Shown here: positions 1 through 64,000 of the stretch, in pieces
Layout of the letters: every line of letters begins with the position of its first letter
Numbering within the stretch: position 1 is the stretch's first letter
NCBI RefSeq assembly: GCF_000504305.1
Contig: NZ_KI632512.1
Span: 1,424,250 to 1,488,249 of the forward strand
DNA length: 64,000 bases
Origin: Nitratidesulfovibrio termitidis HI1
GTDB taxonomy: Bacteria > Desulfobacterota > Desulfovibrionia > Desulfovibrionales > Desulfovibrionaceae
Direction of reading: 5' to 3'
Notes under the pieces: generated by a model
Told to the model about the DNA's origin: nothing
The model's database searches: none
What the model saw: only the letters and a program-made list of their open reading frames with translations
Made by a program: the position numbers and the translations under genes

Positions 1-1
1 G

Positions 2-403
2 TACGCCGACTATGCCAAGGCGCTGGGCGTGGAGAAACGGGTGGTGTTCCTCGGCAAGGTCAAGGCCGCAGACATGCCGCGCTTCTACGCCGGGCTGGAC
101 GTGCTCTGCCACCCCTCGTTCTACGACACCTTCGGCAACGTGGTGGCAGAGGCGCAGGCCATGGGCGTGCCCACGGTGACCACCCGCGCCACGGGCGCCT
201 GCGACCTCATCGACGACGGCCGCACGGGCCGGGTGCTGGACCAGCCGGAACCATGGGCGCTGGCCAACGCCATCTTCGACCTGCGCGAGGTGGAGGCCGG
301 TACCGATTTCGGCTGCGTGGAGGACGACGAGCAGGTCTTTGCCCGGTACCTGGACGTCATCGAAGCCGTGCGCGCCGAACTGACCGCCAACACCACGGGC
401 TGA
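2..403 (+). CDS. Glycosyltransferase family 4, C-terminal part (partial)
   Basis: Only the last 133 codons are in the window; the gene starts upstream and is read in frame from base 2. The visible part is the donor-binding Rossmann domain of a GT-B enzyme. It has the strand-turn FLGKV, then FYDTFGNVVAEAQAMGVPTV, which matches the GT4 donor motif with D-x7-E in place of the usual E-x7-E. GT4 enzymes move sugars from nucleotide-sugar donors onto lipopolysaccharide, other glycans or small acceptors. The acceptor cannot be inferred because the N-terminal half is missing. The gene ends at a strong hairpin shared with the convergent efflux gene. The family is clear; the substrate is unknown. Confidence 0.85.
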   Translation, partial: YADYAKALGVEKRVVFLGKVKAADMPRFYAGLDVLCHPSFYDTFGNVVAEAQAMGVPTVTTRATGACDLIDDGRTGRVLDQPEPWALANAIFDLREVEAGTDFGCVEDDEQVFARYLDVIEAVRAELTANTTG

Positions 404-450
404 TACCGAACACGTATCCACGTTCGGTACGCCACACGTCATGCATGCAG

Positions 451-483
451 AATGGCCGCCGCTCTCGGAGAGCGGCGGCCATT
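451..483. terminator. Bidirectional hairpin between glycosyltransferase and emrB
   Basis: A near-perfect palindrome (AATGGCCGCCGCTCTC followed by its complement with almost no loop) lies between two convergent genes. It is flanked by A/T on both sides, so it can serve as a terminator for both strands. Confidence 0.7.
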
Positions 484-533
484 CCTTCATCGATATCCGG
501 CAACACCGGCGGGCAGAGAACACCGCCTGTCGC

Positions 534-2093
534 CTATTCCACGAAACCCTCATGCTTGCCGCGCGGCGGCCTGCGCATGAACCATACGCAGAAGAACAGC
601 AGCAGGAAGATCATCCCCTGCGAAAAGAAGGCGTCGTTGAAGGCCAGGGCGGATGCCTCGCGCTGAAGCAACTGGTAGATCATCACGCGGGTGCGTTCCG
701 CAAGGTCGGCCACATCCCCAAGCTGCATGGCCAGCCCGTTGCGGATCTGCTCGAAGCTCAGCTGGTAGGCGGGCGAAAGGGGCGTCATGTCCTCGGCCAG
801 CACGCTGTGGTGGTACTGGGTGCGCCGGGCCAGCAGCGTGGTGACGAAGGCCACCCCGAACGAGCCACCCAGGTTGCGCAGCAGGTTGTACAGGGGCGAT
901 GCGGTGTTCATGGCCTCACGCGGCACATAGGCGAAGGTGACCACCGACAGCGACACGAAGAAGAACGGCATGGCGATGCCTTGCAGCACCCGGGCGAAGG
1001 CCGCCGTACCGAAGTCGATGTACAGGTTGAACCCGGCCATGATGTGCAGCGAATACGCGCACACCAGCATGCCGAAGGCCAGCATCCAGCGGGCGTCGAT
1101 GCGCTCGGTCAGCTTGCCCGCCACGGGCATGAACACCAGGGCCAGCATGCCCCCCGGCCCCAGCACCAGCCCGGCAAGGTAGGCGGTGTAGCCCATCAGC
1201 CCCTGCAGGAACAGCGGCAGCAGCACTATGGACCCGAAAAAGGCAAAAAACCCGAAGAACATCACCCCGTTGCCGATGGCAAAGCTGCGGTTCTTCAGGA
1301 TACGGAAGTCCAGTACCGGCCGTGGGTGGCGCAGTTCCCAGAATACCAGCCCGACAAGCGACACCGCCGAAACCACGGCCAGGGTGGTGATGAACGGCGA
1401 GCTGAACCAGTCGTCCTGCTGGCCCTTGTCCAGCACGATCTGCAACGCGCCGATGCCCGTGGTCAGCAGGGCCAGGCCCAGGTAGTCCACCACCTCGCCG
1501 CGCTGGCGGCGCTCCATGTACGGCGGGTCGAACAGGAAGGCCCCGGCCAGGTACAGCGCCAGCAGCCCCACCGGCAGGTTGATGTAGAATATCCATCGCC
1601 AGGTGAAGTTGTCCGTCAGGTAGCCGCCCATCAGCGGTCCCAGGATGGGCCCCAGCACCACCCCCACGCCGAAGATGCCCATGGCCATGCCGCGCTGGTG
1701 GGGCGGAAAGGTTTCCATCAGGATGGCCTGCGACATGGGTTGCAGCCCGCCGCCGCCAAGCCCCTGAAAAATGCGGAACAGGATGATCTGGGCCAGGGTG
1801 GTGGCCGCCCCGCACAACAGCGAACTGGCGGTGAACACGGCAATGGACAGCATCAGGAAGCGCTTGCGCCCCATGAGCCGCGCCAGCCACCCGCTCATGG
1901 GAATGACGATGGCGTTGGCCACCAGGTACGAGGTGAGCACCCAGGTCACCTCTTCCTCGCCCGCGGCCAGACTGCCCTGAATATGCTTCAGGGCCACGTT
2001 GGCCACGCTGGTGTCCAGGATTTCGATAAGCGTGGGCACCATCACCGCCAGGGTGATGAGCCAGCGATTGACCGATTCGGGTTCTCTCGACAT
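534..2093 (-). CDS. emrB: DHA2-family multidrug MFS transporter (EmrB/QacA type)
   Basis: This 519-residue protein is the usual length for a 14-helix drug:proton antiporter of the major facilitator superfamily, located in the inner membrane. Family marks include LDTSVANVAL in helix 1 (about residues 26-35), the loop 2-3 motif RLMGRKR, and the helix 5 antiporter region GPILGPLMGGYL. It lies 18 bp downstream of the HlyD-type gene on the same strand, so the two form an operon with the adaptor first. Together with an outer-membrane channel they would form a tripartite efflux pump; no TolC-like gene is in the window. The drug range cannot be read from sequence. The start is supported by the short spacing to the upstream gene. 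Confidence 0.92.
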   Translation of the reverse strand: MSREPESVNRWLITLAVMVPTLIEILDTSVANVALKHIQGSLAAGEEEVTWVLTSYLVANAIVIPMSGWLARLMGRKRFLMLSIAVFTASSLLCGAATTLAQIILFRIFQGLGGGGLQPMSQAILMETFPPHQRGMAMGIFGVGVVLGPILGPLMGGYLTDNFTWRWIFYINLPVGLLALYLAGAFLFDPPYMERRQRGEVVDYLGLALLTTGIGALQIVLDKGQQDDWFSSPFITTLAVVSAVSLVGLVFWELRHPRPVLDFRILKNRSFAIGNGVMFFGFFAFFGSIVLLPLFLQGLMGYTAYLAGLVLGPGGMLALVFMPVAGKLTERIDARWMLAFGMLVCAYSLHIMAGFNLYIDFGTAAFARVLQGIAMPFFFVSLSVVTFAYVPREAMNTASPLYNLLRNLGGSFGVAFVTTLLARRTQYHHSVLAEDMTPLSPAYQLSFEQIRNGLAMQLGDVADLAERTRVMIYQLLQREASALAFNDAFFSQGMIFLLLFFCVWFMRRPPRGKHEGFVE

Positions 2094-2111
2094 GCGGCCC
2101 TGCCGTTCCGG

Positions 2112-3437
2112 CTACTGCTTGCGGGCCGACGGCGCCGACACGGGGGCCGTGGCATTGGCCGGTCCCGACGCCGGGGCCGTGCCGTTGGCGGCGGGCTTCG
2201 CCGCCTGTCCCGCATCCGCGCCGCCGACGCTCCCGGTTCCGTCCGACTTTCCGGCAGGCCCGGCGACGCCATCCGGCCCGGAGGCGCGCTGGGGCACCTC
2301 GGAAACGCCCCGGTCGGTAAAGATCACCGGCACCGCGCTCATGCCCACGCGCAGGGGCGGCATGGTGGCGGGATCATAGTCGGTCAGGCGCAGCCGTACG
2401 GGAATGCGCTGCACCACCTTGACGAAATTGCCCGAGGCATTCTGGGGCGGAAACAGCGAAAAGGCCGCGCCGGTGCCCGCCATGATCGATTCCACCTGGC
2501 CCTTCAGCACCAGGTTGGGATAGGTGTCCACCCGGATTTCGCAGGGCTGGCCGGGCTTCACGTCGGTAAGTTCGGTTTCCTTGTAGTTGGCCGTCACCCA
2601 CAGGTGGTCGGGCGACATGGGCACCACGGCCATGACCGGCTGCCCGCGCGTGACCATGCGGCCCGGCTCCACGTTCTTCTTGGTCACGTAGCCGTCCACG
2701 GGGGCGCGCACGGTGGTCCATTCCAGATTCAGCTCGGCCTGGCGTACCTTGGCCTGCTGGGCCTCCACCTGGCGGGCGCGGATTTCCGCCACCACCTGCC
2801 CGGTACCGGCCAGGTCCACCTCGGCGCGCACGCGGCGCATTTCGGCTTCCGCCGCCGCGCGGGCCTTGCTGGAGGCTTCCAGCTTGGAGCGGGACGACTC
2901 CAGCCGGGCCTTGGCGGCTTCGTCGGCGGTACGGGCGCGGTCCACCGCCTCGCGCGAGACGGCCCCCTGCCCCACCAGGGCCTCCAGACGGCGGCGGTCC
3001 AGGGTGGCCTGGGCCTGCTCGGTGGACAGGCGTTCCATTTCGTAACGGGCGGCGTCCTCTTCGTCGCGGGCCTGGGCGGCGCGGCGTTTGGTGGCCTCTT
3101 CGACGGCCTGGGCACCGGTTACCCGGTGCACGGTCTGCGAAAGCTCCAGCGGCACGCCGCGTTGCAACGCGGCAAGCTGGGCGCGCGCCTCGGCCACGGC
3201 CACCTGGTACTCGGTGGGGTCCAGCCGGGCCAGCACGTCGCCTTCCTTGACGAACTGGTTATCCTCCACGGGCACGTCGACCACATAGCCCGCCACGCGC
3301 GGCGAAACCATAAAGATGCGCCCGTCGACCTGGGCGTCGTCGGTTTCCACCTTGCCGAGGCCATGCCAGTACCAGATGCCCGCCGCCAGAACCATGACGC
3401 CAAGCAGTATGCCGAGGATGCGCTTTTTGCTGTTCAT
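2112..3437 (-). CDS. emrA: HlyD/EmrA-family membrane fusion protein
   Basis: A 441-residue periplasmic adaptor. It has one N-terminal membrane anchor (about residues 6-24), then a split biotinyl-lipoyl half with VSPRVAGYVVDVPVEDNQ, a long Ala/Glu/Arg-rich coiled-coil hairpin (about 75-230), the second lipoyl half with TVRAPVDGYV, and a beta-barrel domain. The frame stays open 76 codons upstream of the chosen ATG, but that stretch is Arg/Pro-rich and unlike the family; the first ATG before the basic-plus-hydrophobic anchor is preferred. The last 55 or so residues are Gly/Ala/Pro-rich low complexity and probably disordered. It precedes emrB and would link it to an outer-membrane channel. Confidence 0.9.
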   Translation of the reverse strand: MNSKKRILGILLGVMVLAAGIWYWHGLGKVETDDAQVDGRIFMVSPRVAGYVVDVPVEDNQFVKEGDVLARLDPTEYQVAVAEARAQLAALQRGVPLELSQTVHRVTGAQAVEEATKRRAAQARDEEDAARYEMERLSTEQAQATLDRRRLEALVGQGAVSREAVDRARTADEAAKARLESSRSKLEASSKARAAAEAEMRRVRAEVDLAGTGQVVAEIRARQVEAQQAKVRQAELNLEWTTVRAPVDGYVTKKNVEPGRMVTRGQPVMAVVPMSPDHLWVTANYKETELTDVKPGQPCEIRVDTYPNLVLKGQVESIMAGTGAAFSLFPPQNASGNFVKVVQRIPVRLRLTDYDPATMPPLRVGMSAVPVIFTDRGVSEVPQRASGPDGVAGPAGKSDGTGSVGGADAGQAAKPAANGTAPASGPANATAPVSAPSARKQ

Positions 3438-4081
3438 GCCGTATCGCCGTGTGGGCACGCGCGGACGCGTGGTGTGCGTGTGGAAAAACCGGCCATGGCG
3501 CACGCGCGGAACAGCCGGGATTCGGCCGTTGCACGTACCGGAGCATGCCGGACCGCCGGGGTTCTGTTCGCTCAAGGAACGGAGCCCCCGGAGGTGGCGT
3601 CGGAATTGCCGCTTTCGGGACCGGCAATGCATAGCGCATGCCGTGCCGGGGACGCAACCGGGCAATGCCGGTCATGGCGGCGCCCACCCGCAGGGGTGAG
3701 GGTGATCGCCTGCGTGAGGCCGCATTCTGCCAGATATGACCCGGCCTGACTTGGCCTACCGGGCCTGACCGGGCATAATTGGGCCTGACCGGGCATAATC
3801 GGGCCTACCGGGCCTGACCTGGCCTACCGGGCCTGACCTGGCCTACCGGGCCTGACCCGACCTACCGGGCCTGACCGGACATAATAGGGCATGATCGGGC
3901 CTGACCCGGCATGTCCCTGCATGACCTGGCGGCGACCAGACCCGCGCCCGGCGTCCCTCCCCGGCGTGGCGGGGTGAACCCGGCGACCGTGTCAGATCAA
4001 TGTTTCGATGATCGTTTCCGGCGGACGTAACCACAGCGCGCGCAACCACGGGGTCTTCCCAGCGCGGCGCACCCTGCGTTC
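3438..4081. other. Intergenic region upstream of emrA with a degenerate tandem repeat
   Basis: About 640 bp without a credible gene. The half nearest emrA should carry its promoter, but no convincing -35/-10 pair or operator was found. The left-over part (about 3735-3935) is filled by the degenerate repeat listed separately. Confidence 0.6.
3735..3935. repeat. Degenerate tandem array of GGCCTACCGGGCCTGACC-like units
   Basis: Roughly ten units of 16-19 bp built from GGCCTGACC, GGCCTACC and GGGCATAAT words run head to tail. The central copies (3800-3860) are nearly identical and the edges decay. There is no spacer structure, so it is not a CRISPR array. It carries no plausible ORF. Confidence 0.75.
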
Positions 4082-4948
4082 CTAGCGGCCCTTGCCGTTC
4101 CGCACGTCGGGATAGGTGGATTGCAGGCCGTAGCGGGCAAGGCACCGTTGCAGTTCACCCTCCCGGTGCAGCGCGAGCAACGCGGCCTCGAAGGCTTGCA
4201 CCACTTCCGGCGCGGTCTGGCGCGAAAAGGCCACGGTATAGTCCACCCGGTTGTGCCAGCCCGCATAGCGCAGGTTGGCGATGCGCAACAGGGCTATGGT
4301 GGCAAGGCCATTCTCGCGGTTGGAGAACACCGCGTCGATGCGGCCCTGCGCCAGTTTGAGGAACCCGGCATCGATTTCCGGCGCCACATCCACCGTCATG
4401 GGCACCTGCCGCGCCAGCTGTTCCAGGATGTCCGCCGTCAGCGAAGGACCGTACACGCCTACCCGGTACCCCGACACGTCGCGGGGGGTGACGTAGCGCA
4501 GGGGATTTTCCATGCGCACGAAAAAACCGTATTCGGCGCGCAGCAACGGCGGGCAGAAATGCAGCCACTGCTGGCGCTCCGGCACGAGCCCGATGGTGAA
4601 GATGCCGTCCGCCGTGCCGTTGCGCACCTCTTGCAGGGCGCGCGCCCAGGGCAGCAGGCGGAAGGTGCAGCCCACGCCCATGCGCTCGCAGGCCATGGCG
4701 ATGATCTCGGCCACGGGCCCGGCCACGCGTTCCGTGCCCTCGTCGCGTTCCAGATAGTTGAACGGCGGATACTGCTGGGTGACGAAGGCCAGCCCGGAGG
4801 CAGAGGGGCGCGCCGCCTGCCCTGCCCATACGGAGTCCTGCCGGGCAGTGGCCGCCGGAAGCGGGTCTGCGGGAATCGGAGTCGTCTGGGCGGCCACCGC
4901 CGCCATCGGCAGCGACAGGAACAGGCTGGCGACCAGGCAGGCCGCCAT
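4082..4948 (-). CDS. Periplasmic substrate-binding protein (SBP_bac_3 type)
   Basis: A protein of about 288 residues with an N-terminal secretion signal (MAACLVASLFLSLPMAAVAA), then a mature part typical of family 3 solute-binding proteins: FVTQQYPPFNY near the start, ADGIFTIGLVPERQQWLHF, and GYRVGVYGPSL in the second lobe. These proteins bind polar amino acids or similar solutes; stand-alone copies also act as sensors. No permease or ATPase gene is adjacent, so the transport partner is unknown. The frame stays open 83 codons further upstream, through DNA made of 9-bp repeats that would encode WRNWRNWRNW. I chose the ATG at the signal peptide, although it has no good Shine-Dalgarno sequence, so the start is uncertain. 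Confidence 0.8.
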   Translation of the reverse strand: MAACLVASLFLSLPMAAVAAQTTPIPADPLPAATARQDSVWAGQAARPSASGLAFVTQQYPPFNYLERDEGTERVAGPVAEIIAMACERMGVGCTFRLLPWARALQEVRNGTADGIFTIGLVPERQQWLHFCPPLLRAEYGFFVRMENPLRYVTPRDVSGYRVGVYGPSLTADILEQLARQVPMTVDVAPEIDAGFLKLAQGRIDAVFSNRENGLATIALLRIANLRYAGWHNRVDYTVAFSRQTAPEVVQAFEAALLALHREGELQRCLARYGLQSTYPDVRNGKGR

Positions 4949-5011
4949 GCGCGCCAGACCACGCGCGGCACGCCGGGCAACCTCCCGGGGCACGCGCAAG
5001 GCCACACGCCG

Positions 5012-5043
5012 CCCCGCCTGCCCCGCCTGCCCCGCCTGCCCCG
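5012..5043. repeat. 9-bp tandem repeat, unit CCCCGCCTG
   Basis: Three to four perfect copies in a row, in the possible N-terminal extension of the binding protein gene. Read in that frame they give repeated GQA. Confidence 0.8.
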
Positions 5044-5091
5044 CGCAACCATGCGTCCTGCCAGGGGGCTCGGCTTCGGCAGCCGCCGTCC

Positions 5092-5141
5092 GCCAGTTCT
5101 GCCAATTCCGCCAATTCCGCCAATTCCGCCAGTCTGGGCAG
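5092..5141. repeat. 9-bp tandem repeat, unit GCCAATTCC
   Basis: Five units, the central three perfect, differing completely from the CCCCGCCTG array 50 bp away. On the minus strand it would encode repeated WRN. Confidence 0.8.
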
Positions 5142-5413
5142 TTTCGGCAGTCAGGCGCGGGCCACGGCCACGCCATGCGGTACCCATCACGCTGCACGCT
5201 CCGCTCCTTTTCCCTGCCCCCGGTTTCTGCCAGTTTTGACCGGTCCCGGCCTCGGCGGGCCTCGACCGCCTCAGCTGGCCTGACCTTGCCTGACCTGGCC
5301 TACTTGGCACAAGCCTGCCTTCGCCAGCAGCGCCTCTGCCAATCCAGCCACCCAAGCCATCATCAAGACCACCCGCCCCCGCAGCACGGTCTTTCGACGC
5401 CCTTCCGTTCGCC

Positions 5414-8377
<2,964 letters not shown>

Positions 8378-8800
8378 GCAGCCTCCGCAGAGTATCCGAT
8401 GACGTATCTTGCCAGATGAAACGCGCGCGGAAAAGCCCGCCCCGCCAACCTTGCGAAAAAAACGGCGACGTCGACCGAAACGTGGCGGCAAGATGCCACG
8501 GGGGTGACGGGGCAATGGGACGGAGTGCCTACGGGACGGGGATACGGCAAGGCAGAAAAGACGGAGCGGGCAGCAGCCGATGGCAACGGGCGGCAACGGG
8601 CGGCAACGGGCCGCCCGAGCCGCGCGGGGGCAGAGGGAACAGGAGAGACAGGCAGACGTGGGGGGCAAGAGGGGCAGGCCGACACGCCGCAGCCGCCAAC
8701 GCCGTGGCCCGTCGCGGCAATGGGGCTGCGGCGGGCCGTCGTTCGCGTCAACTGTACAGGGAATCCGGGGACACAGGGGCGCAGGGAACTCGAAAGGACG
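8378..8800. other. Intergenic region upstream of the Cache kinase
   Basis: About 420 bp without a supported gene. It holds a perfect 10-bp triplet array at 8581-8610. The kinase promoter must lie on the minus strand here but was not recognised. Confidence 0.5.
8581..8610. repeat. 10-bp tandem repeat, unit CGGCAACGGG
   Basis: Three consecutive near-perfect units in intergenic DNA. Confidence 0.8.
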
Positions 8801-9352
8801 CTACTTGTTCCGTGCGGCCTTCACCTGGTTCAGGGTGTCCTCGAAGCTCTGGCGGTGTGCGTCGTCGGCAAGGCGCACGGCCTCTTCGGCCAGCCGCTCT
8901 GCTTCCTCCAGCTTTTCGCCGCGCGTCAGCAGCAGCCAGGCCAGATTGTTGCGCGCCGGGGCGGATTCCGCCTCGGGCAGGGTGCGGATGGCCTTGCGGT
9001 AATGGCCTTCCGCTTCCTCCATCTCGCCCTTCTGGAACAGCAGGTTGGCCAGGAACAGATGGGCCTGGGGCACGTCGTCGCGCACGGCCTCGGCGTATTC
9101 GCGCCGGGCCAGATCCAGCTCTCCCTTCTGCTCGTAGGCGCGGCCCAGTTCCAGATGTTCCTGGCCGGACAACGGATCCTGATAGATGCCGATGCGCGGC
9201 AGGGCGCACCCGGTCAGCAACAGGGCCAGCAACAGGGCCAGCAACAGGCACGGCAACATGGCGCGCGCCATGCCGGTGGCCAGGGCGGACCGAAAGTCGG
9301 CGGAAACGGGAGCGGAAGCGGGGATAACGGCAAGGGGCGTGGTGTCCGGCAT
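8801..9352 (-). CDS. TPR lipoprotein of the PA2778/PA2779 cassette
   Basis: A 183-residue protein. The start at 9352 has a clear GGGAGG ribosome site; the frame stays open far upstream but only as a shadow of the neighbouring genes. A hydrophobic stretch ending in LLLTGC (lipobox, Cys near residue 48) predicts export and lipidation. The mature part holds two or three tetratricopeptide repeats, for example HLELGRAYEQKGELDLARRE and HLFLANLLFQKGEMEEAEGH. TPR modules bind partner proteins or peptides. It is the third gene of a minus-strand set after a PA2779-like membrane protein and a C39-like cysteine peptidase and probably works with them; the actual role is not known. Confidence 0.85.
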   Translation of the reverse strand: MPDTTPLAVIPASAPVSADFRSALATGMARAMLPCLLLALLLALLLTGCALPRIGIYQDPLSGQEHLELGRAYEQKGELDLARREYAEAVRDDVPQAHLFLANLLFQKGEMEEAEGHYRKAIRTLPEAESAPARNNLAWLLLTRGEKLEEAERLAEEAVRLADDAHRQSFEDTLNQVKAARNK

Positions 9353-9375
9353 GGAACCTCCCGTGACGGTTCGGG

Positions 9376-10080
9376 CTACGGGGCGGGCGCGGGGGCCGGT
9401 TCCTGCCGCCGGATTTCCAGCGTCCAGCGGTCGGTGCGGTCCCAGGTGCGCAGGAAAGAAGCCCACGACAGCCGTTGCAGGGGGGTGCGGTCGGAATTCA
9501 CGATGACCGCGTCGGGCGCGTAGCCCACCACAACCATGAAATGATAGGTGCTTACCAGTCCGTAGCCGTGGTCCACCATGACAATGCGCGGCTGGCCGGA
9601 ATCCACGGCGGCCATCAGGTCGGCCACGGAACCGTCGTACCAGCGGCTGGCAAGCCCCAGGGTGCGCGGGTACAGGGCAAGGTCCAGAGAAAGCGTCCCG
9701 TGCATGCCCGGGCGAAAGATGGCTTCGGCAATGCCGTCCGGCGCGGCCTGGGGGCCGGAAAGCCCCAGATGGCGCAACACCCCGGCCAGCGAGGCGGGGC
9801 CGCACTGGTACTGTTCCTGCGCAAAAAACGGCACGCCGGGGATGACCCGCTCGGCAGCGGGGCGGGTGGGGTCCGGCGCGAGGGTGCCGGGGCCGCGCAC
9901 GCACCCCGTGCAGGCCAGGGCGACGCAAAGCAGCAGCCCCCCCAGCGACCGCGAAAGCCGCGACCAGGTCGGGGACCGGGTCAGGGACCAGGTCAGGGAC
10001 CGGCCCAAGGACCGGGCGGCACCACGAGGCACGCGGGCCGGGCGACCGGCGCGGAGTAATGGCGAAATGTTCATGGGCAT
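9376..10080 (-). CDS. PA2778-family C39-like cysteine peptidase, lipoprotein
   Basis: A 234-residue protein with a hydrophobic segment and lipobox (ALACTGC) at about 48-60. The rest is a C39-like papain fold: FFAQEQYQCGPASLAGVLRH carries the Gln (oxyanion) and catalytic Cys, STYHFMVVVGY carries the His, and VIVNSD the third residue. C39 enzymes classically cleave double-Gly leader peptides; the PA2778 branch is exported and its substrate is unknown. It lies between the PA2779-like gene and the TPR lipoprotein gene (23-bp gap to the latter). The N-terminus before the signal (SLGRSLTWSLTRSPTW) is encoded by a degenerate DNA repeat, so the true start may lie later than the ATG used here. Confidence 0.82.
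   Translation of the reverse strand: MPMNISPLLRAGRPARVPRGAARSLGRSLTWSLTRSPTWSRLSRSLGGLLLCVALACTGCVRGPGTLAPDPTRPAAERVIPGVPFFAQEQYQCGPASLAGVLRHLGLSGPQAAPDGIAEAIFRPGMHGTLSLDLALYPRTLGLASRWYDGSVADLMAAVDSGQPRIVMVDHGYGLVSTYHFMVVVGYAPDAVIVNSDRTPLQRLSWASFLRTWDRTDRWTLEIRRQEPAPAPAP
9957..10017. repeat. Degenerate tandem repeat, unit about GACCAGGTCAGG
   Basis: Four to five imperfect 12-bp units inside the N-terminal coding region of the C39-like peptidase, just before its signal sequence. Confidence 0.65.
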
Positions 10081-10152
10081 GACGAAATGGCGCCCTCGCC
10101 ATCCGGGCAGGCGGGGGCCTGTCCGGATGGCGGGGCCAAAGCGGGCGTGTGG

Positions 10153-10551
10153 CTACTGGACAACCACGCGGCGGTCGGCAAAGTGCAGGATCAGCACCAC
10201 CAGCAGGATCACGACAAGGATGGCGATGACGAAGCCAAAGCCGTCGCCGCCCTGGGTCAGGTTGTCGATCTTCTTGGCCAGGTCGTGCAGTTCGGCGTCG
10301 GACAGCATGGACAGGCGCTGTTCCACTTCGGCCGAAGAGTAGCCAAGAGCCTGCAGGCGCTCGGAAACCATCTTGTTTTCCAGGGCCTTCTGCACGGTGC
10401 CGACGTCGCTGGAGCGCTGTTCCCCGGCCATGATGCCGGCATTGGGAACGAAGGCGGCTTCCACGCGGGGCACGAAGCTGAGCAGGCCCATGACGGCCAC
10501 CATGACCATGGCGATGTGACGCAGGGCGCGCCAGTTCAGAAGCATGTACAT
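10153..10551 (-). CDS. PA2779-family membrane protein
   Basis: A 132-residue protein. The ATG at 10551 follows a near-consensus AAGGAGG ribosome site. It has an N-terminal hydrophobic segment (about 10-33, ending VEAAF, probably a signal sequence), a soluble middle with LQALGYSSAEVEQRLSMLSD that resembles the conserved PA2779 segment, and a C-terminal membrane helix (about 105-126) followed by a short basic tail. It is first in the cassette with the C39-like peptidase and the TPR lipoprotein. This pairing is widespread in Gram-negative bacteria; the function is uncharacterised. Confidence 0.85.
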   Translation of the reverse strand: MYMLLNWRALRHIAMVMVAVMGLLSFVPRVEAAFVPNAGIMAGEQRSSDVGTVQKALENKMVSERLQALGYSSAEVEQRLSMLSDAELHDLAKKIDNLTQGGDGFGFVIAILVVILLVVLILHFADRRVVVQ

Positions 10552-11048
10552 GTGTTCCTCCTTCTTGTGGGTCGCCGTCGCCGCCCGGAACCGCACCGTT
10601 CCGGGTCCGGCTTGTGCGGCGCGCACACGGCATTCGTGAAATTTTCTAGACTTGCCTAGCAGACTTGCATGGCGATTACAAGACACTCCGCCGCGCCGAT
10701 GTGGCGGCAGCCATTCCCTGACGTACACGGGCACGGCGCGCACGCGAAACGGACGCGCCACGGGCATGACGCGGGCGCCGTGCGTCTGCGCACACACCGT
10801 CATATCCGCGCCGGGTGGCAACCTGCCATCGTCCCTCCGCATCGGCCACGGCGATCATTTCATACTCCTCCCCACCGCCCCGACACAACGACCGGCATGA
10901 ACGGACGTCATGGCCGCACCCCCTCCGGATGCCCGCGCCACCCTGCTGCGGCCCCCGCGCGGCCATCGTCGCCCGTTTCCCCCCGTGTAGGGTGTGCGCC
11001 GCGAACCGCGTTGTTCGCAGCCACACCTGCACCGGAGGATGTTCCAAC
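10552..11048. other. Divergent promoter region between PA2779-like gene and terminase
   Basis: About 500 bp between divergent genes. AGACTTGC occurs twice in direct orientation 13 bp apart (10648-10655, 10661-10668) next to a relatively A/T-rich stretch (10637-10650). This suits a regulator site for the minus-strand cassette but is not a known operator. No gene is supported here. Confidence 0.4.
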
Positions 11049-12917
11049 ATGTCCGTTCCCGTCATGCCTGCCCCGCCCATGGTCACCCCCATGGTTCCCC
11101 GCACGGCAACCATGCCGCCCCCCACGCGGCGCGACGCCGCCGCGCTGTACGCCGACCTTGCCGCCGACGCCGCCCGGTGCGGCCCCGCCGCCCTGGCCGC
11201 AATGCAGGCGGAACTGGGCCGCCGCGACCTGTTCTATCTGCTCACCCGGCTCATGGGCCGGTCCGACATGGACCGCGACTGGCTGTTCGAGCGCTGCCGC
11301 GAAGTGCAGGCCGCGCCCGACGGTCACCTGGACCTGTGGGCTCGCGAACACTACAAATCCACCATCATCACCTTTGGCCAGACCGTGCGCGACATCCTGA
11401 ACGACCCGGAAATCACGGTGGGCATCTTTTCCCACTCGCGCCCCGTGGCCAAGGATTTCCTGGGCCAGATCAAGCACGAGTTCGAGCACAACGACCTGCT
11501 CAAGCGCCTGTACCCCGACGTGCTGTGGGCCGCGCCCCGGCGGCAGGCCCCGGTATGGTCGCTGGACAAGGGCATCGTGGTGCGTCGCCGGGGCAACCCC
11601 AAGGAGGCAACCGTAGAGGCGTGGGGACTGGTGGACGGACAACCCACGGGCAAGCACTTTCGCCTGCTGGTCTACGACGACGTGGTGACCCGCGAATCGG
11701 TGACCACCCCGGAAATGATCGCCAAGGTCACGGAGTGCTGGGCGCTGTCACTTAATCTGGGGGCCAGCGGGGGAGCCTGCGAGATCATCGACACTGTCCC
11801 CGACAGTGTCCCTGGCAGTGTCATCGACGGCGCCACAGACCGGAACAGGGGCAGCGAAACGGACGGGGAAACCGGCGCGCAGAACGACGATACCGCCCGC
11901 GTGGGCGACAAAGGCCTGCCCGGCGACGCCCTCGCCCCTGCCAGCGCAGGCAACACCCCGTCCGCCAGCGGCGCAGGCCGCCGCCGCTATATCGGCACCC
12001 GCTACCACTTCAACGACACCTGGCGCATCATCCTCGAACGGGGGGCGGCAACACCGCGCATCCACCCCGCCACGGCCACCGGCGCGCCCGACGGCCCCCC
12101 GGTGCTGCTTTCTCCGGCGGCGCTGGCCGAAAAGCGCCGCCAGATGGGGCCGTACGTGTTCGGCTGCCAGATGCTGCTGAACCCCGCCGCCGACACGGCG
12201 CAAGGCTTTCGCGCCGAATGGCTGCGCCGCTATGCATCCGGCGCAGGAAACCAGACCGGCCACGCGGACCGCGCATCTCCCCTGGCCCGCTGGGGCCACT
12301 GCAACCGCTACCTGCTGGTGGACCCGGCGGGCGAACGCAAGAAGGGCAGCGACTACACGGTGATGCTGGTGGTGGGGCTGGCCCCGGACGGCAACCGCTA
12401 CCTGCTGGACGGGGTGCGTGACCGGCTGAACCTTACGGGCCGGGCCGCCGCGCTGTTCCGCCTGCACCGCACGTGGAGGCCGTTGGTCACGGGCTACGAA
12501 AAGTACGGCATGCAGGCCGACATCGAGCATGTGCGCACCGAGCAGGAACGCCGCAACTACCGCTTCGACATCACCCCCCTGGGCGGCCCCATGCCCAAGA
12601 AGGACCGCATCCGCAGGCTGGTGCCGGAATTCGAGCAGGGCCGCATGCTGCTGCCGCACCGCCTGCCGTTCATGGACGCCGAGGGCAAGCGGCGCGACCT
12701 GGCGCGGGAATTCGTGGACGAGGAGTACCTGGCCTTTCCCGTGTCCCGGCACGACGACATGCTGGACTGCCTGGCCCGCATCCTGGACCCGGACCTGGGC
12801 GCGGAATTCCCGGACCCGGATTCCGGCGGGTTCGGCCACGCGGGGCACGGCGCAGGCTTCTGCGGCCATGGAAGCGCGGACGACACCGGAAACATGGAGT
12901 ATCCACTGTATGGATAG
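11049..12917 (+). CDS. Phage-type terminase large subunit (orphan)
   Basis: A 622-residue protein with a GGAGGA ribosome site. It shows the two-domain TerL plan. ATPase: Walker A-like WAREHYKST (about 98-105), hydrophobic-DD Walker B (LLVYDDVV, 207-213), and coupling motif III YIGTRYHFND (314-323). RNase H-like nuclease: LLVDPAGERKKGSDYTV (first Asp at 425) and the late acidic HDDMLD (about residue 578). Terminases package phage or gene-transfer-agent DNA. Between Walker B and motif III there is a low-complexity insertion of about 65 residues (244-310) not expected in the family. No portal, capsid or tail gene is in the window, yet all catalytic motifs look intact. It overlaps the next gene by 8 bp. 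Confidence 0.85.
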   Translation: MSVPVMPAPPMVTPMVPRTATMPPPTRRDAAALYADLAADAARCGPAALAAMQAELGRRDLFYLLTRLMGRSDMDRDWLFERCREVQAAPDGHLDLWAREHYKSTIITFGQTVRDILNDPEITVGIFSHSRPVAKDFLGQIKHEFEHNDLLKRLYPDVLWAAPRRQAPVWSLDKGIVVRRRGNPKEATVEAWGLVDGQPTGKHFRLLVYDDVVTRESVTTPEMIAKVTECWALSLNLGASGGACEIIDTVPDSVPGSVIDGATDRNRGSETDGETGAQNDDTARVGDKGLPGDALAPASAGNTPSASGAGRRRYIGTRYHFNDTWRIILERGAATPRIHPATATGAPDGPPVLLSPAALAEKRRQMGPYVFGCQMLLNPAADTAQGFRAEWLRRYASGAGNQTGHADRASPLARWGHCNRYLLVDPAGERKKGSDYTVMLVVGLAPDGNRYLLDGVRDRLNLTGRAAALFRLHRTWRPLVTGYEKYGMQADIEHVRTEQERRNYRFDITPLGGPMPKKDRIRRLVPEFEQGRMLLPHRLPFMDAEGKRRDLAREFVDEEYLAFPVSRHDDMLDCLARILDPDLGAEFPDPDSGGFGHAGHGAGFCGHGSADDTGNMEYPLYG

Positions 12918-13593
12918 CGCCACATCGTCCCTTCCGGCGTCGCAGGTCACACGAATTGCCCGGACCGCGCATCCTTCTCGCTCCGCCGCCGCCAGCCCTG
13001 TGGCATCGCCATTGCCCCCGCTGGTGCTGCGCTCGCGCCACCCGTCCCACCCGGCCCCGGTCACCGACGAGGAACTGGATCGGCTGTGGGACATCCTGCA
13101 CGAAGAAGGGCTGGCATCGGTGGTGTTCCACGACGGCGGCGTGCGCTGCGCCGCGGACCTGCGCGGGCTGCTGGCCCCGCACCGGGCATGGTGCTACCTG
13201 GTGCAGGCGGCGCACACCCCGCTGGCCCTGTGCTGGGTGGACGGCTTTTGCGGCCGAGCGGCGCGCATCCACTTTTGCGTGCTGCGGTCCGGGCTGCACC
13301 GCGCCGAAGAAATCGGGCATCTGGTGGTGCGGTTTCTGCTGCATGCGCAGGCCCCCGCGCCGGTCCCCGCTCCGGACGGACGCCCCGCACCGCACCTGCT
13401 GGATACCCTGGTGGGACTGACCCCCACGCCTTACCGCCACGCCCTTGCCTTCGTCACCCGGCTGGGATTCCGCCGCGCGGCGGTGATTCCCGGTGGGGCG
13501 GTGCTGGCCCGCCCGGCGGGCACCCGCATATGCGACGCGGTGCTCACCCTGTGCACCCGATCCGACCTGCCAGACTGCCACGGGCGTGCCTGA
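12910..13593 (+). CDS. Terminase-linked small protein (DUF2824/GNAT-like)
   Basis: A 227-residue protein whose ATG lies inside the last codons of the terminase gene (8-bp overlap), so the two are translationally coupled. After a Ser/Pro-rich leader of about 45 residues, the core VTDEELDRLWDILHEEGLAS is followed by a beta strand with Trp and Asp, RIHFCVLRSG, an Ile/Gly helix and a closing TPTPYRHALAFVTRLGF. The pattern resembles an acetyltransferase-like (GNAT) fold and small phage proteins of the DUF2824 type; that match is from memory and only suggestive. No assigned activity. Its coupling to the terminase says phage origin. Confidence 0.6.
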   Translation: MDSATSSLPASQVTRIARTAHPSRSAAASPVASPLPPLVLRSRHPSHPAPVTDEELDRLWDILHEEGLASVVFHDGGVRCAADLRGLLAPHRAWCYLVQAAHTPLALCWVDGFCGRAARIHFCVLRSGLHRAEEIGHLVVRFLLHAQAPAPVPAPDGRPAPHLLDTLVGLTPTPYRHALAFVTRLGFRRAAVIPGGAVLARPAGTRICDAVLTLCTRSDLPDCHGRA

Positions 13594-13617
13594 CGGCTAC
13601 CGGCTAAGCCCACTGGC

Positions 13618-13722
13618 CTGCCTGCCAGACTGCCGCTGACCTGCCAGACCGGCGCTGACCTGCCAGACCGGCGCTGACCTGACCGACCGGCGCTGACCTG
13701 ACCGACCGGCGCAACCCGGCTG
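13618..13722. repeat. Tandem repeat, unit about GACCGGCGCTGACCTGCCA
   Basis: Five or six copies of a 19-bp unit directly after the terminase companion gene; neighbouring copies are identical or differ by one or two bases. Confidence 0.8.
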
Positions 13723-13765
13723 CCCCCGGACTCTCCGGCCAACGCAACCGTGCACGATACATGAA

Positions 13766-13798
13766 AAGGGCCGGAACGCGCACTGCGTTCCGGCCCTT
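13766..13798. terminator. Bidirectional terminator
   Basis: A 14-bp stem (AAGGGCCGGAACGC and its complement) with a 5-base loop between two convergent genes, with A-run and T-run edges. Confidence 0.8.
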
Positions 13799-13820
13799 CG
13801 GCATCCCTTCTTCGTTCCGA

Positions 13821-14627
13821 CTAGCGGGAAACGCCCCACAACTCCAGCCTTGGCCCGGCGTCGATCAGCACCCCCAGCGGCACGTCCACCATTTGCGGCC
13901 CGGCCGACCATGGCGCCACCTGGTACGGCGGAAAATGCACCCGCACCCCTTCCGGCGTCAGCGCGAGGCTGGCGTAGTTGTCCACGTCCGGGCTGGTGCC
14001 GCTGCGCAGCATGTCCTCGGCCCGGTCGTCGCCCAGGGATTCCGCCAGCGCGTCGTAACAGTACGAGGCCAGCAGGGCCAGCGCGCCCTCGGCGTCCGCA
14101 AAGATGTCCTCCGGTGTCAGCCGCGCGCCCGAGTCCATGTCGTAGCTCAGGGTGATGACGTCCAGATTGCCGTGCGCGCCGCCGGTGTAGGTCCAGATGC
14201 TGAAGGTGACCGTGGCCGCCCGGGCCGAGGCGCGGGTTACCTCGTAGGTCACCTTCAGTTCATTGACGAAATGGTGGGCGTTGGCGTCCGCCATGCCGTT
14301 CACCGGCTCGGCCCCGGTTTCGGGTTCGGCCAGCCCCTGCCGGAATGCGGCCACGACATGCGCGGCCCAGCGGGCCAGATCGTCGTCCACGGCGGCCTGC
14401 CCCATTCGCGGGTAGCGCACGTCGATGTCGAAATCGTCCTCGCGCAGGGTGATGGAAGACTCGTCGTCACGCCCCGCGCCGGGCTCGGCGGCTCGCACGG
14501 AATCCGGCAGCCACAGGGGCATGAGGCTCGCGCACAAGGCGGCAAGCCCCATCAGCAAGCCCGCCAACATCCGGCGACGTTGGACACGCAGGCCCGATTC
14601 CGCAAAAAACCGTTTACGGTCGTTCAT
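13821..14627 (-). CDS. Exported DUF3298/DUF4163-type protein
   Basis: A 268-residue protein with a basic N-terminus and signal sequence (about 20-46, ending VRAAEP). The mature part follows the DUF4163/DUF3298 plan: an N-terminal strand region (ITLREDDFDIDVRYP), VTFSIWTYTGGAHGN (the conserved TGGAH signature), LTPEDIFAD, and a C-terminal beta segment. Relatives include the extracytoplasmic part of RsiV, which binds lysozyme, and peptidoglycan-associated proteins, so an envelope role is likely. The gene stands alone between a terminator and the antiporter gene. Confidence 0.78.
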   Translation of the reverse strand: MNDRKRFFAESGLRVQRRRMLAGLLMGLAALCASLMPLWLPDSVRAAEPGAGRDDESSITLREDDFDIDVRYPRMGQAAVDDDLARWAAHVVAAFRQGLAEPETGAEPVNGMADANAHHFVNELKVTYEVTRASARAATVTFSIWTYTGGAHGNLDVITLSYDMDSGARLTPEDIFADAEGALALLASYCYDALAESLGDDRAEDMLRSGTSPDVDNYASLALTPEGVRVHFPPYQVAPWSAGPQMVDVPLGVLIDAGPRLELWGVSR

Positions 14628-14645
14628 GGCTCGTCTCTAGCACGA

Positions 14646-14723
14646 GCGGCCCGCCGCGCCAAGGGCGCGACGGGCCGCGAAGGATCAGGTCATGTCGTCC
14701 AGCGCGCCGCTGGCGGCGCGCTG
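14646..14723 (-). terminator. Two G+C-rich hairpins after the antiporter gene
   Basis: Stems at 14646-14678 and 14699-14723 (CCAGCGCGCCG/CGGCGCGCTGG) follow the minus-strand stop at 14725. Neither has a strong U-tract, so termination here is plausible but not proven. Confidence 0.4.
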
Positions 14724-14724
14724 G

Positions 14725-15951
14725 CTACACGCGAAAGCCGTAGCGCAGGTCCAGCAGGGTGCGCGGGCGCAGCAGCAGCATGCCGCCTGCCAGCACCACG
14801 TACACCAGGCTGAACCAGATGTGCAGCCGGTCGGGAATGTGCGGCAAGCCCATGGCCTGTTCCACCGGCACCTGGATGAACGGCGAGATGAACTGCACCA
14901 GGAACAGGCCGAACAGCACCAGCGCCCCGCGCATGCCGATGCGCATGCGCAGCAGCAGGCAGATGGCGAAGAGCGACTGTGCCGCCGTCAGCAGTATTTC
15001 GTGCATCTGGTGAGAATCCATGGGAATGGGCGGGTGCATGGAGCCGGACGAGGCCGCGTACACGCCGGGAATCATGCCCACCAGCAGGGTCCACTGGTTC
15101 AGCTTGGACGAAATCAGGCTGCCCAGCGCGATGCTGGCATGCCCGCGCATGGCGAACATCAGCGACACGATGAACTCGGGCGCCTCGGAGGCGATGGGCG
15201 CAAGCCACTGCACCAGCAGGAATTCGTTGATGCCCAGCACCTTGCCGGAGGCCACCAGGCTTTCGCTGAACAGTTCCGCATCGGCCAGGATGACCACGGC
15301 GGCAAACAGGAACAGCGACAGGGTGGCCATGCGGCGCTTGCCGGTGGGCAGTCCGGCCAGCACCTCCGCCGGGCCTTCGGCCTCGAACTCGGTGCAGGGC
15401 CTGCGCGAAACCAGCCAGATGTACCATACATACAGGGACACCAGCGCCACGCCGTCGTACCACGCCAGCGAACCCTTGATGGGAATGACGAAGGCATACG
15501 CCGTGGCCATGGCCAGGAACACCAGGTCGGTGCGGCGTTCGCTTTCCACCACCACCGCACTGCGGAAGCGCATCCAGCACACCAGCACGATGGCGCTCCA
15601 GCCCACGCCGATGAGCAGGCGGTTGGCCCCGGTCATGTTGGCGATGGCGTAGTGGGCATAGTCGCTTTCGGGGTGCTGCCCGGCCATCCAGGTAAAGTAC
15701 ATGTCCACGGCGTACTCGGGCAGCACGGCGATAAGCGCCACCACCGCCAGGGCCAGCGTCTGGGGAATGTCCAGCTGCGCCACCTCGCAGGCCCACATCA
15801 GCATGAACGACGCGGCCAGAATGGCCCCACCGGTCAGCCCGGCCATGACCAGGGGACTGATTTCGGGGTGCAGGGCGCGCATGGCAAGGCCCGGCAGCGT
15901 GGCCAGCACGGCCAGCAGGAAAGGGTACCAGTCGCGAAACGCGTGTCTCAC
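14725..15951 (-). CDS. CaCA-type cation antiporter under Mn2+ riboswitch control
   Basis: A 408-residue polytopic membrane protein with about 11 hydrophobic segments and two inverted halves. The first carries LALAVVALIAVLPEYAVDMY, the second WLAPIASEAPEFIVSLMFAM; these are the alpha-repeat signatures with acidic residues (LPEY, APEF) of the Na+/Ca2+ exchanger (CaCA) superfamily. The frame continues 50 codons upstream, but that stretch is the riboswitch itself. The GTG at 15951, with GAGAGG just before it, is the credible start. Control by a yybP-ykoY leader suggests manganese (or another divalent cation) export rather than calcium only. This assignment rests on the riboswitch, not on a selectivity motif. 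Confidence 0.85.
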   Translation of the reverse strand: MRHAFRDWYPFLLAVLATLPGLAMRALHPEISPLVMAGLTGGAILAASFMLMWACEVAQLDIPQTLALAVVALIAVLPEYAVDMYFTWMAGQHPESDYAHYAIANMTGANRLLIGVGWSAIVLVCWMRFRSAVVVESERRTDLVFLAMATAYAFVIPIKGSLAWYDGVALVSLYVWYIWLVSRRPCTEFEAEGPAEVLAGLPTGKRRMATLSLFLFAAVVILADAELFSESLVASGKVLGINEFLLVQWLAPIASEAPEFIVSLMFAMRGHASIALGSLISSKLNQWTLLVGMIPGVYAASSGSMHPPIPMDSHQMHEILLTAAQSLFAICLLLRMRIGMRGALVLFGLFLVQFISPFIQVPVEQAMGLPHIPDRLHIWFSLVYVVLAGGMLLLRPRTLLDLRYGFRV

Positions 15952-15999
15952 AGCCAACCTCTCGATACTGTTTGAGAATTCAACATATCGCCAGAGGCC

Positions 16000-16141
16000 A
16001 AAAAGAAAAGGCGAGACCTCCGGCATTCCTGCCGTGAAGGTCTCGCCAATTGGTCCGGTTTGCGGGTCCGTCCCAACGGCAACGCCAGGCGCGTGCGCCA
16101 TGCTGTTGACGTTGCCCTTGCTGGCTACTCCCCTTGCTGAG
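16000..16141 (-). ncRNA. yybP-ykoY (Mn2+) riboswitch with attenuator
   Basis: On the minus strand the leader begins CAGCAAGGGGAGUAGCCAGC, the hallmark 5' side of yybP-ykoY. It continues with AACGUCAACAG, a G+C stem, then GGACCAAUUGGCGAGACC, a long stem closed by GGUCUCGCC, and a run of U. The last stem (16010-16047) plus U-tract (16000-16009) is also an intrinsic terminator. The family binds Mn2+ and turns on Mn exporters. It starts at the predicted transcription start and ends about 50 nt before the antiporter GTG. Recognised by pattern; a covariance-model search would confirm it. Confidence 0.9.
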
Positions 16142-16145
16142 TGAG

Positions 16146-16174
16146 TAGATAGTCCGCCCCTGCGGGCGCGTCAA
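16146..16174 (-). promoter_or_regulatory. Sigma70-type promoter for the Mn2+ riboswitch/antiporter
   Basis: On the minus strand TTGACG, a 17-bp spacer, then TATCTA. The expected start point is 6-8 bases further, which coincides with the first base of the riboswitch. Confidence 0.75.
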
Positions 16175-16309
16175 GCCGGGGACGCCGTTCCTGTCGCCCC
16201 CTTTACAGTGCGGCGCGCCGGGCCTATCTCTGACGCCGACCCCGTTCAGACCGTCAGGCCACACCAGCAATCCGGCGTCCGGACCACCGGCGCGCCACGG
16301 AGTATCGCC

Positions 16310-16618
16310 ATGCATGTTCATGTTCCCAGCGGTGTTTGCAGCAAGCAGATCCAGTTCGACGTGCGCGACGGCGTGCTGCGCGACGTGCGCTTTGCCGGGG
16401 GTTGCCCCGGCAACCTCGAAGCGCTTGGCCGCCTGCTCGACGGCATGCCGGTGCAGGACGCCATCGACAAGCTGACGGGCATCACCTGCGGCAGCAAGCC
16501 GACCTCCTGTCCCGATCAACTGGCCAAGGCCTTGTCCGACCTGCAGGAAGGCCGCCCCCTTGCCGCACCGGCCCAGGCCGTGGGCTTCGGCCTGAAGTCG
16601 CTGAACCCCTTCGGCTAG
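16310..16618 (+). CDS. TSCPD domain protein (TIGR03905 type)
   Basis: A 102-residue protein with an ACGGAG site before the ATG. It contains SGVCSKQIQFDV, the GGCPGNLEALGRLLDGM core and LTGITCGSKPTSCPDQL, with four conserved Cys that probably bind a metal. TSCPD domains are found at the C-terminus of some ribonucleotide reductases and as small free-standing proteins in anaerobes. The free-standing form has no established biochemical role. Its length matches the family, so it is probably complete. Confidence 0.85.
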   Translation: MHVHVPSGVCSKQIQFDVRDGVLRDVRFAGGCPGNLEALGRLLDGMPVQDAIDKLTGITCGSKPTSCPDQLAKALSDLQEGRPLAAPAQAVGFGLKSLNPFG

Positions 16619-16889
16619 ACGCACCCGGCACCACAGTCCACCCGGCGCGCCCCGAGCGCCCCACCGTTCGCCAGTCCCCTGTCCGGACGCCTGCGGACCG
16701 ACGGGTGGCCGAAGCATGGGCAACCTGCTCGGCATCTCTCCGCAGCCCCGCGTGTCCGCCCCATGGCGGCTCATGCGGGGCGTGCCGTTTGCCCCCCCGC
16801 CCGGCCCCGCAAATGTCCGTTGACAGCCGCACGGGGCGGTCATAAGACGCGGGTGCAACCGCTCCATGCGGTCATATCCGGAGGATTCC

Positions 16890-17750
16890 ATGCCCGTCCG
16901 CACCACGGCGCGCCCCGCCATCTGCATAGCCATTGCGCGCCGCTTCCGCGCCCTGCCACCGGCGTCGGTTGCTCCGGGCGCAACGGGGCTGCTCTGCCTG
17001 CTGACCCTGTCGCTGGCAATGCTGCTGTCCGCCTGCGCGCCGCGCATCACCGACGACGGCGCCCAGCCCTACGCCAGCCCCCAGCCGGAGCGCATCTACC
17101 CCGGCCCCGTGCCGGTGCAGGTGCTGGACCGCTTTCTGCTGGCGTCCTTCGCCCAGCGCCACCCCGACGCCGCCCAGCGCGCGGGGCTGGTGGTGCTGCC
17201 CGATGGCCGGGCCGAACCTTCCGGCGACATCCTGCCGCAGGACTACCAGCCGGAATCGTGCGGACTTGAACTGGCCCTGCGCCTGAACCTGCGCGCGTTC
17301 CCCTCGCTGCTGCTGGGTTTTACCGACGATTCGCGGCGCACCTTCGCCTCGCCCAAACAGTGGACCGTCAGCGCACTGGACCGTACCTCGCTCAACGTCC
17401 ATTCGACCGACCTCGTGAACACGCTGGTGGTCTTCGCCACCATGGACTGGAACGGCAACGGCGTACGCGACTGGCTGGTGCTGCTCACCCAGAAGACCCC
17501 GCACGACGAGGGCTTCTATCTGGGCTACTGGCTGGTGGTGGAAGACCCCGCGCCCAAGGGGCTGTTGCAGGCCCGGCTGCTGTCGCTGGACGAATACCGG
17601 GGCATCGGCCAGCCGGTGGTCCGTACCGGCGAAGAGGCACGCGTCTTCCTCGACAAGCTGCTGCGCGAACAGATTCTGCCCGCCTCGCAGGAGGCGGCGC
17701 GCAAGGCCGCCGACGAAGCCACCATCAGGGCCATCCTGAAAAAGCCGTAG
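16890..17750 (+). CDS. Lipoprotein A of a paralogous pair with DWNGNGVRDW motif
   Basis: A 286-residue protein with a ribosome site (CGGAGG) 6 bases before the ATG. A signal segment ends in a lipobox (LLSAC, Cys about residue 49), so it is probably an outer- or inner-membrane lipoprotein. The centre carries VFATMDWNGNGVRDWLVLLT and then GYWLVVEDPAPKGLLQARLL. The same two blocks occur in the next gene. D-x-N-G-N-G-x-x-D resembles a calcium-binding loop (EF-hand/FG-GAP like). I do not recognise a named family. The pair probably arose by duplication and is likely co-transcribed. Confidence 0.75.
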   Translation: MPVRTTARPAICIAIARRFRALPPASVAPGATGLLCLLTLSLAMLLSACAPRITDDGAQPYASPQPERIYPGPVPVQVLDRFLLASFAQRHPDAAQRAGLVVLPDGRAEPSGDILPQDYQPESCGLELALRLNLRAFPSLLLGFTDDSRRTFASPKQWTVSALDRTSLNVHSTDLVNTLVVFATMDWNGNGVRDWLVLLTQKTPHDEGFYLGYWLVVEDPAPKGLLQARLLSLDEYRGIGQPVVRTGEEARVFLDKLLREQILPASQEAARKAADEATIRAILKKP

Positions 17751-17815
17751 CCGTCCCCATCCCCCGTGGCGCGCCGCGCCGGACACCCCAAAACGCCCGC
17801 CGGGCACCACTTGCC

Positions 17816-18610
17816 ATGCATCGTACCCGCACCCGTACCGCCCAGCGTTCCGCCGCTCCGCGCGGCCTTGCCGTCCTTGTTCCGCTGCTGCTGTTGCTGG
17901 CCCTGGCCTCCGGCTGCGCCCTGCAACCGGTGGAGGTGGTGCGCCCCGACATGTTCCGCAACTACGCCGTCTACCTGCGCGACGAGATGGTGCGCCGCAA
18001 CCTTCTGGATGCCGAGGGCAACTACATGGAGGCGGCCATCCGCGACAACCGCGAATACCGCCCCGCCTCGTACGGCGAAGAACTGTACCGCCGCCTGTCC
18101 ATGCGCTTTCGCTCGGCAGAGGCGCGCAACGGCCTTGCGGGCGAGACATTCGCGGATTCCGCGGCCCCGGACGACAACGTGCGCATCGGCAAGGTGGGCT
18201 TTGCCCTGGGCCAGGGCATGGACGTGATTTCCGTATCGCTCACCGCCATCACCGACTGGAACGGCGACGGCGTGAACGACTGGCTGGTGACCTGCACGGT
18301 TACCCCGCTGTTCGGGTCCGGCCCGCGCGAATACTATCTGGTGGTGGAAAACGTGGCCCCCACGGGCGTGCTGAAGCCCACCCTGCTGGCCATCCGCGAC
18401 TGCGCCAACGGCGAATGCACCCTGGTGGTGGGCAAGGCGCGCAGCAAGGTGCTGGGCTTCGACCCGGACCGCAGCACCGACAAGGCGCCCTCCAACTTCG
18501 TGGAATCGCAGCCGGGCCAGCAGATCGTGGTGCCGCCGCACACCCCGGCCCCGGCAGGCGCGCCCGGCGCGGGCGGCCCCCGCGTGCAGGAGCATTCACT
18601 GTCGAACTAG
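17816..18610 (+). CDS. Lipoprotein B of the paralogous pair
   Basis: A 264-residue protein 65 bp downstream of lipoprotein A. A signal sequence ends in a lipobox (LALASGC, Cys about residue 34). It shares with its neighbour the block TAITDWNGDGVNDWLVTCTV and, 15 residues later, YYLVVENVAPTGVLKPTLLA. Outside these blocks the two diverge. The C-terminal 30 residues are Pro/Ala/Gly-rich. The conserved loop again fits D-x-N-G-D-G calcium binding, which is inference. No recognised family; an envelope role is likely from the lipobox. It ends just before a large inverted repeat shared with a convergent gene. Confidence 0.75.
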   Translation: MHRTRTRTAQRSAAPRGLAVLVPLLLLLALASGCALQPVEVVRPDMFRNYAVYLRDEMVRRNLLDAEGNYMEAAIRDNREYRPASYGEELYRRLSMRFRSAEARNGLAGETFADSAAPDDNVRIGKVGFALGQGMDVISVSLTAITDWNGDGVNDWLVTCTVTPLFGSGPREYYLVVENVAPTGVLKPTLLAIRDCANGECTLVVGKARSKVLGFDPDRSTDKAPSNFVESQPGQQIVVPPHTPAPAGAPGAGGPRVQEHSLSN

Positions 18611-18688
18611 GGAGCTGTCCCGAGCTCCCCGGCTGCCCCGCCAAAGCGTCTCCTGCGCAAAAAGCAGCCCAAGGAGTGGCTTCCGCAA

Positions 18689-18819
18689 GCGCACGACAGG
18701 ATTTTCGTTCTCCGGCAAGGAAGATGAGCCTTTTTGCGAAGGGAACGTACTCTTATCGTACGTGACCGGAGCAAAAGGCGAAATCTGACGACGCCGGAGG
18801 GCGAAAGGACGGAGTGCGC
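18689..18819. repeat. Large nested imperfect inverted repeat (element A)
   Basis: The left arm 18689-18716 (GCGCACGACAGGATTTTCGT...CCGGC) pairs with 18793-18819 (GCCGGAG.GCGAAA...GTGCGC). Inside, CCTTTTTGC pairs with GCAAAAGG, and ACGTAC/GTACGT closes a tip loop near 18750. It sits between two convergent genes. Confidence 0.75.
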
Positions 18820-18826
18820 AACTGAC

Positions 18827-19243
18827 TCAGCCCTGCCGGATATTGTACACCCCCCGCCCCTCGGCCACATACCGGTCCGGCCTGTCGGCGGACCAGATGA
18901 CCACCTGCGCGTTGCCCACCCTGTTGCCCAGCAGCTTCACGGTGGCCTCGGCATACAGGTCGCTGGCGGACGCGGGCCGCAGGTAGTCGATGACCAGGTC
19001 GATGGTGGCGATGCGGTCGTCGATACGGCATTTGGTCCACACCGCAAATCCGGCGCACACATCGGCCAACGACGATATCACCCCGCCGTGCAGGGCTGGC
19101 CGCCGCGTATCGCCCACCAGTTCCTCGCGATACGGAATGAACAGTTTCACCCGCCCCGCCTCCATCTCTGCCACCCGGATGCCCAGCAGCTTCTGAAACG
19201 GCAATCCATTTTCCACCAGATCGGCCAGCGCCTTGAAATCCAT
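18827..19243 (-). CDS. PaaI-type hotdog thioesterase
   Basis: A 138-residue protein with AGGAG before the ATG at 19243. It shows the hotdog fold signature with RRPALHGGVISSLADVCAGFAV: HGG-x(3)-S/T-hydrophobic-D is the PaaI acyl-CoA thioesterase active-site region, with the catalytic acidic residue on the following helix (LADV). TIDLVIDYLRPA is the next conserved strand. Such enzymes hydrolyse acyl-CoA thioesters, often aromatic or medium chain; the substrate is unknown. It is a single gene convergent with the lipoprotein pair. Confidence 0.87.
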   Translation of the reverse strand: MDFKALADLVENGLPFQKLLGIRVAEMEAGRVKLFIPYREELVGDTRRPALHGGVISSLADVCAGFAVWTKCRIDDRIATIDLVIDYLRPASASDLYAEATVKLLGNRVGNAQVVIWSADRPDRYVAEGRGVYNIRQG

Positions 19244-19410
19244 GCGGCATCTCCTGTATCTTCGCCCGGCGCGATGGCCGGACCATGTTTCCATACGTCA
19301 GAAAAAGCGGGCACTGCCGCCCTCGCAGGCATTCCGCACAGGTACCCCATGCCCGGCACAAGCGCCACCCGCGTGAACGCCCGGCAACCGCAACACCCAC
19401 GGAGCCCATC

Positions 19411-19857
19411 ATGAGCAAGGACGAAGCCCCCCGCATGCACACCGCCGAACACGTCCTGAACGGCGTGATGGTGGCCCGTTACGGCTGCGGGCGCTGCTTC
19501 AGCGCCCACATCAACCCCAAGAAATCCAAGTGCGACTATCGCTTCGGCCACCAGCTCGACGACGCGGAAGCCCGCGCCATTGAAGCCGAGGTGAACCGCG
19601 TGCTGTCCGGCAACCTTCCGGTCACCGCCGTGGACATGGACCGCACCGAAGCTGCCAGCCGCTTCGATCTCGGCCGCCTGCCGGACGACGCGGGTGACAC
19701 CCTGCGCATCGTGCAGGTGGGCGATTTCGACGCCTGTCCGTGCAGCGGCACCCATGTGACCAATACGGCAGAGGTGGGCGCCTTCCGGATCATCTCGCAC
19801 GACTTCGAGAACGGCGTGCTGCGCGTGCGCTTCAAGCTGGACGCCCTGACAGCGTAG
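19411..19857 (+). CDS. Free-standing alanyl-tRNA editing protein (AlaX-like)
   Basis: A 148-residue protein. The ATG follows GGAG. It is the second additional domain of alanyl- and threonyl-tRNA synthetases standing alone: HTAEHVLNGVM carries the zinc-binding H-x3-H, and CPCSGTHVTNT carries the C-x3-H half. AlaX proteins hydrolyse mischarged Ser- or Gly-tRNA(Ala). The N-terminal beta-barrel domain of longer AlaX forms is missing, so this is a short form. Single gene; the substrate tRNA is inferred from the family. Confidence 0.87.
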   Translation: MSKDEAPRMHTAEHVLNGVMVARYGCGRCFSAHINPKKSKCDYRFGHQLDDAEARAIEAEVNRVLSGNLPVTAVDMDRTEAASRFDLGRLPDDAGDTLRIVQVGDFDACPCSGTHVTNTAEVGAFRIISHDFENGVLRVRFKLDALTA

Positions 19858-20019
19858 TCTCTCTTCGGCAATGGGAGACAGGCGGGCCGTCGCCGTGCCA
19901 CTCCGCTCCCATCCCCCCACATCAGTCCCGACCGTTCACGGGCCGTTCGCGCACAGCGGGCGGACCGTGTATCGTAGGGGCCCGGCAGTGCGCGTTTGCA
20001 CTTCCCTGCCCCATCCGCC

Positions 20020-20047
20020 TTGACACGCGCCGCTCCGGCACTATCTG
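20020..20047 (+). promoter_or_regulatory. Candidate htpG promoter
   Basis: TTGACA, a 16-bp spacer and TATCTG, about 125 bp before the htpG start. The 19858-20172 gap otherwise holds no gene. Neither CIRCE nor a clear sigma32 site was seen. Confidence 0.45.
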
Positions 20048-20172
20048 CTCAGGGAATTTTCCTGTCGCAACGACACGGAACAATTGTACAACATTCGGGC
20101 ATGCCCGGCCTTCAAAGGCCTGCCGGGCGCACCCTTGCCGTTCACCAGACCACGCTTTCACAGGAGGAAACG

Positions 20173-22170
20173 ATGACCGCCGCCGCGCACGAGACCCATG
20201 AATTCCGCACCGAAGTGCAGAAACTGCTGCATATCATCACCCACTCGCTGTACACCAACCGCGAGATTTTCCTGCGAGAACTGGTCTCCAATGCATCCGA
20301 CGCCCTGGACAAGCTGCGCTTCTTCCAGAGCCGGGGCGATGCCGTTACCGCGCCCGACCTGCCGCTGGACATCACCATCACCGTGGACAAGGACGCGCGC
20401 ATCCTGCGCATTGTCGATACGGGGGTGGGCATGACCCGCCAGGAACTCATCGACAACCTGGGCACCATCGCCCGGTCCGGCTCGGAACGGTTCATGGCGG
20501 AACACGGGATGGGGCAGGGCCTTAACGGCAGCGCCAAAGCCGACGCCGCCACAGGCGATGCCGACGGAGAGACCGCGCCCTCATCTTCCGCAGCCCCCAC
20601 GGACGCCGCATCCATCATTGGCCGCTTTGGCGTGGGCTTCTATTCGGTGTTCATGGTGGCGGACACGGTAAAGGTCACCTCGCGCTCGTGCCAGCCCGGC
20701 GCGTCCGCCCACATCTGGGAATCGGACGGTTCCGGCTCGTTCAGCGTGACCGAGGTGGAAGCGGCCAACGATGCCGACGCCCCCACGCGCGGTACGGTCA
20801 TAGAGGCGCACATCAAGGAAGATGCGGCGGAATTTCTGGAACGCCACCGGCTGGAAGCCATCGTGCGCACCCACTCCAACTTCCTGCCCTTCCCCATCAT
20901 GGTCGAGGGCGAACGGGTAAACACCACCCCGGCCCTGTGGCGCGAACCCAAGTTCTCGGTCACCGCGCAGCAGTACGAGGACTTCTACAAGTACCTCACC
21001 TTCGACAGCGGCGCTCCGCTGGAAACCATCCATGTGTCCGTGGACGCGCCGGTGCAGTTCACCGCGCTCATGTTCGTACCGCCGCACGGACAGGAGCTGT
21101 TCGGCATGGGCCGCGACCGCTGGGGGCTCGACCTGTACGTGCGCCGGGTGCTCATCCAGCGCGAGAACAAGGACCTGCTGCCGGAATACCTCAGCTTCGT
21201 GAAGGGCGTGGTGGACACGGAAGACCTGCCCCTGAACATCTCGCGCGAGACGCTGCAGGAGAACGTGGTCATCCGCAAGATCGGCCAGACGGTGACCAAG
21301 CAGGTGCTCGGCCATCTGGAAAAGCTGGCCGCGTCCGACGCGGACAAGTACGCGGAATTCTGGCGCAGCCACGGCAAGGTGTTCAAGCTGGGCCACACCG
21401 ACTGGACCAACCGCGAAAAGTTCGCGGGCCTGCTGCGCTGCAACTCCTCGCACCATGACGACGCCAAGGGCCTGTCCTCGCTGGACGACTACATCGGGCG
21501 CGCGCGTGAAGGCCAGAAGGACATCTGGTACATCTCCGCGCCCAACCGCGAAGCCGCCCGGCTGAACCCGCACCTGGAAATCTTCCGCAAGAAGGGGCTG
21601 GAGGTGCTGTTCCTGTACGAGCCCATCGACGAATTCGTCATGGACGCGCTGGGCAGCTACAAGGACTTTGCCCTGAAGGCCGTGGAACACGCCGACGCCG
21701 CCACCCTGGACGCCTTCCCCACCGTGGAGGAACGCAAGGAGGCGGAACCGCTGGCCGAATCGGACGCCACCGCGTTCGACGCGCTGCTGGCCCGCATGAA
21801 GGACCTGCTGGGCGACAAGGTGACCGAGGTGCGCGTGTCGCACCGCCTGTCCGACAGCCCGGCCTGCCTGGTCAGCCCCGACGGCGCGGTGACCTCGTCC
21901 ATGGAAAAACTGCTCAAGGTCATGCAGCGCGACGAATCCATCCCCAAAAAGGTGCTGGAAGTGAACCGCGACCACCCCATCCTGCGCAACCTGCTGCGCA
22001 TCCACAAGGCAGACCCGGCAGACCCCATGGTGGAAAGCGCCACCCTGCAACTGTTCGAGGCCAGCCTGCTGCTGGAAGGCTACCTGGCCGACCCGCACGC
22101 GCTGGTGGGCCGCCTGTACGGCCTGCTGGAACAGGCAGGCGGCTGGTACACGGAAGTCAAGAAGCTGTAG
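20173..22170 (+). CDS. htpG: Chaperone HtpG (Hsp90 family)
   Basis: A 665-residue cytosolic ATP-dependent chaperone. The ATG at 20173 follows AGGAGGAA. The N-terminal ATPase has [26 protein letters not shown] and [15 protein letters not shown]. The middle domain has the catalytic-loop arginine region ([11 protein letters not shown]), and the C-terminal dimerisation domain ends normally. Between SGSERFMAE and IIGRFGVG, in the ATP lid, there is an Ala/Gly/Ser/Asp-rich insertion (about residues 110-147), roughly 25-30 residues longer than in E. coli HtpG. It would lengthen the lid segment and may be disordered. A hairpin follows the stop. Confidence 0.97.
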
Positions 22171-22627
22171 GCAACGCGCGGCACCGTGCCGCACTGCTGC
22201 ATGCGCATGTTCCGGGCGGACGGGCGAAAGCCTGTCCGCCCGTTGCGTTGTCGGCGTGCCCGTTCACCCAACAGCCCGCGGCTCCCACTTTTTTACAACT
22301 TTCCACCACTCCGGCGTGCAGCATTTGACAATATTCGCATAGCAGCACCCCTTTCCCGCTTTGACATCACCCCTGAAAATGTGAACGGTGCTCCCGTGGG
22401 CGGCACCCCGGACTTCAGGACGAACACACCGCGCCGCCCGCTCCGTACGCCCGCATCGCCGGGCGTACGTGGCGCAAGGGGCCGCAACCCGGCAGCCCCG
22501 CGCCAGCCACCGCGCCGGATCAGTGGGGAATCGCGCGCGGTCGCCGGACAAGGGTCACCATGCCCGTGTCCGGGACCTGTTTCACTGTGCAGCGTCAGGT
22601 ATGACGGTAAGGGATCGAGGTGCGGTC
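22171..22627. other. Intergenic region between htpG and chemoreceptor
   Basis: About 455 bp. It begins with the htpG terminator (22213-22242). Two TTGACA hexamers occur (about 22326 and 22360), but neither has a matching -10, and no sigma28-type flagellar promoter was found. No gene is supported. Confidence 0.5.
22213..22242 (+). terminator. htpG terminator
   Basis: CGGGCGGACGGGC..GCCTGTCCGCCCG stem-loop 43 bp after the htpG stop. Confidence 0.65.
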
Positions 22628-25369
22628 ATGACCCTCAAACGGCAATTGCTTCTGGGGTTTCTTTCGGTATTGGCGGCCAGCGGTTTCGGCATCGCGGCCA
22701 CCCTGTGGTGGGTGGGCGCGGGCGGCATGCACGAGGTGGGACGCACCAGCGCCGCCGCCCTGCAGGAACGGGCCCAGGATCAGCTGGCCACCTTGCGCGG
22801 CGTGAAGTCGGCCCAGGTGGCCGACCTGATGGAACTGGTGGCCGACCAGCTTGCCGTGTACGCGGGTGACCGCACGGCCATCGACGCCAGCCTGGCCTTT
22901 GCCTACGACGTGGACCTGGTGCGCCACGAATCCGAGACACCCCCGGATGCGCTGGCCGCCCTGCGCCCGGCCCTGGCCGAGGCCATGGCCGGCCCCGCCT
23001 TTCTGGGCTGGAACGCCTTTGCCCGCCACGCCGCCGCCGCGCCCGGCTACGCCCCCCGCGCCGCAGCCGACTACGTGCCCACCGATCCCAACGCCCAACT
23101 GCTGTGGGAACATTACATCCGCCGCAATCCGGCGGCCCCCGGCGAACGACAGAAGCTGGACGAACCAGCCGACCTCATCTGCGGCTACGTGGACAACCAC
23201 CTGAAATTTCACCCGGCCTTCCGCGACTTTGCCCAGCGGTTCGGCTATGCCGACGTGCTGCTGCTGGCCCCGGAAACCGGGCGGGTGCTCTATTCGGTGC
23301 GCAAGAACCTCGATTTTGCCCAGCGCGTCTCCGATGGCCCCTTCTCCAAATCCGGCCTTGCCGCCGTGTTCCGCACCGCCGACGCCGCAGGCAAGGCGGG
23401 CCGCGCGGGCGAGGTGGCCCACAGCGACTTTGCCCCCTACGAGCCTGCGGGCAACGCCCCGCGCGCCTTCGTCGCCACTCCGGTATTCGATGGCGGCAAG
23501 GGCGGCAAGTACGTGGCGGTGCTGGCCTTCAGCCTGCCTGCGGCAAAACTGAACAGCCTGATGCTGTCCGGCGGGCGGTTCGAAGCCTTCGGCCTTGGCA
23601 AGACCGGCGAAACCTATCTGGTGGGTCCGGACGGGCTGCTGCGCACCTCGCTGCGCACCTCGCCCGACGAACTGGACGTGCTGCGCGACAAGGTGAATAC
23701 CGACGCCGTACGCGCCGCGCTGGAAGGCAATACCGGCCAGGCCCTGACCACCGACCCGCGCGGGCGCGCCGTGCTGGCTGCATGGCAGCCGGTGCAGGTG
23801 CTGGGTACCCGCTGGGCGCTGGTGGCCCAGATGGACTCTGCCGAGGCGCTTGCCGCCAGTGCCGAGGTGGAAAGCATGACCTCGGCCATCGGCTCCCGCA
23901 TGGCCGGGGCCGCCGTCATCGCGCTGGGGGTGTTCCTGGCCGCCGCCTGCGCCGTGGCCTTCCGCATCGTGGCGCGCATCATGACCCCCATCGACCGCCT
24001 TGGAACCTATGCCGAGGCCGTGGCCGGGGGCGACTTCAACGCGGTCATCGACGGCAGCTTTCCTGCGGAACTGGACGCCCTGCGCGGTTCCATCCGCAAC
24101 ATGGTGGCCCGGCTGAAAGACCGCCTGGGCTTTGCACAGGGCATTCTGGACGCCATTTCGCGCACCTTCCCGTGCATGACGCTGGACAACGCGGGCCGCA
24201 TCACCTTCGTGGGGCAAATCCTGCTGGATCTGGCGGGCAAGCCTGGCAAACCCGCCGACTACCACGGCCAGCGGGTGGGCGAATTCTTCTTTGGCGATGC
24301 CAGCCGCCGCACCCGTTCGGACGAGGCGCTGGAAACCCGCACCCGCGTGGAAGGCGAAATGACCGTGGCCGGCGACGGCGGTGAACACATCCTGCAGGTG
24401 AACGCCAACCCGGTGTTCGACCTGGACAACAACCAGACCGGGGCCTTCACCCTGTATTTCGACCTGACCACCATCCGGCGGCAGGAGGCGGACATTCGCG
24501 CCAAGAACGAGAAGATCGCCGCCGTTGCCGCCCAGGCCGTGGGCATTGCCCGCGAGGTGGCGGCATCTGCCGGGGTGCTGGCCACCCAGGTGGAGGAGGC
24601 GGCGGGCGGGGCGCGCATGCAGTCGGCCCGCGCCACCGAAACCGCCGCCGCCATGGACGAGATGAACGCCGCATCCACCGACGTGGCCCGCAACGCGGCG
24701 GAAGCAGCCGACAGCGCGTCCGAGGCGCGCACCCGCGCCGCCGAAGGGGCCGGGTCGGTGACGCGGCTGGTGGACGCCATCAGCGCCATCCGGACCCGCA
24801 CCGAGGAACTGGAATCGTTCATGGGCGACCTTGGCCAGCGCACCGACGCGGTGGGCAGCGTGCTGGGCGTCATCAGCGACATTGCCGACCAGACCAACCT
24901 GCTGGCCCTGAACGCGGCCATCGAGGCGGCACGCGCCGGTGACGCCGGGCGCGGCTTTGCCGTGGTGGCCGACGAAGTACGCAAGCTGGCCGAAAAGACC
25001 ATGCAGGCCACCCACGAGGTGGGCAACGCCATCCGGGCCATTCAGGACGGTGCGGCGCGGTCCATCGACGGCGCCCGGCAGGCGGGCGAGGCGGTGCGCG
25101 AATCGGTGGGGCTGGCCCGCGAATCGGGCGACACCCTGGACCGCATCGTGACCATCGTCACCGGCACCGCCGACCAGGTGGGTTCCATCGCCACCGCCGC
25201 CGAGCAGCAGTCCGCCGCCAGCGAACAGGTGGGCCGCGCCGTGGGCGAGGTGAATCAGGTGGCCGCCCGCACCGCCGAGGGCATGGAGCGGGCCGAGTCG
25301 GCCATTTCCGGCCTTGCCGCGCAGGCCGAGGAGTTGCAGCGGCTCATCTCCGCCCTGCGCGAGGGATAG
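22628..25369 (+). CDS. Methyl-accepting chemotaxis protein with Cache-like sensor, HAMP and PAS
   Basis: A 913-residue chemoreceptor. Helix 1 is at about 8-30. A periplasmic sensor follows (about 31-420), with a Cache-like second half ([20 protein letters not shown]). Helix 2 lies at about 425-447 and HAMP at about 448-500. A PAS-like domain (about 505-615) follows, then the cytoplasmic signalling region with the highly conserved hairpin tip [18 protein letters not shown] (about residue 755) that contacts CheA/CheW. GAGGTG precedes the chosen ATG. The open frame upstream has no sensor-like sequence. No che genes are adjacent. PAS between HAMP and the signalling domain is common in Desulfovibrio receptors; the ligand is unknown. 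Confidence 0.93.
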
Positions 25370-25606
25370 CCGCCAAAGTGTCTTTTTGCCCGTTGGCGGC
25401 GTCAAACGCCACCTGCCATGGCTTTGCTGTCCTTATCCGTAAGACTCGCGCTGCGCGCTCGCCTAACGGCTAAGGCTCGGTCGAATACGAAAGAGCGCGC
25501 TGCGGTCCTCATCCGTAAGGCTCGCAGACTCGCCAAACGGCTGAGGCATACTCCCTTATGGCAGGCTCGTTTTCCTTGCCAACGGGCAAAAATCCTACTT
25601 TGGCGG
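25370..25606. repeat. Large nested imperfect inverted repeat (element B)
   Basis: Outer arms are 25370-25396 (CCGCCAAAGTGTCTTTTTGC...) and 25579-25606 (...GCAAAAATCCTACTTTGGCGG), complementary except for one bulge. A second layer pairs CCTGCCATGG (about 25413) with TTATGGCAGG (about 25556). The interior holds two copies of a palindromic core (25433-25474, 25506-25547). It starts one base after the chemoreceptor stop. Confidence 0.8.
25506..25547. repeat. Palindromic core repeat, copy 2 in element B
   Basis: CCTCATCCGTAAGGCTCGC, then CGCCAAACGGCTGAGGC: the arms CCTCATCCGTAAGG and CCAAACGGCTGAGG are near-complementary around a short loop. A diverged copy is at 25433-25474, and a nearly identical copy lies at 46421-46462. 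Confidence 0.8.
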
Positions 25607-25649
25607 ACCCTCCTGCGCCTTGGCCTTTCGATAATATTCCGCACACAAC

Positions 25650-25688
25650 AGCCCCCGCGAAGAGCTTCTTCGCGGGGGCTGTCTTTTC
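25650..25688. terminator. Terminator between chemoreceptor and antiporter
   Basis: Stem AGCCCCCGCGAAG/CTTCGCGGGGGCT with a 5-base loop, then GTCTTTTC. It sits between convergent genes. Confidence 0.85.
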
Positions 25689-25701
25689 AGTACGTCATGA
25701 A

Positions 25702-27849
25702 TCAGGCCGTTTCACCGGGCGTTGTCCCGCCCGATGCAGCAGAGCCGCCCGGCGTCTCACCTGCGCCGTCCATTGGTCCGGAACCATCGGCCAGCGTGGC
25801 TTCCAGCCCAGGCCCCTGCTCCTCTTCGCCCGTGTCCCAGGCCCGCCGTCGCGCCGCGAACAGTCCGGCCTTGGCCGCAATGTCCGCATGCGGGCCGAAC
25901 ACGTAGGTAACGTCGCCGGCCATCAGGCGCAGGGTGCCGTCCGGGTTGGGCAGCACGTCCTCGCCACGCTTCACCGCCACCAGGGTCAGCCCGTGCAGGC
26001 GGCGCAGGTCGGCCTGTTGCAGGGTCATGCCGTCCAGCATGCTGCCGGGCTCCACGGTCATGGCGCTCAGGTCGAAATCGGTGAAGTAGGTGGACAACGC
26101 AGCCAGCGGCTCGGTGCGGATGTCCACCTGGCGCAGCATGTCATAGCTTTCGGTGCGCACTTCCTCCACAAACCGTTCTATCTCGGCGCGGGGCACAAGA
26201 TAGCGGCTCATGACCCGGGTGAAGATTTCCACCGAGGTCTCGAACTCCTCGGGAATCACGTCGTTGGCCCCAAGGTCGCGCAGCGCCGCAATTTCGCTGA
26301 TGAACCGGGTGCGCACCACGATGTGCAGCGAAGGGTTCAGCTTGCGGGCCGTGTCGGTGATGCTGCGCACGGCTGCCGGGTCGGAAATGACGATGGCCAG
26401 CACCCGCGCAGCGCACGCTCCCGCGTGTTCCAGTACCGCGATGTGCGAGGCGTCGCCATAGGCGATGGGTTCACCCTTGGCCGCAAAGGTGCGCACCGTG
26501 TCCGGGTTCATCTCCAGGATGGTGTAGTCGATGCCAGCGGCCTTGGCCGCGCGGGCCAGGTGCCGCCCGCCGATGCCGAAGCCCACGATGACCAGGTGGT
26601 TGGTCAGGTCCATGCCGCAGTGCGCGCCGCCCGCCTCTTCCGCCGCCGCGTCCTCGCCGCGCCGGGCCAGACGCGCCCCGGCGGGCAGCAGGCGCACGGC
26701 TACGTCGGCCATGCGCGGGGCTCCGGCGATGAGGAACGGCGTCAGCGCCATGGTCATGATGCTGGCGGCCAGAAACAGCTGGTACTCGTTACGGTCGAAC
26801 AACCCGTACGAAACCCCGGCCTTGGCCAGCACGAACGAGAATTCCCCCACCTGGCACAGGGCCAGGCCCACCATCAGCGCGGGGCGCAAGGGGTAGCCCA
26901 GCATCAGGGTAGCGCCGCCGCCCAGCAGGCACTTTACCGCCAGCACGGAAAGGGTCACCCCGATGACCAGCGGCAAATGGTCGATGACAAAGCCAAGGTC
27001 CAGCAACATGCCCACGGAGATGAAGAACAGGCTGGTGAACACGTCGCGGAAGGGCATGATGCCCTCCAGCGCGCTATGGCTGTACTCCGATTCGGCCATG
27101 ATCAGCCCCGCCAGGAACGCGCCCAGCGACAGCGAAAGGCCCATGGACGAGGTAAGCAGCGCAATGGCCAGACAGAAGGCCAGGGTGGAAACCAGAAAGA
27201 CTTCGCGGTTGCGGGTGCGCACGATGCGGTGCAGCAGCGCGGGCACCAGTTTGCGCGACAGCAGGAACACCAGCAAAATGATGCCTGCTCCCTTGGCCAT
27301 GGTGAACAGCAGAGAAGGCCCGGCCTCGCCGCCCTTGCCCGCCAGAAACGGCACCAGCAGCATCATGGGCACGATGACCAGGTCCTGAAAGATCAGGATG
27401 GACAAGGAGATGCGCCCGTGCGGACTGTCCATCTGGGCACGTTCCTGCAACAGCTTGAGCACGATGGCCGTGGACGACAGCGCGGCCAGAAAGCCGATGA
27501 ACGCCGCCGTGCCGTGCGGCAGGCCCAGCAGTTCCGCCCCGCCCGCAAAGGCCAGGATGGTCAGCGCCACCTGCGCCAGCCCACCCAGGAACACCGGCTT
27601 GCGCAACCGCATCAGTTCGCCCAGCGAAAGTTCCAGCCCGATGGTGAACAGCAGCAGCACCACGCCCACCTCGGCCATGATCTCGACCTCGTGCGCGGCC
27701 TTTACCAGTCCCAGGCCGTGCGGCCCGGCCACCACGCCGGTCAGCAGAAAGCCGACGATGGCGGGCACCTTCACATAGTGGCACAAATAGATGACAGCCA
27801 CCGAAAGGCTGAAGATGACCACGAATTCCTTAAGCAGAGGCAGTTCCAT
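25702..27849 (-). CDS. KefB/YbaL-like CPA2 monovalent cation:proton antiporter
   Basis: A 715-residue inner-membrane protein. The first ~400 residues carry about 12 hydrophobic segments with FTIGLELSLGELMRLRK, ALSSTAIVLKLL and FFISVGMLLDL, typical of CPA2 exchangers. They are followed by a TrkA-N (RCK) domain with the nucleotide-binding GFGIGGRHLARAAKA (about 415-430) and a TrkA-C domain with GMTLQQADLRRLHGL. The RCK domain should bind NAD(H) or another ligand and gate K+/H+ exchange. The start at 27849 is preceded by GGAAGG. The last 45 residues are Gly/Ser/Pro-rich and probably disordered. No separate KefF/KefG-like ancillary gene is adjacent. Confidence 0.93.
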   Translation of the reverse strand: MELPLLKEFVVIFSLSVAVIYLCHYVKVPAIVGFLLTGVVAGPHGLGLVKAAHEVEIMAEVGVVLLLFTIGLELSLGELMRLRKPVFLGGLAQVALTILAFAGGAELLGLPHGTAAFIGFLAALSSTAIVLKLLQERAQMDSPHGRISLSILIFQDLVIVPMMLLVPFLAGKGGEAGPSLLFTMAKGAGIILLVFLLSRKLVPALLHRIVRTRNREVFLVSTLAFCLAIALLTSSMGLSLSLGAFLAGLIMAESEYSHSALEGIMPFRDVFTSLFFISVGMLLDLGFVIDHLPLVIGVTLSVLAVKCLLGGGATLMLGYPLRPALMVGLALCQVGEFSFVLAKAGVSYGLFDRNEYQLFLAASIMTMALTPFLIAGAPRMADVAVRLLPAGARLARRGEDAAAEEAGGAHCGMDLTNHLVIVGFGIGGRHLARAAKAAGIDYTILEMNPDTVRTFAAKGEPIAYGDASHIAVLEHAGACAARVLAIVISDPAAVRSITDTARKLNPSLHIVVRTRFISEIAALRDLGANDVIPEEFETSVEIFTRVMSRYLVPRAEIERFVEEVRTESYDMLRQVDIRTEPLAALSTYFTDFDLSAMTVEPGSMLDGMTLQQADLRRLHGLTLVAVKRGEDVLPNPDGTLRLMAGDVTYVFGPHADIAAKAGLFAARRRAWDTGEEEQGPGLEATLADGSGPMDGAGETPGGSAASGGTTPGETA

Positions 27850-28011
27850 CGTACCTTCCATGCAATGCGGGATGTTGCGGCGCAAGTGGGCCTGATGCGT
27901 GCCGCTCGGGCGGCGTGTGTGCGGCGGGCGGGGGCCCGTTGGTTGCCCATAGTGGCATGCCCGCGAGGCCCCTTGCAAGTCCGCCCCCGCGCCTGTCCGT
28001 TGAACCGGCAA

Positions 28012-28042
28012 CAGAAAAGGGGGAAGCCTGCGGCTCCCCCCT
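28012..28042 (-). terminator. Terminator of unknown-family gene 1
   Basis: On the minus strand GGGGGAGCC, GCA loop, GGCTTCCCCC, then TTTTCTG, 45 bp past the stop of the gene at 28086-28637. Confidence 0.8.
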
Positions 28043-28085
28043 GACGGTCACTGTGCGCCCGAAGGCGTTGGTGGCGTGGCGCCCG

Positions 28086-28637
28086 TTACGCGGCGCGAGC
28101 CACACGGCGAAGCTGGTCGAGGTCCAGCACCACCGGGTCGATGAGGGTAAAGCCGCCAGGGTTGCCCCACGCGAAGTCGTCGGCACACAGTGTGTCGTAG
28201 CGCACTTCGTCGATGGCGCGCATGGTGCTGCCCAGCACCGGACCGAAGTCGGTGATGCAGGTCATGAAGCGAGCGGCATCGAAGCTTTCAACGTTGCTCC
28301 AGGTCCAGGTGTAGCTGCACACTTCTTCGGCAAAGCCCATAACCGCCAGGTACTTGGCCTTGCTGTCAAGGTACAGGTTGCTCATGCTGGTGGACACGTT
28401 GCCAAGCAGTGCGCCCATGTCGAAGGTCTGTTCGGACCCGTCGAGGGAGAGCTGCACCGTGGTGTCGGCCTCGATGCGCATGCCGAAATTGCGGGTGTTG
28501 CCGCGCCGCCAGAAGTCCATGTACTTCTCGGCGTAGATCTTGCGCCCCTTGGCACGAATGGCCAGCGCCGTACGCGGCGAAACGGGGTGCAGGGCCAGGT
28601 CGCAGCTTCTGCCGGTGATGGTAAGGGTAACGTTCAT
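28086..28637 (-). CDS. Unknown-family protein 1 (paralogue flanking the IS)
   Basis: A 183-residue soluble-looking protein with GGAG before the ATG. I do not recognise the family. It has no signal peptide, membrane segment or obvious catalytic motif. Its N-terminal third (MNVTLTITGRSCDLALHPVS and IYAEKYMDFWRRGNTRNFGM) and C-terminal segment (NPGGFTLIDPVVLDLDQL) are strongly conserved in the paralogue at 30236-30817. The middle also shares SKAKYLAV. Many aromatic and acidic residues and the mixed alpha/beta look suggest a folded globular protein. It has its own terminator, so it is monocistronic. The pair lies in a lower-G+C island around an insertion sequence, which suggests acquisition. Confidence 0.7.
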   Translation of the reverse strand: MNVTLTITGRSCDLALHPVSPRTALAIRAKGRKIYAEKYMDFWRRGNTRNFGMRIEADTTVQLSLDGSEQTFDMGALLGNVSTSMSNLYLDSKAKYLAVMGFAEEVCSYTWTWSNVESFDAARFMTCITDFGPVLGSTMRAIDEVRYDTLCADDFAWGNPGGFTLIDPVVLDLDQLRRVARAA

Positions 28638-29343
28638 GATCGGACTCCATTTCGTTGCCGACGCGCCCTCTCGGTTTCCGGCTGCATCCGGTGCGGCTGC
28701 CCGGATGCCGTGCGATCCCTCCGTGAGATCGCATGTGGGGTGGGCCCGTCCGCCGTCCCGTGGGACTGCGTGCCGCCTGTGCCCCGCGCCGCTCTTGCGC
28801 ATCGCGTCGTCACCGTGCCCGAACACCTACCGCCACCCCGCTCCCGCCGGTCTGCCCGCGTCAACGCTGGGCAATTCCGGCCTGCCCGGCACGGCAACCG
28901 TGTCTGGGCCGCCACCTTCATCGTGATGAACGGGCAGGTTCCGATGAAGGGGCAAGACTGGGGTCGCTTGTACTGGTTGTTCACACAGCAACGACGAGCC
29001 CAAACTGCCTCTTGTCCCGCTGTTTGTCAACTCAACCTATCGGAAAACCCGGTGCTCACATCACCCAAACGAGTGCGCACCGCATCCGCATGAAGCAGGA
29101 TATCTATGCTATATTAAATAATATTTCTGCGTGCCCCGTGTTCCCTTCAAACACCGGGAGCACCCTGTCGTGCATTGGTCGAACAACCCATTCTTCACGA
29201 AACTCCACAGGTTATCGCGGCCTTTTGGCGTGTATTGTGATTTTTTTCATTTATAAAAAAATATAGTGAGCTCTCACGCTTTTTTCAGGCGTGCGTCAGA
29301 CAAAAGGACTCTGCGCCCCATGCCGGGATACCTGAAAAAAGAA
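28638..29343. other. A/T-rich intergenic island left of the IS element
   Basis: About 700 bp without a supported gene. From about 29090 the DNA is much more A/T-rich than the window (runs such as ATATTAAATAATATTT and TTTATAAAAAAATATAG). On the minus strand this stretch could hold the promoter of unknown-family gene 1. CTTTTTTCAGG (29279-29289) and CCTGAAAAAAG (29331-29341) form a perfect 11-bp inverted repeat just left of the IS end. Confidence 0.5.
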
Positions 29344-30065
29344 GGCTCTAGACCATCAGGTTAAGCCCTGATAGGCTAGTATCATGTTTAAAAACAGCAA
29401 ATTAAGCCGATATAAAGCCGGAAAAATTGCTGAATGCTTTTGCATCGATATTGATGCCACCAAAACTGCCTTGCTCCTGAAGCTCAATCGGAAGACCGTG
29501 AACAGGTATTTTCTGGCATTCAGGACGCTGATTTACGATCACCAGACATCCCAAAAAGAGAAAATCCTAGGGGTTGTTGAGGTTGACGAAAGCTTTTTCG
29601 GTCCCGCCAGGGTCAGAGGACGCCCTGGCCCCAGAAAGCGAGGAAGAGGCACGCTCAAGCAGCCAGTGTTTGGGATCTACGAGCGAAACGGCTCCGTATA
29701 TACCGAACTGGTGCCGGACTGCTCAGCCAAGTCGCTTCAGGCGATTATCCGGGGGAAGGTCGCCCTTGAAAGCGTCGTCCACTCCGATGGATGGCGAGGA
29801 TACGAGGGCTTGGTTGACGTCGGGTATGACAAGCACTTTCGCGTCAACAAAGCCAAGCACTTCGTCGAGAATAACGTTCATATTAATGGGATAGAGGCTT
29901 TTTGGAGTTTCACCAAGCGCCGCCTCACGAAATTCAATGGGGTGAAAAGGAACTTTGAATTACACCTCAAAGAATGTGAATGGCGCTACAACAAGCCCCT
30001 GCCCCAGCTCATTGCCGAACTGAAGCGGCTGGTATCAAAAAACGAAGACCTGATGGTCTAGAGCC
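29344..30065 (+). mobile_element. IS1595-family insertion sequence, 722 bp, intact
   Basis: Perfect 18-bp terminal inverted repeats (GGCTCTAGACCATCAGGT) at 29344-29361 and 30048-30065 enclose one transposase gene. The flanks carry a 7-bp direct repeat AAAAGAA (29337-29343 and 30066-30072), close to the 8-bp target duplications usual for the family. Intact ends, ORF and duplication suggest a recent insertion. It landed in the A/T-rich tail of the terminator of the adjacent minus-strand gene. Confidence 0.9.
29384..30061 (+). CDS. IS1595-family (ISXO2-like) DDE transposase
   Basis: A 225-residue transposase. The N-terminal helix-turn-helix-like part (KLNRKTVNRYFLAF) is followed by the ISXO2-like catalytic core: GVVEVDESFFG (first Asp), VVHSDGWRGYEGL (second Asp) and HINGIEAFWSFTKRRL (the Asn/Glu region), which keep the expected catalytic residues. 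The zinc-ribbon found at the N-terminus of longer IS1595 transposases is absent. The stop codon TAG lies inside the right terminal repeat. Base composition is less G+C-rich than surrounding genes, consistent with transfer. The start codon has only a weak ribosome site. Confidence 0.9.
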   Translation: MFKNSKLSRYKAGKIAECFCIDIDATKTALLLKLNRKTVNRYFLAFRTLIYDHQTSQKEKILGVVEVDESFFGPARVRGRPGPRKRGRGTLKQPVFGIYERNGSVYTELVPDCSAKSLQAIIRGKVALESVVHSDGWRGYEGLVDVGYDKHFRVNKAKHFVENNVHINGIEAFWSFTKRRLTKFNGVKRNFELHLKECEWRYNKPLPQLIAELKRLVSKNEDLMV

Positions 30066-30075
30066 AAAAGAAAAG

Positions 30076-30107
30076 ACGGGGCCCGCCGCTTACGGACGGC
30101 GGGCCCT
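30076..30107 (-). terminator. Terminator of unknown-family gene 2
   Basis: On the minus strand GGGCCCGCCG, an 8-base loop, CGGCGGGCCC and then CGTCTTTTCTTTT. The T-rich tail is where the IS element inserted. Confidence 0.8.
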
Positions 30108-30235
30108 GAGGGAGGGGGAGAGCGGAGGGTGTGGGGACCTCCGCTCTCGGGCAGGGAGGGGTAGGGCTACTACGGGTGCGGGTCTTACGATCAGTCGGGC
30201 GGGAATCCCAACCGGAAGTATCTGCCTGCGGCGCG

Positions 30236-30817
30236 TTACGCCGCCTTCTTGCTGTCACCGGCCTGTTCGGCCTCCACCTCGCGGCGCACGTCCGCAAGGT
30301 CGATGATCATCGGATCGATAAGGGTGAACCCGCTGGGGTTGCACCACGAATCGTCATCCGCCAGGTGGCCGTCGTAGAACACGTTGTCCACCACGTTATA
30401 CCCCTGCGTCTTCATCACGCGGTCCCAGTTCAGCACCTGGAAACTGAGCTTGGCGGGGTCGAAATTCTTCACGTCGTGCCATATCCACTTGAAGGCACAC
30501 CACTCGTCGTCATACCCCAGCACGGCAAGATACTTGGCCTTGCTGTTCAGATACATGCGTCGGCGGATGGTGGTCACGTCGCGGTAGAGCAGGTTTTCGT
30601 CCAGTTCGGTCTGGCGGCCATCCACGAACAGGCGGACCAGGCTGTCAGGACCGAGGCGCATGCCGAAGGTGCGGGTGTTCCCCTTGCGCCACCAGTTCAT
30701 GTACTTTTCGGCGTATATTTCGCGCCCCTTGGAGCGGATGGCCTCGGCCGTCTGCGGCGAGACGGGGTGCAGTGCGAGGTCGCAACTCTGTCCGATGATT
30801 TCGAAGGTGATGTTCAT
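30236..30817 (-). CDS. Unknown-family protein 2 (paralogue flanking the IS)
   Basis: A 193-residue protein, clearly homologous to the protein at 28086-28637 over its whole length. The shared blocks are SCDLALHPVSP, IYAEKYM-x-x-WR-x-GNTR, SKAKYLAV and GFTLIDP. By eye about 70% of the first 54 positions are identical, falling to well under half in the middle. It has no signal, membrane helix or familiar motif, so no function is assigned. Conserved Trp/Arg/Asn residues in WRKGNTRTFGMR may form a binding surface. It has its own terminator and an A/T-rich upstream region. The C-terminal tail (EQAGDSKKAA) is extra relative to the paralogue. Confidence 0.7.
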   Translation of the reverse strand: MNITFEIIGQSCDLALHPVSPQTAEAIRSKGREIYAEKYMNWWRKGNTRTFGMRLGPDSLVRLFVDGRQTELDENLLYRDVTTIRRRMYLNSKAKYLAVLGYDDEWCAFKWIWHDVKNFDPAKLSFQVLNWDRVMKTQGYNVVDNVFYDGHLADDDSWCNPSGFTLIDPMIIDLADVRREVEAEQAGDSKKAA

Positions 30818-32090
30818 GACGGTCCTCTCCGTTGGAGGTTTGCGCTCCGCGTTCACGCTTTCCGTTAAGACATCCATCCGGACCGACTCGGCGGTCTGAC
30901 ACGACGTCCTTGCCCAGCTACAGAGCACAGCCCGTGCCATTGCGTGACCGCGACGAAGGCGTCGCGCCTCAAAACAACACTTAATACACTGAAAATTAAA
31001 ATAAATATTTTTATCACAAGCGATGGCCCAAAAACGGCCGCTTCGCGCAACCTTGCGCGGACTGACTGCTCAATCTTGCACGATTGCGCGATTAACTGAC
31101 CAACCCGCGCGATATCCCCACAAGCGGCCAATTCCTTGCGCAATCAATCGCTGCCGCGCTTTATGGCATCATCCTGCTGATATAACATATATTTCACCAG
31201 AAAATACCCGTCGCCCGGCAAATGCGCCTGCGGTGCCAGCCATCCCCATGGAGAGCACACGCTCTCCGACCGTGTGCTGTGCCCGGCACTTCCCCACCGC
31301 TGCGGGCGCTGTTCATCGCCGCACCCCGCACCTGCGCAAAAAGGACGGTCCATACTGCATGACAGCTGGCTGGGCATGCATCACTACGCACCACCACTGC
31401 GGCGTGGCAGATGGATTGCGCCGAGCGGTCAATCGGAGCAGAAACACTGCGCCTGCCCGGCAACCCAATACCAGCGCGGGCTGCCAGCCATTCTCTCGCA
31501 CACGGCAAACTCTAGAAAATATTCAACATGCCGAAATTCTGCCCACCCTTCGCCCGACAAGCCATACATGCAACACCCCCTTGCTGGCGTGCAACGTCAA
31601 CTCGCAAGGGTACCGTGTTCACGTTCAGGCAAGGCCTGCAATTCCATTTTCACCACCACGGAACCCGTCCGGATATTCCCGGCGCTGAAAACACGTGCAA
31701 TTTTCTGCGCATTCGACAGAGAATGCTTGTCATGCCTCGGCCTCTACAGTAATGCTTGTTGCGGAGACAGGAGTGTGGCCAGTCCGACTTGGGTGTGGCC
31801 CCCTGTCACGTGCGCCACGAGCGCCACACAGTGAAAGCGGCAGGGCGCCATCGGCATCCGGAAGCAGGGCGGGAAGCGCCCTCATTCCGCCATGCCTTGC
31901 CGCGCATTCCTCAAGCCGGATTGGCATCCAGCCACGGCCCGGAGGCCGGTAAAGCTACCGGAGTTCGACGCCGGGCCGATTCATGGCAAGGCCATACCGG
32001 CAACGCATCGCAAAGGGGGCGCGCATGGCGCGCTGCCGACACACCGATTTCCCGGCCCGGAGCGGCCGGCTCGGAAAGACGAGACAGCGC
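30818..32090. other. Long non-coding region upstream of the carboxypeptidase gene
   Basis: About 1270 bp with no ORF that reads like a protein. 30970-31020 is strongly A/T-rich (AAAATTAAAATAAATATTTTT) and may carry the minus-strand promoter of unknown-family gene 2. 31045-31143 holds a cluster of TTGCGC/GCGCAA motifs. TTGTCA-17-TAATGC at 31727-31755 is a weak candidate plus-strand promoter for the carboxypeptidase gene. Lower G+C than the window average suggests it belongs to the acquired island. Confidence 0.5.
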
Positions 32091-33524
32091 ATGCGCATGC
32101 ACCGCACCGTTCCCGGCCATACGGCCCTTCCCCTCCGGTTCATCCCCCCGGCCTGCCCGACTAACTCTACCTGCCCGACAGGCCCGGCCCACCCGTATGG
32201 CATTGTCCTTCTGGTGCTGGCGGTTGCCATGCTGCTCGCCGCGCCCATGGCACACGCTTCCACGCACGAATCACTTGATGTGCGTTCCGCCATGCTGCTG
32301 GACATGAGCACAGGCCGCATCCTTTACGAACAGAACGCCGACGAGCCCATCCCCCCGGCATCGCTCACCAAGGTGCTGTCCATGTACGTGGCCCTGGACC
32401 AGGTGCGCGCGGGCAAGGCGTCCCTCAAGGACACCGTCAAGGTCAGCCGCCGCGCCTTCTCCACGGGCGGGTCGCGCATGTTCCTGAAACAGGGCGAAAC
32501 CCTGACCCTGGACGACCTGCTGGAAGGCATGGCCGTTTCCTCCGGTAACGACGCCAGCGTTGCCACCGCCGAATACATCGGCGGCAACGTGAACAACTTC
32601 GTCCAGATGATGAACGCCAAGACCAAGGCGCTGGGCATGAAGAACAGCGTGTTCCGCAACCCGCACGGCCTGCCCGCCGCCGGGCAGCACACCACCGCGC
32701 GCGACATGCTTGCACTCTCCCGCTCCTACCTTGCCCAGTATCCGGAAGCCCTGCGCTACCACTCCACCAAGTTCATCAAGCACAACAAGGTCATCACCAC
32801 CAACAAGAACCCCCTGCTGGGCAACTGCGAAGGGGCGGACGGCCTCAAGACGGGGTGGGTGTTCGCTTCCGGCTACAACATCATCTCCACGGTCAGGCGC
32901 GGCAAGACCCGGCTGCTGGCCGTGGTTCTGGGCGCGGAAACCACCCAGGCCCGCGCCCAGGAAGTGAACCGGCTGGTGGAGGCGGGCTTCCGCTCCGTGG
33001 CCGGGGGAGGCAAGAACGTCTCCACGCTGCTGGCGGGCATGAAGCCCGCCGACTACGCCCTGAACCTGCACAAGACCAACAGCGAAGCCTACGCCGAACT
33101 GCGCAAGTCATCCAAATCCGCCCGCTCCGCCCAAGCGGCCAAATCCACAAAGTCTGCAAAATCGCGCAAGACATCTGTGGCCGCCGCCAAGACGTCGGAA
33201 GACGCCAAGACAGCCCCTGTGCAGAAGAAGTCCAAAAAGAAGAAGGCGACCGCCACGGCGAAAAAGGACGCCCCCGCCAAGACCGCGCAAAAGTCCACCC
33301 CCAAGGCCTCCGCGTCCAAATCGGCCAAGGCATCCGGGGCCAAGGCCAGTGCCCAGGCCCAGGCGAAACAGCCCGAGCGCAAGGCCGTGGCCAAGGCGGA
33401 AGACCAGGAGCCTGCCCCCAAGGCCGCCAGGAAAAAGTCCTCTTCCACCAAATCCACGGCGGACAAGACGCCTGCCTCCGGCAAAAAGGCCGCCCCGCGC
33501 GAGGTGGCCGACAAGCAGGGTTGA
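32091..33524 (+). CDS. D-alanyl-D-alanine carboxypeptidase (S11) with Lys/Ala-rich tail
   Basis: About 477 residues. A hydrophobic signal (IVLLVLAVAMLLAAPMAHAS) precedes a peptidase S11 domain with all three penicillin-binding motifs: SLTK (nucleophile Ser at about 91), SGN (in VSSGNDASV) and KTG (GLKTGWV). These enzymes trim the terminal D-Ala from peptidoglycan stem peptides in the periplasm. After about residue 335 the protein becomes a 140-residue Lys/Ala/Ser-rich tail resembling histone H1, instead of the usual PBP5-like beta domain and amphipathic anchor. The tail could bind anionic polymers; that is inference. Several in-frame ATGs exist; 32025 has a better ribosome site (AAGGGGG) but would give a long leader, so the start is uncertain. 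Confidence 0.88.
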   Translation: MRMHRTVPGHTALPLRFIPPACPTNSTCPTGPAHPYGIVLLVLAVAMLLAAPMAHASTHESLDVRSAMLLDMSTGRILYEQNADEPIPPASLTKVLSMYVALDQVRAGKASLKDTVKVSRRAFSTGGSRMFLKQGETLTLDDLLEGMAVSSGNDASVATAEYIGGNVNNFVQMMNAKTKALGMKNSVFRNPHGLPAAGQHTTARDMLALSRSYLAQYPEALRYHSTKFIKHNKVITTNKNPLLGNCEGADGLKTGWVFASGYNIISTVRRGKTRLLAVVLGAETTQARAQEVNRLVEAGFRSVAGGGKNVSTLLAGMKPADYALNLHKTNSEAYAELRKSSKSARSAQAAKSTKSAKSRKTSVAAAKTSEDAKTAPVQKKSKKKKATATAKKDAPAKTAQKSTPKASASKSAKASGAKASAQAQAKQPERKAVAKAEDQEPAPKAARKKSSSTKSTADKTPASGKKAAPREVADKQG

Positions 33525-33552
33525 TGCCCGCCAGCTTCCGCACAATGCCAGA

Positions 33553-33590
33553 CGCAAGAAGGGGCACCCCACGGGGCGCCCCTTCTTGCG
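33553..33590. terminator. Bidirectional terminator between carboxypeptidase gene and queD
   Basis: 13-bp stem CGCAAGAAGGGGC/GCCCCTTCTTGCG between convergent genes. Confidence 0.85.
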
Positions 33591-33650
33591 TTCATCCTTT
33601 TGGTTCAGACAGCTGCCTCCGGCCCGGCAGCTGCCTTCGAGCCGGCGGGG

Positions 33651-34019
33651 CTACCCGGCCCTGCCATCCCCTTCATACACCGCTCCGGAAGTGGGGCTTT
33701 CGCGCACCACCAGACGGCACAATTGCGGCAGGCCAGGCTTCAGTTCGCGCCACAACCAGCGGGCAATGCATTCGCTGGTGGGGTTTTCCAGCCCGGGAAT
33801 GTCATTGAGATAGGCGTGGTCCAACCGGTCAATGACCGGCTTCGCCAGCCGCTTCAGGTCGCCGAAATCCATCACCCAGCCTGTCTCGCCGCCCACGGGG
33901 CCGCGCGCGTGCACTTCCACGGTAAAGGTGTGTCCGTGCAGGTTGCCGCACTTATGCCCCTGCGGCACGCACGGCAGCCGGTGTGCCGCGTCGAAGGTAA
34001 GCGTAACGAAGATGTCCAT
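33651..34019 (-). CDS. queD: 6-carboxy-5,6,7,8-tetrahydropterin synthase
   Basis: A 122-residue member of the 6-pyruvoyl-tetrahydropterin synthase family that makes carboxy-tetrahydropterin from dihydroneopterin triphosphate in queuosine synthesis. Zinc ligands H13 (DAAHRLP), H28 and H30 (NLHGHTF) and the catalytic C24 (GHKCGN) are present, as is the DFGDLK substrate segment. The length fits QueD. It is the third of three queuosine genes on this strand, after queC and queE, separated from queE by 193 bp that contain two small palindromes. Together they convert GTP-derived precursor to preQ0. Confidence 0.94.
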   Translation of the reverse strand: MDIFVTLTFDAAHRLPCVPQGHKCGNLHGHTFTVEVHARGPVGGETGWVMDFGDLKRLAKPVIDRLDHAYLNDIPGLENPTSECIARWLWRELKPGLPQLCRLVVRESPTSGAVYEGDGRAG

Positions 34020-34038
34020 CCGTCCTGCCTGTATGCCG

Positions 34039-34083
34039 GCCGTGCGGGCACGGCGGCCTGTGTGTCAGCCGTGCGGGCACGGC
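34039..34083. repeat. Two copies of palindrome GCCGTGCGGGCACGGC
   Basis: Identical 16-bp palindromes at about 34039 and 34068, between queE and queD. They may be processing or protein-binding hairpins; function unknown. Confidence 0.6.
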
Positions 34084-34212
34084 GTGGTATCTAGATGATG
34101 CTGCCCGGCACGTCCGGATCACACCCGGAACAGGTCAGGGGCATGTCAGGATCAGGCCCGGACCGCGCGGAGCGCCGAGTGTCTGGGGCTATCGCACCAT
34201 GTTGTACGGCGT

Positions 34213-34899
34213 CTAGCGGATGCCCAGAAACTTGTGCGTCTGCAACCCCAGCCGCCAGCGCGGATGTTCCAGACAATAGCGCACGCAGGCGGCGACATGG
34301 TCCGCACCGCTGGCATTGCCGCCTGCCCCACATGTCGCGTCGTCGCGCGGTTGCAGGATGAAGTGGCCGAAGTCCAGCCCCGCGAAATCGGCAGGGTCCA
34401 CACCGTGCTGCGGCCAGACCAGCTTCAGTTCATCACCCTGCGTCACGGCAAGGCGCGTGCCCGCCTTGGGGCTGACGGTCACCCAGTCCAGCCCGGCGGG
34501 CAGGGGCAGGGTGCCGTTGGTCTCCACCCCGCACCGGCAGCCGCGCGCGTGCAGCACGTCCAGCAGTTCCGGCGTCAGTTGCAGGGCCGGCTCGCCACCG
34601 GTAAACACCACATAGGGCCGCCAACCGTCCCCGTCCAGTGGGTCCAGCGGGTCCAGTGGGTACGGAAAGGCGGCAAGAATGGCGGCGGCCAGCGCCTGCG
34701 CATCCTCGAACGCCCCACCGCCGGGGCCGTCGGTGCCCGTGAAGTCGGTATCGCAGAAGCGGCACGCGGCATCCGGCCTGTCCTGTTCGCGCCCGGTCCA
34801 CAGGTTGCAGCCGGAAAAACGGCAGAACACGGCGGCGCGCCCGGCGTGCATGCCCTCGCCTTGCAGCGAGTGAAAGATTTCCTTGACCCGATAGCCCAT
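34213..34899 (-). CDS. queE: 7-carboxy-7-deazaguanine synthase
   Basis: A 228-residue radical SAM enzyme that turns carboxy-tetrahydropterin into 7-carboxy-7-deazaguanine. Instead of C-x3-C-x2-C it has C-x14-C-x2-C (CNLWTGREQ...ACRFCDTDF), the variant known in a QueE subgroup. FHSLQGEG near the start and VFTGGEPALQ (SAM-binding GGE) support the call. The start ATG shares one base with the queC stop (TGATG), so the two are translationally coupled. A longer reading frame begins 14 codons upstream, inside queC, and is rejected. Confidence 0.94.
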   Translation of the reverse strand: MGYRVKEIFHSLQGEGMHAGRAAVFCRFSGCNLWTGREQDRPDAACRFCDTDFTGTDGPGGGAFEDAQALAAAILAAFPYPLDPLDPLDGDGWRPYVVFTGGEPALQLTPELLDVLHARGCRCGVETNGTLPLPAGLDWVTVSPKAGTRLAVTQGDELKLVWPQHGVDPADFAGLDFGHFILQPRDDATCGAGGNASGADHVAACVRYCLEHPRWRLGLQTHKFLGIR

Positions 34900-35618
34900 C
34901 AGCACCCGCCGCCGGAACAACTGCGCAGGTAGTCTGCCCAACCCTGGCGGCGCAGTTCGCAGGCCGGGCAGTCACCGCAGCCATAGCCCCACGAATGACG
35001 GGTGGTGCGCACCCCGTTGTAGCAGGTATGGGTGTGCTCCAGCACCACCTCCACAAAGGCGTCGCCGCCCACCTGCCGGGCCAGATCCCATGTGGCGCCC
35101 TTGGTCAGCCACATCAGCGGGGTGTGCAGCACGAAACGTGACTGCATGCCCAGGTTCAGCGCCACCTGCATGGCCTTGATGGTGTCGTCGCGGCAGTCGG
35201 GGTAGCCGGAATAGTCGGTCTCGCACACGCCGATGATGATGTGCCGGATGCCCTGCCGATAGGCATGGGCCGCCGCCGCCGTCAGGAACACCAGGTTGCG
35301 CCCCGGCACGAAGGTGGTGGGCAGCCCGTTGCGGCCCATCTCTATGGCCACGTCGTGGGTCAGCGCGGTGCTGCCCAGTTCGCGGAACAGGGCCAGTTCC
35401 ACGGTGGTGTCGTCGGCCAGGCGTTCGTTCCAGCCGGGGGACAGGCGACGCACCTCGTCCATGAGGCGCAGGCGGCAGTCCATTTCCACGGTATGGCGCT
35501 GACCGTAATGAAAGCCGATGGTGGACACCCGGCCAAAGCGTTCCAGCGCCCAACCCAGGCACGTTGCGGAATCCTGCCCGCCGGACAGGACCACGAGGGC
35601 GGTTTCTTTGCTATGCAT
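34899..35618 (-). CDS. queC: 7-cyano-7-deazaguanine synthase
   Basis: A 239-residue ATP-dependent enzyme that converts carboxydeazaguanine to preQ0. The PP-loop [13 protein letters not shown] (about 9-21) binds [19 protein letters not shown] is the conserved middle segment, and the C-terminal zinc site is [18 protein letters not shown] precedes the ATG at 35618. First gene of the queC-queE-queD set. No preQ1 riboswitch was recognised upstream, and no queF or tgt is in the window. Confidence 0.95.
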
Positions 35619-36328
35619 GGCGGCTCCTTGCGAAAGACGGGCAACCGGTTGCGCGAATGCGGGCGACGGACGGAGCGTGGGGCGCATGCTGGCCAGACAG
35701 CCAGATCGGGCCAGATCGGGCCGGGCCGTATCCCGGCGCCCCGGTCGGCGGCGCCCCCCGGCACCACCGCGCCGCTGCCGGACCGTCGCGTGGGAAGCAC
35801 TCTGGCTACCTCGCCCGTCCCCGCTTGTAAAGCGCTGCCCGGCCCTGCCCCGTTCAGCCCAACTCTGCCCAGTTCCGAACAGTCCCGAACAGTCCCAACC
35901 AGTTCCGCTCATTCCCACCCGGCCTCGCCCAATGCCCGCGCCAGTGCATGGGCCCGTGTACGGTCCACGGGCCATACCTTGCTCCTCCGCCTCTGCCTCC
36001 ACCTGTCTCCCCGTTCGCGCGCATCATGCCCCCCTGTCGGCACACCTCGCGACCGGGGCGGACCGAACCCGCTCCAGGACTGGGTTTTCGCCCAATCACC
36101 AGATTATTTCGCCAATCATGCCCACGCACTGTACCATCGGCCCGTATCCGTGCTAGGGGTATGCATGGTCCGGCGTCCAAGGGACGGCGTCAGAAGCGCG
36201 GGCGGGGGGCAAACCAGCACCGCACGCATGCCGGACCGCCGGACGCCCCTTCCGGCTTGCGCCCATTGCGGCGTGATCGGCAGATGTCGGCGTTACCGGC
36301 ACGGCAGCATACCCACAGCGGAGCACGC
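35619..36328. other. Divergent region between queC and the glpA-like gene
   Basis: About 710 bp with no supported gene. It contains a short direct repeat (GCCAGATCGG twice, about 35698-35720) and a degenerate array of CAGTCCCGAA/CCAGTTCCG words (35865-35925). Around 36095-36115 the DNA is less G+C-rich (CCAGATTATTTCGCCAATC) and could hold a promoter; none is clear. Confidence 0.5.
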
Positions 36329-37507
36329 ATGGAACATATCGCCATCATCGGCGGGGGCGGCACGGCCGCGGCCCTTGCGCACGACCTGATTCTGCGCGGC
36401 TTTTCCGTGGCCATCTACGAACGGGGCGAATTTTTCAGCGGGGCCACGGGCCGCCACCACGGGCTGTTGCACAGCGGCGCCCGCTACGCGGTGCACGACC
36501 CCGAGGCCGCGCGCGAATGCATCGAGGAAAACATGATCCTGCGCCGTCTGGTCCCGCAGGCCATGGAGCAGAACGACGGGCTGTTCGTGGCGCTGGACGA
36601 CGAGGACATGGCCTACCGCCAGCGGCTGAAGGATGCCTGCGCCGCCACGGGCATTCCCACGCGCGACTACACGCCCGAACAGGCCCGCAGGCTGGAACCC
36701 GGCCTGACCGATACGGTGCTGGCGGCCATGCAGGTGCCGGACGCCACCGTCGATGCGTGGCGACTGGCCCTGCCCTTTCTGGCTACGGCGCGCGCGGGCG
36801 GGGCCACGGTCCACAACTTCACCGAGGTCGTCGGCATTGACGTGCAGGGCGGCGCGGTACGCGGGCTGCGCCTGCGCAGCCTGGCCGAGGACGCCCACGG
36901 CACGCGGGGCCGCGAATGGTCCGCCCCCGCCGACATGGTGGTCAACGCCGCCGGGGCCTGGGCGGGCAAGGTGGCGGCGCTGGCCGGGGTGCACGTGCCC
37001 ATCCAGCCGGGGCCGGGGGTGCTGGTGGCCATAGAGGGCCGGGTGACCAACATGGTCATCAACCGCATGCGCAAGGCCAGCGAAGGCGACATCATCGTGC
37101 CGCAGCGCCGCCTTTCGGTGCTGGGCACCTCCATGTGGCTCACCGACGACCCCGACCATCTGGACGTCCCGCCGGAGCATGTGCAGCGCATGGTGCGCCT
37201 GTGTTCGGAAATGGTGCCCGCCTGCGCTGGCGTCCCCATCCGTTCGGCATGGTCCGCCGCGCGCCCGCTCATCGGCAACGCCGGCGCGGCCCGCCCGCAG
37301 GAAATCAGCCGCACCTTCGACTGCTACGACCATGGCACGCGCGACAACGTGTCCGGCCTGCTGTCCATCATCGGCGGCAAGGGCATGACCCTGCGCGCCA
37401 TGGCCGAAAAGACCGCCGACATCGTCTGCCGCCTCACCGGGCGCGACGCGCCCTGCCGCACGCGCGAAACGCCCCTGCTGCCCGCGCGGGCCTTCTACAG
37501 GAGATGA
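36329..37507 (+). CDS. FAD-dependent glycerol-3-phosphate dehydrogenase-like protein
   Basis: A 392-residue flavoprotein with GGAG before the ATG. The N-terminus is an FAD-binding Rossmann fold (IAIIGGGGTAAALAHDLILRG), with the DAO/GlpA-type segment SGATGRHHGLLHSGARYAVHD next to the flavin, VVNAAGAWAGKVAALAG in the middle, and a closing IIGGKGMTLRAMAEKTAD. It resembles the catalytic GlpA subunit of anaerobic glycerol-3-phosphate dehydrogenase. It is followed after 4 bp by an iron-sulfur subunit of fumarate-reductase type, so the two likely form a complex that oxidises glycerol-3-phosphate (or a related hydroxy compound) and passes electrons to the respiratory pool. It lacks the C-terminal bfd-like extension of E. 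coli GlpA. Confidence 0.85.
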   Translation: MEHIAIIGGGGTAAALAHDLILRGFSVAIYERGEFFSGATGRHHGLLHSGARYAVHDPEAARECIEENMILRRLVPQAMEQNDGLFVALDDEDMAYRQRLKDACAATGIPTRDYTPEQARRLEPGLTDTVLAAMQVPDATVDAWRLALPFLATARAGGATVHNFTEVVGIDVQGGAVRGLRLRSLAEDAHGTRGREWSAPADMVVNAAGAWAGKVAALAGVHVPIQPGPGVLVAIEGRVTNMVINRMRKASEGDIIVPQRRLSVLGTSMWLTDDPDHLDVPPEHVQRMVRLCSEMVPACAGVPIRSAWSAARPLIGNAGAARPQEISRTFDCYDHGTRDNVSGLLSIIGGKGMTLRAMAEKTADIVCRLTGRDAPCRTRETPLLPARAFYRR

Positions 37508-37511
37508 CCCC

Positions 37512-38381
37512 ATGAGCGACGCCGAAAAGACCGCGCCCGACGGCTCGTCCGCAGCGCCCGAATCCGGCCTCCAGCCCGCCCCCGCGCCGCAACAGGCGCG
37601 CACGCTCACGGTACGGGTGCAGCGCAGCGGCCCCGGCGGGGCCAACGCCCGCTTCGACGATTACCGGCTGTCGGTGCGGCCCGAGGATTCCGTGCTGGAC
37701 GTGCTGGACCGCATCCGCGTGGAGACGGATCCCACGCTGGTCTACCGTCACTCGTGCCACCACTCCAGTTGCGGCACCTGCGCCATGCGCATCAACGGGC
37801 GAGAACGGCTGGCCTGCATCACCGGCATGCTGGCCCTGAACACCGACGTGGTGACCCTGGAACCCTTGCGCTCGCTGCCCGTGCTGGGCGACCTGATGGT
37901 GGACATGCGCCCCATGTTCGCCCACATCGAACCGGACTGGGGCTATGTGCGCCCGGTGGAAAAGGCCTCCACCGGGGTGCCGCACGGGGTGGCGCGCTAC
38001 ACCCGCCTGGAAAACTGTATCGAATGCGGGGCGTGCATGTCGGCCTGCCCGGTCAGCAACGGCACCGACGACATGCCCCCCACGGCGGCCCAGGCCACGC
38101 CGCACTCCACGCGCCAGTCCGCACATGACACGGGCGGGGCCGACGCGCACGAGCCTTCCCCCGAGTTCCTGTTCATGGGGCCAGCCCCGCTGGCCGCGCT
38201 GAACCGCGAACTGGCCCGCCACCCCGAACGGCGCGAGGAGTTGCTGCACATCGGCAAGGGCCCGCACGGCGAACGCCACTGCCGCCGCCATCTTGCGTGC
38301 AGCCGGGCCTGCCCCAGCGGAGTTTACCCGGCCAAGGACATCATGGACATCCGCATGATGCACGGGGGCGGCAAGGACTGA
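37512..38381 (+). CDS. Fumarate reductase/succinate dehydrogenase-type iron-sulfur subunit
   Basis: A 289-residue electron-transfer subunit. After a Pro/Ala-rich leader (about 30 residues), the ferredoxin domain carries the [2Fe-2S] ligands CHHSSCGTC (about 82-90) plus a later Cys (LACITGM). The C-terminal domain has CIECGACMSACPV and a second Cys set CRRHLACSRACPSGV for [3Fe-4S]/[4Fe-4S] clusters. This is the SdhB/FrdB plan. The ATG follows AGGAG and is 4 bp after the glpA-like stop. The partner is the flavoprotein just upstream rather than an SdhA/FrdA. No membrane anchor subunit is adjacent, so the quinone link is unclear. Confidence 0.9.
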   Translation: MSDAEKTAPDGSSAAPESGLQPAPAPQQARTLTVRVQRSGPGGANARFDDYRLSVRPEDSVLDVLDRIRVETDPTLVYRHSCHHSSCGTCAMRINGRERLACITGMLALNTDVVTLEPLRSLPVLGDLMVDMRPMFAHIEPDWGYVRPVEKASTGVPHGVARYTRLENCIECGACMSACPVSNGTDDMPPTAAQATPHSTRQSAHDTGGADAHEPSPEFLFMGPAPLAALNRELARHPERREELLHIGKGPHGERHCRRHLACSRACPSGVYPAKDIMDIRMMHGGGKD

Positions 38382-38489
38382 TGCTGCATCCCGGGGCGGT
38401 CCGCAGGTCCGCCCCGGCCGCTTGGTCCTCCTGCCGCTTGCTCCCCGGCCTGTCGCAGCGCCCCTCCGCATGCCGCCGCAACGGAAAAT

Positions 38490-38528
38490 GAGCAGGGCAA
38501 GCCCGGTACTCCCGGACTTGCCCTGCCC
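38490..38528 (+). terminator. Terminator after the glpA-like/frdB-like pair
   Basis: Stem GCAGGGCAAG/CTTGCCCTGC with a 15-base loop that can pair further (CCCGG/CCGGA-like). Confidence 0.65.
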
Positions 38529-38579
38529 GTGTCCATGGGCTATCCCCCCATCAGGAAACATCTTCCGCAGGAGGGGTTC

Positions 38580-39095
38580 ATGGACGACGCATTCCTTTCC
38601 CCCAGCGCACGCCGCGTGCAGGACTGGCTGGACCAGGCCGTGCGCGAGGCAGACGGCGGATACAGTGCTCCGCGCTTCGTGGTGCGCGAATTGCCCGATT
38701 CCACCCGCACCGCCCAGGAGGCGGCGGATGCCGTGGGCTGCACCGTGGCCCAGATCGCCAAGTCGCTGATCTTCAAGGGCAAGCAGAGCGGGCGCGGCTG
38801 GCTGATCATCACCAGCGGGGCCAACCGGGTGGACGAAAAGCGCGCCGCCGCGCTGGCGGGTGAACCGCTGGGCCGCGCCGACGCCGACTTCGTGCGCCAG
38901 GCCACCGGCTACGCCATCGGCGGCGTGCCCCCGGTGGCCCACGCCACTCCGGTGGGCTGCCTGATCGACGCGGACCTGCTGACCCTGCCGGACATCTGGG
39001 CGGCGGCAGGCACGCCGCACGCGGTGTTTCCCCTGACGCCGGGCGATCTGGTGCGCCTGACCGGCGGCACCGTGGGCCATGTGCGCAAGGAATAG
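38580..39095 (+). CDS. YbaK/EbsC-family aminoacyl-tRNA deacylase
   Basis: A 171-residue protein with AGGAGGGG before the ATG at 38580; the open frame upstream runs through the terminator and is rejected. The YbaK fold is recognisable from TAQEAADAVGCTVAQIAKSLIFK, with the family's conserved Lys, and from the GYAIGGVPPVAH loop (GxxxGGxxP). Such proteins hydrolyse wrongly charged tRNAs (Cys-tRNA(Pro) for YbaK itself). The exact substrate cannot be told. Single gene. Confidence 0.9.
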   Translation: MDDAFLSPSARRVQDWLDQAVREADGGYSAPRFVVRELPDSTRTAQEAADAVGCTVAQIAKSLIFKGKQSGRGWLIITSGANRVDEKRAAALAGEPLGRADADFVRQATGYAIGGVPPVAHATPVGCLIDADLLTLPDIWAAAGTPHAVFPLTPGDLVRLTGGTVGHVRKE

Positions 39096-39162
39096 CCACG
39101 TACCTCGGCCCTGACGGGCCGGGCACGAAAACGCGTGCGCCGCGCCCGGCTCGGCACCCGGC

Positions 39163-39858
39163 TCAGCCCAACCCCAATCGTTCGCCGCGCGGTCGTGGCC
39201 GCAGCGCAAAACCGCGCGCCTCGGCCCAGGCCCTGGCTTCGGCCTGCGAGTGCAGCGAAAGCTTGCGGAACAGGTTGGCACGGTGCTTTTCCACGGTCCT
39301 GTCACTGACCACCAGCAGCCCGGCGATTTCGCGGTTGCGGTATCCTTCGGCCACCAGATGCAGCACCTCGCGCTCGCGCGGGGTCAGCAGGGTCAGCGCA
39401 TCACGCTTCTGTCCCGCAGGTTCCGCCTCGGCGGCGTTGCGCCTGTCGCGCAGCACCTCGCGCGCGGCCCAGGGCGACAGCCAGCCCCCACCCGCCAGCA
39501 ACGCCCGCACCGCCAGCCGCACCTCGTCGGCACTGGCTTCCGGCAGCAGGTAACCGTCGGCCCCCGCCTCCAGCGCGGGGCGCAGCATGGCCGGGTCATC
39601 CCCGCCAATGGCCAGAACCCGTCGCCCCGGGTGGCGGCGCTTGAGCAACCGCATCACGCACACCCCATCCAGCAGGGGCAGCCCGCACTCGATGACGGCC
39701 AGATCCGCCCCCAACCGTTCGCATCCTTCCAGCGCGGCACGCCCGTCCGACGCCTCGCCGCACACGCGCACCCCCTCCAGCCCGCGCAGCAGCACCTTCA
39801 GCCCTTCGCGCATCAACGGCTGATGCGCGGCAATGAACACGTTGCGCTCACTTTCCAT
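39163..39858 (-). CDS. LuxR/NarL-type regulator with degenerate receiver domain
   Basis: A 231-residue protein with an N-terminal receiver-like domain (about 1-125) and a C-terminal LuxR helix-turn-helix (about 155-215; LTPREREVLHLVAEGYRNREIA and SDRTVEKHRANLFRKL). The DNA-binding half is normal. The receiver has lost its chemistry: the acidic pair is Ala-His (IAAHQP), the phospho-Asp is Glu57 (VIECGLP), the switch Thr/Ser is Gly (AIGGDD) and the Lys is Pro (GYLLPEAS). It should therefore act without phosphorylation, through another ligand or constitutively. No kinase gene is adjacent. It is divergent from the CII-like gene. Confidence 0.88.
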   Translation of the reverse strand: MESERNVFIAAHQPLMREGLKVLLRGLEGVRVCGEASDGRAALEGCERLGADLAVIECGLPLLDGVCVMRLLKRRHPGRRVLAIGGDDPAMLRPALEAGADGYLLPEASADEVRLAVRALLAGGGWLSPWAAREVLRDRRNAAEAEPAGQKRDALTLLTPREREVLHLVAEGYRNREIAGLLVVSDRTVEKHRANLFRKLSLHSQAEARAWAEARGFALRPRPRGERLGLG

Positions 39859-40162
39859 GCTGCCTTCTCGATGCCCCCGGTTCCTGCACCCCCGCTCGCC
39901 GCGCCCCACATCCGCGCCGTGCAGTGCTTTGCCGTCAAAAAGACGCCAAACCCCTACCGCATGAAGTGCTACCCTACATCAATTCAGAGGGACACTACCA
40001 TGAAAATACCGTCACGCTCAACGCCCAAAATACCGTATCAGCAGGTTTACAACCCCGCGGCTTCATGGTTTCTGCGATACCATGGTCCAGTGCCCTCCGC
40101 GCGCCGTCAACGAACAGGTGGGGCGCGCCGGTTTCCACCACCGCAGGCAGGAGGTAGCGCCC
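39859..40162. other. Divergent region between LuxR regulator and CII-like gene
   Basis: About 300 bp. It includes a weak inverted pair GTATCAGCA/TGCGATAC (about 40036-40080), which could be an operator for either regulator. An ATG at 40000 with a ribosome-like site opens a frame that overlaps the CII-like gene and reads as a shadow, so it is not called. Confidence 0.4.
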
Positions 40163-40429
40163 ATGCGCAGAAGCGTGACCAGCATCACCCAGAACGCCGT
40201 GCTTGGCGCGCGGCGGTCCAAGTGGGTTGCCCAGCAGATCGGCAAGCCCTATCCCACCATGATGCGCGAACTGAACCCGCACGACCACAGCGCCAAGCTG
40301 GGCGCGGATACCCTGCTGGAAATCATGCGGGTGACCCGCGACGTGGCCGCGCTGGAGTACATGGCCCAGGAAATGGGCTATCAACTCACTCCCAGCGCGG
40401 ATGACGCCGTTGGCGGCAGGCTGCCCTGA
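40163..40429 (+). CDS. Phage CII-like regulatory protein
   Basis: An 88-residue protein with an AGGAGGT ribosome site. The sequence KWVAQQIGKPYPTMMRELNP, followed by LGADTLLEIMRVTRDVAALEYMAQEMGY, fits the phage regulatory CII family of transcription factors: a short helix-turn-helix and an oligomerisation helix. In temperate phages these control the lysis/lysogeny or middle genes. No other phage gene adjoins it; the orphan terminase is 27 kb away, so this is either a relic or a gene recruited by the host. The family call is by pattern. Confidence 0.65.
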   Translation: MRRSVTSITQNAVLGARRSKWVAQQIGKPYPTMMRELNPHDHSAKLGADTLLEIMRVTRDVAALEYMAQEMGYQLTPSADDAVGGRLP

Positions 40430-40804
40430 GCGTACGGGCGGCCGCCCCCCCATGCGCAATGATGTGCAGCCGCCCGTGCCGTTCACGTCGGCATCCTTCC
40501 CCTTCCAGGCCCCGCTGCCGTGGCGGCCTTGGCTGGCCCGGTGGCCTTGACTGGCCTCGTCGGCCCCATGAAAAGGCGCAGCCCCGCATGCGGGCGCGCC
40601 CGTGTGCTGGCGTGCCCGGCACATGCCCTGCGTGGCCGCCTGCGCTGCCATCCGCCCAGGCGGATGCACCGCCGGGCCATGGCGTCCCACCCCTGCCGTC
40701 AGGGCTCTGCGCGGGTGCTTGCAAATCCGTGTGAAATGACGCACCCTGCCCCTGCCATTCCCTTCCCGGGTGATCGGCAAGCCAGCACGCCCGCACGGAG
40801 CACC
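40430..40804. other. Intergenic region before the REC-REC kinase
   Basis: About 375 bp, G+C-rich, with repeated GGCCTTGGCTGG/GGCCTTGACTGG words at 40520-40560. No promoter or gene recognised. Confidence 0.45.
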
Positions 40805-42307
40805 ATGACGCATCCGCTCATCCTCATTGTCGAGGACAGCCGCGCCAGCGCAGACGAACTGCGCGCGCGCATCACCGAACTTCTCGGTTTTTCCGTGCTC
40901 ACGGCGGGCACGTGCGCCGAGGCCGTCCGCATCATGGACGAGCAGGGCCCCAACCTGTTCCTCGCCATCCTCGACCTTACCCTGCCCGACGCCCCCGACG
41001 GCGAGGTGGTGGACCAGGCACGCGCCCGCAAGGTGCCCTCGCTGGTGTTCACATCCCGCCTGGACGACACCACGCGCCGCTACATCCTTTCCAAGGACGT
41101 CATCGACTACATCATCAAGGACGAGCACGCCGTGGACAACGTGGTGCGCGCCGTGGACCGGCTGCACCGCAACCGCACGGCCAAGATCCTGGTGGTGGAC
41201 GATTCGCCCTCCATGCGCACCTTCATGAAGGAAGAGCTGCGCCGCTACATGTTCCAGGTGTACGAGGCCTCGGGCGGCCCCACGGCCCTGCGCGTGCTGG
41301 AGCGCAACCCCGACGTGATGCTGGTGATCACCGACTTCATGATGCCCGACATGGACGGACTGGAACTGACCCGCCGCATCCGCGAGCGCTACCCGCGCGA
41401 GACGCTGTCCATCATGGGCATTTCCGTCCACGCCGAACGCCCGCTTACCGTGGAATTCATCAAGAACGGCGCTGACGACTTCATCACCAAGCCCTTCCTG
41501 CGCGAGGAACTGTACTGCCGCGTGCTGCAGAACGTGGAAACGGTGGAGCGCGCCCGCACCCTGGTGGAGCTGAACGACGTCAAGAACCGCTTCCTGGGCA
41601 TGGCCGCGCACGACCTGCGCAACCCCATCAACGGCATCCGGGGCTTCAGCCGCCTGCTGCTGGACGGCGTGCTCGGCCCGCTGACCGACGACCAGCGCAG
41701 CGTGCTGGGCACCGTGCACCAGGCCAGCAACGAGATGCTCCAACTGGTCAACGACCTGCTGGACGTCACCGTCATCGAAAGCGGCAGACTGGACCTGGTG
41801 CTGCACCCCGGCGATCTGGCCGTGCTGGCGGCGGAGCGGCTGTCCTTTGCCTCTCTGGCGGCGGGCGCCAAGAACATCCGCATCGACAAGCAGTTCGAAC
41901 ACGCCCAGTGCATGTTCGACCCGCGCCGCATGGCCCAGGTGTTCGACAACCTGCTGAGCAACGCGGTGAAGTTCACCCCGCCGCAAACGAGCATCCGCGT
42001 GGAGGTGCGCGTGGAGGGCACGGAAGCGGTGTTCGAGGTGGCGGACGAAGGCCCCGGCATCCTTCCCGAAGAACGCGAACGCATGTTCCGCTCGTTCGAA
42101 AAGCTCAGCGCCCGGCCCACGGCGGGCGAGGCCAGCACCGGCCTCGGGCTGACCATCGTCAAGCGCATCGTCACCGCGCATGGTGGCCGGGTATGGGTGG
42201 AAAGCGAACCCGGCAACGGCACCACCTTCCGGGTGGCCGTGCCGTTGCGCGTGGGAGCCATGTCCACGGCGGAACGGGCGCTGGCGGCCCCCTCCGGTGC
42301 ACGCTGA
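40805..42307 (+). CDS. REC-REC-histidine kinase (response-regulator-first hybrid)
   Basis: A 500-residue soluble protein. Receiver 1 occupies about 5-122 (phospho-Asp D57, in AILDLTLPD), receiver 2 about 126-245 (D177, in VITDFMMPDMDG, with acidic pair VVDDS and K229 in ITKPF). Next come a HisKA domain with MAAHDLRNPINGIRGFSR (phospho-acceptor H269) and an HATPase with NLLSNAVKF, DEGPGI and STGLGLTIVKR. GGAG precedes the ATG. There is no membrane segment or PAS domain, so input must come through the two receivers from another kinase. Its stop overlaps the start proposed for the RluA-like gene. Confidence 0.92.
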   Translation: MTHPLILIVEDSRASADELRARITELLGFSVLTAGTCAEAVRIMDEQGPNLFLAILDLTLPDAPDGEVVDQARARKVPSLVFTSRLDDTTRRYILSKDVIDYIIKDEHAVDNVVRAVDRLHRNRTAKILVVDDSPSMRTFMKEELRRYMFQVYEASGGPTALRVLERNPDVMLVITDFMMPDMDGLELTRRIRERYPRETLSIMGISVHAERPLTVEFIKNGADDFITKPFLREELYCRVLQNVETVERARTLVELNDVKNRFLGMAAHDLRNPINGIRGFSRLLLDGVLGPLTDDQRSVLGTVHQASNEMLQLVNDLLDVTVIESGRLDLVLHPGDLAVLAAERLSFASLAAGAKNIRIDKQFEHAQCMFDPRRMAQVFDNLLSNAVKFTPPQTSIRVEVRVEGTEAVFEVADEGPGILPEERERMFRSFEKLSARPTAGEASTGLGLTIVKRIVTAHGGRVWVESEPGNGTTFRVAVPLRVGAMSTAERALAAPSGAR

Positions 42308-43607
42308 GGCAAACACCGGGGCGGCACGCATCGCGCCGGAAGACGACGGCGCCCGGCTTGACGCCGCCCTGGCCCGCCTGCTGCCCCAATTGTCGCTCCA
42401 CTTGTCGCCACAGCCCAACCAGGCCATGAGCGGGGCAGGCCCCACTCCTCCCCTTCTTCCGCCCGGCGCGGGCCTGCGCGCCCGCCGCCGCCTGTGGCTG
42501 ACCCATGCCGTGCTGCTGGACGGGCGCCCAGCCCAGCCGGGCACGCGGGTGCGGGCCGGACAACGGGTGGACGTGCGCCCGCTGGATGCGGCACGCGGCA
42601 AAAAAAACGACGTTTCGGTGAGTACCGGGCCGCAGGTCGAACCGGACATCTTGCGGAGCGCCGCACGGGGTGATGCCCCGGCAGGCGAGAACGATGCGCC
42701 CCACGTACTGGCGGAGGTTGACGGGCTGGTGGCCCTGTACAAGCCCGGCGGCCTGCATTCCGCCGCCATAGCGGGCAGTGCCGCACCCAACGTGGAAGCA
42801 CTGTTGCCCGACCTTCTGGGGAGGCTTATCCCTGCTGACCCGGCGGGTCTGGCCGGTCTGACTGCCCCCGATGCTTCCCGGCCAATGCCCGGCACGGATG
42901 CACCCATGGGTTTCCCGCGCCTGCTCAACCGGCTGGACGGCCCCACCTCCGGCATCCTGCTGGCCGCGCGCACCCCGCAGGCCGCCGACCGTTTTCACGC
43001 CGCCGAGGATTCCGGCCAGGCAACCAAGACCTATCTCGCGCTGGTGCACGGGGTGCTGGCTCATCCGGCCACCATGCGCCGCGCGCTGGATACGGCCAAC
43101 AGGGTCACCACCCGCGTCCTGCAGCAGGATACGCCCGACCCGCTGCGCCATACCGAGGTCACCCCCCTGGGCGTCATGCATGTCACGCACATTCCGGATG
43201 CCGCGCCCTGCCCGCCTCCTCTCGCGGGCAATGCCGGGCAAGATTCCGCCTTCGCGTCCGCCCGCCCCGCATCTGCGCCTGGCCCCGCCAGTACCCCCGG
43301 CGCACCCTGTACATTGGTACGTTGCGTCATCCGCAAGGGCGCGCGGCACCAGATACGCGCCCACCTCGCCGCGCTGGGACACCCCATCGTGGGAGATACG
43401 CGCTATGGCGCCCCGGATGACCCCGGTGCCACCGCCCCCATGCCACACCCGCAGGGCGCACGCCCCCTTGCCGCAACCACGCTGTTCCTGCACCACGCCC
43501 GCATCGAACTGCCGGGCTTTCACGCTGCCTGCCCGCCGCCGTGGCTGCATCTGCTGCCGCCGGAACTGCAAGAGGCGGCACGCACCGCGTACCGCCTCGA
43601 TACCTGA
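42297..43607 (+). CDS. RluA-family pseudouridine synthase with NRLD active-site motif
   Basis: About 436 residues, starting at a GTG that overlaps the upstream stop; the frame is open 39 codons further but only inside the kinase gene, and the ribosome site is weak. The N-terminal part resembles an S4 RNA-binding domain (DGARLDAALARLLPQ, HAVLLDGRPAQPGTRVRAGQ). The catalytic domain has LYKPGGLHS, then LLNRLDGPTSGILLAA and RHQIRAHLAALGHPIVGD. The catalytic Asp of the RluA H-R-L-D motif is kept, but the His is Asn. Low-complexity Ala/Pro inserts make it longer than usual. It should isomerise uridine in rRNA or tRNA; the target is unknown. Confidence 0.83.
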   Translation: MHAEANTGAARIAPEDDGARLDAALARLLPQLSLHLSPQPNQAMSGAGPTPPLLPPGAGLRARRRLWLTHAVLLDGRPAQPGTRVRAGQRVDVRPLDAARGKKNDVSVSTGPQVEPDILRSAARGDAPAGENDAPHVLAEVDGLVALYKPGGLHSAAIAGSAAPNVEALLPDLLGRLIPADPAGLAGLTAPDASRPMPGTDAPMGFPRLLNRLDGPTSGILLAARTPQAADRFHAAEDSGQATKTYLALVHGVLAHPATMRRALDTANRVTTRVLQQDTPDPLRHTEVTPLGVMHVTHIPDAAPCPPPLAGNAGQDSAFASARPASAPGPASTPGAPCTLVRCVIRKGARHQIRAHLAALGHPIVGDTRYGAPDDPGATAPMPHPQGARPLAATTLFLHHARIELPGFHAACPPPWLHLLPPELQEAARTAYRLDT

Positions 43608-43659
43608 GCCCATCCGCCCGATTTCCGATTGGCAGCGCCAGCCTGCCGCCCGTCAGCGA

Positions 43660-43692
43660 GACGTTGGCGGGACGTTGGCGGGACGTTGGCGA
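43660..43692. repeat. 11-bp tandem repeat, unit GACGTTGGCGG
   Basis: Three copies, the first two perfect, in the short gap after the RluA-like gene. Confidence 0.85.
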
Positions 43693-43815
43693 GCACCTGC
43701 GACCGCAGTATCTGCCAGGGCCTGCCTTTCTCCTGACAGCACAGCTGATCGCGCACCATTTGGGCGTCGGCTCTGCCTTCATTTCATGCCGCCCAACTGA
43801 CGCCCAGCCGTCGTG

Positions 43816-44616
43816 CTACCGGTGTTCGTCGCGCCCGCCATTACGCTTCTCCGCCACCCCGCCGCCACTCCCGGCGCCATCCGGTTCGCAGCCATCGCCG
43901 TCTTCGGACGGCGCACAGCCCGGCTGCACGGGCGGAGCGTTTCTGGCCCCGGTGCGCCAGCGCACCCGGCGCTGCTGATAGGCGGCCACCATGCGATAGG
44001 CCGCCACGTAGGCCAGTACCCCGGCCACCGCGCCGAACACCACCCCACCCGCGCACAACACCAGATACACGTCCCAGCCCATGGACAACAACGAGGTGAG
44101 ATTGGCGAGGTCGTCGGGCAGCGCCACATGCATGTTCGGCAACAGGAACGAGCCGATGGCGAAGAACAGCACGTACAGCGGCCCGCAGGTGACCGGATTG
44201 GAATACAGCGTGGTGACGATGGCAGCCGTGGGACTGGCCCGCAGCAGCCAGGCCACCGCGCCCGCCAGCACCATCTGCGAAGGAATCAGCGGAATGGACC
44301 CGATGAGCATGCCAAGACCCACGCCCAGCGCGATGCGGTGCGGCGTGGAGGGCAGCCGCACCAGCCGCAGCCGATGCAGCCGCACGGCCCGCCACAGGCG
44401 CGTCAGTGCGGAACGTCCGTTGCGGTGCTGGCCGGAAGCGCCGTTACCGGCGCTGTCTCCGTCCGATGATGGCGCACCGCCATCCTGTGGGTGCAGGCTC
44501 TCGTCCAAGGGTAACTCCGGCGAACAGATACGGCGCGCAAGCAGCCGTGCAGCAAGGGGACGATAGCCGTGCGCAGGGTCGAGAGCAACGCCTGCTGACC
44601 ATCGCCCGCAGGGCAT
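43816..44616 (-). CDS. DUF2062 membrane protein
   Basis: A 266-residue protein. After a variable, hydrophilic N-terminus (about 75 residues), the DUF2062 core starts with STPHRIALGVGLGMLIGSIPLIPSQM and continues with LYSNPVTCGPLYVLFFAIGSFLL, including the conserved N-P-x-T; three or four membrane segments follow. The C-terminal 45 residues are Gly/Glu/Asp-rich. DUF2062 proteins are widespread and of unknown function, often near envelope genes. It lies 19 bp after recJ on the same strand, so it is probably the last gene of that operon. Confidence 0.85.
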   Translation of the reverse strand: MPCGRWSAGVALDPAHGYRPLAARLLARRICSPELPLDESLHPQDGGAPSSDGDSAGNGASGQHRNGRSALTRLWRAVRLHRLRLVRLPSTPHRIALGVGLGMLIGSIPLIPSQMVLAGAVAWLLRASPTAAIVTTLYSNPVTCGPLYVLFFAIGSFLLPNMHVALPDDLANLTSLLSMGWDVYLVLCAGGVVFGAVAGVLAYVAAYRMVAAYQQRRVRWRTGARNAPPVQPGCAPSEDGDGCEPDGAGSGGGVAEKRNGGRDEHR

Positions 44617-44635
44617 CAGGCTGGAATCGGCATCC

Positions 44636-46351
44636 CTACTCCCGCTTCCAGTCCTTGATGCGCAAATCCACCGAGGCCGCGCCGTTGTACCTGTCGATAC
44701 GCGGGGTATAGGCCAGGCGTACCCGCGTGCCGCGCAGGCTGTCCGGAAACTGGCCGGACTGGCGCCACGCCTTGGCCCGCAGGGTGATGCCGCAGCTCTC
44801 GTCGGTCAGTTGCAGTTCCACGTGGTCGCGCGTGGGGCCGAAGCGGCGCAGGTCGCGCACCAGCACCGGCGGCGAGGCAAACACCGGCTCGGCGTTGCCC
44901 GTGCCGAACGGCTGGAGCATTTCCAGTTCCTTCAGCAGGGTGAAGTCACCCGCCAGGGCAAAGCCCAGTTCGCCGTCCAGCTTCAGGCGCGGGGTCAGCG
45001 GGGTGTCGCCCAGGTCCGCCCGCACCACGGCGTCGAACCGTTCGCGCAGGGTATCCACATGGCTGGCGGCCATGCTCATGCCCGCCGCCTGATGGTGCCC
45101 CCCGAACGCGGTGAACAGGTCGGCGCAGCGAGTCAGCCCGGCATGCAGGTCGAATTCCGCCACCGATCGGCCCGACCCCTTCATGGTCTCGCCGTCGCGG
45201 CTCAATATCAGCGTGGGCCGGTAGAATTCGTCCACGATGCGCGAGGCCACGATGCCGATGACGCCGGGGTGCCAGTCCTCGCCGTGCAGCACAAGGCCCA
45301 TGCGGTCCAGTTGCCCCTCGGTCTGCTTTTTCGCGGCGTCCAGGATGCGGTCTTCCTCTGCCCGACGGCGGGCGTTTTCCGCGTCCAGTTCCTGCGCAAG
45401 GCCTGCCGCCTCGGCGTGGTCGTCGGTCAGCAGCAGTCGCAGGGCCAGTTCCGCCTTGCCCATGCGCCCCGCCGCGTTGATGCGCGGCGCAAGGCCGAAC
45501 ACCACCTGCCCCGCGCCAATGGCCGCCGACGGGTTGTACCCGCTTACGGTCTTCAGCGCGGCCATGCCGGGACGCCGGGCCTCCGCTATCTTCAGCAGGC
45601 CGTTCTTGACCAGGATGCGGTTCTGCCCGTGCAGGTTCACCACGTCGGCCAGGGTGCCCAGCGCCACCAGATCGAGGAACTCGCGCATGTCGGCCTTCTT
45701 GCCGGTGCGTTCGGCCAGGGCCGCGTTCACGGCCGCCATGACCAGAAAGCTGACCCCCACCCCGGCCAGGGCCGGGCACGGGCATTCCGCCAGACGCGGG
45801 TTGCAGATGGCGTGGGCATCGGGCAGGCCCTCGGGCGGCATGTGGTGGTCGGACACCACCACGGTCATGCCCAGTTCGCGCGCCCGGCGTACCGGCTCCA
45901 CATCCGAGATGCCGCAGTCCACGGTCAGCAGCAGGCGCACGCCCTGCTCAGCAAGCCGCTCCACCCATGCCACGTTCAGGCCGTAACCTTCCTCGCGCCG
46001 GTCCGGGATGTGATGCGCCGCCGCGATGCCGTGGTGGGCCAGCACGCCCTTGACCAGCGCCGTGGAGGTCACCCCGTCCACGTCATAGTCGCCCCATACG
46101 GCAAAGGGCAGCCCGGCCAGCAGGCCCTCCGTCAGGGTGCTGGCCGCCTGCTCCAGCCCCGGCCATTCGGCCAGCGGAGCCAGGTGCCGCAGGTTGGGCG
46201 ACAGGTACAGGGCCATGTCGTCCACGGATCCCACCCCGCGCCGCCACAGCAGGCGCACGATGAGTTCCGATACTTCCAGCCGCTCTGCCCATGCCGTGAA
46301 CGGCGGCGTTGCCGCCTCCGGCTCCGGGCGGAATATCCAGTTGCGGGTCAC
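44636..46351 (-). CDS. recJ: Single-stranded-DNA-specific exonuclease RecJ
   Basis: A 571-residue 5'-3' exonuclease of the DHH family. Mn2+-binding motifs are VWGDYDVDGVTSTALVKGVL (motif I), LLTVDCGIS, VVVSDHHMPPEGLPDA (DHH) and, in the DHHA1 domain, GSGRSVAEFDLHAGL and FGGHHQAAGMS. The C-terminal OB-like domain is present. The GTG at 46351 is chosen because GGAG lies just before it; the upstream 23 codons overlap the large inverted repeat. Roles are in RecF-pathway recombination and mismatch and base-excision repair. It follows the HDOD gene after about 250 bp and precedes the DUF2062 gene. Confidence 0.95.
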   Translation of the reverse strand: MTRNWIFRPEPEAATPPFTAWAERLEVSELIVRLLWRRGVGSVDDMALYLSPNLRHLAPLAEWPGLEQAASTLTEGLLAGLPFAVWGDYDVDGVTSTALVKGVLAHHGIAAAHHIPDRREEGYGLNVAWVERLAEQGVRLLLTVDCGISDVEPVRRARELGMTVVVSDHHMPPEGLPDAHAICNPRLAECPCPALAGVGVSFLVMAAVNAALAERTGKKADMREFLDLVALGTLADVVNLHGQNRILVKNGLLKIAEARRPGMAALKTVSGYNPSAAIGAGQVVFGLAPRINAAGRMGKAELALRLLLTDDHAEAAGLAQELDAENARRRAEEDRILDAAKKQTEGQLDRMGLVLHGEDWHPGVIGIVASRIVDEFYRPTLILSRDGETMKGSGRSVAEFDLHAGLTRCADLFTAFGGHHQAAGMSMAASHVDTLRERFDAVVRADLGDTPLTPRLKLDGELGFALAGDFTLLKELEMLQPFGTGNAEPVFASPPVLVRDLRRFGPTRDHVELQLTDESCGITLRAKAWRQSGQFPDSLRGTRVRLAYTPRIDRYNGAASVDLRIKDWKRE

Positions 46352-46373
46352 GCATGCTCCGGGAAAAAGTCGA

Positions 46374-46503
46374 CAAAACTGGGGGAGAGCAACGGGAAGG
46401 GGACCCTTTGCGCGTTGCAATCCTCATCCGTAAGGCTCGCAAGCTCGCCTAACGGCTGAGGCAAAGGGGCTTCCTCCCCGAACCCCTCCCCCCCAGACTT
46501 TTC
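46374..46503. repeat. Large nested imperfect inverted repeat (element C)
   Basis: Outer arms AAAACTGGGGGAG (about 46376) and CTCCCCCCAGACTTTTC; a second layer GGGAAGGGGACCCTTTGC (about 46394) with GCAAAGGGGCTTCCTCCCC; and, at the tip, the palindromic core (46421-46462) also present in element B. It lies between HDOD and recJ in the same-strand chain. Confidence 0.8.
46421..46462. repeat. Palindromic core repeat, copy in element C
   Basis: TCCTCATCCGTAAGGCTCGC, then AAGCTCGCCTAACGGCTGAGGC. It matches 25506-25547 almost base for base. Confidence 0.85.
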
Positions 46504-46605
46504 ATTTGGGGTTAGGCCATTTCGGGTGGTGAAATCATTCGTCGCAGTCGCAACGCGAAGGGCATCACGGCAAGGGTACCGGGTATGCACCAATCCATCG
46601 CCGTA

Positions 46606-47592
46606 TCACGCCAGTTGCGACACAAGCTGCCCAATCCGCTCACCTTCGAGCAGGGTTTCGATTTCCGACAGGAAGGCCGCCACGTCACCCCCCAGCGAAC
46701 GGGCCGCGTCGTCCAGCCCCTGCGGAATCAGCACATCATCAGGCAAACCATCCGGCAGGCCGCCGGGCAGACCGTCCGCGTCCCGCTCTGCCAACCGTTC
46801 GCGCAGGCGCAATGCGGCGTCGGCCACGTGCACCACCAGCGCGGCGCGCTCATGCTCGCCCGCCAGATGCGGGGCATGGTGCCAGTTGATGGGCTCCGTC
46901 AGGGCCATGGGCAGGTCCCAGAACGACAGCAGACGCGCCCCCACCACGCCGTGGTCCAGTCCAAGCAACATGTCCTCCGCTTCGGAATCCGTAAGGTGCT
47001 CGTCCCTGGCCGACTGACGGATGGCCACCCAGTCGTCCGGACGGTAGGCGGCGATAAGCAGCTTGCCAAGGTCGTGCAGCAACCCGGCGGTGTAGCAGGT
47101 TTCCGCATCGCAACCGGGCAGGCGGCGGGCCAGCAGGCGACACCCTGAGGCCACGGAAAGCTGGTGCCCCCAGTATTCGCGCAGGTCGAACGCGGCGGGC
47201 AGGCGCGAGCGGTCGATCATGCGCGAAACACCCAGCGCCAGCACCAGCGCGCGGATTTCGGCCATGCCCAGAACGGCGACGGCCCGCTGGACGGAGGTCA
47301 CCTCCGATTGCAGGCCGTAATAGGCGGAGTTGGCAAGGGACAGCACGCGGGTGGCAAGCCCCTGCGCCTTGTTGACCACCCCGGCCACGGCGGACAGGGG
47401 GGCCATGGAATCGTCGCGGGTGGAATCGAACAGCTCGCGCAACAGGCCAGGATCGTAGGGCAGTTCCGGCGGGCGGCGCAGCAGTTCGTCCAGCAGCGCC
47501 TGGGCCGCGTCCAGACCGCCAGCACCGCCATATCCGGCAGGTCGGGCAGGGTCGGGGGGTACGCCGCCCCCTGCGCCACCGGCGGGGCTCAC
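46606..47592 (-). CDS. HDOD domain protein
   Basis: A 328-residue protein. The GTG at 47592 overlaps the TPR gene stop (GTGA) and follows GGAGG, so the pair is translationally coupled. After a Gly/Ala-rich leader, the HDOD domain (about 65-260) shows LATRVLSLANSAYYGL, VTSVQRAVAVLGMAEIRALV and CYTAGLLHDLGKLLIAAY, with partial HD-like residues (LLHDLGK, LGLDHGVVGARLL). HDOD proteins lack clear phosphodiesterase activity and act in signalling and regulation, often near kinases or cyclic-di-GMP systems. Mechanism not inferable. Confidence 0.87.
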   Translation of the reverse strand: MSPAGGAGGGVPPDPARPAGYGGAGGLDAAQALLDELLRRPPELPYDPGLLRELFDSTRDDSMAPLSAVAGVVNKAQGLATRVLSLANSAYYGLQSEVTSVQRAVAVLGMAEIRALVLALGVSRMIDRSRLPAAFDLREYWGHQLSVASGCRLLARRLPGCDAETCYTAGLLHDLGKLLIAAYRPDDWVAIRQSARDEHLTDSEAEDMLLGLDHGVVGARLLSFWDLPMALTEPINWHHAPHLAGEHERAALVVHVADAALRLRERLAERDADGLPGGLPDGLPDDVLIPQGLDDAARSLGGDVAAFLSEIETLLEGERIGQLVSQLA

Positions 47593-48485
47593 GACCCGCC
47601 TCCGCCCGTGTCTTCGGCTGCCGGGGCCTGACCGCCATCGGCGATACGGGCCACCATTTCGCGCACGGCGTCCTGCTGTTCGGCGGGCACCAGCTTCTTG
47701 GCCAACAACCATTGCAGAAACTTGATGCCTGCGTCGATGGCGGGGTTGATTTCCAGCGCCTTCAACACATGCTCCACCGTGCCGGTGAAGTTCTTCTTCT
47801 CCAGCATGGCGCGGGCCATGTTCAGGTGCAGGTTCTCGTCCTTGCGGGTCAGTTCCAGGGCACGCGTGTAATAGGTCACGGCCTGGTCGAACATCTGGTT
47901 CTTGCGCAGGTTGATGCCGAATTCGTTGAAAAGGTGCTTGTGCTCCTCGTCAAAGGCGGCCTCCAGCTTCACCAGCCGCTCGAAGATGTCGTCGGCCTTG
48001 CCCGTTTCTCCGCGCGAAAGATAGGTCAGCCCCAGCCCGAAGTTGGCGCGCACGTTCTCTTCGTCCACCTGCAGGGCGTTGCCGTACTCGTATTCCGCGC
48101 TGAAGGTCTCGCCCTTCTGGCGATGGCGGTCGGCGCGGGCCACGGTCTTGTTCAGCTCGCGCATGCGGGGAAAGACGGTCTGGACGTAGAATTCCGGCTC
48201 CGGCGCGAACTTTTCCAGCAGTTCGTCCATGGTGATGCACCGCTTGGGACCGGAGGGGATATAATTGTTGTTGAGGGGTTGTACCTCCACATCGCCCTTC
48301 TCGGTCTCTTCGGCGTACCAGAAACCCTTCTGGATGGTCTTGCGGGTGGTGGTGCCGGTGCCCACCTTCTTCACGTCCTGCGTCGAGAACACGCCCTTGA
48401 TGCGTTCCCTGCCTCGCTGGCTACCCTGTGGGGCATGCGCCGCCGGGGCGGTGGGAATCGGGTCGTCGCGGGTCACGTCGGTCAT
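47589..48485 (-). CDS. TPR protein of the gmk/recJ gene chain
   Basis: A 298-residue cytosolic-looking protein. The N-terminal part (about 25-75) contains IKGVFSTQDVKKVGTGTT and QKGFWYAEE, a conserved-looking segment of unknown role. Residues 125-275 form about four TPR units: GNALQVDEENVRANFGLGLTY, RGETGKADDIFERLV, KNQMFDQAVTYYTRALEL and DENLHLNMARAMLEKKNF. TPRs mediate protein-protein contact. The Gly/Ser-rich tail overlaps the start of the HDOD gene, suggesting the two proteins work together. No enzymatic motif; function unknown. Confidence 0.85.
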   Translation of the reverse strand: MTDVTRDDPIPTAPAAHAPQGSQRGRERIKGVFSTQDVKKVGTGTTTRKTIQKGFWYAEETEKGDVEVQPLNNNYIPSGPKRCITMDELLEKFAPEPEFYVQTVFPRMRELNKTVARADRHRQKGETFSAEYEYGNALQVDEENVRANFGLGLTYLSRGETGKADDIFERLVKLEAAFDEEHKHLFNEFGINLRKNQMFDQAVTYYTRALELTRKDENLHLNMARAMLEKKNFTGTVEHVLKALEINPAIDAGIKFLQWLLAKKLVPAEQQDAVREMVARIADGGQAPAAEDTGGGGS

Positions 48486-48753
48486 CTGAAGCCTCCAGCC
48501 GGGGGCACATGTCTGGCATCGGCCCGGTTTTCCGGAACAGGTTCATGCCGGGCGCGGCAGGCCGACCGCGCCACGCGCGACCGTACCAGCCATCATTATC
48601 CCCCTTTTCTCACATATCGGCAACAACCGCCATGCCTTGAGAGCACGTGTGCCCTGCAACGCCAACCCCCCGTCGGCGCCGTGAAACTTTTCCGTCCAGA
48701 TCGGATGCGCCCGGCTGCGCGCATTGCGGCCACATGTACCTGCCCCAACGCCC

Positions 48754-49515
48754 TCAGGCCCCGTGCATCTCCGCCAGGATGCGCCGCGCCGCGTCCGCCG
48801 GGCCATTACGGCCAGCCGCGCCGGTCACCGGGCGGCCCACCACCAGGTAGTCGGAACCGGCCCGCACGGCCTCGGCCGGGGTCATTACCCGGCGCTGGTC
48901 ATCGCCGCCCGAACCGCTTCCCTGGGGGGCGGCAGGCCGGATGCCCGGCGTCAGGCAGATAAAATCATGCCCGCAACGCTGCTTGATGCCTTCTGCCTCG
49001 TACCCGGAGCAGACAACGCCGCTCAGGCCCCACTCCCGCCCGCACACGGCCAGGCGGGCTGCCTCGGCTGACGGGTCCGCGCCGCCCGGCAACTCGCCCG
49101 GCGCCACGCTGGTCAGCACGGTGACGCCCAGCAGTATCGGAGCCACCCCGTGCCCGCGCGCCGCCGCGCCCTCGGCCAGCCCATCCACTGCCGCGCGGCA
49201 CATGCGTTCGCCGCCGGAAAGGTGTATGTTGCACATGTCCGCCCCGGTGGCCACGGCGGAACGCACCGCCCCGCGCACCGTGTTGGGGATGTCGTGGAAC
49301 TTCAGGTCCAGGAACACGGGAAAGCCCATGTCCTTCAGGCGGGCCACCACATCGGGTCCGCTGGCGGTGAACAGTTCCAGCCCCACCTTCATCCACAGGC
49401 GGCCCCCGGCGTGGTCCCCCGCATCGGGCACATTGGTCGCGCCGCGCAGCGCGCGGGCGGTGGCCAGAGCGGCGTCCATGGCCGGGTAGTCCAGTGCGAT
49501 GACCAGTTCGGCCAT
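48754..49515 (-). CDS. pyrF: Orotidine 5'-phosphate decarboxylase
   Basis: A 253-residue enzyme of the last step of UMP synthesis. The start [10 protein letters not shown] carries the first catalytic Asp; [14 protein letters not shown] has the Lys; [14 protein letters not shown] has the D-x-K-x-x-D catalytic pair; [12 protein letters not shown] closes the phosphate site with the conserved Arg. It starts 5 bp before the gmk stop codon region, within a tight nucleotide-metabolism pair. About 270 bp separate it from the TPR gene, so an internal promoter is possible. Confidence 0.96.
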
Positions 49516-49520
49516 GCGGC

Positions 49521-50150
49521 TCACCGTCCTTCCCGCCACCCCTCCATCAGCCCCCCCACAAGGTCGGGGCTGCACGAGGGCGACAGCGTGGCCGCGATGT
49601 ACGCGGCGCGCAGTTCGTCGTAGGCGGTTTCCAGATCTTCGTTGACGATCCAGGCGTTGAACCAGTGGGCCTGGTCCAGTTCCTTGGCCGCATTGGCCAG
49701 GCGGCGCTGGATGGTGGGCTCGTCGTCGGTGCCGCGCGCGCGCAGGCGGCGTTCCAGTTCCGCCCGCGATGGCGGCAGGATGAACACGTAGCACCCCTGG
49801 CGCAGGCTGCCGCGCAACTGGCTTGCGCCCTGCACGTCGATGTCGAAGATCACGTCGCGGCCGTCGCGCAGCATGTCCAGGGTGGCTTGCAGCGGCGTTC
49901 CGTAGAAGTTGCCGTGCACCTCGGCCCATTCGGCAAAGAAGCCTTCATCGCGCAGGCGGGTGAATTCGGCCACCGTGACGAAATGGTAGTCGCGGCCATT
50001 CACCTCGCCCGTGCGCGGTTGGCGGGTGGTGTAGGAAATGGAATAGGCGAAGCGGGGAAATTCCGCGAGCAGGCGTTTGGTCAGGGTGGTCTTGCCGGTG
50101 CCCGAGGGGGCGCACAGCACGAGCACGATGCCGGAGCGTTGGCGGGCCAT
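49521..50150 (-). CDS. gmk: Guanylate kinase
   Basis: A 209-residue ATP:GMP phosphotransferase. The P-loop is [17 protein letters not shown] (about 12-28). The GMP-binding part has [22 protein letters not shown] and the lid [17 protein letters not shown]. The ATG shares a base with the upstream remA stop (TGATG overlap). Gene order yicC-remA-gmk is widely conserved in bacteria. Confidence 0.96.
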
Positions 50151-50416
50151 CAGTCGGCGTCCTCCTGCGTGTAGCGTTGGCCCACGGTTTCGGCCTGGAT
50201 GGCCGAAAGGATGACGTGGTTCGAGTCTGTGATGATGATGGAGCGGGTCTTGCGGCCCTGCGTGGCGTCCACCAGCCTCCCCTCCTGCCGCGCGTCCTCG
50301 CGCAGGCGGCGCATGGGCGACGACGAGGGGTTGACGATGGCCACCACGCGCGAGGCCACGACGAAGTTGCCGAAGCCTACGTTGATGAGCTTTTGCGATG
50401 ACGGTTTCTGCTGCAT
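50150..50416 (-). CDS. remA: RemA/DUF370 family regulator
   Basis: An 88-residue protein with [20 protein letters not shown] at the start, then a variable loop and [21 protein letters not shown] at the end, the DUF370 signature. In Bacillus RemA is a ring-forming DNA-binding activator of biofilm matrix genes; in this lineage the role is not established. It sits between yicC and gmk as in many genomes and overlaps gmk by one base. Confidence 0.92.
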
Positions 50417-50500
50417 GGCGTTCCGGCGTGCCCCGTTGCGTCATGCCCGGCGCGTCGCCCCGACAATGCTTGCTGCCGGGCGCGGGCGGGCACGGGCTGG

Positions 50501-51382
50501 CTATTCGATGTTCTGAACCTGCTCGCGGTACTTTTCCAGTTCGCTCTTGAAGTCCACCACCAGGCGCGAAATCTGCGCGTCCTGGATCTTGTTGCCGCAG
50601 GTATTGATCTCGCGGAAGCACTCCTGAAGCGTGAAGTCCAGGCGTTTGCCCGCGTCGCCGCCCTGGTCCATGAGCTCGCGCAGCCGGTCCAGGTGGGCGC
50701 GCAGGCGGGTCAGTTCCTCGCTCACGTCCAGTTTGTCGGCCAGCAGGGTGATTTCCTGCAGAAAGCGCCCTTCGTCCAGTTCGCTCCCGGCGCGTTCCAG
50801 CAATTCGGACAGGCGGTCGCGCACGCTCTGGAAGCGTTCTTCCTTGATGTCCGGGGCGCGTTCCTCTATGCGGGCCACCCATTCGTCCATGCGGATGATG
50901 CGCGAGGTCATGTCCATGGCCAGGGCCTTGGCCTCGCGGGCGCGCGATTCGTTCCAGTCTTCCAGCGCGGCGGCAAGGCCCGCCTCCAGCCCGGCCAGCA
51001 GTTCCTCGTCCGGCTCCGCGCCCGCGTCCTCCCACAGAAAGGACAGGCCGAGCATGCGGTTGTAGTCCGGACTGTAGGCATCCCCGCGCCCGGCGGCGAA
51101 AGAGGCCAGGGTATCCAGCATGGCCGAGGCCTGGGTTTCGTTGAAGCCCACCACGCCCAGGTCGCCCCGGCGCAGTTGCAGCCCCAGGGTGATGTCCACC
51201 CGGCCCCGCGTGGCGAACTTGCGCACCACCTTTTCGAAGCGCGGCTCAAGGTTGCGTACGAAAACGGGAAGCCGCCACTTCATGTCGAGGTGGCGGCCAT
51301 TGACGCTGCGCACTTCCCAGGTCTGCGTCCAGTCGGCGTCTTCAAGGAAGCTGCGTCCGAAACCGGTCATGCTTCTGAGCAT
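50501..51382 (-). CDS. yicC: YicC family endoribonuclease-like protein
   Basis: A 293-residue protein beginning MLRSMTGFGR, the invariant YicC start, with CAGGAG before the ATG. The N-terminal YicC domain includes WEVRSVNGRHLDMKWRLP. The C-terminal DUF1732 domain has GKRLDFTLQECFREINTCGNK and ends EKYREQVQNIE. E. coli YicC takes part in small-RNA decay and has endoribonuclease activity. It heads the chain yicC-remA-gmk-pyrF. Confidence 0.95.
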   Translation of the reverse strand: MLRSMTGFGRSFLEDADWTQTWEVRSVNGRHLDMKWRLPVFVRNLEPRFEKVVRKFATRGRVDITLGLQLRRGDLGVVGFNETQASAMLDTLASFAAGRGDAYSPDYNRMLGLSFLWEDAGAEPDEELLAGLEAGLAAALEDWNESRAREAKALAMDMTSRIIRMDEWVARIEERAPDIKEERFQSVRDRLSELLERAGSELDEGRFLQEITLLADKLDVSEELTRLRAHLDRLRELMDQGGDAGKRLDFTLQECFREINTCGNKIQDAQISRLVVDFKSELEKYREQVQNIE

Positions 51383-51641
51383 AGAAATCTCCTGCTGTTG
51401 CGCCCCGCGCGGCGGGCCGTGGTGTTGGCCGGATGGCGAACGAACGGCGGGCGGACGGGGCGGGGCGGACGGGAAGGCCGGGGCGCGGCGTGCGCCCGGC
51501 GTGGCCCCCGAAGTACGCGAAAGCGCGGCTTGGCGCAACCGCGCGCGGCGGGCCGGGAACAGCACCAAAGAAACGGGGGATGGCGGCGGAACGCGCAGCA
51601 CTCGCGCGGGCCGAAGGGAATTGCCGACGGCAAGGCCGCCG

Positions 51642-54600
51642 TCAGTTCATCAGCCGTTGCAGCACGCGGCGCAACACGTCGCGCTCCAGGGGCTTGGCGA
51701 TGTAGTCGTCCATGCCCGACGCCAGAAACCGCTCGCGGTCGCCGCGCAGGGCATGGGCTGTCAGGGCCACGATGGGCGGGCGCGACCGGCCCGTGCTGTG
51801 CGCAAGGTCGTTGATGCGCCGGGCGGCCTCGGTGCCGTCCATCTCGGGCATCTGGATGTCCATGAGAATGAGGTCGTACTCCGCCTCGCCCGCCGCGCGC
51901 ACCGCATCGGCCCCGTTCTCCACGCACACCGCGCGATGGCCTTCGCGTTCCAGCATGCGCTGTACGGTAAGCCGGTTGATCAGATCATCTTCCGCCACCA
52001 ACACCCGCAGTGCACGCAGCTCTCCCAATTCCCCCAGCTTCAAAGACGCCGCCGCCGTGGCCGCGCGGCATTCCGCACAGGATTCCGGAGAGGCGGGGGC
52101 CGCTGAGCCGGCACGGAGAGTGCCGTCATGCACTCCACCGGGCGGTCCGTCGTGCTGCCTGCCGTTCACCCCGTTCACCCTGCCCAGCCCGTTCACGCCG
52201 TTGGTTCCGTTGACGGCGTCCACCTTGGGCAACGGCAGGCAGACATGGACGGAAGTGCCCACGCCCTCTTCGCTCTCCATGGTCATGGTACCGCCCATGC
52301 GCGCCACCAGGCGGCGCACGATGCCAAGCCCCAGTCCGGCCCCCTGATAGCGCCGGGTGGACGAGCCATCCACCTGGGCAAAGGGTTCGCAGACCACGGC
52401 CAGCTTTTCTTCCGGAATGCCGATGCCCGTGTCGCGCACGGTGAACAGCAGCCTGTCGCCGCCCACGGGGCAGGCCAGGATGTCCACCCCGCCCTGATGG
52501 GTGAACTTCACCCCGTTGGCCACCAGATTGTACAATATCTGGCGCAGCCGCGCCGCGTCGCCGCGCACCCGCCGGGGCAGCGCATCGACGATCAGGCCCA
52601 GCGCCAGTCCGCGCCGCCGGGCGGCAGGGTCCACCATGTCGGCCACCTGGCGCAGCACCCCCGCCGGGTCGAACGGCTCGTCGCGCAGGCCTGATCCGCC
52701 CGCGCCCAGCGCGGAAAGGTCCAGCAGGTCGTCGATGATACGCAGGAGGGCATGGCCGGATTCCACCGCCGTGCCCAGGTAGCTGCGCCGCTCCTCGCTC
52801 AGGTCTGGACCGTCCAGCAGTTGCAGCATGCCCAGCACCCCGTTGAGCGGGGTGCGCAGTTCGTGGCTCATGTTGGCCAGAAATTCGTCCTTGGACCGGC
52901 TGGCCGCCTCGGCCGCCTCCTTGGCCCGCCGCAACGAGACCATGGCCCGCCGCCGCGCGATGTGTTCCCACATGCCGTGCATGAACAGCTCCAGCTGGCG
53001 GCGGTCGGCCCGCTCGTAGGGCAGGTCCTTGTTGGCCACGCCCGCCACGGCCACCAGCCGTCCTTCTTCCAGCACGGGCACGGCCAGATGCCGCCACAGT
53101 GAAATGCCGCCCACGCGGTGGGCCGGTTCCGTTTCCGCCGTATTCACCGCGCCCATGGTACCGGGTGCGCCAGCCCCGCCTGCCGGGATGCCATTGCGGA
53201 TTTCCGGCTGGCCGGTGCGCGCCACCTCGGTCCACGGCCCGGCCAGGGCCGCCCTTCCGCCCGTTCTGCCTTCCGTCCTTTCGTCCGGCCCGCCCTGCGG
53301 AGACACGCCGGAAACAGCGGCAGGCATCCCCGGCTCCGTCACCAGATGCGACCACAGCACGCCGTCCGCCGTCACCCGTCCGTCGTCCACCAGGGCAAGG
53401 TAGCCCAGTTCGCTGCCGGTCAGGCGCACGGCCTGCTCCAGGGCAAAGCGCATGATCGACCGTTCTGGCGCCGCGTCCATGCGCGACAGGCGGTGCAGGG
53501 CCGACAGCCGCGCCGCGCTCAGCCTGCGTTCGCGCCGGGCGTTGCGGCGTTCGGTGACGTCTGCGGCAATGATGGCGAACTGGCGTTCGCGCACCCGGTA
53601 CACGGTCATCTCCAGCCACTTGCCCATGTTGCGGGAATAGCGTTCGGTATGCAGCGGCTCGCCGGTCAGGGCCACCCGGCCCAGCACCGCGATCCATGCC
53701 GGATCCTGCGGACCGAACAGTTCGCTGGCCGTGCGCCCCAGCACTTCTTCGGCCCGGCGGCCAGCCATGGCCTCGAAGGCCGGGTTCACCGTCAGAAACC
53801 GGAAATCCACAGGCCGCCCGGCGTCGTCCAGCAGCGCCTCGTGCACGGCGAAACTGGTGATCAGCTTGCGGAACAGGGTACGGAAATCATGCTCGGTGGA
53901 ACGCTGGCGGGTCACGTCGCGCAGCAGACTGAGCACCGAGGCCACGCCCCCGTCCACCCCGCGCTCGGGCACCAGCCGCCAGTCGAACAGCACCCGCCCG
54001 GCGGGCCCGTGAAACACGTAGTCGGTCTGCACCGGACGGCCCGATTCCAGCACACCGCGCAACTGGCGTGCCCAGAATTCCGCCACCTGGGGGGCAAGGC
54101 CCAGTTCCGCCACCCCGCGCCCCATGAGCGCTTCCGGCGGCCCCAGGTAGGGACTGATGGCGGCGTTGACGTAGGTCAGGCGCAGGTCGCCGCCAAAGCG
54201 CATGATGATGTCCGGGGTGTTTTCCACCAGGGCGCGGTACTTTTCTTCTCCGGCGGCAAGGTTGGCCAGGGCCATGTAGCGTTCGGTGACGTCCTCGTAG
54301 ATCAGCAGCAGGTCGCCCGAATCGGCACGGCTGATGAAGTAGTGACGCCAGCAGCCGCGTATCTTGTCGCTGTACAGGAAGGAGGGAAGATGCTCGGCAA
54401 TGCCGCTGCGCCACGCACGGGCCAGGGCCTCGCGCAGGGTGGCGGCCACCGGGGCGGGCAGCAGACCGGACAGCAGGCTGCCGGTGCACTCCGCGCGGGT
54501 CAGGCAGCTCAGCCGTTCGCCCGCGGGGTTGATGTCCAGCAGGGTGAAGTCGGCGCAGTCGTCCCCATGGGCATGCACGGGGCGCAGCACCATCACGCCC

Positions 54601-54881
54601 GCGTTCATGTTGCGGAATACGCCGCGAAACAGTTCGGCGTCCCGGCGCGCCTGCTCCAGCGAACCGGCGGGCTGCCCGTCCGGACCAGCCGCCACGTTCT
54701 GCCCGGCCTGCCCCGACTGTTGATCGGCCAGTTCCGTCAGTTCCGCCAGCTCCGTGCCTTCCGGACATTCGCGGCTGCCCGCGCCATTTCCAGCCTGCAT
54801 TGCATCGGCCCCTTGCGTCCTGCCGCGCCCGATTCCCCCCGAAACCGGCGCAGCCATATCCGACGATGTCACACTACTCAA
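51642..54881 (-). CDS. PAS-PAS-PAS-GAF hybrid histidine kinase with receiver
   Basis: A 1079-residue soluble kinase. After a low-complexity start, PAS-like domains lie at about 80-210, 215-330 and 340-450. A GAF-like domain follows (about 470-650, with [20 protein letters not shown] and [20 protein letters not shown]). Then HisKA with [20 protein letters not shown] (His near 671), HATPase with [26 protein letters not shown] and [13 protein letters not shown], and a C-terminal receiver with [11 protein letters not shown] and [13 protein letters not shown] (Asp near 1007). Between HATPase and receiver is an NGVNG-type repeat linker (about 890-915) made by a DNA tandem repeat. No partner is adjacent. 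The ATG used has a poor ribosome site, so the first residues are uncertain. Confidence 0.92.
52155..52225. repeat. In-frame tandem repeat in the hybrid kinase linker
   Basis: Units like CCGTTCACC/CCGTTGACG repeat about seven times and encode VNGVNG-type residues between the kinase and receiver domains. Confidence 0.7.
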
Positions 54882-55055
54882 AAGCCATGCAGCGTCAACG
54901 GGAAAACCGCACCAGTACGATGCGGTCCCGCAACATCACCCGGCGCACGCAAGGCAACCGACTGGCATCATGACGAACGCCGCACCCCGCCCATGCAGGC
55001 AGGATGCGGCGCAGGCAAGTAAAGAAGCATTCACTTACACACTGTACCCATGCCG

Positions 55056-55706
55056 TCAGCGTTCCCTGCGCAGCCTGGCCCGGACGTATTCCACCACGAT
55101 GGGCAGCACGGACACTGCAATGATGCCGTAGACGACCAGACTGAAATTACGCTGCACCAACGGCATGTTGCCCAGGAAGAATCCTGCCGTCACCAGCAGG
55201 CCGACCCACAGCAGGGCGCCGCTGGCGTTGAACAGCAGAAATCGCCGGGCGTCCATGGCCGCCACCCCCGCCACGAAGGGCGCAAAGGTGCGCACCACCG
55301 GCACGAAACGGGCCAGCACGATGGCCTTGCCGCCGTGGCGTTCATAGAATTCGTGCGCCCGGTACAGGTGCTGGCGGTTGAGCAGTCGATAGTTCCTTTC
55401 GAACACCGGTGGGCCGATGTACCGTCCGATGCGGTAGTTCACGCCGTCGCCGATGATGGCGGCGGCCAGCAGCGTGATCGCCAGGGGGAAGTATTCCAGG
55501 TGCCCGGCCCCGGCGATGGTGCCCGCCGCGAAGAGCAGCGAATCACCGGGCAGGAACGGCGTGACCACCAGCCCCGTCTCGCAGAACACGATCAGGAACA
55601 GGATGGCGTAGGTGTACATGCCCCAGTTCGAAACCAGTTCGAACTGGTGCTTGTCCACGTGCAGCAGGAAGGAAGCAAAGGCGGAAAGAATGCCCAGGAT
55701 GTCCAC
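55056..55706 (-). CDS. DedA family membrane protein
   Basis: A 216-residue protein; the GTG at 55706 with GGAG upstream is preferred over longer frames. DedA/VTT signature: FCETGLVVTPFLPGDSLLFA (conserved E and P-G-D), then GDGVNYRIGRYIGP, FYERHGGKAIVLARFVPVVR and FAPFVAGVAAM. Five or six hydrophobic segments. DedA proteins act in envelope lipid trafficking (undecaprenyl-phosphate or phospholipid flipping) and need a membrane proton gradient. Single gene. Confidence 0.93.
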   Translation of the reverse strand: MDILGILSAFASFLLHVDKHQFELVSNWGMYTYAILFLIVFCETGLVVTPFLPGDSLLFAAGTIAGAGHLEYFPLAITLLAAAIIGDGVNYRIGRYIGPPVFERNYRLLNRQHLYRAHEFYERHGGKAIVLARFVPVVRTFAPFVAGVAAMDARRFLLFNASGALLWVGLLVTAGFFLGNMPLVQRNFSLVVYGIIAVSVLPIVVEYVRARLRRER

Positions 55707-55934
55707 GGAAGGCTCCGGTGCCGGTATTTCGGCGCGTTGCGGTCTGGCCATGGCCGCGGGGATGCGGCCATGCCTCTCTACGCCACGCCGCGACCCCGCG
55801 CAAGCAGCGCGCAACATCCTCCAACAATTTGGAAAAACTTGCAAAATATGACTGCCCGCACCCAGTATGGCGTGGCGACCGAAAAGGAGTCCGCACGGTA
55901 TCCGGCCTTTTTCACGAGGCGTTGCGCTTTTTAC

Positions 55935-55963
55935 TTGAAAAGGATTTTCATTTTCACTATGAT
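55935..55963 (+). promoter_or_regulatory. Flavodoxin promoter overlapping a Fur box
   Basis: TTGAAA, a 17-bp spacer and TATGAT form a near-consensus sigma70 promoter. Confidence 0.75.
55936..55950. promoter_or_regulatory. Fur-type operator TGAAAAGGATTTTCA
   Basis: A perfect 6-3-6 inverted repeat covering the -35 region and spacer, close to the Fur sites described for Desulfovibrio. Iron-loaded Fur binding here would block the polymerase, so flavodoxin would be made under iron limitation. Confidence 0.75.
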
Positions 55964-56213
55964 CCCTTCAACGAACAACCCACAACGACGCCCCACACAT
56001 GCCCATGTCACTCCCACGCCTTCCAGCCTCCGGCCTTTCCCGCCCGTTCCGGCCTTGCAAACCGGGGCGGGCGAGGAATGCCATCCCCAGCGCGAACGCG
56101 GCGCACTCCGCGAGAGCCACGCGATCCGCACGTTGCGCACGCCCCCTCCGGCCCGCCCTGTCCACCCGGTCCGTCCTGTCCACCGGTCCCCACCTCCAGG
56201 CGGCACAGTGTAG

Positions 56214-56726
<513 letters not shown>

Positions 56727-56862
56727 GGCAGCCCGCGTTCGCACGCCCGTCCATCGTCGCGCCGTCCATCGTCACGCCCATGGCCCGGCTGTGCCCCGCC
56801 CGTCACCATGCCGGCGGGGCCAGCACGGCCCGCTGCATAGCAACCCCACGGAGGACCATGCC

Positions 56863-57123
56863 ATGACCCTTGCCTGCTCCATCGGTTCCGGCCGCGTGGT
56901 GGCCCGGCGTTTTGCCGGTTCGCTGCGCCGCCTCATCACCAGTGACGACCGCAGGGAACACGATCTCGCCCTTACGGGGCGGCTCGGCCTTAACAGGGCG
57001 GACAGGGCGGACAAGGCGGACGGGGCGGACGGGGCGGACGGGGCTGACAGTGCCGACGCCCCCTGCGGAGCGGACGGGACAGCCCGGTCCTCCACGGCGG
57101 CCATGGCGCGCCACGGCGCGTGA
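56863..57123 (+). CDS. Small hypothetical protein downstream of flavodoxin
   Basis: An 86-residue ORF with CACGGAGG before its ATG. The N-terminus (MTLACSIGSGRVVARRFAGS) is basic and mildly amphipathic. From residue 45 it is DNA-repeat encoded (ADGADGADGADSAD). No known family. The strong ribosome site is the main support; it could be a real small protein or a decayed one. Position suggests co-transcription with flavodoxin. Confidence 0.45.
   Translation: MTLACSIGSGRVVARRFAGSLRRLITSDDRREHDLALTGRLGLNRADRADKADGADGADGADSADAPCGADGTARSSTAAMARHGA
56996..57047. repeat. 9-bp tandem repeat, unit GGGCGGACG
   Basis: Five to six copies with single-base changes; in frame with the small ORF, giving repeated ADG. 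Confidence 0.8.
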
Positions 57124-57259
57124 CGCGACAATACGGAACGGGCGGGACGGGACAGGCGGAACGGGGCGGCGTCTTGCCACCCGCCTTCCGCGCAGCACAC
57201 CAGCCCATGACCGAGCCGGACGGGCGCAATACCGCACCGCCCGGCACCGGAGACACGCC

Positions 57260-57334
57260 ATGAAAGACCTTGCCCTGCTCATCACCGCCGCGCTGCTGCT
57301 GGAAATCACCGTGGCCACCCTGCTGATGCGCTGA
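57260..57334 (+). CDS. Candidate 24-residue membrane peptide
   Basis: MKDLALLITAALLLEITVAT plus LLMR, preceded by CCGGAG at a good distance. It is one hydrophobic helix with a short basic end. Small single-helix proteins often regulate membrane enzymes or transporters. No family known; too short for homology. Confidence 0.5.
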   Translation: MKDLALLITAALLLEITVATLLMR

Positions 57335-57724
57335 CCCGCATCGCCCCTTCCCTGCGCCTGCCCTCCTCTCCCCGAACCATGGGGATGGCGCCGGGACCTT
57401 CTCCATGCACGCGGGGCACGGCCATTTCGCCCCAGTGGCGGCAGCCTTGCCCTTGTCGCCCGCACCAGCCTACCTCTGCCCCCTCCATATCCGTCCCACC
57501 TCGCCGACGGCACATCGCCGTCGCGCTCTCCGCCCGTGCCCGCCATTCCAACCGCTCCAGATCCCCAACATCAGCTTCTTTACATTTCTTAACCAAATCA
57601 CGGGTTGAGCCGCGCCGGATGCGGACGATAGCATCTTCATGCACCGGCCCTGCGCGCCACGGGATGCGGCGGAGATCCGCACATGCCGACGCCCTTGGCG
57701 TGGCCGGGTATCCAGGAGATGAAA
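57335..57724. other. Intergenic region before the ZraP-like gene
   Basis: About 390 bp, C-rich at the left, with a less G+C-rich stretch at 57565-57600 (CAGCTTCTTTACATTTCTTAACC) that may include promoter elements. No clear -35/-10 pair and no gene. Confidence 0.45.
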
Positions 57725-58429
57725 ATGTTGCCAGCCACTGTCCGCACCGGAACCTGCGTGGCCCTGCTGCTGGCGGGCATGGCCCTTGCCGCCGTGACCG
57801 CCCGTGCCGTGGGGCCGTTGCACGCCGTCTTTAGACCCGACGCCCGACTTGACGCCGGGCACGACTACGGGCCCCCGCCCCCGCCGCCCCCGGCTTTCCT
57901 GAGCATGGGGCTTCCCCCGGCGCCGCCGCCCGCCTTCTCGGCAGGCGTTCCCTATGGCTCCCCGCCACCGCCAACGCCGCCCACGGCGGAACAGCGTTCG
58001 GTCATCCGGGACATCCGCGCCGCGTTCGCCGCACGCTTCGACGCCTTGCGCCAGGAACAATACGCCGCATGGGTTGCGCTGGAAGCCGCGCTTACCCGCG
58101 ACACACCCGACCCGGATGAAACCGCCCGCAACGCCAGCACCCTGCGAGACGTGACCGCAAAACAGCAGGATCTGGCCATTGAAATGCGTCAGCGCATCAT
58201 CCGGGAAACGGGCATCCGCACTCCGCTGCCCGGCCACCTGCCCCCGCCGCCGCCCGCGGGCATGGCGGGCAATGTCGCCCCTTCTGCGCACCGAGGTCCT
58301 GCCCCCGGCATGACACCGGACGGGACGCCCGCCCCCGGCGCCAGCCCTGATGCGGCCACAGACATCGGCGCGCCACCCACCGGGCCTCAGGGCGCACAGC
58401 CGCAGCATCCCGCCCCGCCACCGGCGTAA
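57725..58429 (+). CDS. ZraP/Spy-like periplasmic metal-stress protein
   Basis: A 234-residue exported protein. AGGAG is spaced 6 bases from the ATG at 57725; an ATG two codons earlier touches the ribosome site and is rejected. A signal sequence (VALLLAGMALAAVTARA) leads into a Pro-rich segment (PPPPPPPAF), then a helical core (about 90-165; AEQRSVIRDIRAAFAARFDALRQEQYAAW and DVTAKQQDLAIEMRQRI in pieces) that matches the CpxP/Spy/ZraP superfamily, and a Pro/Gly/Ala tail. Such proteins are envelope chaperones or zinc buffers under two-component control. The His/Met-rich metal site of classical ZraP is not obvious. Two hairpins follow. Confidence 0.7.
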   Translation: MLPATVRTGTCVALLLAGMALAAVTARAVGPLHAVFRPDARLDAGHDYGPPPPPPPAFLSMGLPPAPPPAFSAGVPYGSPPPPTPPTAEQRSVIRDIRAAFAARFDALRQEQYAAWVALEAALTRDTPDPDETARNASTLRDVTAKQQDLAIEMRQRIIRETGIRTPLPGHLPPPPPAGMAGNVAPSAHRGPAPGMTPDGTPAPGASPDAATDIGAPPTGPQGAQPQHPAPPPA

Positions 58430-58450
58430 GGCCCGGCAGACATTTGCCGT

Positions 58451-58530
58451 CCGGCACCCCGGCCCCACCGTGCGGGGCCAGTGCCGGATACGGCCAAGGC
58501 GCGGCGTTCCGGTGGTCGGAACGCCGCGCC
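58451..58530 (+). terminator. Two consecutive hairpins after the ZraP-like gene
   Basis: CCGGCACCCCGGCCCC/GGGGCCAGTGCCGG (58451-58488) and GGCGCGGCGTTCC/GGAACGCCGCGCC (58498-58530). The second is perfect. Confidence 0.65.
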
Positions 58531-58646
58531 CCATTCTCACGCGCCCCATTCTCACGCATCCGTCACCCGGCGCGATGCACCAGCGGCAGCACCCCGCCAC
58601 CCCATCCCACAGCGCTCACGTTTTTGTGATTTCAAAGCTTTTCCGC

Positions 58647-58675
58647 TTGCCTTCCCACCCGGTCCCGCCTATTCT
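58647..58675 (+). promoter_or_regulatory. Candidate promoter upstream of the permease leader
   Basis: TTGCCT, 17-bp spacer, TATTCT. Transcription from here would give a 400-490 nt RNA ending at the stacked terminators. Confidence 0.45.
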
Positions 58676-59054
58676 CGCTCCCATCCCGCCGAGTAGCGCT
58701 TCGCATGTTTGCAGCGCCGCTCTCGGAACAAGCCGCAGCCGCCCCACACCCCGCGCCGCACGACATGGCCCGGGCGCAAAGGATGGCGCGGCCCCATGGA
58801 AGACATGGCCACGCCATGTCCTGGCCCCCGACAGCGTACGCAGGTACCGCATGACCGCCAGCACCGAACACCGCCCCGCAACGCGGCCCACCATGGCCGC
58901 CGCGCCCAATGCCCCCCTTCGTCCGGCGCAGGACCCCGCCGACGCGGGCCGGGGATCGGTTTCGGCTTCCGTGGCCCTTTCCGCCCCGTGTGCCAAACGC
59001 ACCGTGACCGCTTCGTCCCGCCAGCCCCTGGCCGCCACTCCTGAAGTATTCCTG

Positions 59055-59084
59055 GCGCCCCGTTCCACCGGGGCGTTTTTTTAC
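59055..59084 (+). terminator. Intrinsic terminator 1 in the permease leader
   Basis: GCCCCG, TTCCA loop, CGGGGC, followed by seven T: a textbook Rho-independent signal on the plus strand. Confidence 0.85.
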
Positions 59085-59130
59085 TTCTATTACGTTTGCC
59101 GGGCAGCTTAGGCGGGCGTCTCGCATGGCA

Positions 59131-59168
59131 TGCATGGCCGGGCGCACCGCAGGTGCACCCGGCTTTTT
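59131..59168 (+). terminator. Intrinsic terminator 2 in the permease leader
   Basis: GCCGGGCGCACC, GCA loop, GGTGCACCCGGC and TTTTTT, only 50 bp after terminator 1. Confidence 0.8.
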
Positions 59169-59413
59169 TCATGCCGCGCGGCAGCCATGACCGTAACGCC
59201 ACGAAAGGAAAGGTACATGACCACAAGGATTCGGCCACAGCAGCCCGCACACCCCGCCAGCGGCAGGCGTCGCCCCATGGCCGCCGCAGGCACGGGACGC
59301 GGGACACCGCAGGCCGACCGGCCCGCAACGGCACGCCGCACCGGACATGTTCCGGCAATGCCGCTCCGCCGCCGGGACCGGTAGGAACATTTCACGAGGA
59401 GGTCCAGCACCCC

Positions 59414-60970
59414 ATGTATGCCCTGTCCGTTCTGCTTGCCTTCATGCCCGTCATCGCCATTTTCGTGCTGCTGCTCGTGTACCGGGTGGCGGCGGACACC
59501 GCCGGGTACATCGGCTGGGCAGTGGCCGCCGGCATCGCCTGGCTGTACTTCGATACCGCGCCCACGGTCATCCTGCTGTCCAGCGTGGCGGGCCTTGTGG
59601 CCTCGCTGCCCATTGCCCTGGTCATGTCCGCCAGCATCCTGCAGATCACCGTCATGCAGGAAACCGGGGCCGTGTCCCGCGTGGTGGCGCTGATGAAAAG
59701 CGTGGCCCCCGGCCAGCAGGCCGTGCAGATCATGCTGATCAACGTGGGCTTCGGCATCCTGCTCACCTCGCTGGGCGCGGTGACGGTGTCCATCCTGCCG
59801 CCCATCATGCTGGCGCTGGGCTATTCCACCTTCGCGGCCATCATCCTGCCCGCGCTGGGCTACGACGCGCTGTGCACCTACGCCCTGCTGGGCATCCCCG
59901 CCGTGGTCTACGCCAACTTCGTGGGCCTGCCGGTGACCGAGGTGGGCGGCTACTTCGCCCGGTTCATGCCCGCCATCTCCACCTGCATCGCCCTCGGCAT
60001 GCTGTACCTTACCGGCGGCATGAAGATGGTGCGCGAAGGCATCGTGCCCGCGCTCATCGCGGGCGTCACCGCCGGCGTGGTGGCCATCTTCATGGCCAGG
60101 CTGGGCCTTGTGACCATTACCGGCATTGCCGCGGGCCTTACCGTCATCGTGGCGCTGATGCTGTACATCCGCCTGACGGGCCGCCCCCTGCGCGACCGCA
60201 CCCTGCTGAACGAGGCCGATCTGGCCGCCGAGCGTCGGCATTCGCTGGCCGCCGCCTGCTCGCCGTGGATCATCCTGACCGTGGTCTCGCTGATTCTCAA
60301 TGCGCCGTTCCTGCCGTTCTTCGACCTGACGTTCAAGCAGTGGTCCATGCCGCTGGAGATCATCCCCAAGTCGCCGGAGCGGCTGCGCATCTTCTGGCAG
60401 GCCTACTTCTGGGTGCTGGTATGCACGGCGGCGGCGCTGCCCTTCCTGAAGGCCACGCGCCAGCAGGTGACCACATCGCTGGTCAAGGCGGGCAAGCGCG
60501 CCGGGCGACCGTTCATGTCGGCGTCGGTGTTCTTCGCCATCGCCTACGTCATGAACCATTCCGGCAAGGGGGCAGACTGGACCCTGGCCCAGCCACTGCA
60601 CAACATGGTCTACGTCATGGCCGACGCCTCGGCCATGCTGTTCGGCAAGATGTACCCCTTCGTGGCGCCCTACCTGGGCCTGCTGGGCGGGTTCATCAGC
60701 GGCTCGGAATCGTCGTCCATCGCCATGCTGACCAAGCTGCACCTGTCCACCGCCGAAAAGATCGGCGCGTCGGGGCTGGTCATCGCGGCGGCCAGCGGCA
60801 TCGGCGGCGGGCTGGCCAGCGTCATTTCGCCCGCCAAGCTGCAGAACGCGGCGGCCAGCATCGACCGCATCCGCGAGGCGTCGCAGGCCATCCGGCCCGC
60901 GTTCGTCATCTCGGTGCTGATCACCACGGTGTGCGCGGTCATGACCCTGTTCTGGGCATTTCCGAGCTAG
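59414..60970 (+). CDS. L-lactate permease family transporter
   Basis: A 518-residue polytopic membrane protein with 12 or more hydrophobic segments. LctP family marks: ALGYSTFAAIILPALGYDALC, the motif region VTEVGGYFARFMP, and GGFISGSESSSIAMLTKLHL near the C-terminus, followed by AASGIGGGLASVISPAKLQNAA, which match the conserved end of lactate/glycolate permeases. GAGGAGG lies 11 bases before the ATG. Desulfovibrio oxidises lactate as its main electron donor, so lactate uptake is likely; other 2-hydroxy acids are possible. It is preceded by two stacked terminators and followed by its own. Confidence 0.9.
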   Translation: MYALSVLLAFMPVIAIFVLLLVYRVAADTAGYIGWAVAAGIAWLYFDTAPTVILLSSVAGLVASLPIALVMSASILQITVMQETGAVSRVVALMKSVAPGQQAVQIMLINVGFGILLTSLGAVTVSILPPIMLALGYSTFAAIILPALGYDALCTYALLGIPAVVYANFVGLPVTEVGGYFARFMPAISTCIALGMLYLTGGMKMVREGIVPALIAGVTAGVVAIFMARLGLVTITGIAAGLTVIVALMLYIRLTGRPLRDRTLLNEADLAAERRHSLAAACSPWIILTVVSLILNAPFLPFFDLTFKQWSMPLEIIPKSPERLRIFWQAYFWVLVCTAAALPFLKATRQQVTTSLVKAGKRAGRPFMSASVFFAIAYVMNHSGKGADWTLAQPLHNMVYVMADASAMLFGKMYPFVAPYLGLLGGFISGSESSSIAMLTKLHLSTAEKIGASGLVIAAASGIGGGLASVISPAKLQNAAASIDRIREASQAIRPAFVISVLITTVCAVMTLFWAFPS

Positions 60971-60991
60971 TCGCCCGCAAAGGCAACGACA

Positions 60992-61021
60992 AAGGCCGGG
61001 AGCGTTCGCGCTCCCGGCCTT
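60992..61021. terminator. Terminator between permease and TauE-like gene
   Basis: AAGGCCGGGAGCG, TTCG tetraloop, CGCTCCCGGCCTT between convergent genes. Confidence 0.88.
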
Positions 61022-61060
61022 CCTTGTTGCCGCCCCGGCGGCGGGCGGACAAAACCATGG

Positions 61061-61972
61061 CTACCCCAGCCCCGCCACGCGCCACAACAGTCCCGCTCCG
61101 GACACGGCGAACAGCCCCAGCAGCACCTTGCGGAAGGCGGCCTCGTCCAGGCGTCCGAAGCACAGGTGCCCCCCGTACAGTCCTGCCGCCAGCGCGGGCA
61201 GCCCGGCGCAGAACAGCAGCAGCACCCGCCCGGTGATCTCGCCATGCAGCCCCTGCGCCCCCACGATGCCCACCCCGGCCAGCAGGAAATACCCGGCCAG
61301 GGTAGCCTTCAGCGCGTGACGGCCCCAGCCCTGGCGCATGGCCCAGGCCACCACGGGCGGGCCGTTGATGCCCACCGCCGCGCCCAGCGCACCGCTGACC
61401 AGCCCCACCGCCACGGTGACGGCATGGCGCAACGGCCTGCCCGCCACATGTGCGGATGGGGCTGGGGCGCTCCCGCCGTCAGCTGCCGACGCGGTGCGGG
61501 CCGCGAATACGGTGAAGGCCAACACCATGGCCCCCAGCAGGCCTTCCAGCCACGCCTCCGGCGCCACGGACAGCAGCCTGCCCCCCACGGCCATGCCCGG
61601 CAGCGAGGTGAGCAGCAAAGCCATCAGCGGTCCACGCCGCACATGTTCGAACATGCGCCCCACCAACGCCACGTTGATGGCCAGCGCCATCAGGCAGCCC
61701 AGCGGCACGGCCACCCGCATGCCCAGCACGGCCACCAGCAGGGGCAGGGCAATGACCGTGGAACCGAACCCGGCAAAGCCCTGGGTGAACCCGGCGGCCA
61801 TCGCCGCAGCGCTTACCGCGCCCAAGGTGCGCATGTCGCGCAGGCCCTGCAGGTCAGGCATGTCAGACAGTCCGTGCAGTCCGTGCAGATCGGGCAGCGC
61901 GGGAAAGGTGGCTTGCAGTGTGGCGGTCAGACCGCCCGCAAGGGATGCGGCCTGCGCGAGCATGTCGGTCAT
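61061..61972 (-). CDS. TSUP family transporter (TauE/SafE type)
   Basis: A 303-residue inner-membrane protein with about eight helices. Family repeats: GFTQGFAGFGSTVIALPLLV in the first half and VSGALGAAVGINGPPVVAWA in the second, the two inverted TauE/SafE modules. These carriers export sulfite, sulfoacetate or other small organic anions. The ATG overlaps the stop of the CMD-family gene (ATGA), so both are translationally coupled. An N-terminal extension with LPDLHGLHGLSDMPDLQGL (about residues 25-45) is repeat-like. Likely controlled by the divergent LysR gene. Confidence 0.9.
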   Translation of the reverse strand: MTDMLAQAASLAGGLTATLQATFPALPDLHGLHGLSDMPDLQGLRDMRTLGAVSAAAMAAGFTQGFAGFGSTVIALPLLVAVLGMRVAVPLGCLMALAINVALVGRMFEHVRRGPLMALLLTSLPGMAVGGRLLSVAPEAWLEGLLGAMVLAFTVFAARTASAADGGSAPAPSAHVAGRPLRHAVTVAVGLVSGALGAAVGINGPPVVAWAMRQGWGRHALKATLAGYFLLAGVGIVGAQGLHGEITGRVLLLFCAGLPALAAGLYGGHLCFGRLDEAAFRKVLLGLFAVSGAGLLWRVAGLG

Positions 61973-62433
61973 GCCGCGCCCTCGCCGCCGGATGCGGGTT
62001 GCCCGGCGCCCATGGCCGCGGCATCGGACGCGCCAGTCACGGCGCCCCCCCGACGCGCAGCGATGTCCGCCTTCACCCGCTCCGGCCATTGCGCCCCGAA
62101 CAGATCGTCCATGACCTCCAGCGCGAAACGGGCCGACACGGTGGCCGGACCTCCGCCCATCTCGATGCCCACTTCCACCGCTTCCAGCATCTCGGCAGGG
62201 TCAGCGCCGGCGGCAGCCGCCTGTTCGATGTGCCACTGCATGCACGAGCGGCAATCCAGAACCACGGAAATTCCCACGGCAATCAGTTCCTTGTGGCGTT
62301 TCGTCAGCGCGCCGTCCGCATAGGCGGCCCGCTCCATGTCCAGAAAGGCGGCGTACACGGGCGCGCCCGATGCCGCAAGCCGCGCATGGGCGCGTTTGCG
62401 CTGCACGGTCAGCGCGCGCAGTTGGTCGTTCAT
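61969..62433 (-). CDS. Carboxymuconolactone decarboxylase/AhpD-like protein
   Basis: A 154-residue protein with AAGGAG before its ATG. The CMD core has KRHKELIAVGISVVLDCRSC, then MQWHIEQAAAAGADPAEMLEA: the C-x2-C...H set is that of AhpD-like disulfide reductases, rather than a true decarboxylase. The C-terminal 30 residues are Ala/Gly-rich. It is first in an operon with the TSUP transporter and divergent from a LysR regulator. The coupling hints at redox handling of a compound that the transporter moves. Confidence 0.88.
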   Translation of the reverse strand: MNDQLRALTVQRKRAHARLAASGAPVYAAFLDMERAAYADGALTKRHKELIAVGISVVLDCRSCMQWHIEQAAAAGADPAEMLEAVEVGIEMGGGPATVSARFALEVMDDLFGAQWPERVKADIAARRGGAVTGASDAAAMGAGQPASGGEGAA

Positions 62434-62532
62434 GGCATGCTCCTTCAATTCGAATTCACCGAACACCAAGAGGCAGGCAAAGCCCCTTGCCAGTATTGAT
62501 ACGCCGTGCCACGATGCAGGACAAACGAATCG

Positions 62533-62553
62533 TCATGAAGCTTCGGTTCATGA
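62533..62553. promoter_or_regulatory. Candidate LysR operator: TCATGA-N9-TCATGA
   Basis: Two identical palindromic hexamers 15 bp apart, on a 171-bp divergent spacer between the CMD and LysR genes, where a LysR regulator would be expected to bind. No consensus for this protein is known. Confidence 0.45.
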
Positions 62554-62605
62554 AAATCGAACGGCATGTGCACGAGGACTGTGCGCACAATCAAAGGGAC
62601 ACCTC

Positions 62606-63634
62606 GTGGACATCCGCCACCTGAAGACCTTTCTGGCCGTGGCCGCCGGGCTCTCGTTCCGCAAGGCGGCGGAGTCGCTGCACTACGCCCCTTCCACCGT
62701 CACCGCGCAGATTCGTGCGCTGGAAGAGGATCTGGGCGCGCCGCTGTTCGAACGGACGGGCCGCCGGGTGCTGCTCACCGACCAGGGGCGGCGGCTGCTG
62801 CCCCGCGCCCGGCGCATCGCCGAAATGGCCGATGACACCCGCCGCGCCGTTACCCACGACGCCGATTCCGGCGAGCTTTCCGTACGCATGTCGCAAAGCC
62901 TCGGCATGCTCTGCCTGCCGGAGGCGTTGCGCCGCTTCCGCGCGCGCTTTCCGGCCACGCGGGTGCGCGTGGCCACGGCCTCGCGCCACGGCCTGGCGGC
63001 AGACCTGCGCCACGGCGAGGTGGATCTGGCCCTGCTGCTGGGCCGCCCCTTTGCCGCCGATGGCGTGGACATGGAAACCCTGCGCCGGGAACCGCTGGTG
63101 TGCATCGCAGCGCCCGGATCGCCCCTTGCCGCGCTGGACCGGGTGACGCCCGCCGACCTGGACGGCCAGCCGCTGGTGCTCACCCGGCACGTATGGAGCC
63201 TGCGCCCCGCCATCGAACAGGCCCTGGTCGCCGCCCACGTGCAGCCGGGATCCGTGCTGGAATGCTCCAGCATCGTCATCGTCAAACGATGCGTGGCGGC
63301 GGGGCTGGGCGTGGCCGTGGTGCCGCTGTGCGCCGTGCGCGACGAGGTGGACCGGGGCGAACTGCGCGCGCTGGACGCTGCCGGGCTGGCAGATACGGCA
63401 TTGGCAGATACGACATGGACGGATACGACACGGGCGGATGTGTCCCCAACGGATGTGTCCCCAACAGATGCGGCCCAGGCGGATGCGGACGTGGCGGATG
63501 CGGCCCAGGCGGCTATCCCCGGCACGCGCGCCACCCTGACCGTCCCGGTGCTGCTGGCCCTGCCATCCCGGCGGCAGGTGCCCGCCGCTGCCGCCTTTTT
63601 TGCCGGGATCCTGCGCGACCTGTTCCGGCCCTGA
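62606..63634 (+). CDS. LysR family transcriptional regulator
   Basis: A 342-residue regulator starting at GTG (AAAGGGAC upstream). The N-terminal winged helix is MDIRHLKTFLAVAAGLSFRK then AAESLHYAPSTVTAQIRALE. The effector domain (about 90-335) has LSVRMSQSLGMLCLPEALRR and VDLALLLGRPF. Between RALDAAGLADTA and ATLTVPVLLAL (about 258-307) there is a repeat-encoded insertion of some 45 Asp/Thr/Ala-rich residues (ADTTWTDTTRADVSPTDVSP) not normal for LysR proteins; it lies late in the effector domain and may be a surface loop. It is divergent from the CMD-TSUP operon, which it probably controls. Confidence 0.92.
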   Translation: MDIRHLKTFLAVAAGLSFRKAAESLHYAPSTVTAQIRALEEDLGAPLFERTGRRVLLTDQGRRLLPRARRIAEMADDTRRAVTHDADSGELSVRMSQSLGMLCLPEALRRFRARFPATRVRVATASRHGLAADLRHGEVDLALLLGRPFAADGVDMETLRREPLVCIAAPGSPLAALDRVTPADLDGQPLVLTRHVWSLRPAIEQALVAAHVQPGSVLECSSIVIVKRCVAAGLGVAVVPLCAVRDEVDRGELRALDAAGLADTALADTTWTDTTRADVSPTDVSPTDAAQADADVADAAQAAIPGTRATLTVPVLLALPSRRQVPAAAAFFAGILRDLFRP

Positions 63635-63685
63635 CCACCCACCTGACCGCCCGCCTGACCGCCCACCTGACCGCCCGCCTGACCT
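63631..63685. repeat. 12-bp tandem repeat, unit CTGACCGCCCGC
   Basis: Four or five units with one-base variation, beginning in the stop codon region of the LysR gene. Confidence 0.85.
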
Positions 63686-63777
63686 GCCCGATCCACACAT
63701 TGTCCGGCGCATCTGGTGGCACCCCCGACAGTACCCCGGCGACGCACCCGCCGCCTCCTCCTCCCTGCACCACGCGG

Positions 63778-63810
63778 AAAGGGCGGAACGGGATGTCCGT
63801 TCCGCCCTTG
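63778..63810. terminator. Bidirectional terminator
   Basis: AAGGGCGGAACGG, 4-base loop, CCGTTCCGCCCTT between the convergent LysR and cytochrome genes. Confidence 0.85.
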
Positions 63811-63856
63811 TTCGTCTTGCTCCGTTCCGCAGCCGTCGACCTCCTGCCGCCAGCGG

Positions 63857-64000
63857 CTACTTGGCCACGGCAACGCCGGTCAGCGGCTTGCCCTTGTATT
63901 CGCCGGTCAGCGTGCGCAGAAAGGCCACGATGAGCGCGCGGTCGCCTTCGGGAATGGGCATGCCGGACAGGTAGGTGCCCATGATGCGCACGGCGTCGTC
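63857..64000 (-). CDS. Cytochrome c peroxidase-like protein, C-terminus (partial)
   Basis: The last 47 codons of a minus-strand gene that runs off the right edge. It reads DDAVRIMGTYLSGMPIPEGD, then RALIVAFLRTLTGEYKGKPL and a short tail. The pattern (A-V-x-x-M-G, then I-V-A-F-L-x-T-L-T-G-E) is the closing helix of the second c-type haem domain in di-haem cytochrome c peroxidases of the MauG/CcpA group, which reduce peroxide in the periplasm. The haem-binding C-x-x-C-H sites are outside the window, so the call rests on this tail only. Confidence 0.65.
   Translation of the reverse strand, partial: DDAVRIMGTYLSGMPIPEGDRALIVAFLRTLTGEYKGKPLTGVAVAK

Follow-up and report, generated by a model that had tools for sequence, protein, structure and literature searches.

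The minus strand of the window, i.e., the entire 64,000-nucleotide stretch of Nitratidesulfovibrio termitidis HI1 DNA analyzed here, contains between positions 16174 and 14725 a compact unit that is best explained as a Mn2+-sensing ON-switch leader preceding the gene of a CAX_Af-branch exchanger that most likely lowers cellular Mn2+ (we place the probability of this reading at approximately 0.83). Direct reading of the strand reveals a promoter that is followed by an aptamer, a terminator hairpin with its T tract, a GAGAGG motif, and an open reading frame (ORF) that starts with GTG. The individual features are given below; published work is cited by PMC identifier.

16146..16174, minus strand: promoter, with TTGACG (16174-16169), a 17-nt spacer, and TATCTA (16151-16146)
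16036..16136, minus strand: aptamer of the yybP-ykoY type, predicted Mn2+ riboswitch (RF00080, 29.8 bits; model R1, 66.8 bits; covariation)
16133-16123 and 16111-16104, minus strand: the two parts of the aptamer core, GGGGAGTAGCC and CGTCAACA (direct reading)
16126..16133, minus strand: L1 side of the metal site, GGGGAGTA (eight columns invariant in 53/53 aligned aptamers)
16100..16106, minus strand: L3, ACAGCAT, including A16104 (A in 53/53)
16135-16132/16040-16037 and 16125-16123/16047-16045, minus strand: helices P1.1 and P1.2, respectively (alignment and covariation)
16116-16107/16087-16078, 16099-16095/16092-16088, and 16076-16073/16053-16050, minus strand: helices P3.1, P3.2, and P4, respectively
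16000..16047, minus strand: intrinsic terminator, GGCGAGACCU ... AGGUCUCGCC + UUUUCUUUUU (direct reading; hairpin of -21.1 kcal/mol)
16047-16038/16019-16010 and 16009-16000, minus strand: terminator arms and T tract TTTTCTTTTT (direct reading)
15958..15963, minus strand: ribosome-binding site GAGAGG (direct reading)
14725..15951, minus strand: CaCA-family exchanger, CAX_Af branch, 408 residues (GTG start at 15951, stop codon ending at 14725; PF01699)

Promoter and gene start

The original prediction had combined a promoter, an aptamer, a U-tract attenuator, and a GTG codon into one regulatory unit on the minus strand, and this stands as the best reading. The promoter pair that it proposed, TTGACG-17-TATCTA, agrees with the consensus at 8 of 12 positions (3 of 6 in the -10 element), and our scoring script chose another register for the window (TTGACG with a 19-nt spacer). 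The proposed promoter is backed by conservation upstream of the genes of relatives: 51 of 61 distinct upstream stretches contain a promoter zone that matches at least 9 of the 12 consensus positions, as compared to 50 of 1,220 shuffles, and the -35 element of the best promoter starts with TTGAC in 54 of the 61 stretches. At the position matching the proposed pair, L014, a relative from the same genus, has TTGACG-17-TATCAT. A consensus scan of positions 15900-16300 detected neither promoter nor terminator, since the -10 element matches at only three of six positions and the hairpin stem is imperfect; the scan was judged too strict for this locus. Transcription is predicted to start at approximately 16138.

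The assignment of the gene start to the GTG at 15951, preceded by GAGAGG, was likewise borne out. A longer frame from the ATG at 16101 was dropped because its start codon falls within the aptamer, where it overlaps the end of L3. The GAGAGG motif is kept in seven of the eight distinct leaders of the genus, and L013 carries AAGAGG. As for the flanking genes, the divergent neighbor (16208-16618, plus strand) encodes a TSCPD-domain protein (TIGR03905, E = 4e-32), and the gene 3' of the exchanger (13821-14627, minus strand) encodes a protein with DUF3298 and PdaC domains.

Sequence and structure of the aptamer

A search with the yybP-ykoY covariance model RF00080, which had been named as the check on the aptamer, gave a significant match with a score below the gathering threshold. 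The locus obtained 29.8 bits over the full model, at a gathering score of 45. The E value was 2.4e-6 when 601 bases were scanned with all Rfam families and 4.0e-6 across the genome (a single contig of 4.26 Mb), where the locus was the sole match. A scan of the whole window at the Rfam gathering score returned no entry for the locus, and the match in the window's genome was missed in two multi-genome RF00080 runs in which fewer candidates were scored or stricter filters were used. Related loci behave similarly. None of 20 that have the core reached the gathering score; at E values of up to 1, RF00080 identified the right place in 11 of 13 loci scanned (18.4 to 38.7 bits, E up to 0.56, all below 45 bits) and gave no match in L016 and L029. 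A score of 43.8 bits was obtained for L002, which lies upstream of a gene of the exchanger family in a different genus. The gathering threshold, reached by 0 of 20 loci, was thus rejected as an uninformative membership test for this aptamer subgroup, and because the direct Rfam score is subthreshold, membership in the yybP-ykoY class rests on comparative evidence.

To this evidence belongs R1, a covariance model trained on 49 loci from which the window's genus was left out. In the window's genome R1 matched a single place, 16136-16036, with 66.8 bits and an E value of 7e-16 (150 of 2,440 first-look candidates were scored, and the E values are rough). Built without the genus, R1 is a stronger independent test than RF00080, and it confirms that the aptamer is more than a chance resemblance.

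Homologues of the exchanger were collected from whole genomes, where 30 of the 57 genes detected were used, and from named contigs, which contributed 62 loci; the two sets share some genomes. Leaders were picked by searching no more than 420 nt of upstream sequence for the motif GGGGAGTA[GA]C, one substitution being allowed. This core motif was present in 72 of the 92 entries and absent in 20, in four of which the upstream region is shorter than 300 nt. The 72 entries correspond to 58 distinct leaders, 53 of which were aligned; L070 (leader cut too early) and L038, L058, L059, and L061 (long P4 insertions) were left out. In the latter four, approximately 75 to 150 bases are inserted, either within P4 or between its arms and the conserved GAGACCTT segment; their core and terminator look intact.

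In the 53 aligned leaders, 93.5% of 1,669 cells conform to the aptamer pairing, two-sided changes occur in 22 of 33 pairs, and helices P1.1, P1.2, P3, and P4 are supported by covariation. The covariation score was 0.416, as compared to 0.206 for shuffled alignments and at most 0.127 when partners were slid. The value for shuffled alignments should not be read as a probability, given that the structure was drawn with the alignment in view and that the sequences share ancestry; relatedness is preserved in the slid-partner control. Four of the five P1.1 pairs are without two-sided change (two are invariable and two vary on one side), and P3.2 is weak (74.5% paired), probably due to a register shift between groups. 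The minimum-energy fold of the first 102 nt reproduces P1.2, P3, and P4, and shifts P1.1 by one base relative to the register supported by the alignment. The window's aptamer has no P2 and thus forms a three-way junction; there is no room for P2 in 16 of the 53 rows, that of the window included. Since a three-way-junction member of the class is known, namely, the mgtA riboswitch of Streptococcus pneumoniae (recounted in PMC9495176), P2 was not treated as defining. The two leaders are alike in this junction and differ in the gene controlled, mgtA encoding a P-type ATPase.

The L1 core GGGGAGUAGC is found at 16133-16124, and the invariance of its eight columns across the 53 aptamers is partly by construction, given that the motif was used for picking with at most one substitution. 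By our alignment, A16104 appears to match the discriminator adenosine, i.e., A48 in Xanthomonas oryzae and A41 in Lactococcus lactis, the role of which is described in PMC6754395. Judged by its sequence, the leader RNA very probably senses Mn2+, and it would be expected to bind this ion selectively and to control the gene in a Mn-dependent manner.

Terminator overlap and the exchanger protein

In the window, the 5' arm of the terminator comprises the 3' strand of P1.2, the 3' side of L1, and all but one of the four 3'-strand bases of P1.1. This overlap is conserved: in all 53 leaders, three bases (3 rows) or four bases (50 rows) of the conserved CCTT that forms the 3' strand of P1.1 pair inside the terminator hairpin. 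The hairpins have energies from -15.1 to -28.8 kcal/mol, the value for the window being -21.1 kcal/mol, and the proposed attenuator with a U tract is borne out by these data. With the full hairpin transcribed, the unconstrained fold (-64.7 kcal/mol) includes the terminator and has P1 open, as compared to -51.6 kcal/mol when the aptamer is forced, both energies ignoring tertiary contacts and Mn2+. P1.1 and the terminator are thus mutually exclusive pairings, from which we infer that the leader acts as an ON switch in the cell.

In the proposed mechanism, a sigma-70-type promoter would give rise to a leader RNA from approximately 16138, which would fold during its synthesis as a Mn2+-sensing yybP-ykoY aptamer. 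At high cellular Mn2+, the ion would bridge L1 and L3 and P1.1 would close (AAGG with CCUU); the aptamer would retain GGCGAGACCUU, no terminator would form, and RNA polymerase would proceed into the exchanger gene. At low Mn2+, GGCGAGACCUU would pair with AGGUCUCGCC, and transcription would stop in the U tract at 16009-16000. The exchanger, a member of the CAX_Af branch, would most likely lower cellular Mn2+, probably in exchange for H+. Similar switches have been described in L. lactis, where Mn2+ stabilizes P1.1 so that the terminator is prevented (PMC11087558), and in X. oryzae, where the competition between P1.1 and terminator is supported and the discriminator adenosine contacts Mn2+ (PMC6754395). 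The leader studied here shares with both the L1/L3 core, the discriminator adenosine, and a P1.1 switch helix that competes with the terminator, and differs from them in the missing P2 (a three-way junction, in contrast to the four-way junctions of the crystallized aptamers) and in the gene controlled.

The encoded protein, P0001, contains two PF01699 matches above the cut-off (E = 6e-29); it is the sole PF01699 protein detected in the window's genome, and it matches L040 and L041 of Nitratidesulfovibrio at 97%. As originally claimed, it is neither a MntP nor a TerC protein: the MntP, TerC, and GDT1 domains (PF02659, PF03741, and PF01169) are absent, and PF01699 is the only domain found at E values of up to 0.001. 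The description as a Na+/Ca2+ exchanger-like carrier had to be narrowed, in that the CaCA family is correct but the branch is that of CAX_Af, NCX_Mj being a distant relative only (E about 1e-5). Among solved structures, 4KPP is the nearest (E = 1e-91), with 158 of 344 aligned residues identical (46%). We take 4KPP, the database record of which reads "putative uncharacterized protein," to be CAX_Af, an archaeal protein from Archaeoglobus fulgidus assigned H+/Ca2+ exchange. Residues E79 and E256 of P0001 align with E78 and E255 of 4KPP, which presumably are the ion-site glutamate pair of CAX_Af. A pair of site glutamates has been described in the family (PMC10227063). P0001 thus has the features of the CAX_Af branch of the CaCA superfamily, i.e., a pair of Na_Ca_ex repeats and both repeat glutamates; its scores against the curated models of the YrbG type are far below the cut-off (36.8 of 432 bits for NF008005 and 29 of 179.65 for TIGR00367). 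In the archaeal relatives L097 and L100, no aptamer core was found in the 420 nt upstream.

The closest precedent is BP3410 of Bordetella pertussis, a CaCA gene under a yybP-ykoY riboswitch with a single promoter upstream, which was induced by Mn2+ and not by Ca2+ (data not shown there) and whose functional copies reduced cellular Mn (PMC8546581); a review table files it as YRBG (PMC9936198). Both systems combine a yybP-ykoY riboswitch, one upstream promoter, and a carrier of the CaCA superfamily. They differ in the branch, CAX_Af here and YrbG there (judged by the scores of P0001 against the YrbG-type models), in the phylum, and in that the aptamer studied here is below the Rfam cut-off.

Distribution in the order and alternative explanations

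Our sample of the order contained 199 genomes, 57 of which have the exchanger gene as one open frame (G047, with broken pieces only, was left out). An R1 match within 400 nt upstream and on the same strand was found for 45 of these 57 orthologous genes, and none, under strict filters, for the remaining 12. In total, R1 gave 88 matches in 69 of the 199 genomes, at filters that lose weak matches. Considering the 12 genes without a match, and that the Desulfovibrionaceae account for 10 of the 13 loci in the protein-tree set that lack the core, the exchanger gene can do without the switch. On the protein tree (60 rows, with some long branches and some weak deep forks), there were 9 changes of the riboswitch label, as compared to 15.1 for shuffled labels. 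Such a pattern fits an old association between aptamer and exchanger that may have been followed by losses, many of them in one uncultured Desulfovibrio cluster.

Away from the exchanger, R1 gave 43 matches, of which 40 were fetched; the genes that follow were compared with seven reference proteins, a procedure that would skip any gene unlike these. The first gene recognized encoded a Tim44-domain protein at 22 sites, TerC at 11, and a YrbG-type CaCA protein at 4, and none was recognized at 3. Of the three sites beyond those 40, L003 and L008 precede TerC, and the third is G125:C416. RF00080 matches above the cut-off were found in front of GDT1/UPF0016 genes in L005 and L006, which belong to the genus, and in L007. 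Both TerC and GDT1/UPF0016 have been linked to Mn2+ (PMC13274385), and the occurrence of this RNA class before TerC and GDT1/UPF0016 genes in relatives supports the Mn2+ reading.

The Tim44-domain proteins (L139-L141, L143-L145, L148, L151, L153, L156, L158, L160, L161, L163, L165, L167, L169, L171-L174, and L176) are the most frequent non-exchanger target in the Desulfovibrionales, and the domain was confirmed with Pfam for three of the 22 sites. Their gene is followed by TerC at four sites, by a YrbG-type CaCA gene at one, and at three by a short frame that resembles HtpX by eye (no Pfam match). No paper that joins Tim44 with the yybP-ykoY riboswitch was among the titles listed in our literature search. 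In a different family of the order, the aptamer group described here also leads genes of a second, YrbG-type CaCA branch (L149, L152, L154, L166, and L174, the last with the YrbG-type gene following the Tim44-domain gene), and these riboswitch-led genes parallel BP3410.

The window's genome also encodes MntP (G000:C1:1840432-1840890), with no RF00080 match near its gene. In G062, from the same genus, there is no MntP match but a riboswitch-led GDT1/UPF0016 gene. Among the 199 genomes, 31 have both exchanger and MntP, 26 the exchanger only, 81 MntP only, and 61 neither, i.e., there is no association (odds ratio, 0.90; P = 0.75; in one of the 112 genomes counted for MntP, the match scores under the Pfam cut-off). 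The idea that the exchanger replaces MntP is thus not supported, and because both families occur independently, the exchanger is no simple stand-in for MntP.

The presence of a Mn2+-type RNA in front of the gene, here and in many relatives, suggests that the exchanger removes Mn2+ rather than Ca2+, and the proposed Mn2+ export stands up as the best reading of these sequences. Control by a Mn2+ riboswitch does not prove export, since Alx of Escherichia coli, a TerC protein under such a riboswitch, reportedly does not function as an exporter (PMC9936198). This case favors the strongest of the alternatives, in which the switch senses Mn2+ and the exchanger, transporting chiefly Ca2+ or else both ions, counters a Ca/Mn imbalance instead of serving as a Mn2+ exporter. 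It would agree with MgtA of S. pneumoniae, which is controlled by a riboswitch of this class and reportedly exports Ca2+ as well as Mn2+ when Mn2+ toxicity is extreme (PMC9936198), and with some CAX isoforms that carry Mn2+ besides Ca2+ (PMC4982074). We consider it improbable because BP3410 lowered cellular Mn (PMC8546581) and because the same RNA is linked to GDT1/UPF0016 and TerC genes in relatives.

There is still less to recommend a second alternative, in which the aptamer subgroup now responds to a divalent ion other than Mn2+, Ca2+ being the simplest candidate, and the gene encodes an ordinary Ca2+/H+ exchanger induced by its substrate. Variants of yybP with an altered ligand were expected by Sherlock and Breaker (PMC7266159), and the S. 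pneumoniae mgtA riboswitch has been described as Mn/Ca sensing (PMC11434433). The L1 core and the discriminator adenosine are, however, invariant in the 53 leaders, and the same aptamer group is found by one model before TerC genes. The closest solved relative, taken to be the H+/Ca2+ exchanger CAX_Af, would also agree with such a shift. The GUAAC and CAUCAACA variants of Desulfovibrio might be read as signs of an altered ligand, a reading weakened by the finding that both positions (columns 12/110 and 39/71) are mostly compensated pairs of P1.2 and P3.1 and not changes of the metal site. A chance resemblance of an ordinary attenuator or of a neighboring gene's terminator, suggested by the Rfam score below the gathering threshold and by consensus scans without promoter or terminator, is in our view already refuted by the comparative evidence, namely, the E value of RF00080, its sole match in the genome and its hits in 11 of 13 loci, the covariation, the R1 match, and the 45 of 57 orthologues.

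With a Mn2+-responsive leader and a Mn2+-lowering exchanger as the preferred reading, the riboswitch-controlled CaCA Mn2+ exporter is as a kind already published, for Bordetella and the YrbG branch (PMC8546581). What is new is the CAX_Af branch of CaCA under such an RNA, together with an aptamer group below the Rfam cut-off (20 of 20 loci missed). An earlier survey of 10 Desulfovibrionales genomes included yybP-ykoY among its motifs, and its main text contains neither "antiporter" nor "exchanger" (Sun 2013; PMC3766115); TaRTLEt made use of Desulfovibrio vulgaris transcriptome sequencing (RNA-seq) data, with no locus named in the portion available (PMC12121620). The titles and abstract beginnings searched contained no report of a Desulfovibrio or Mucispirillum case, which may be listed in subscription papers.

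Taken together, the data provide a testable substrate, Mn2+, for a carrier branch whose solved structure is labeled with Ca2+. A broader proposal, which we advance tentatively and hold to be somewhat less probable than its opposite, is that the bacterial CAX_Af-type branch is made up of Mn2+ exporters under an ancient Mn2+ riboswitch missed by the Rfam cut-off, and that CAX_Af itself may be a Mn2+ exchanger. Sulfate reducers and Mucispirillum harbor predicted Mn2+ riboswitches that lie under the curated Rfam cut-off in all 20 loci scanned. R1 recovers those loci and connects genes for TerC, YrbG-type carriers, and Tim44-domain proteins with a single Mn2+ signal that they probably share within the order.
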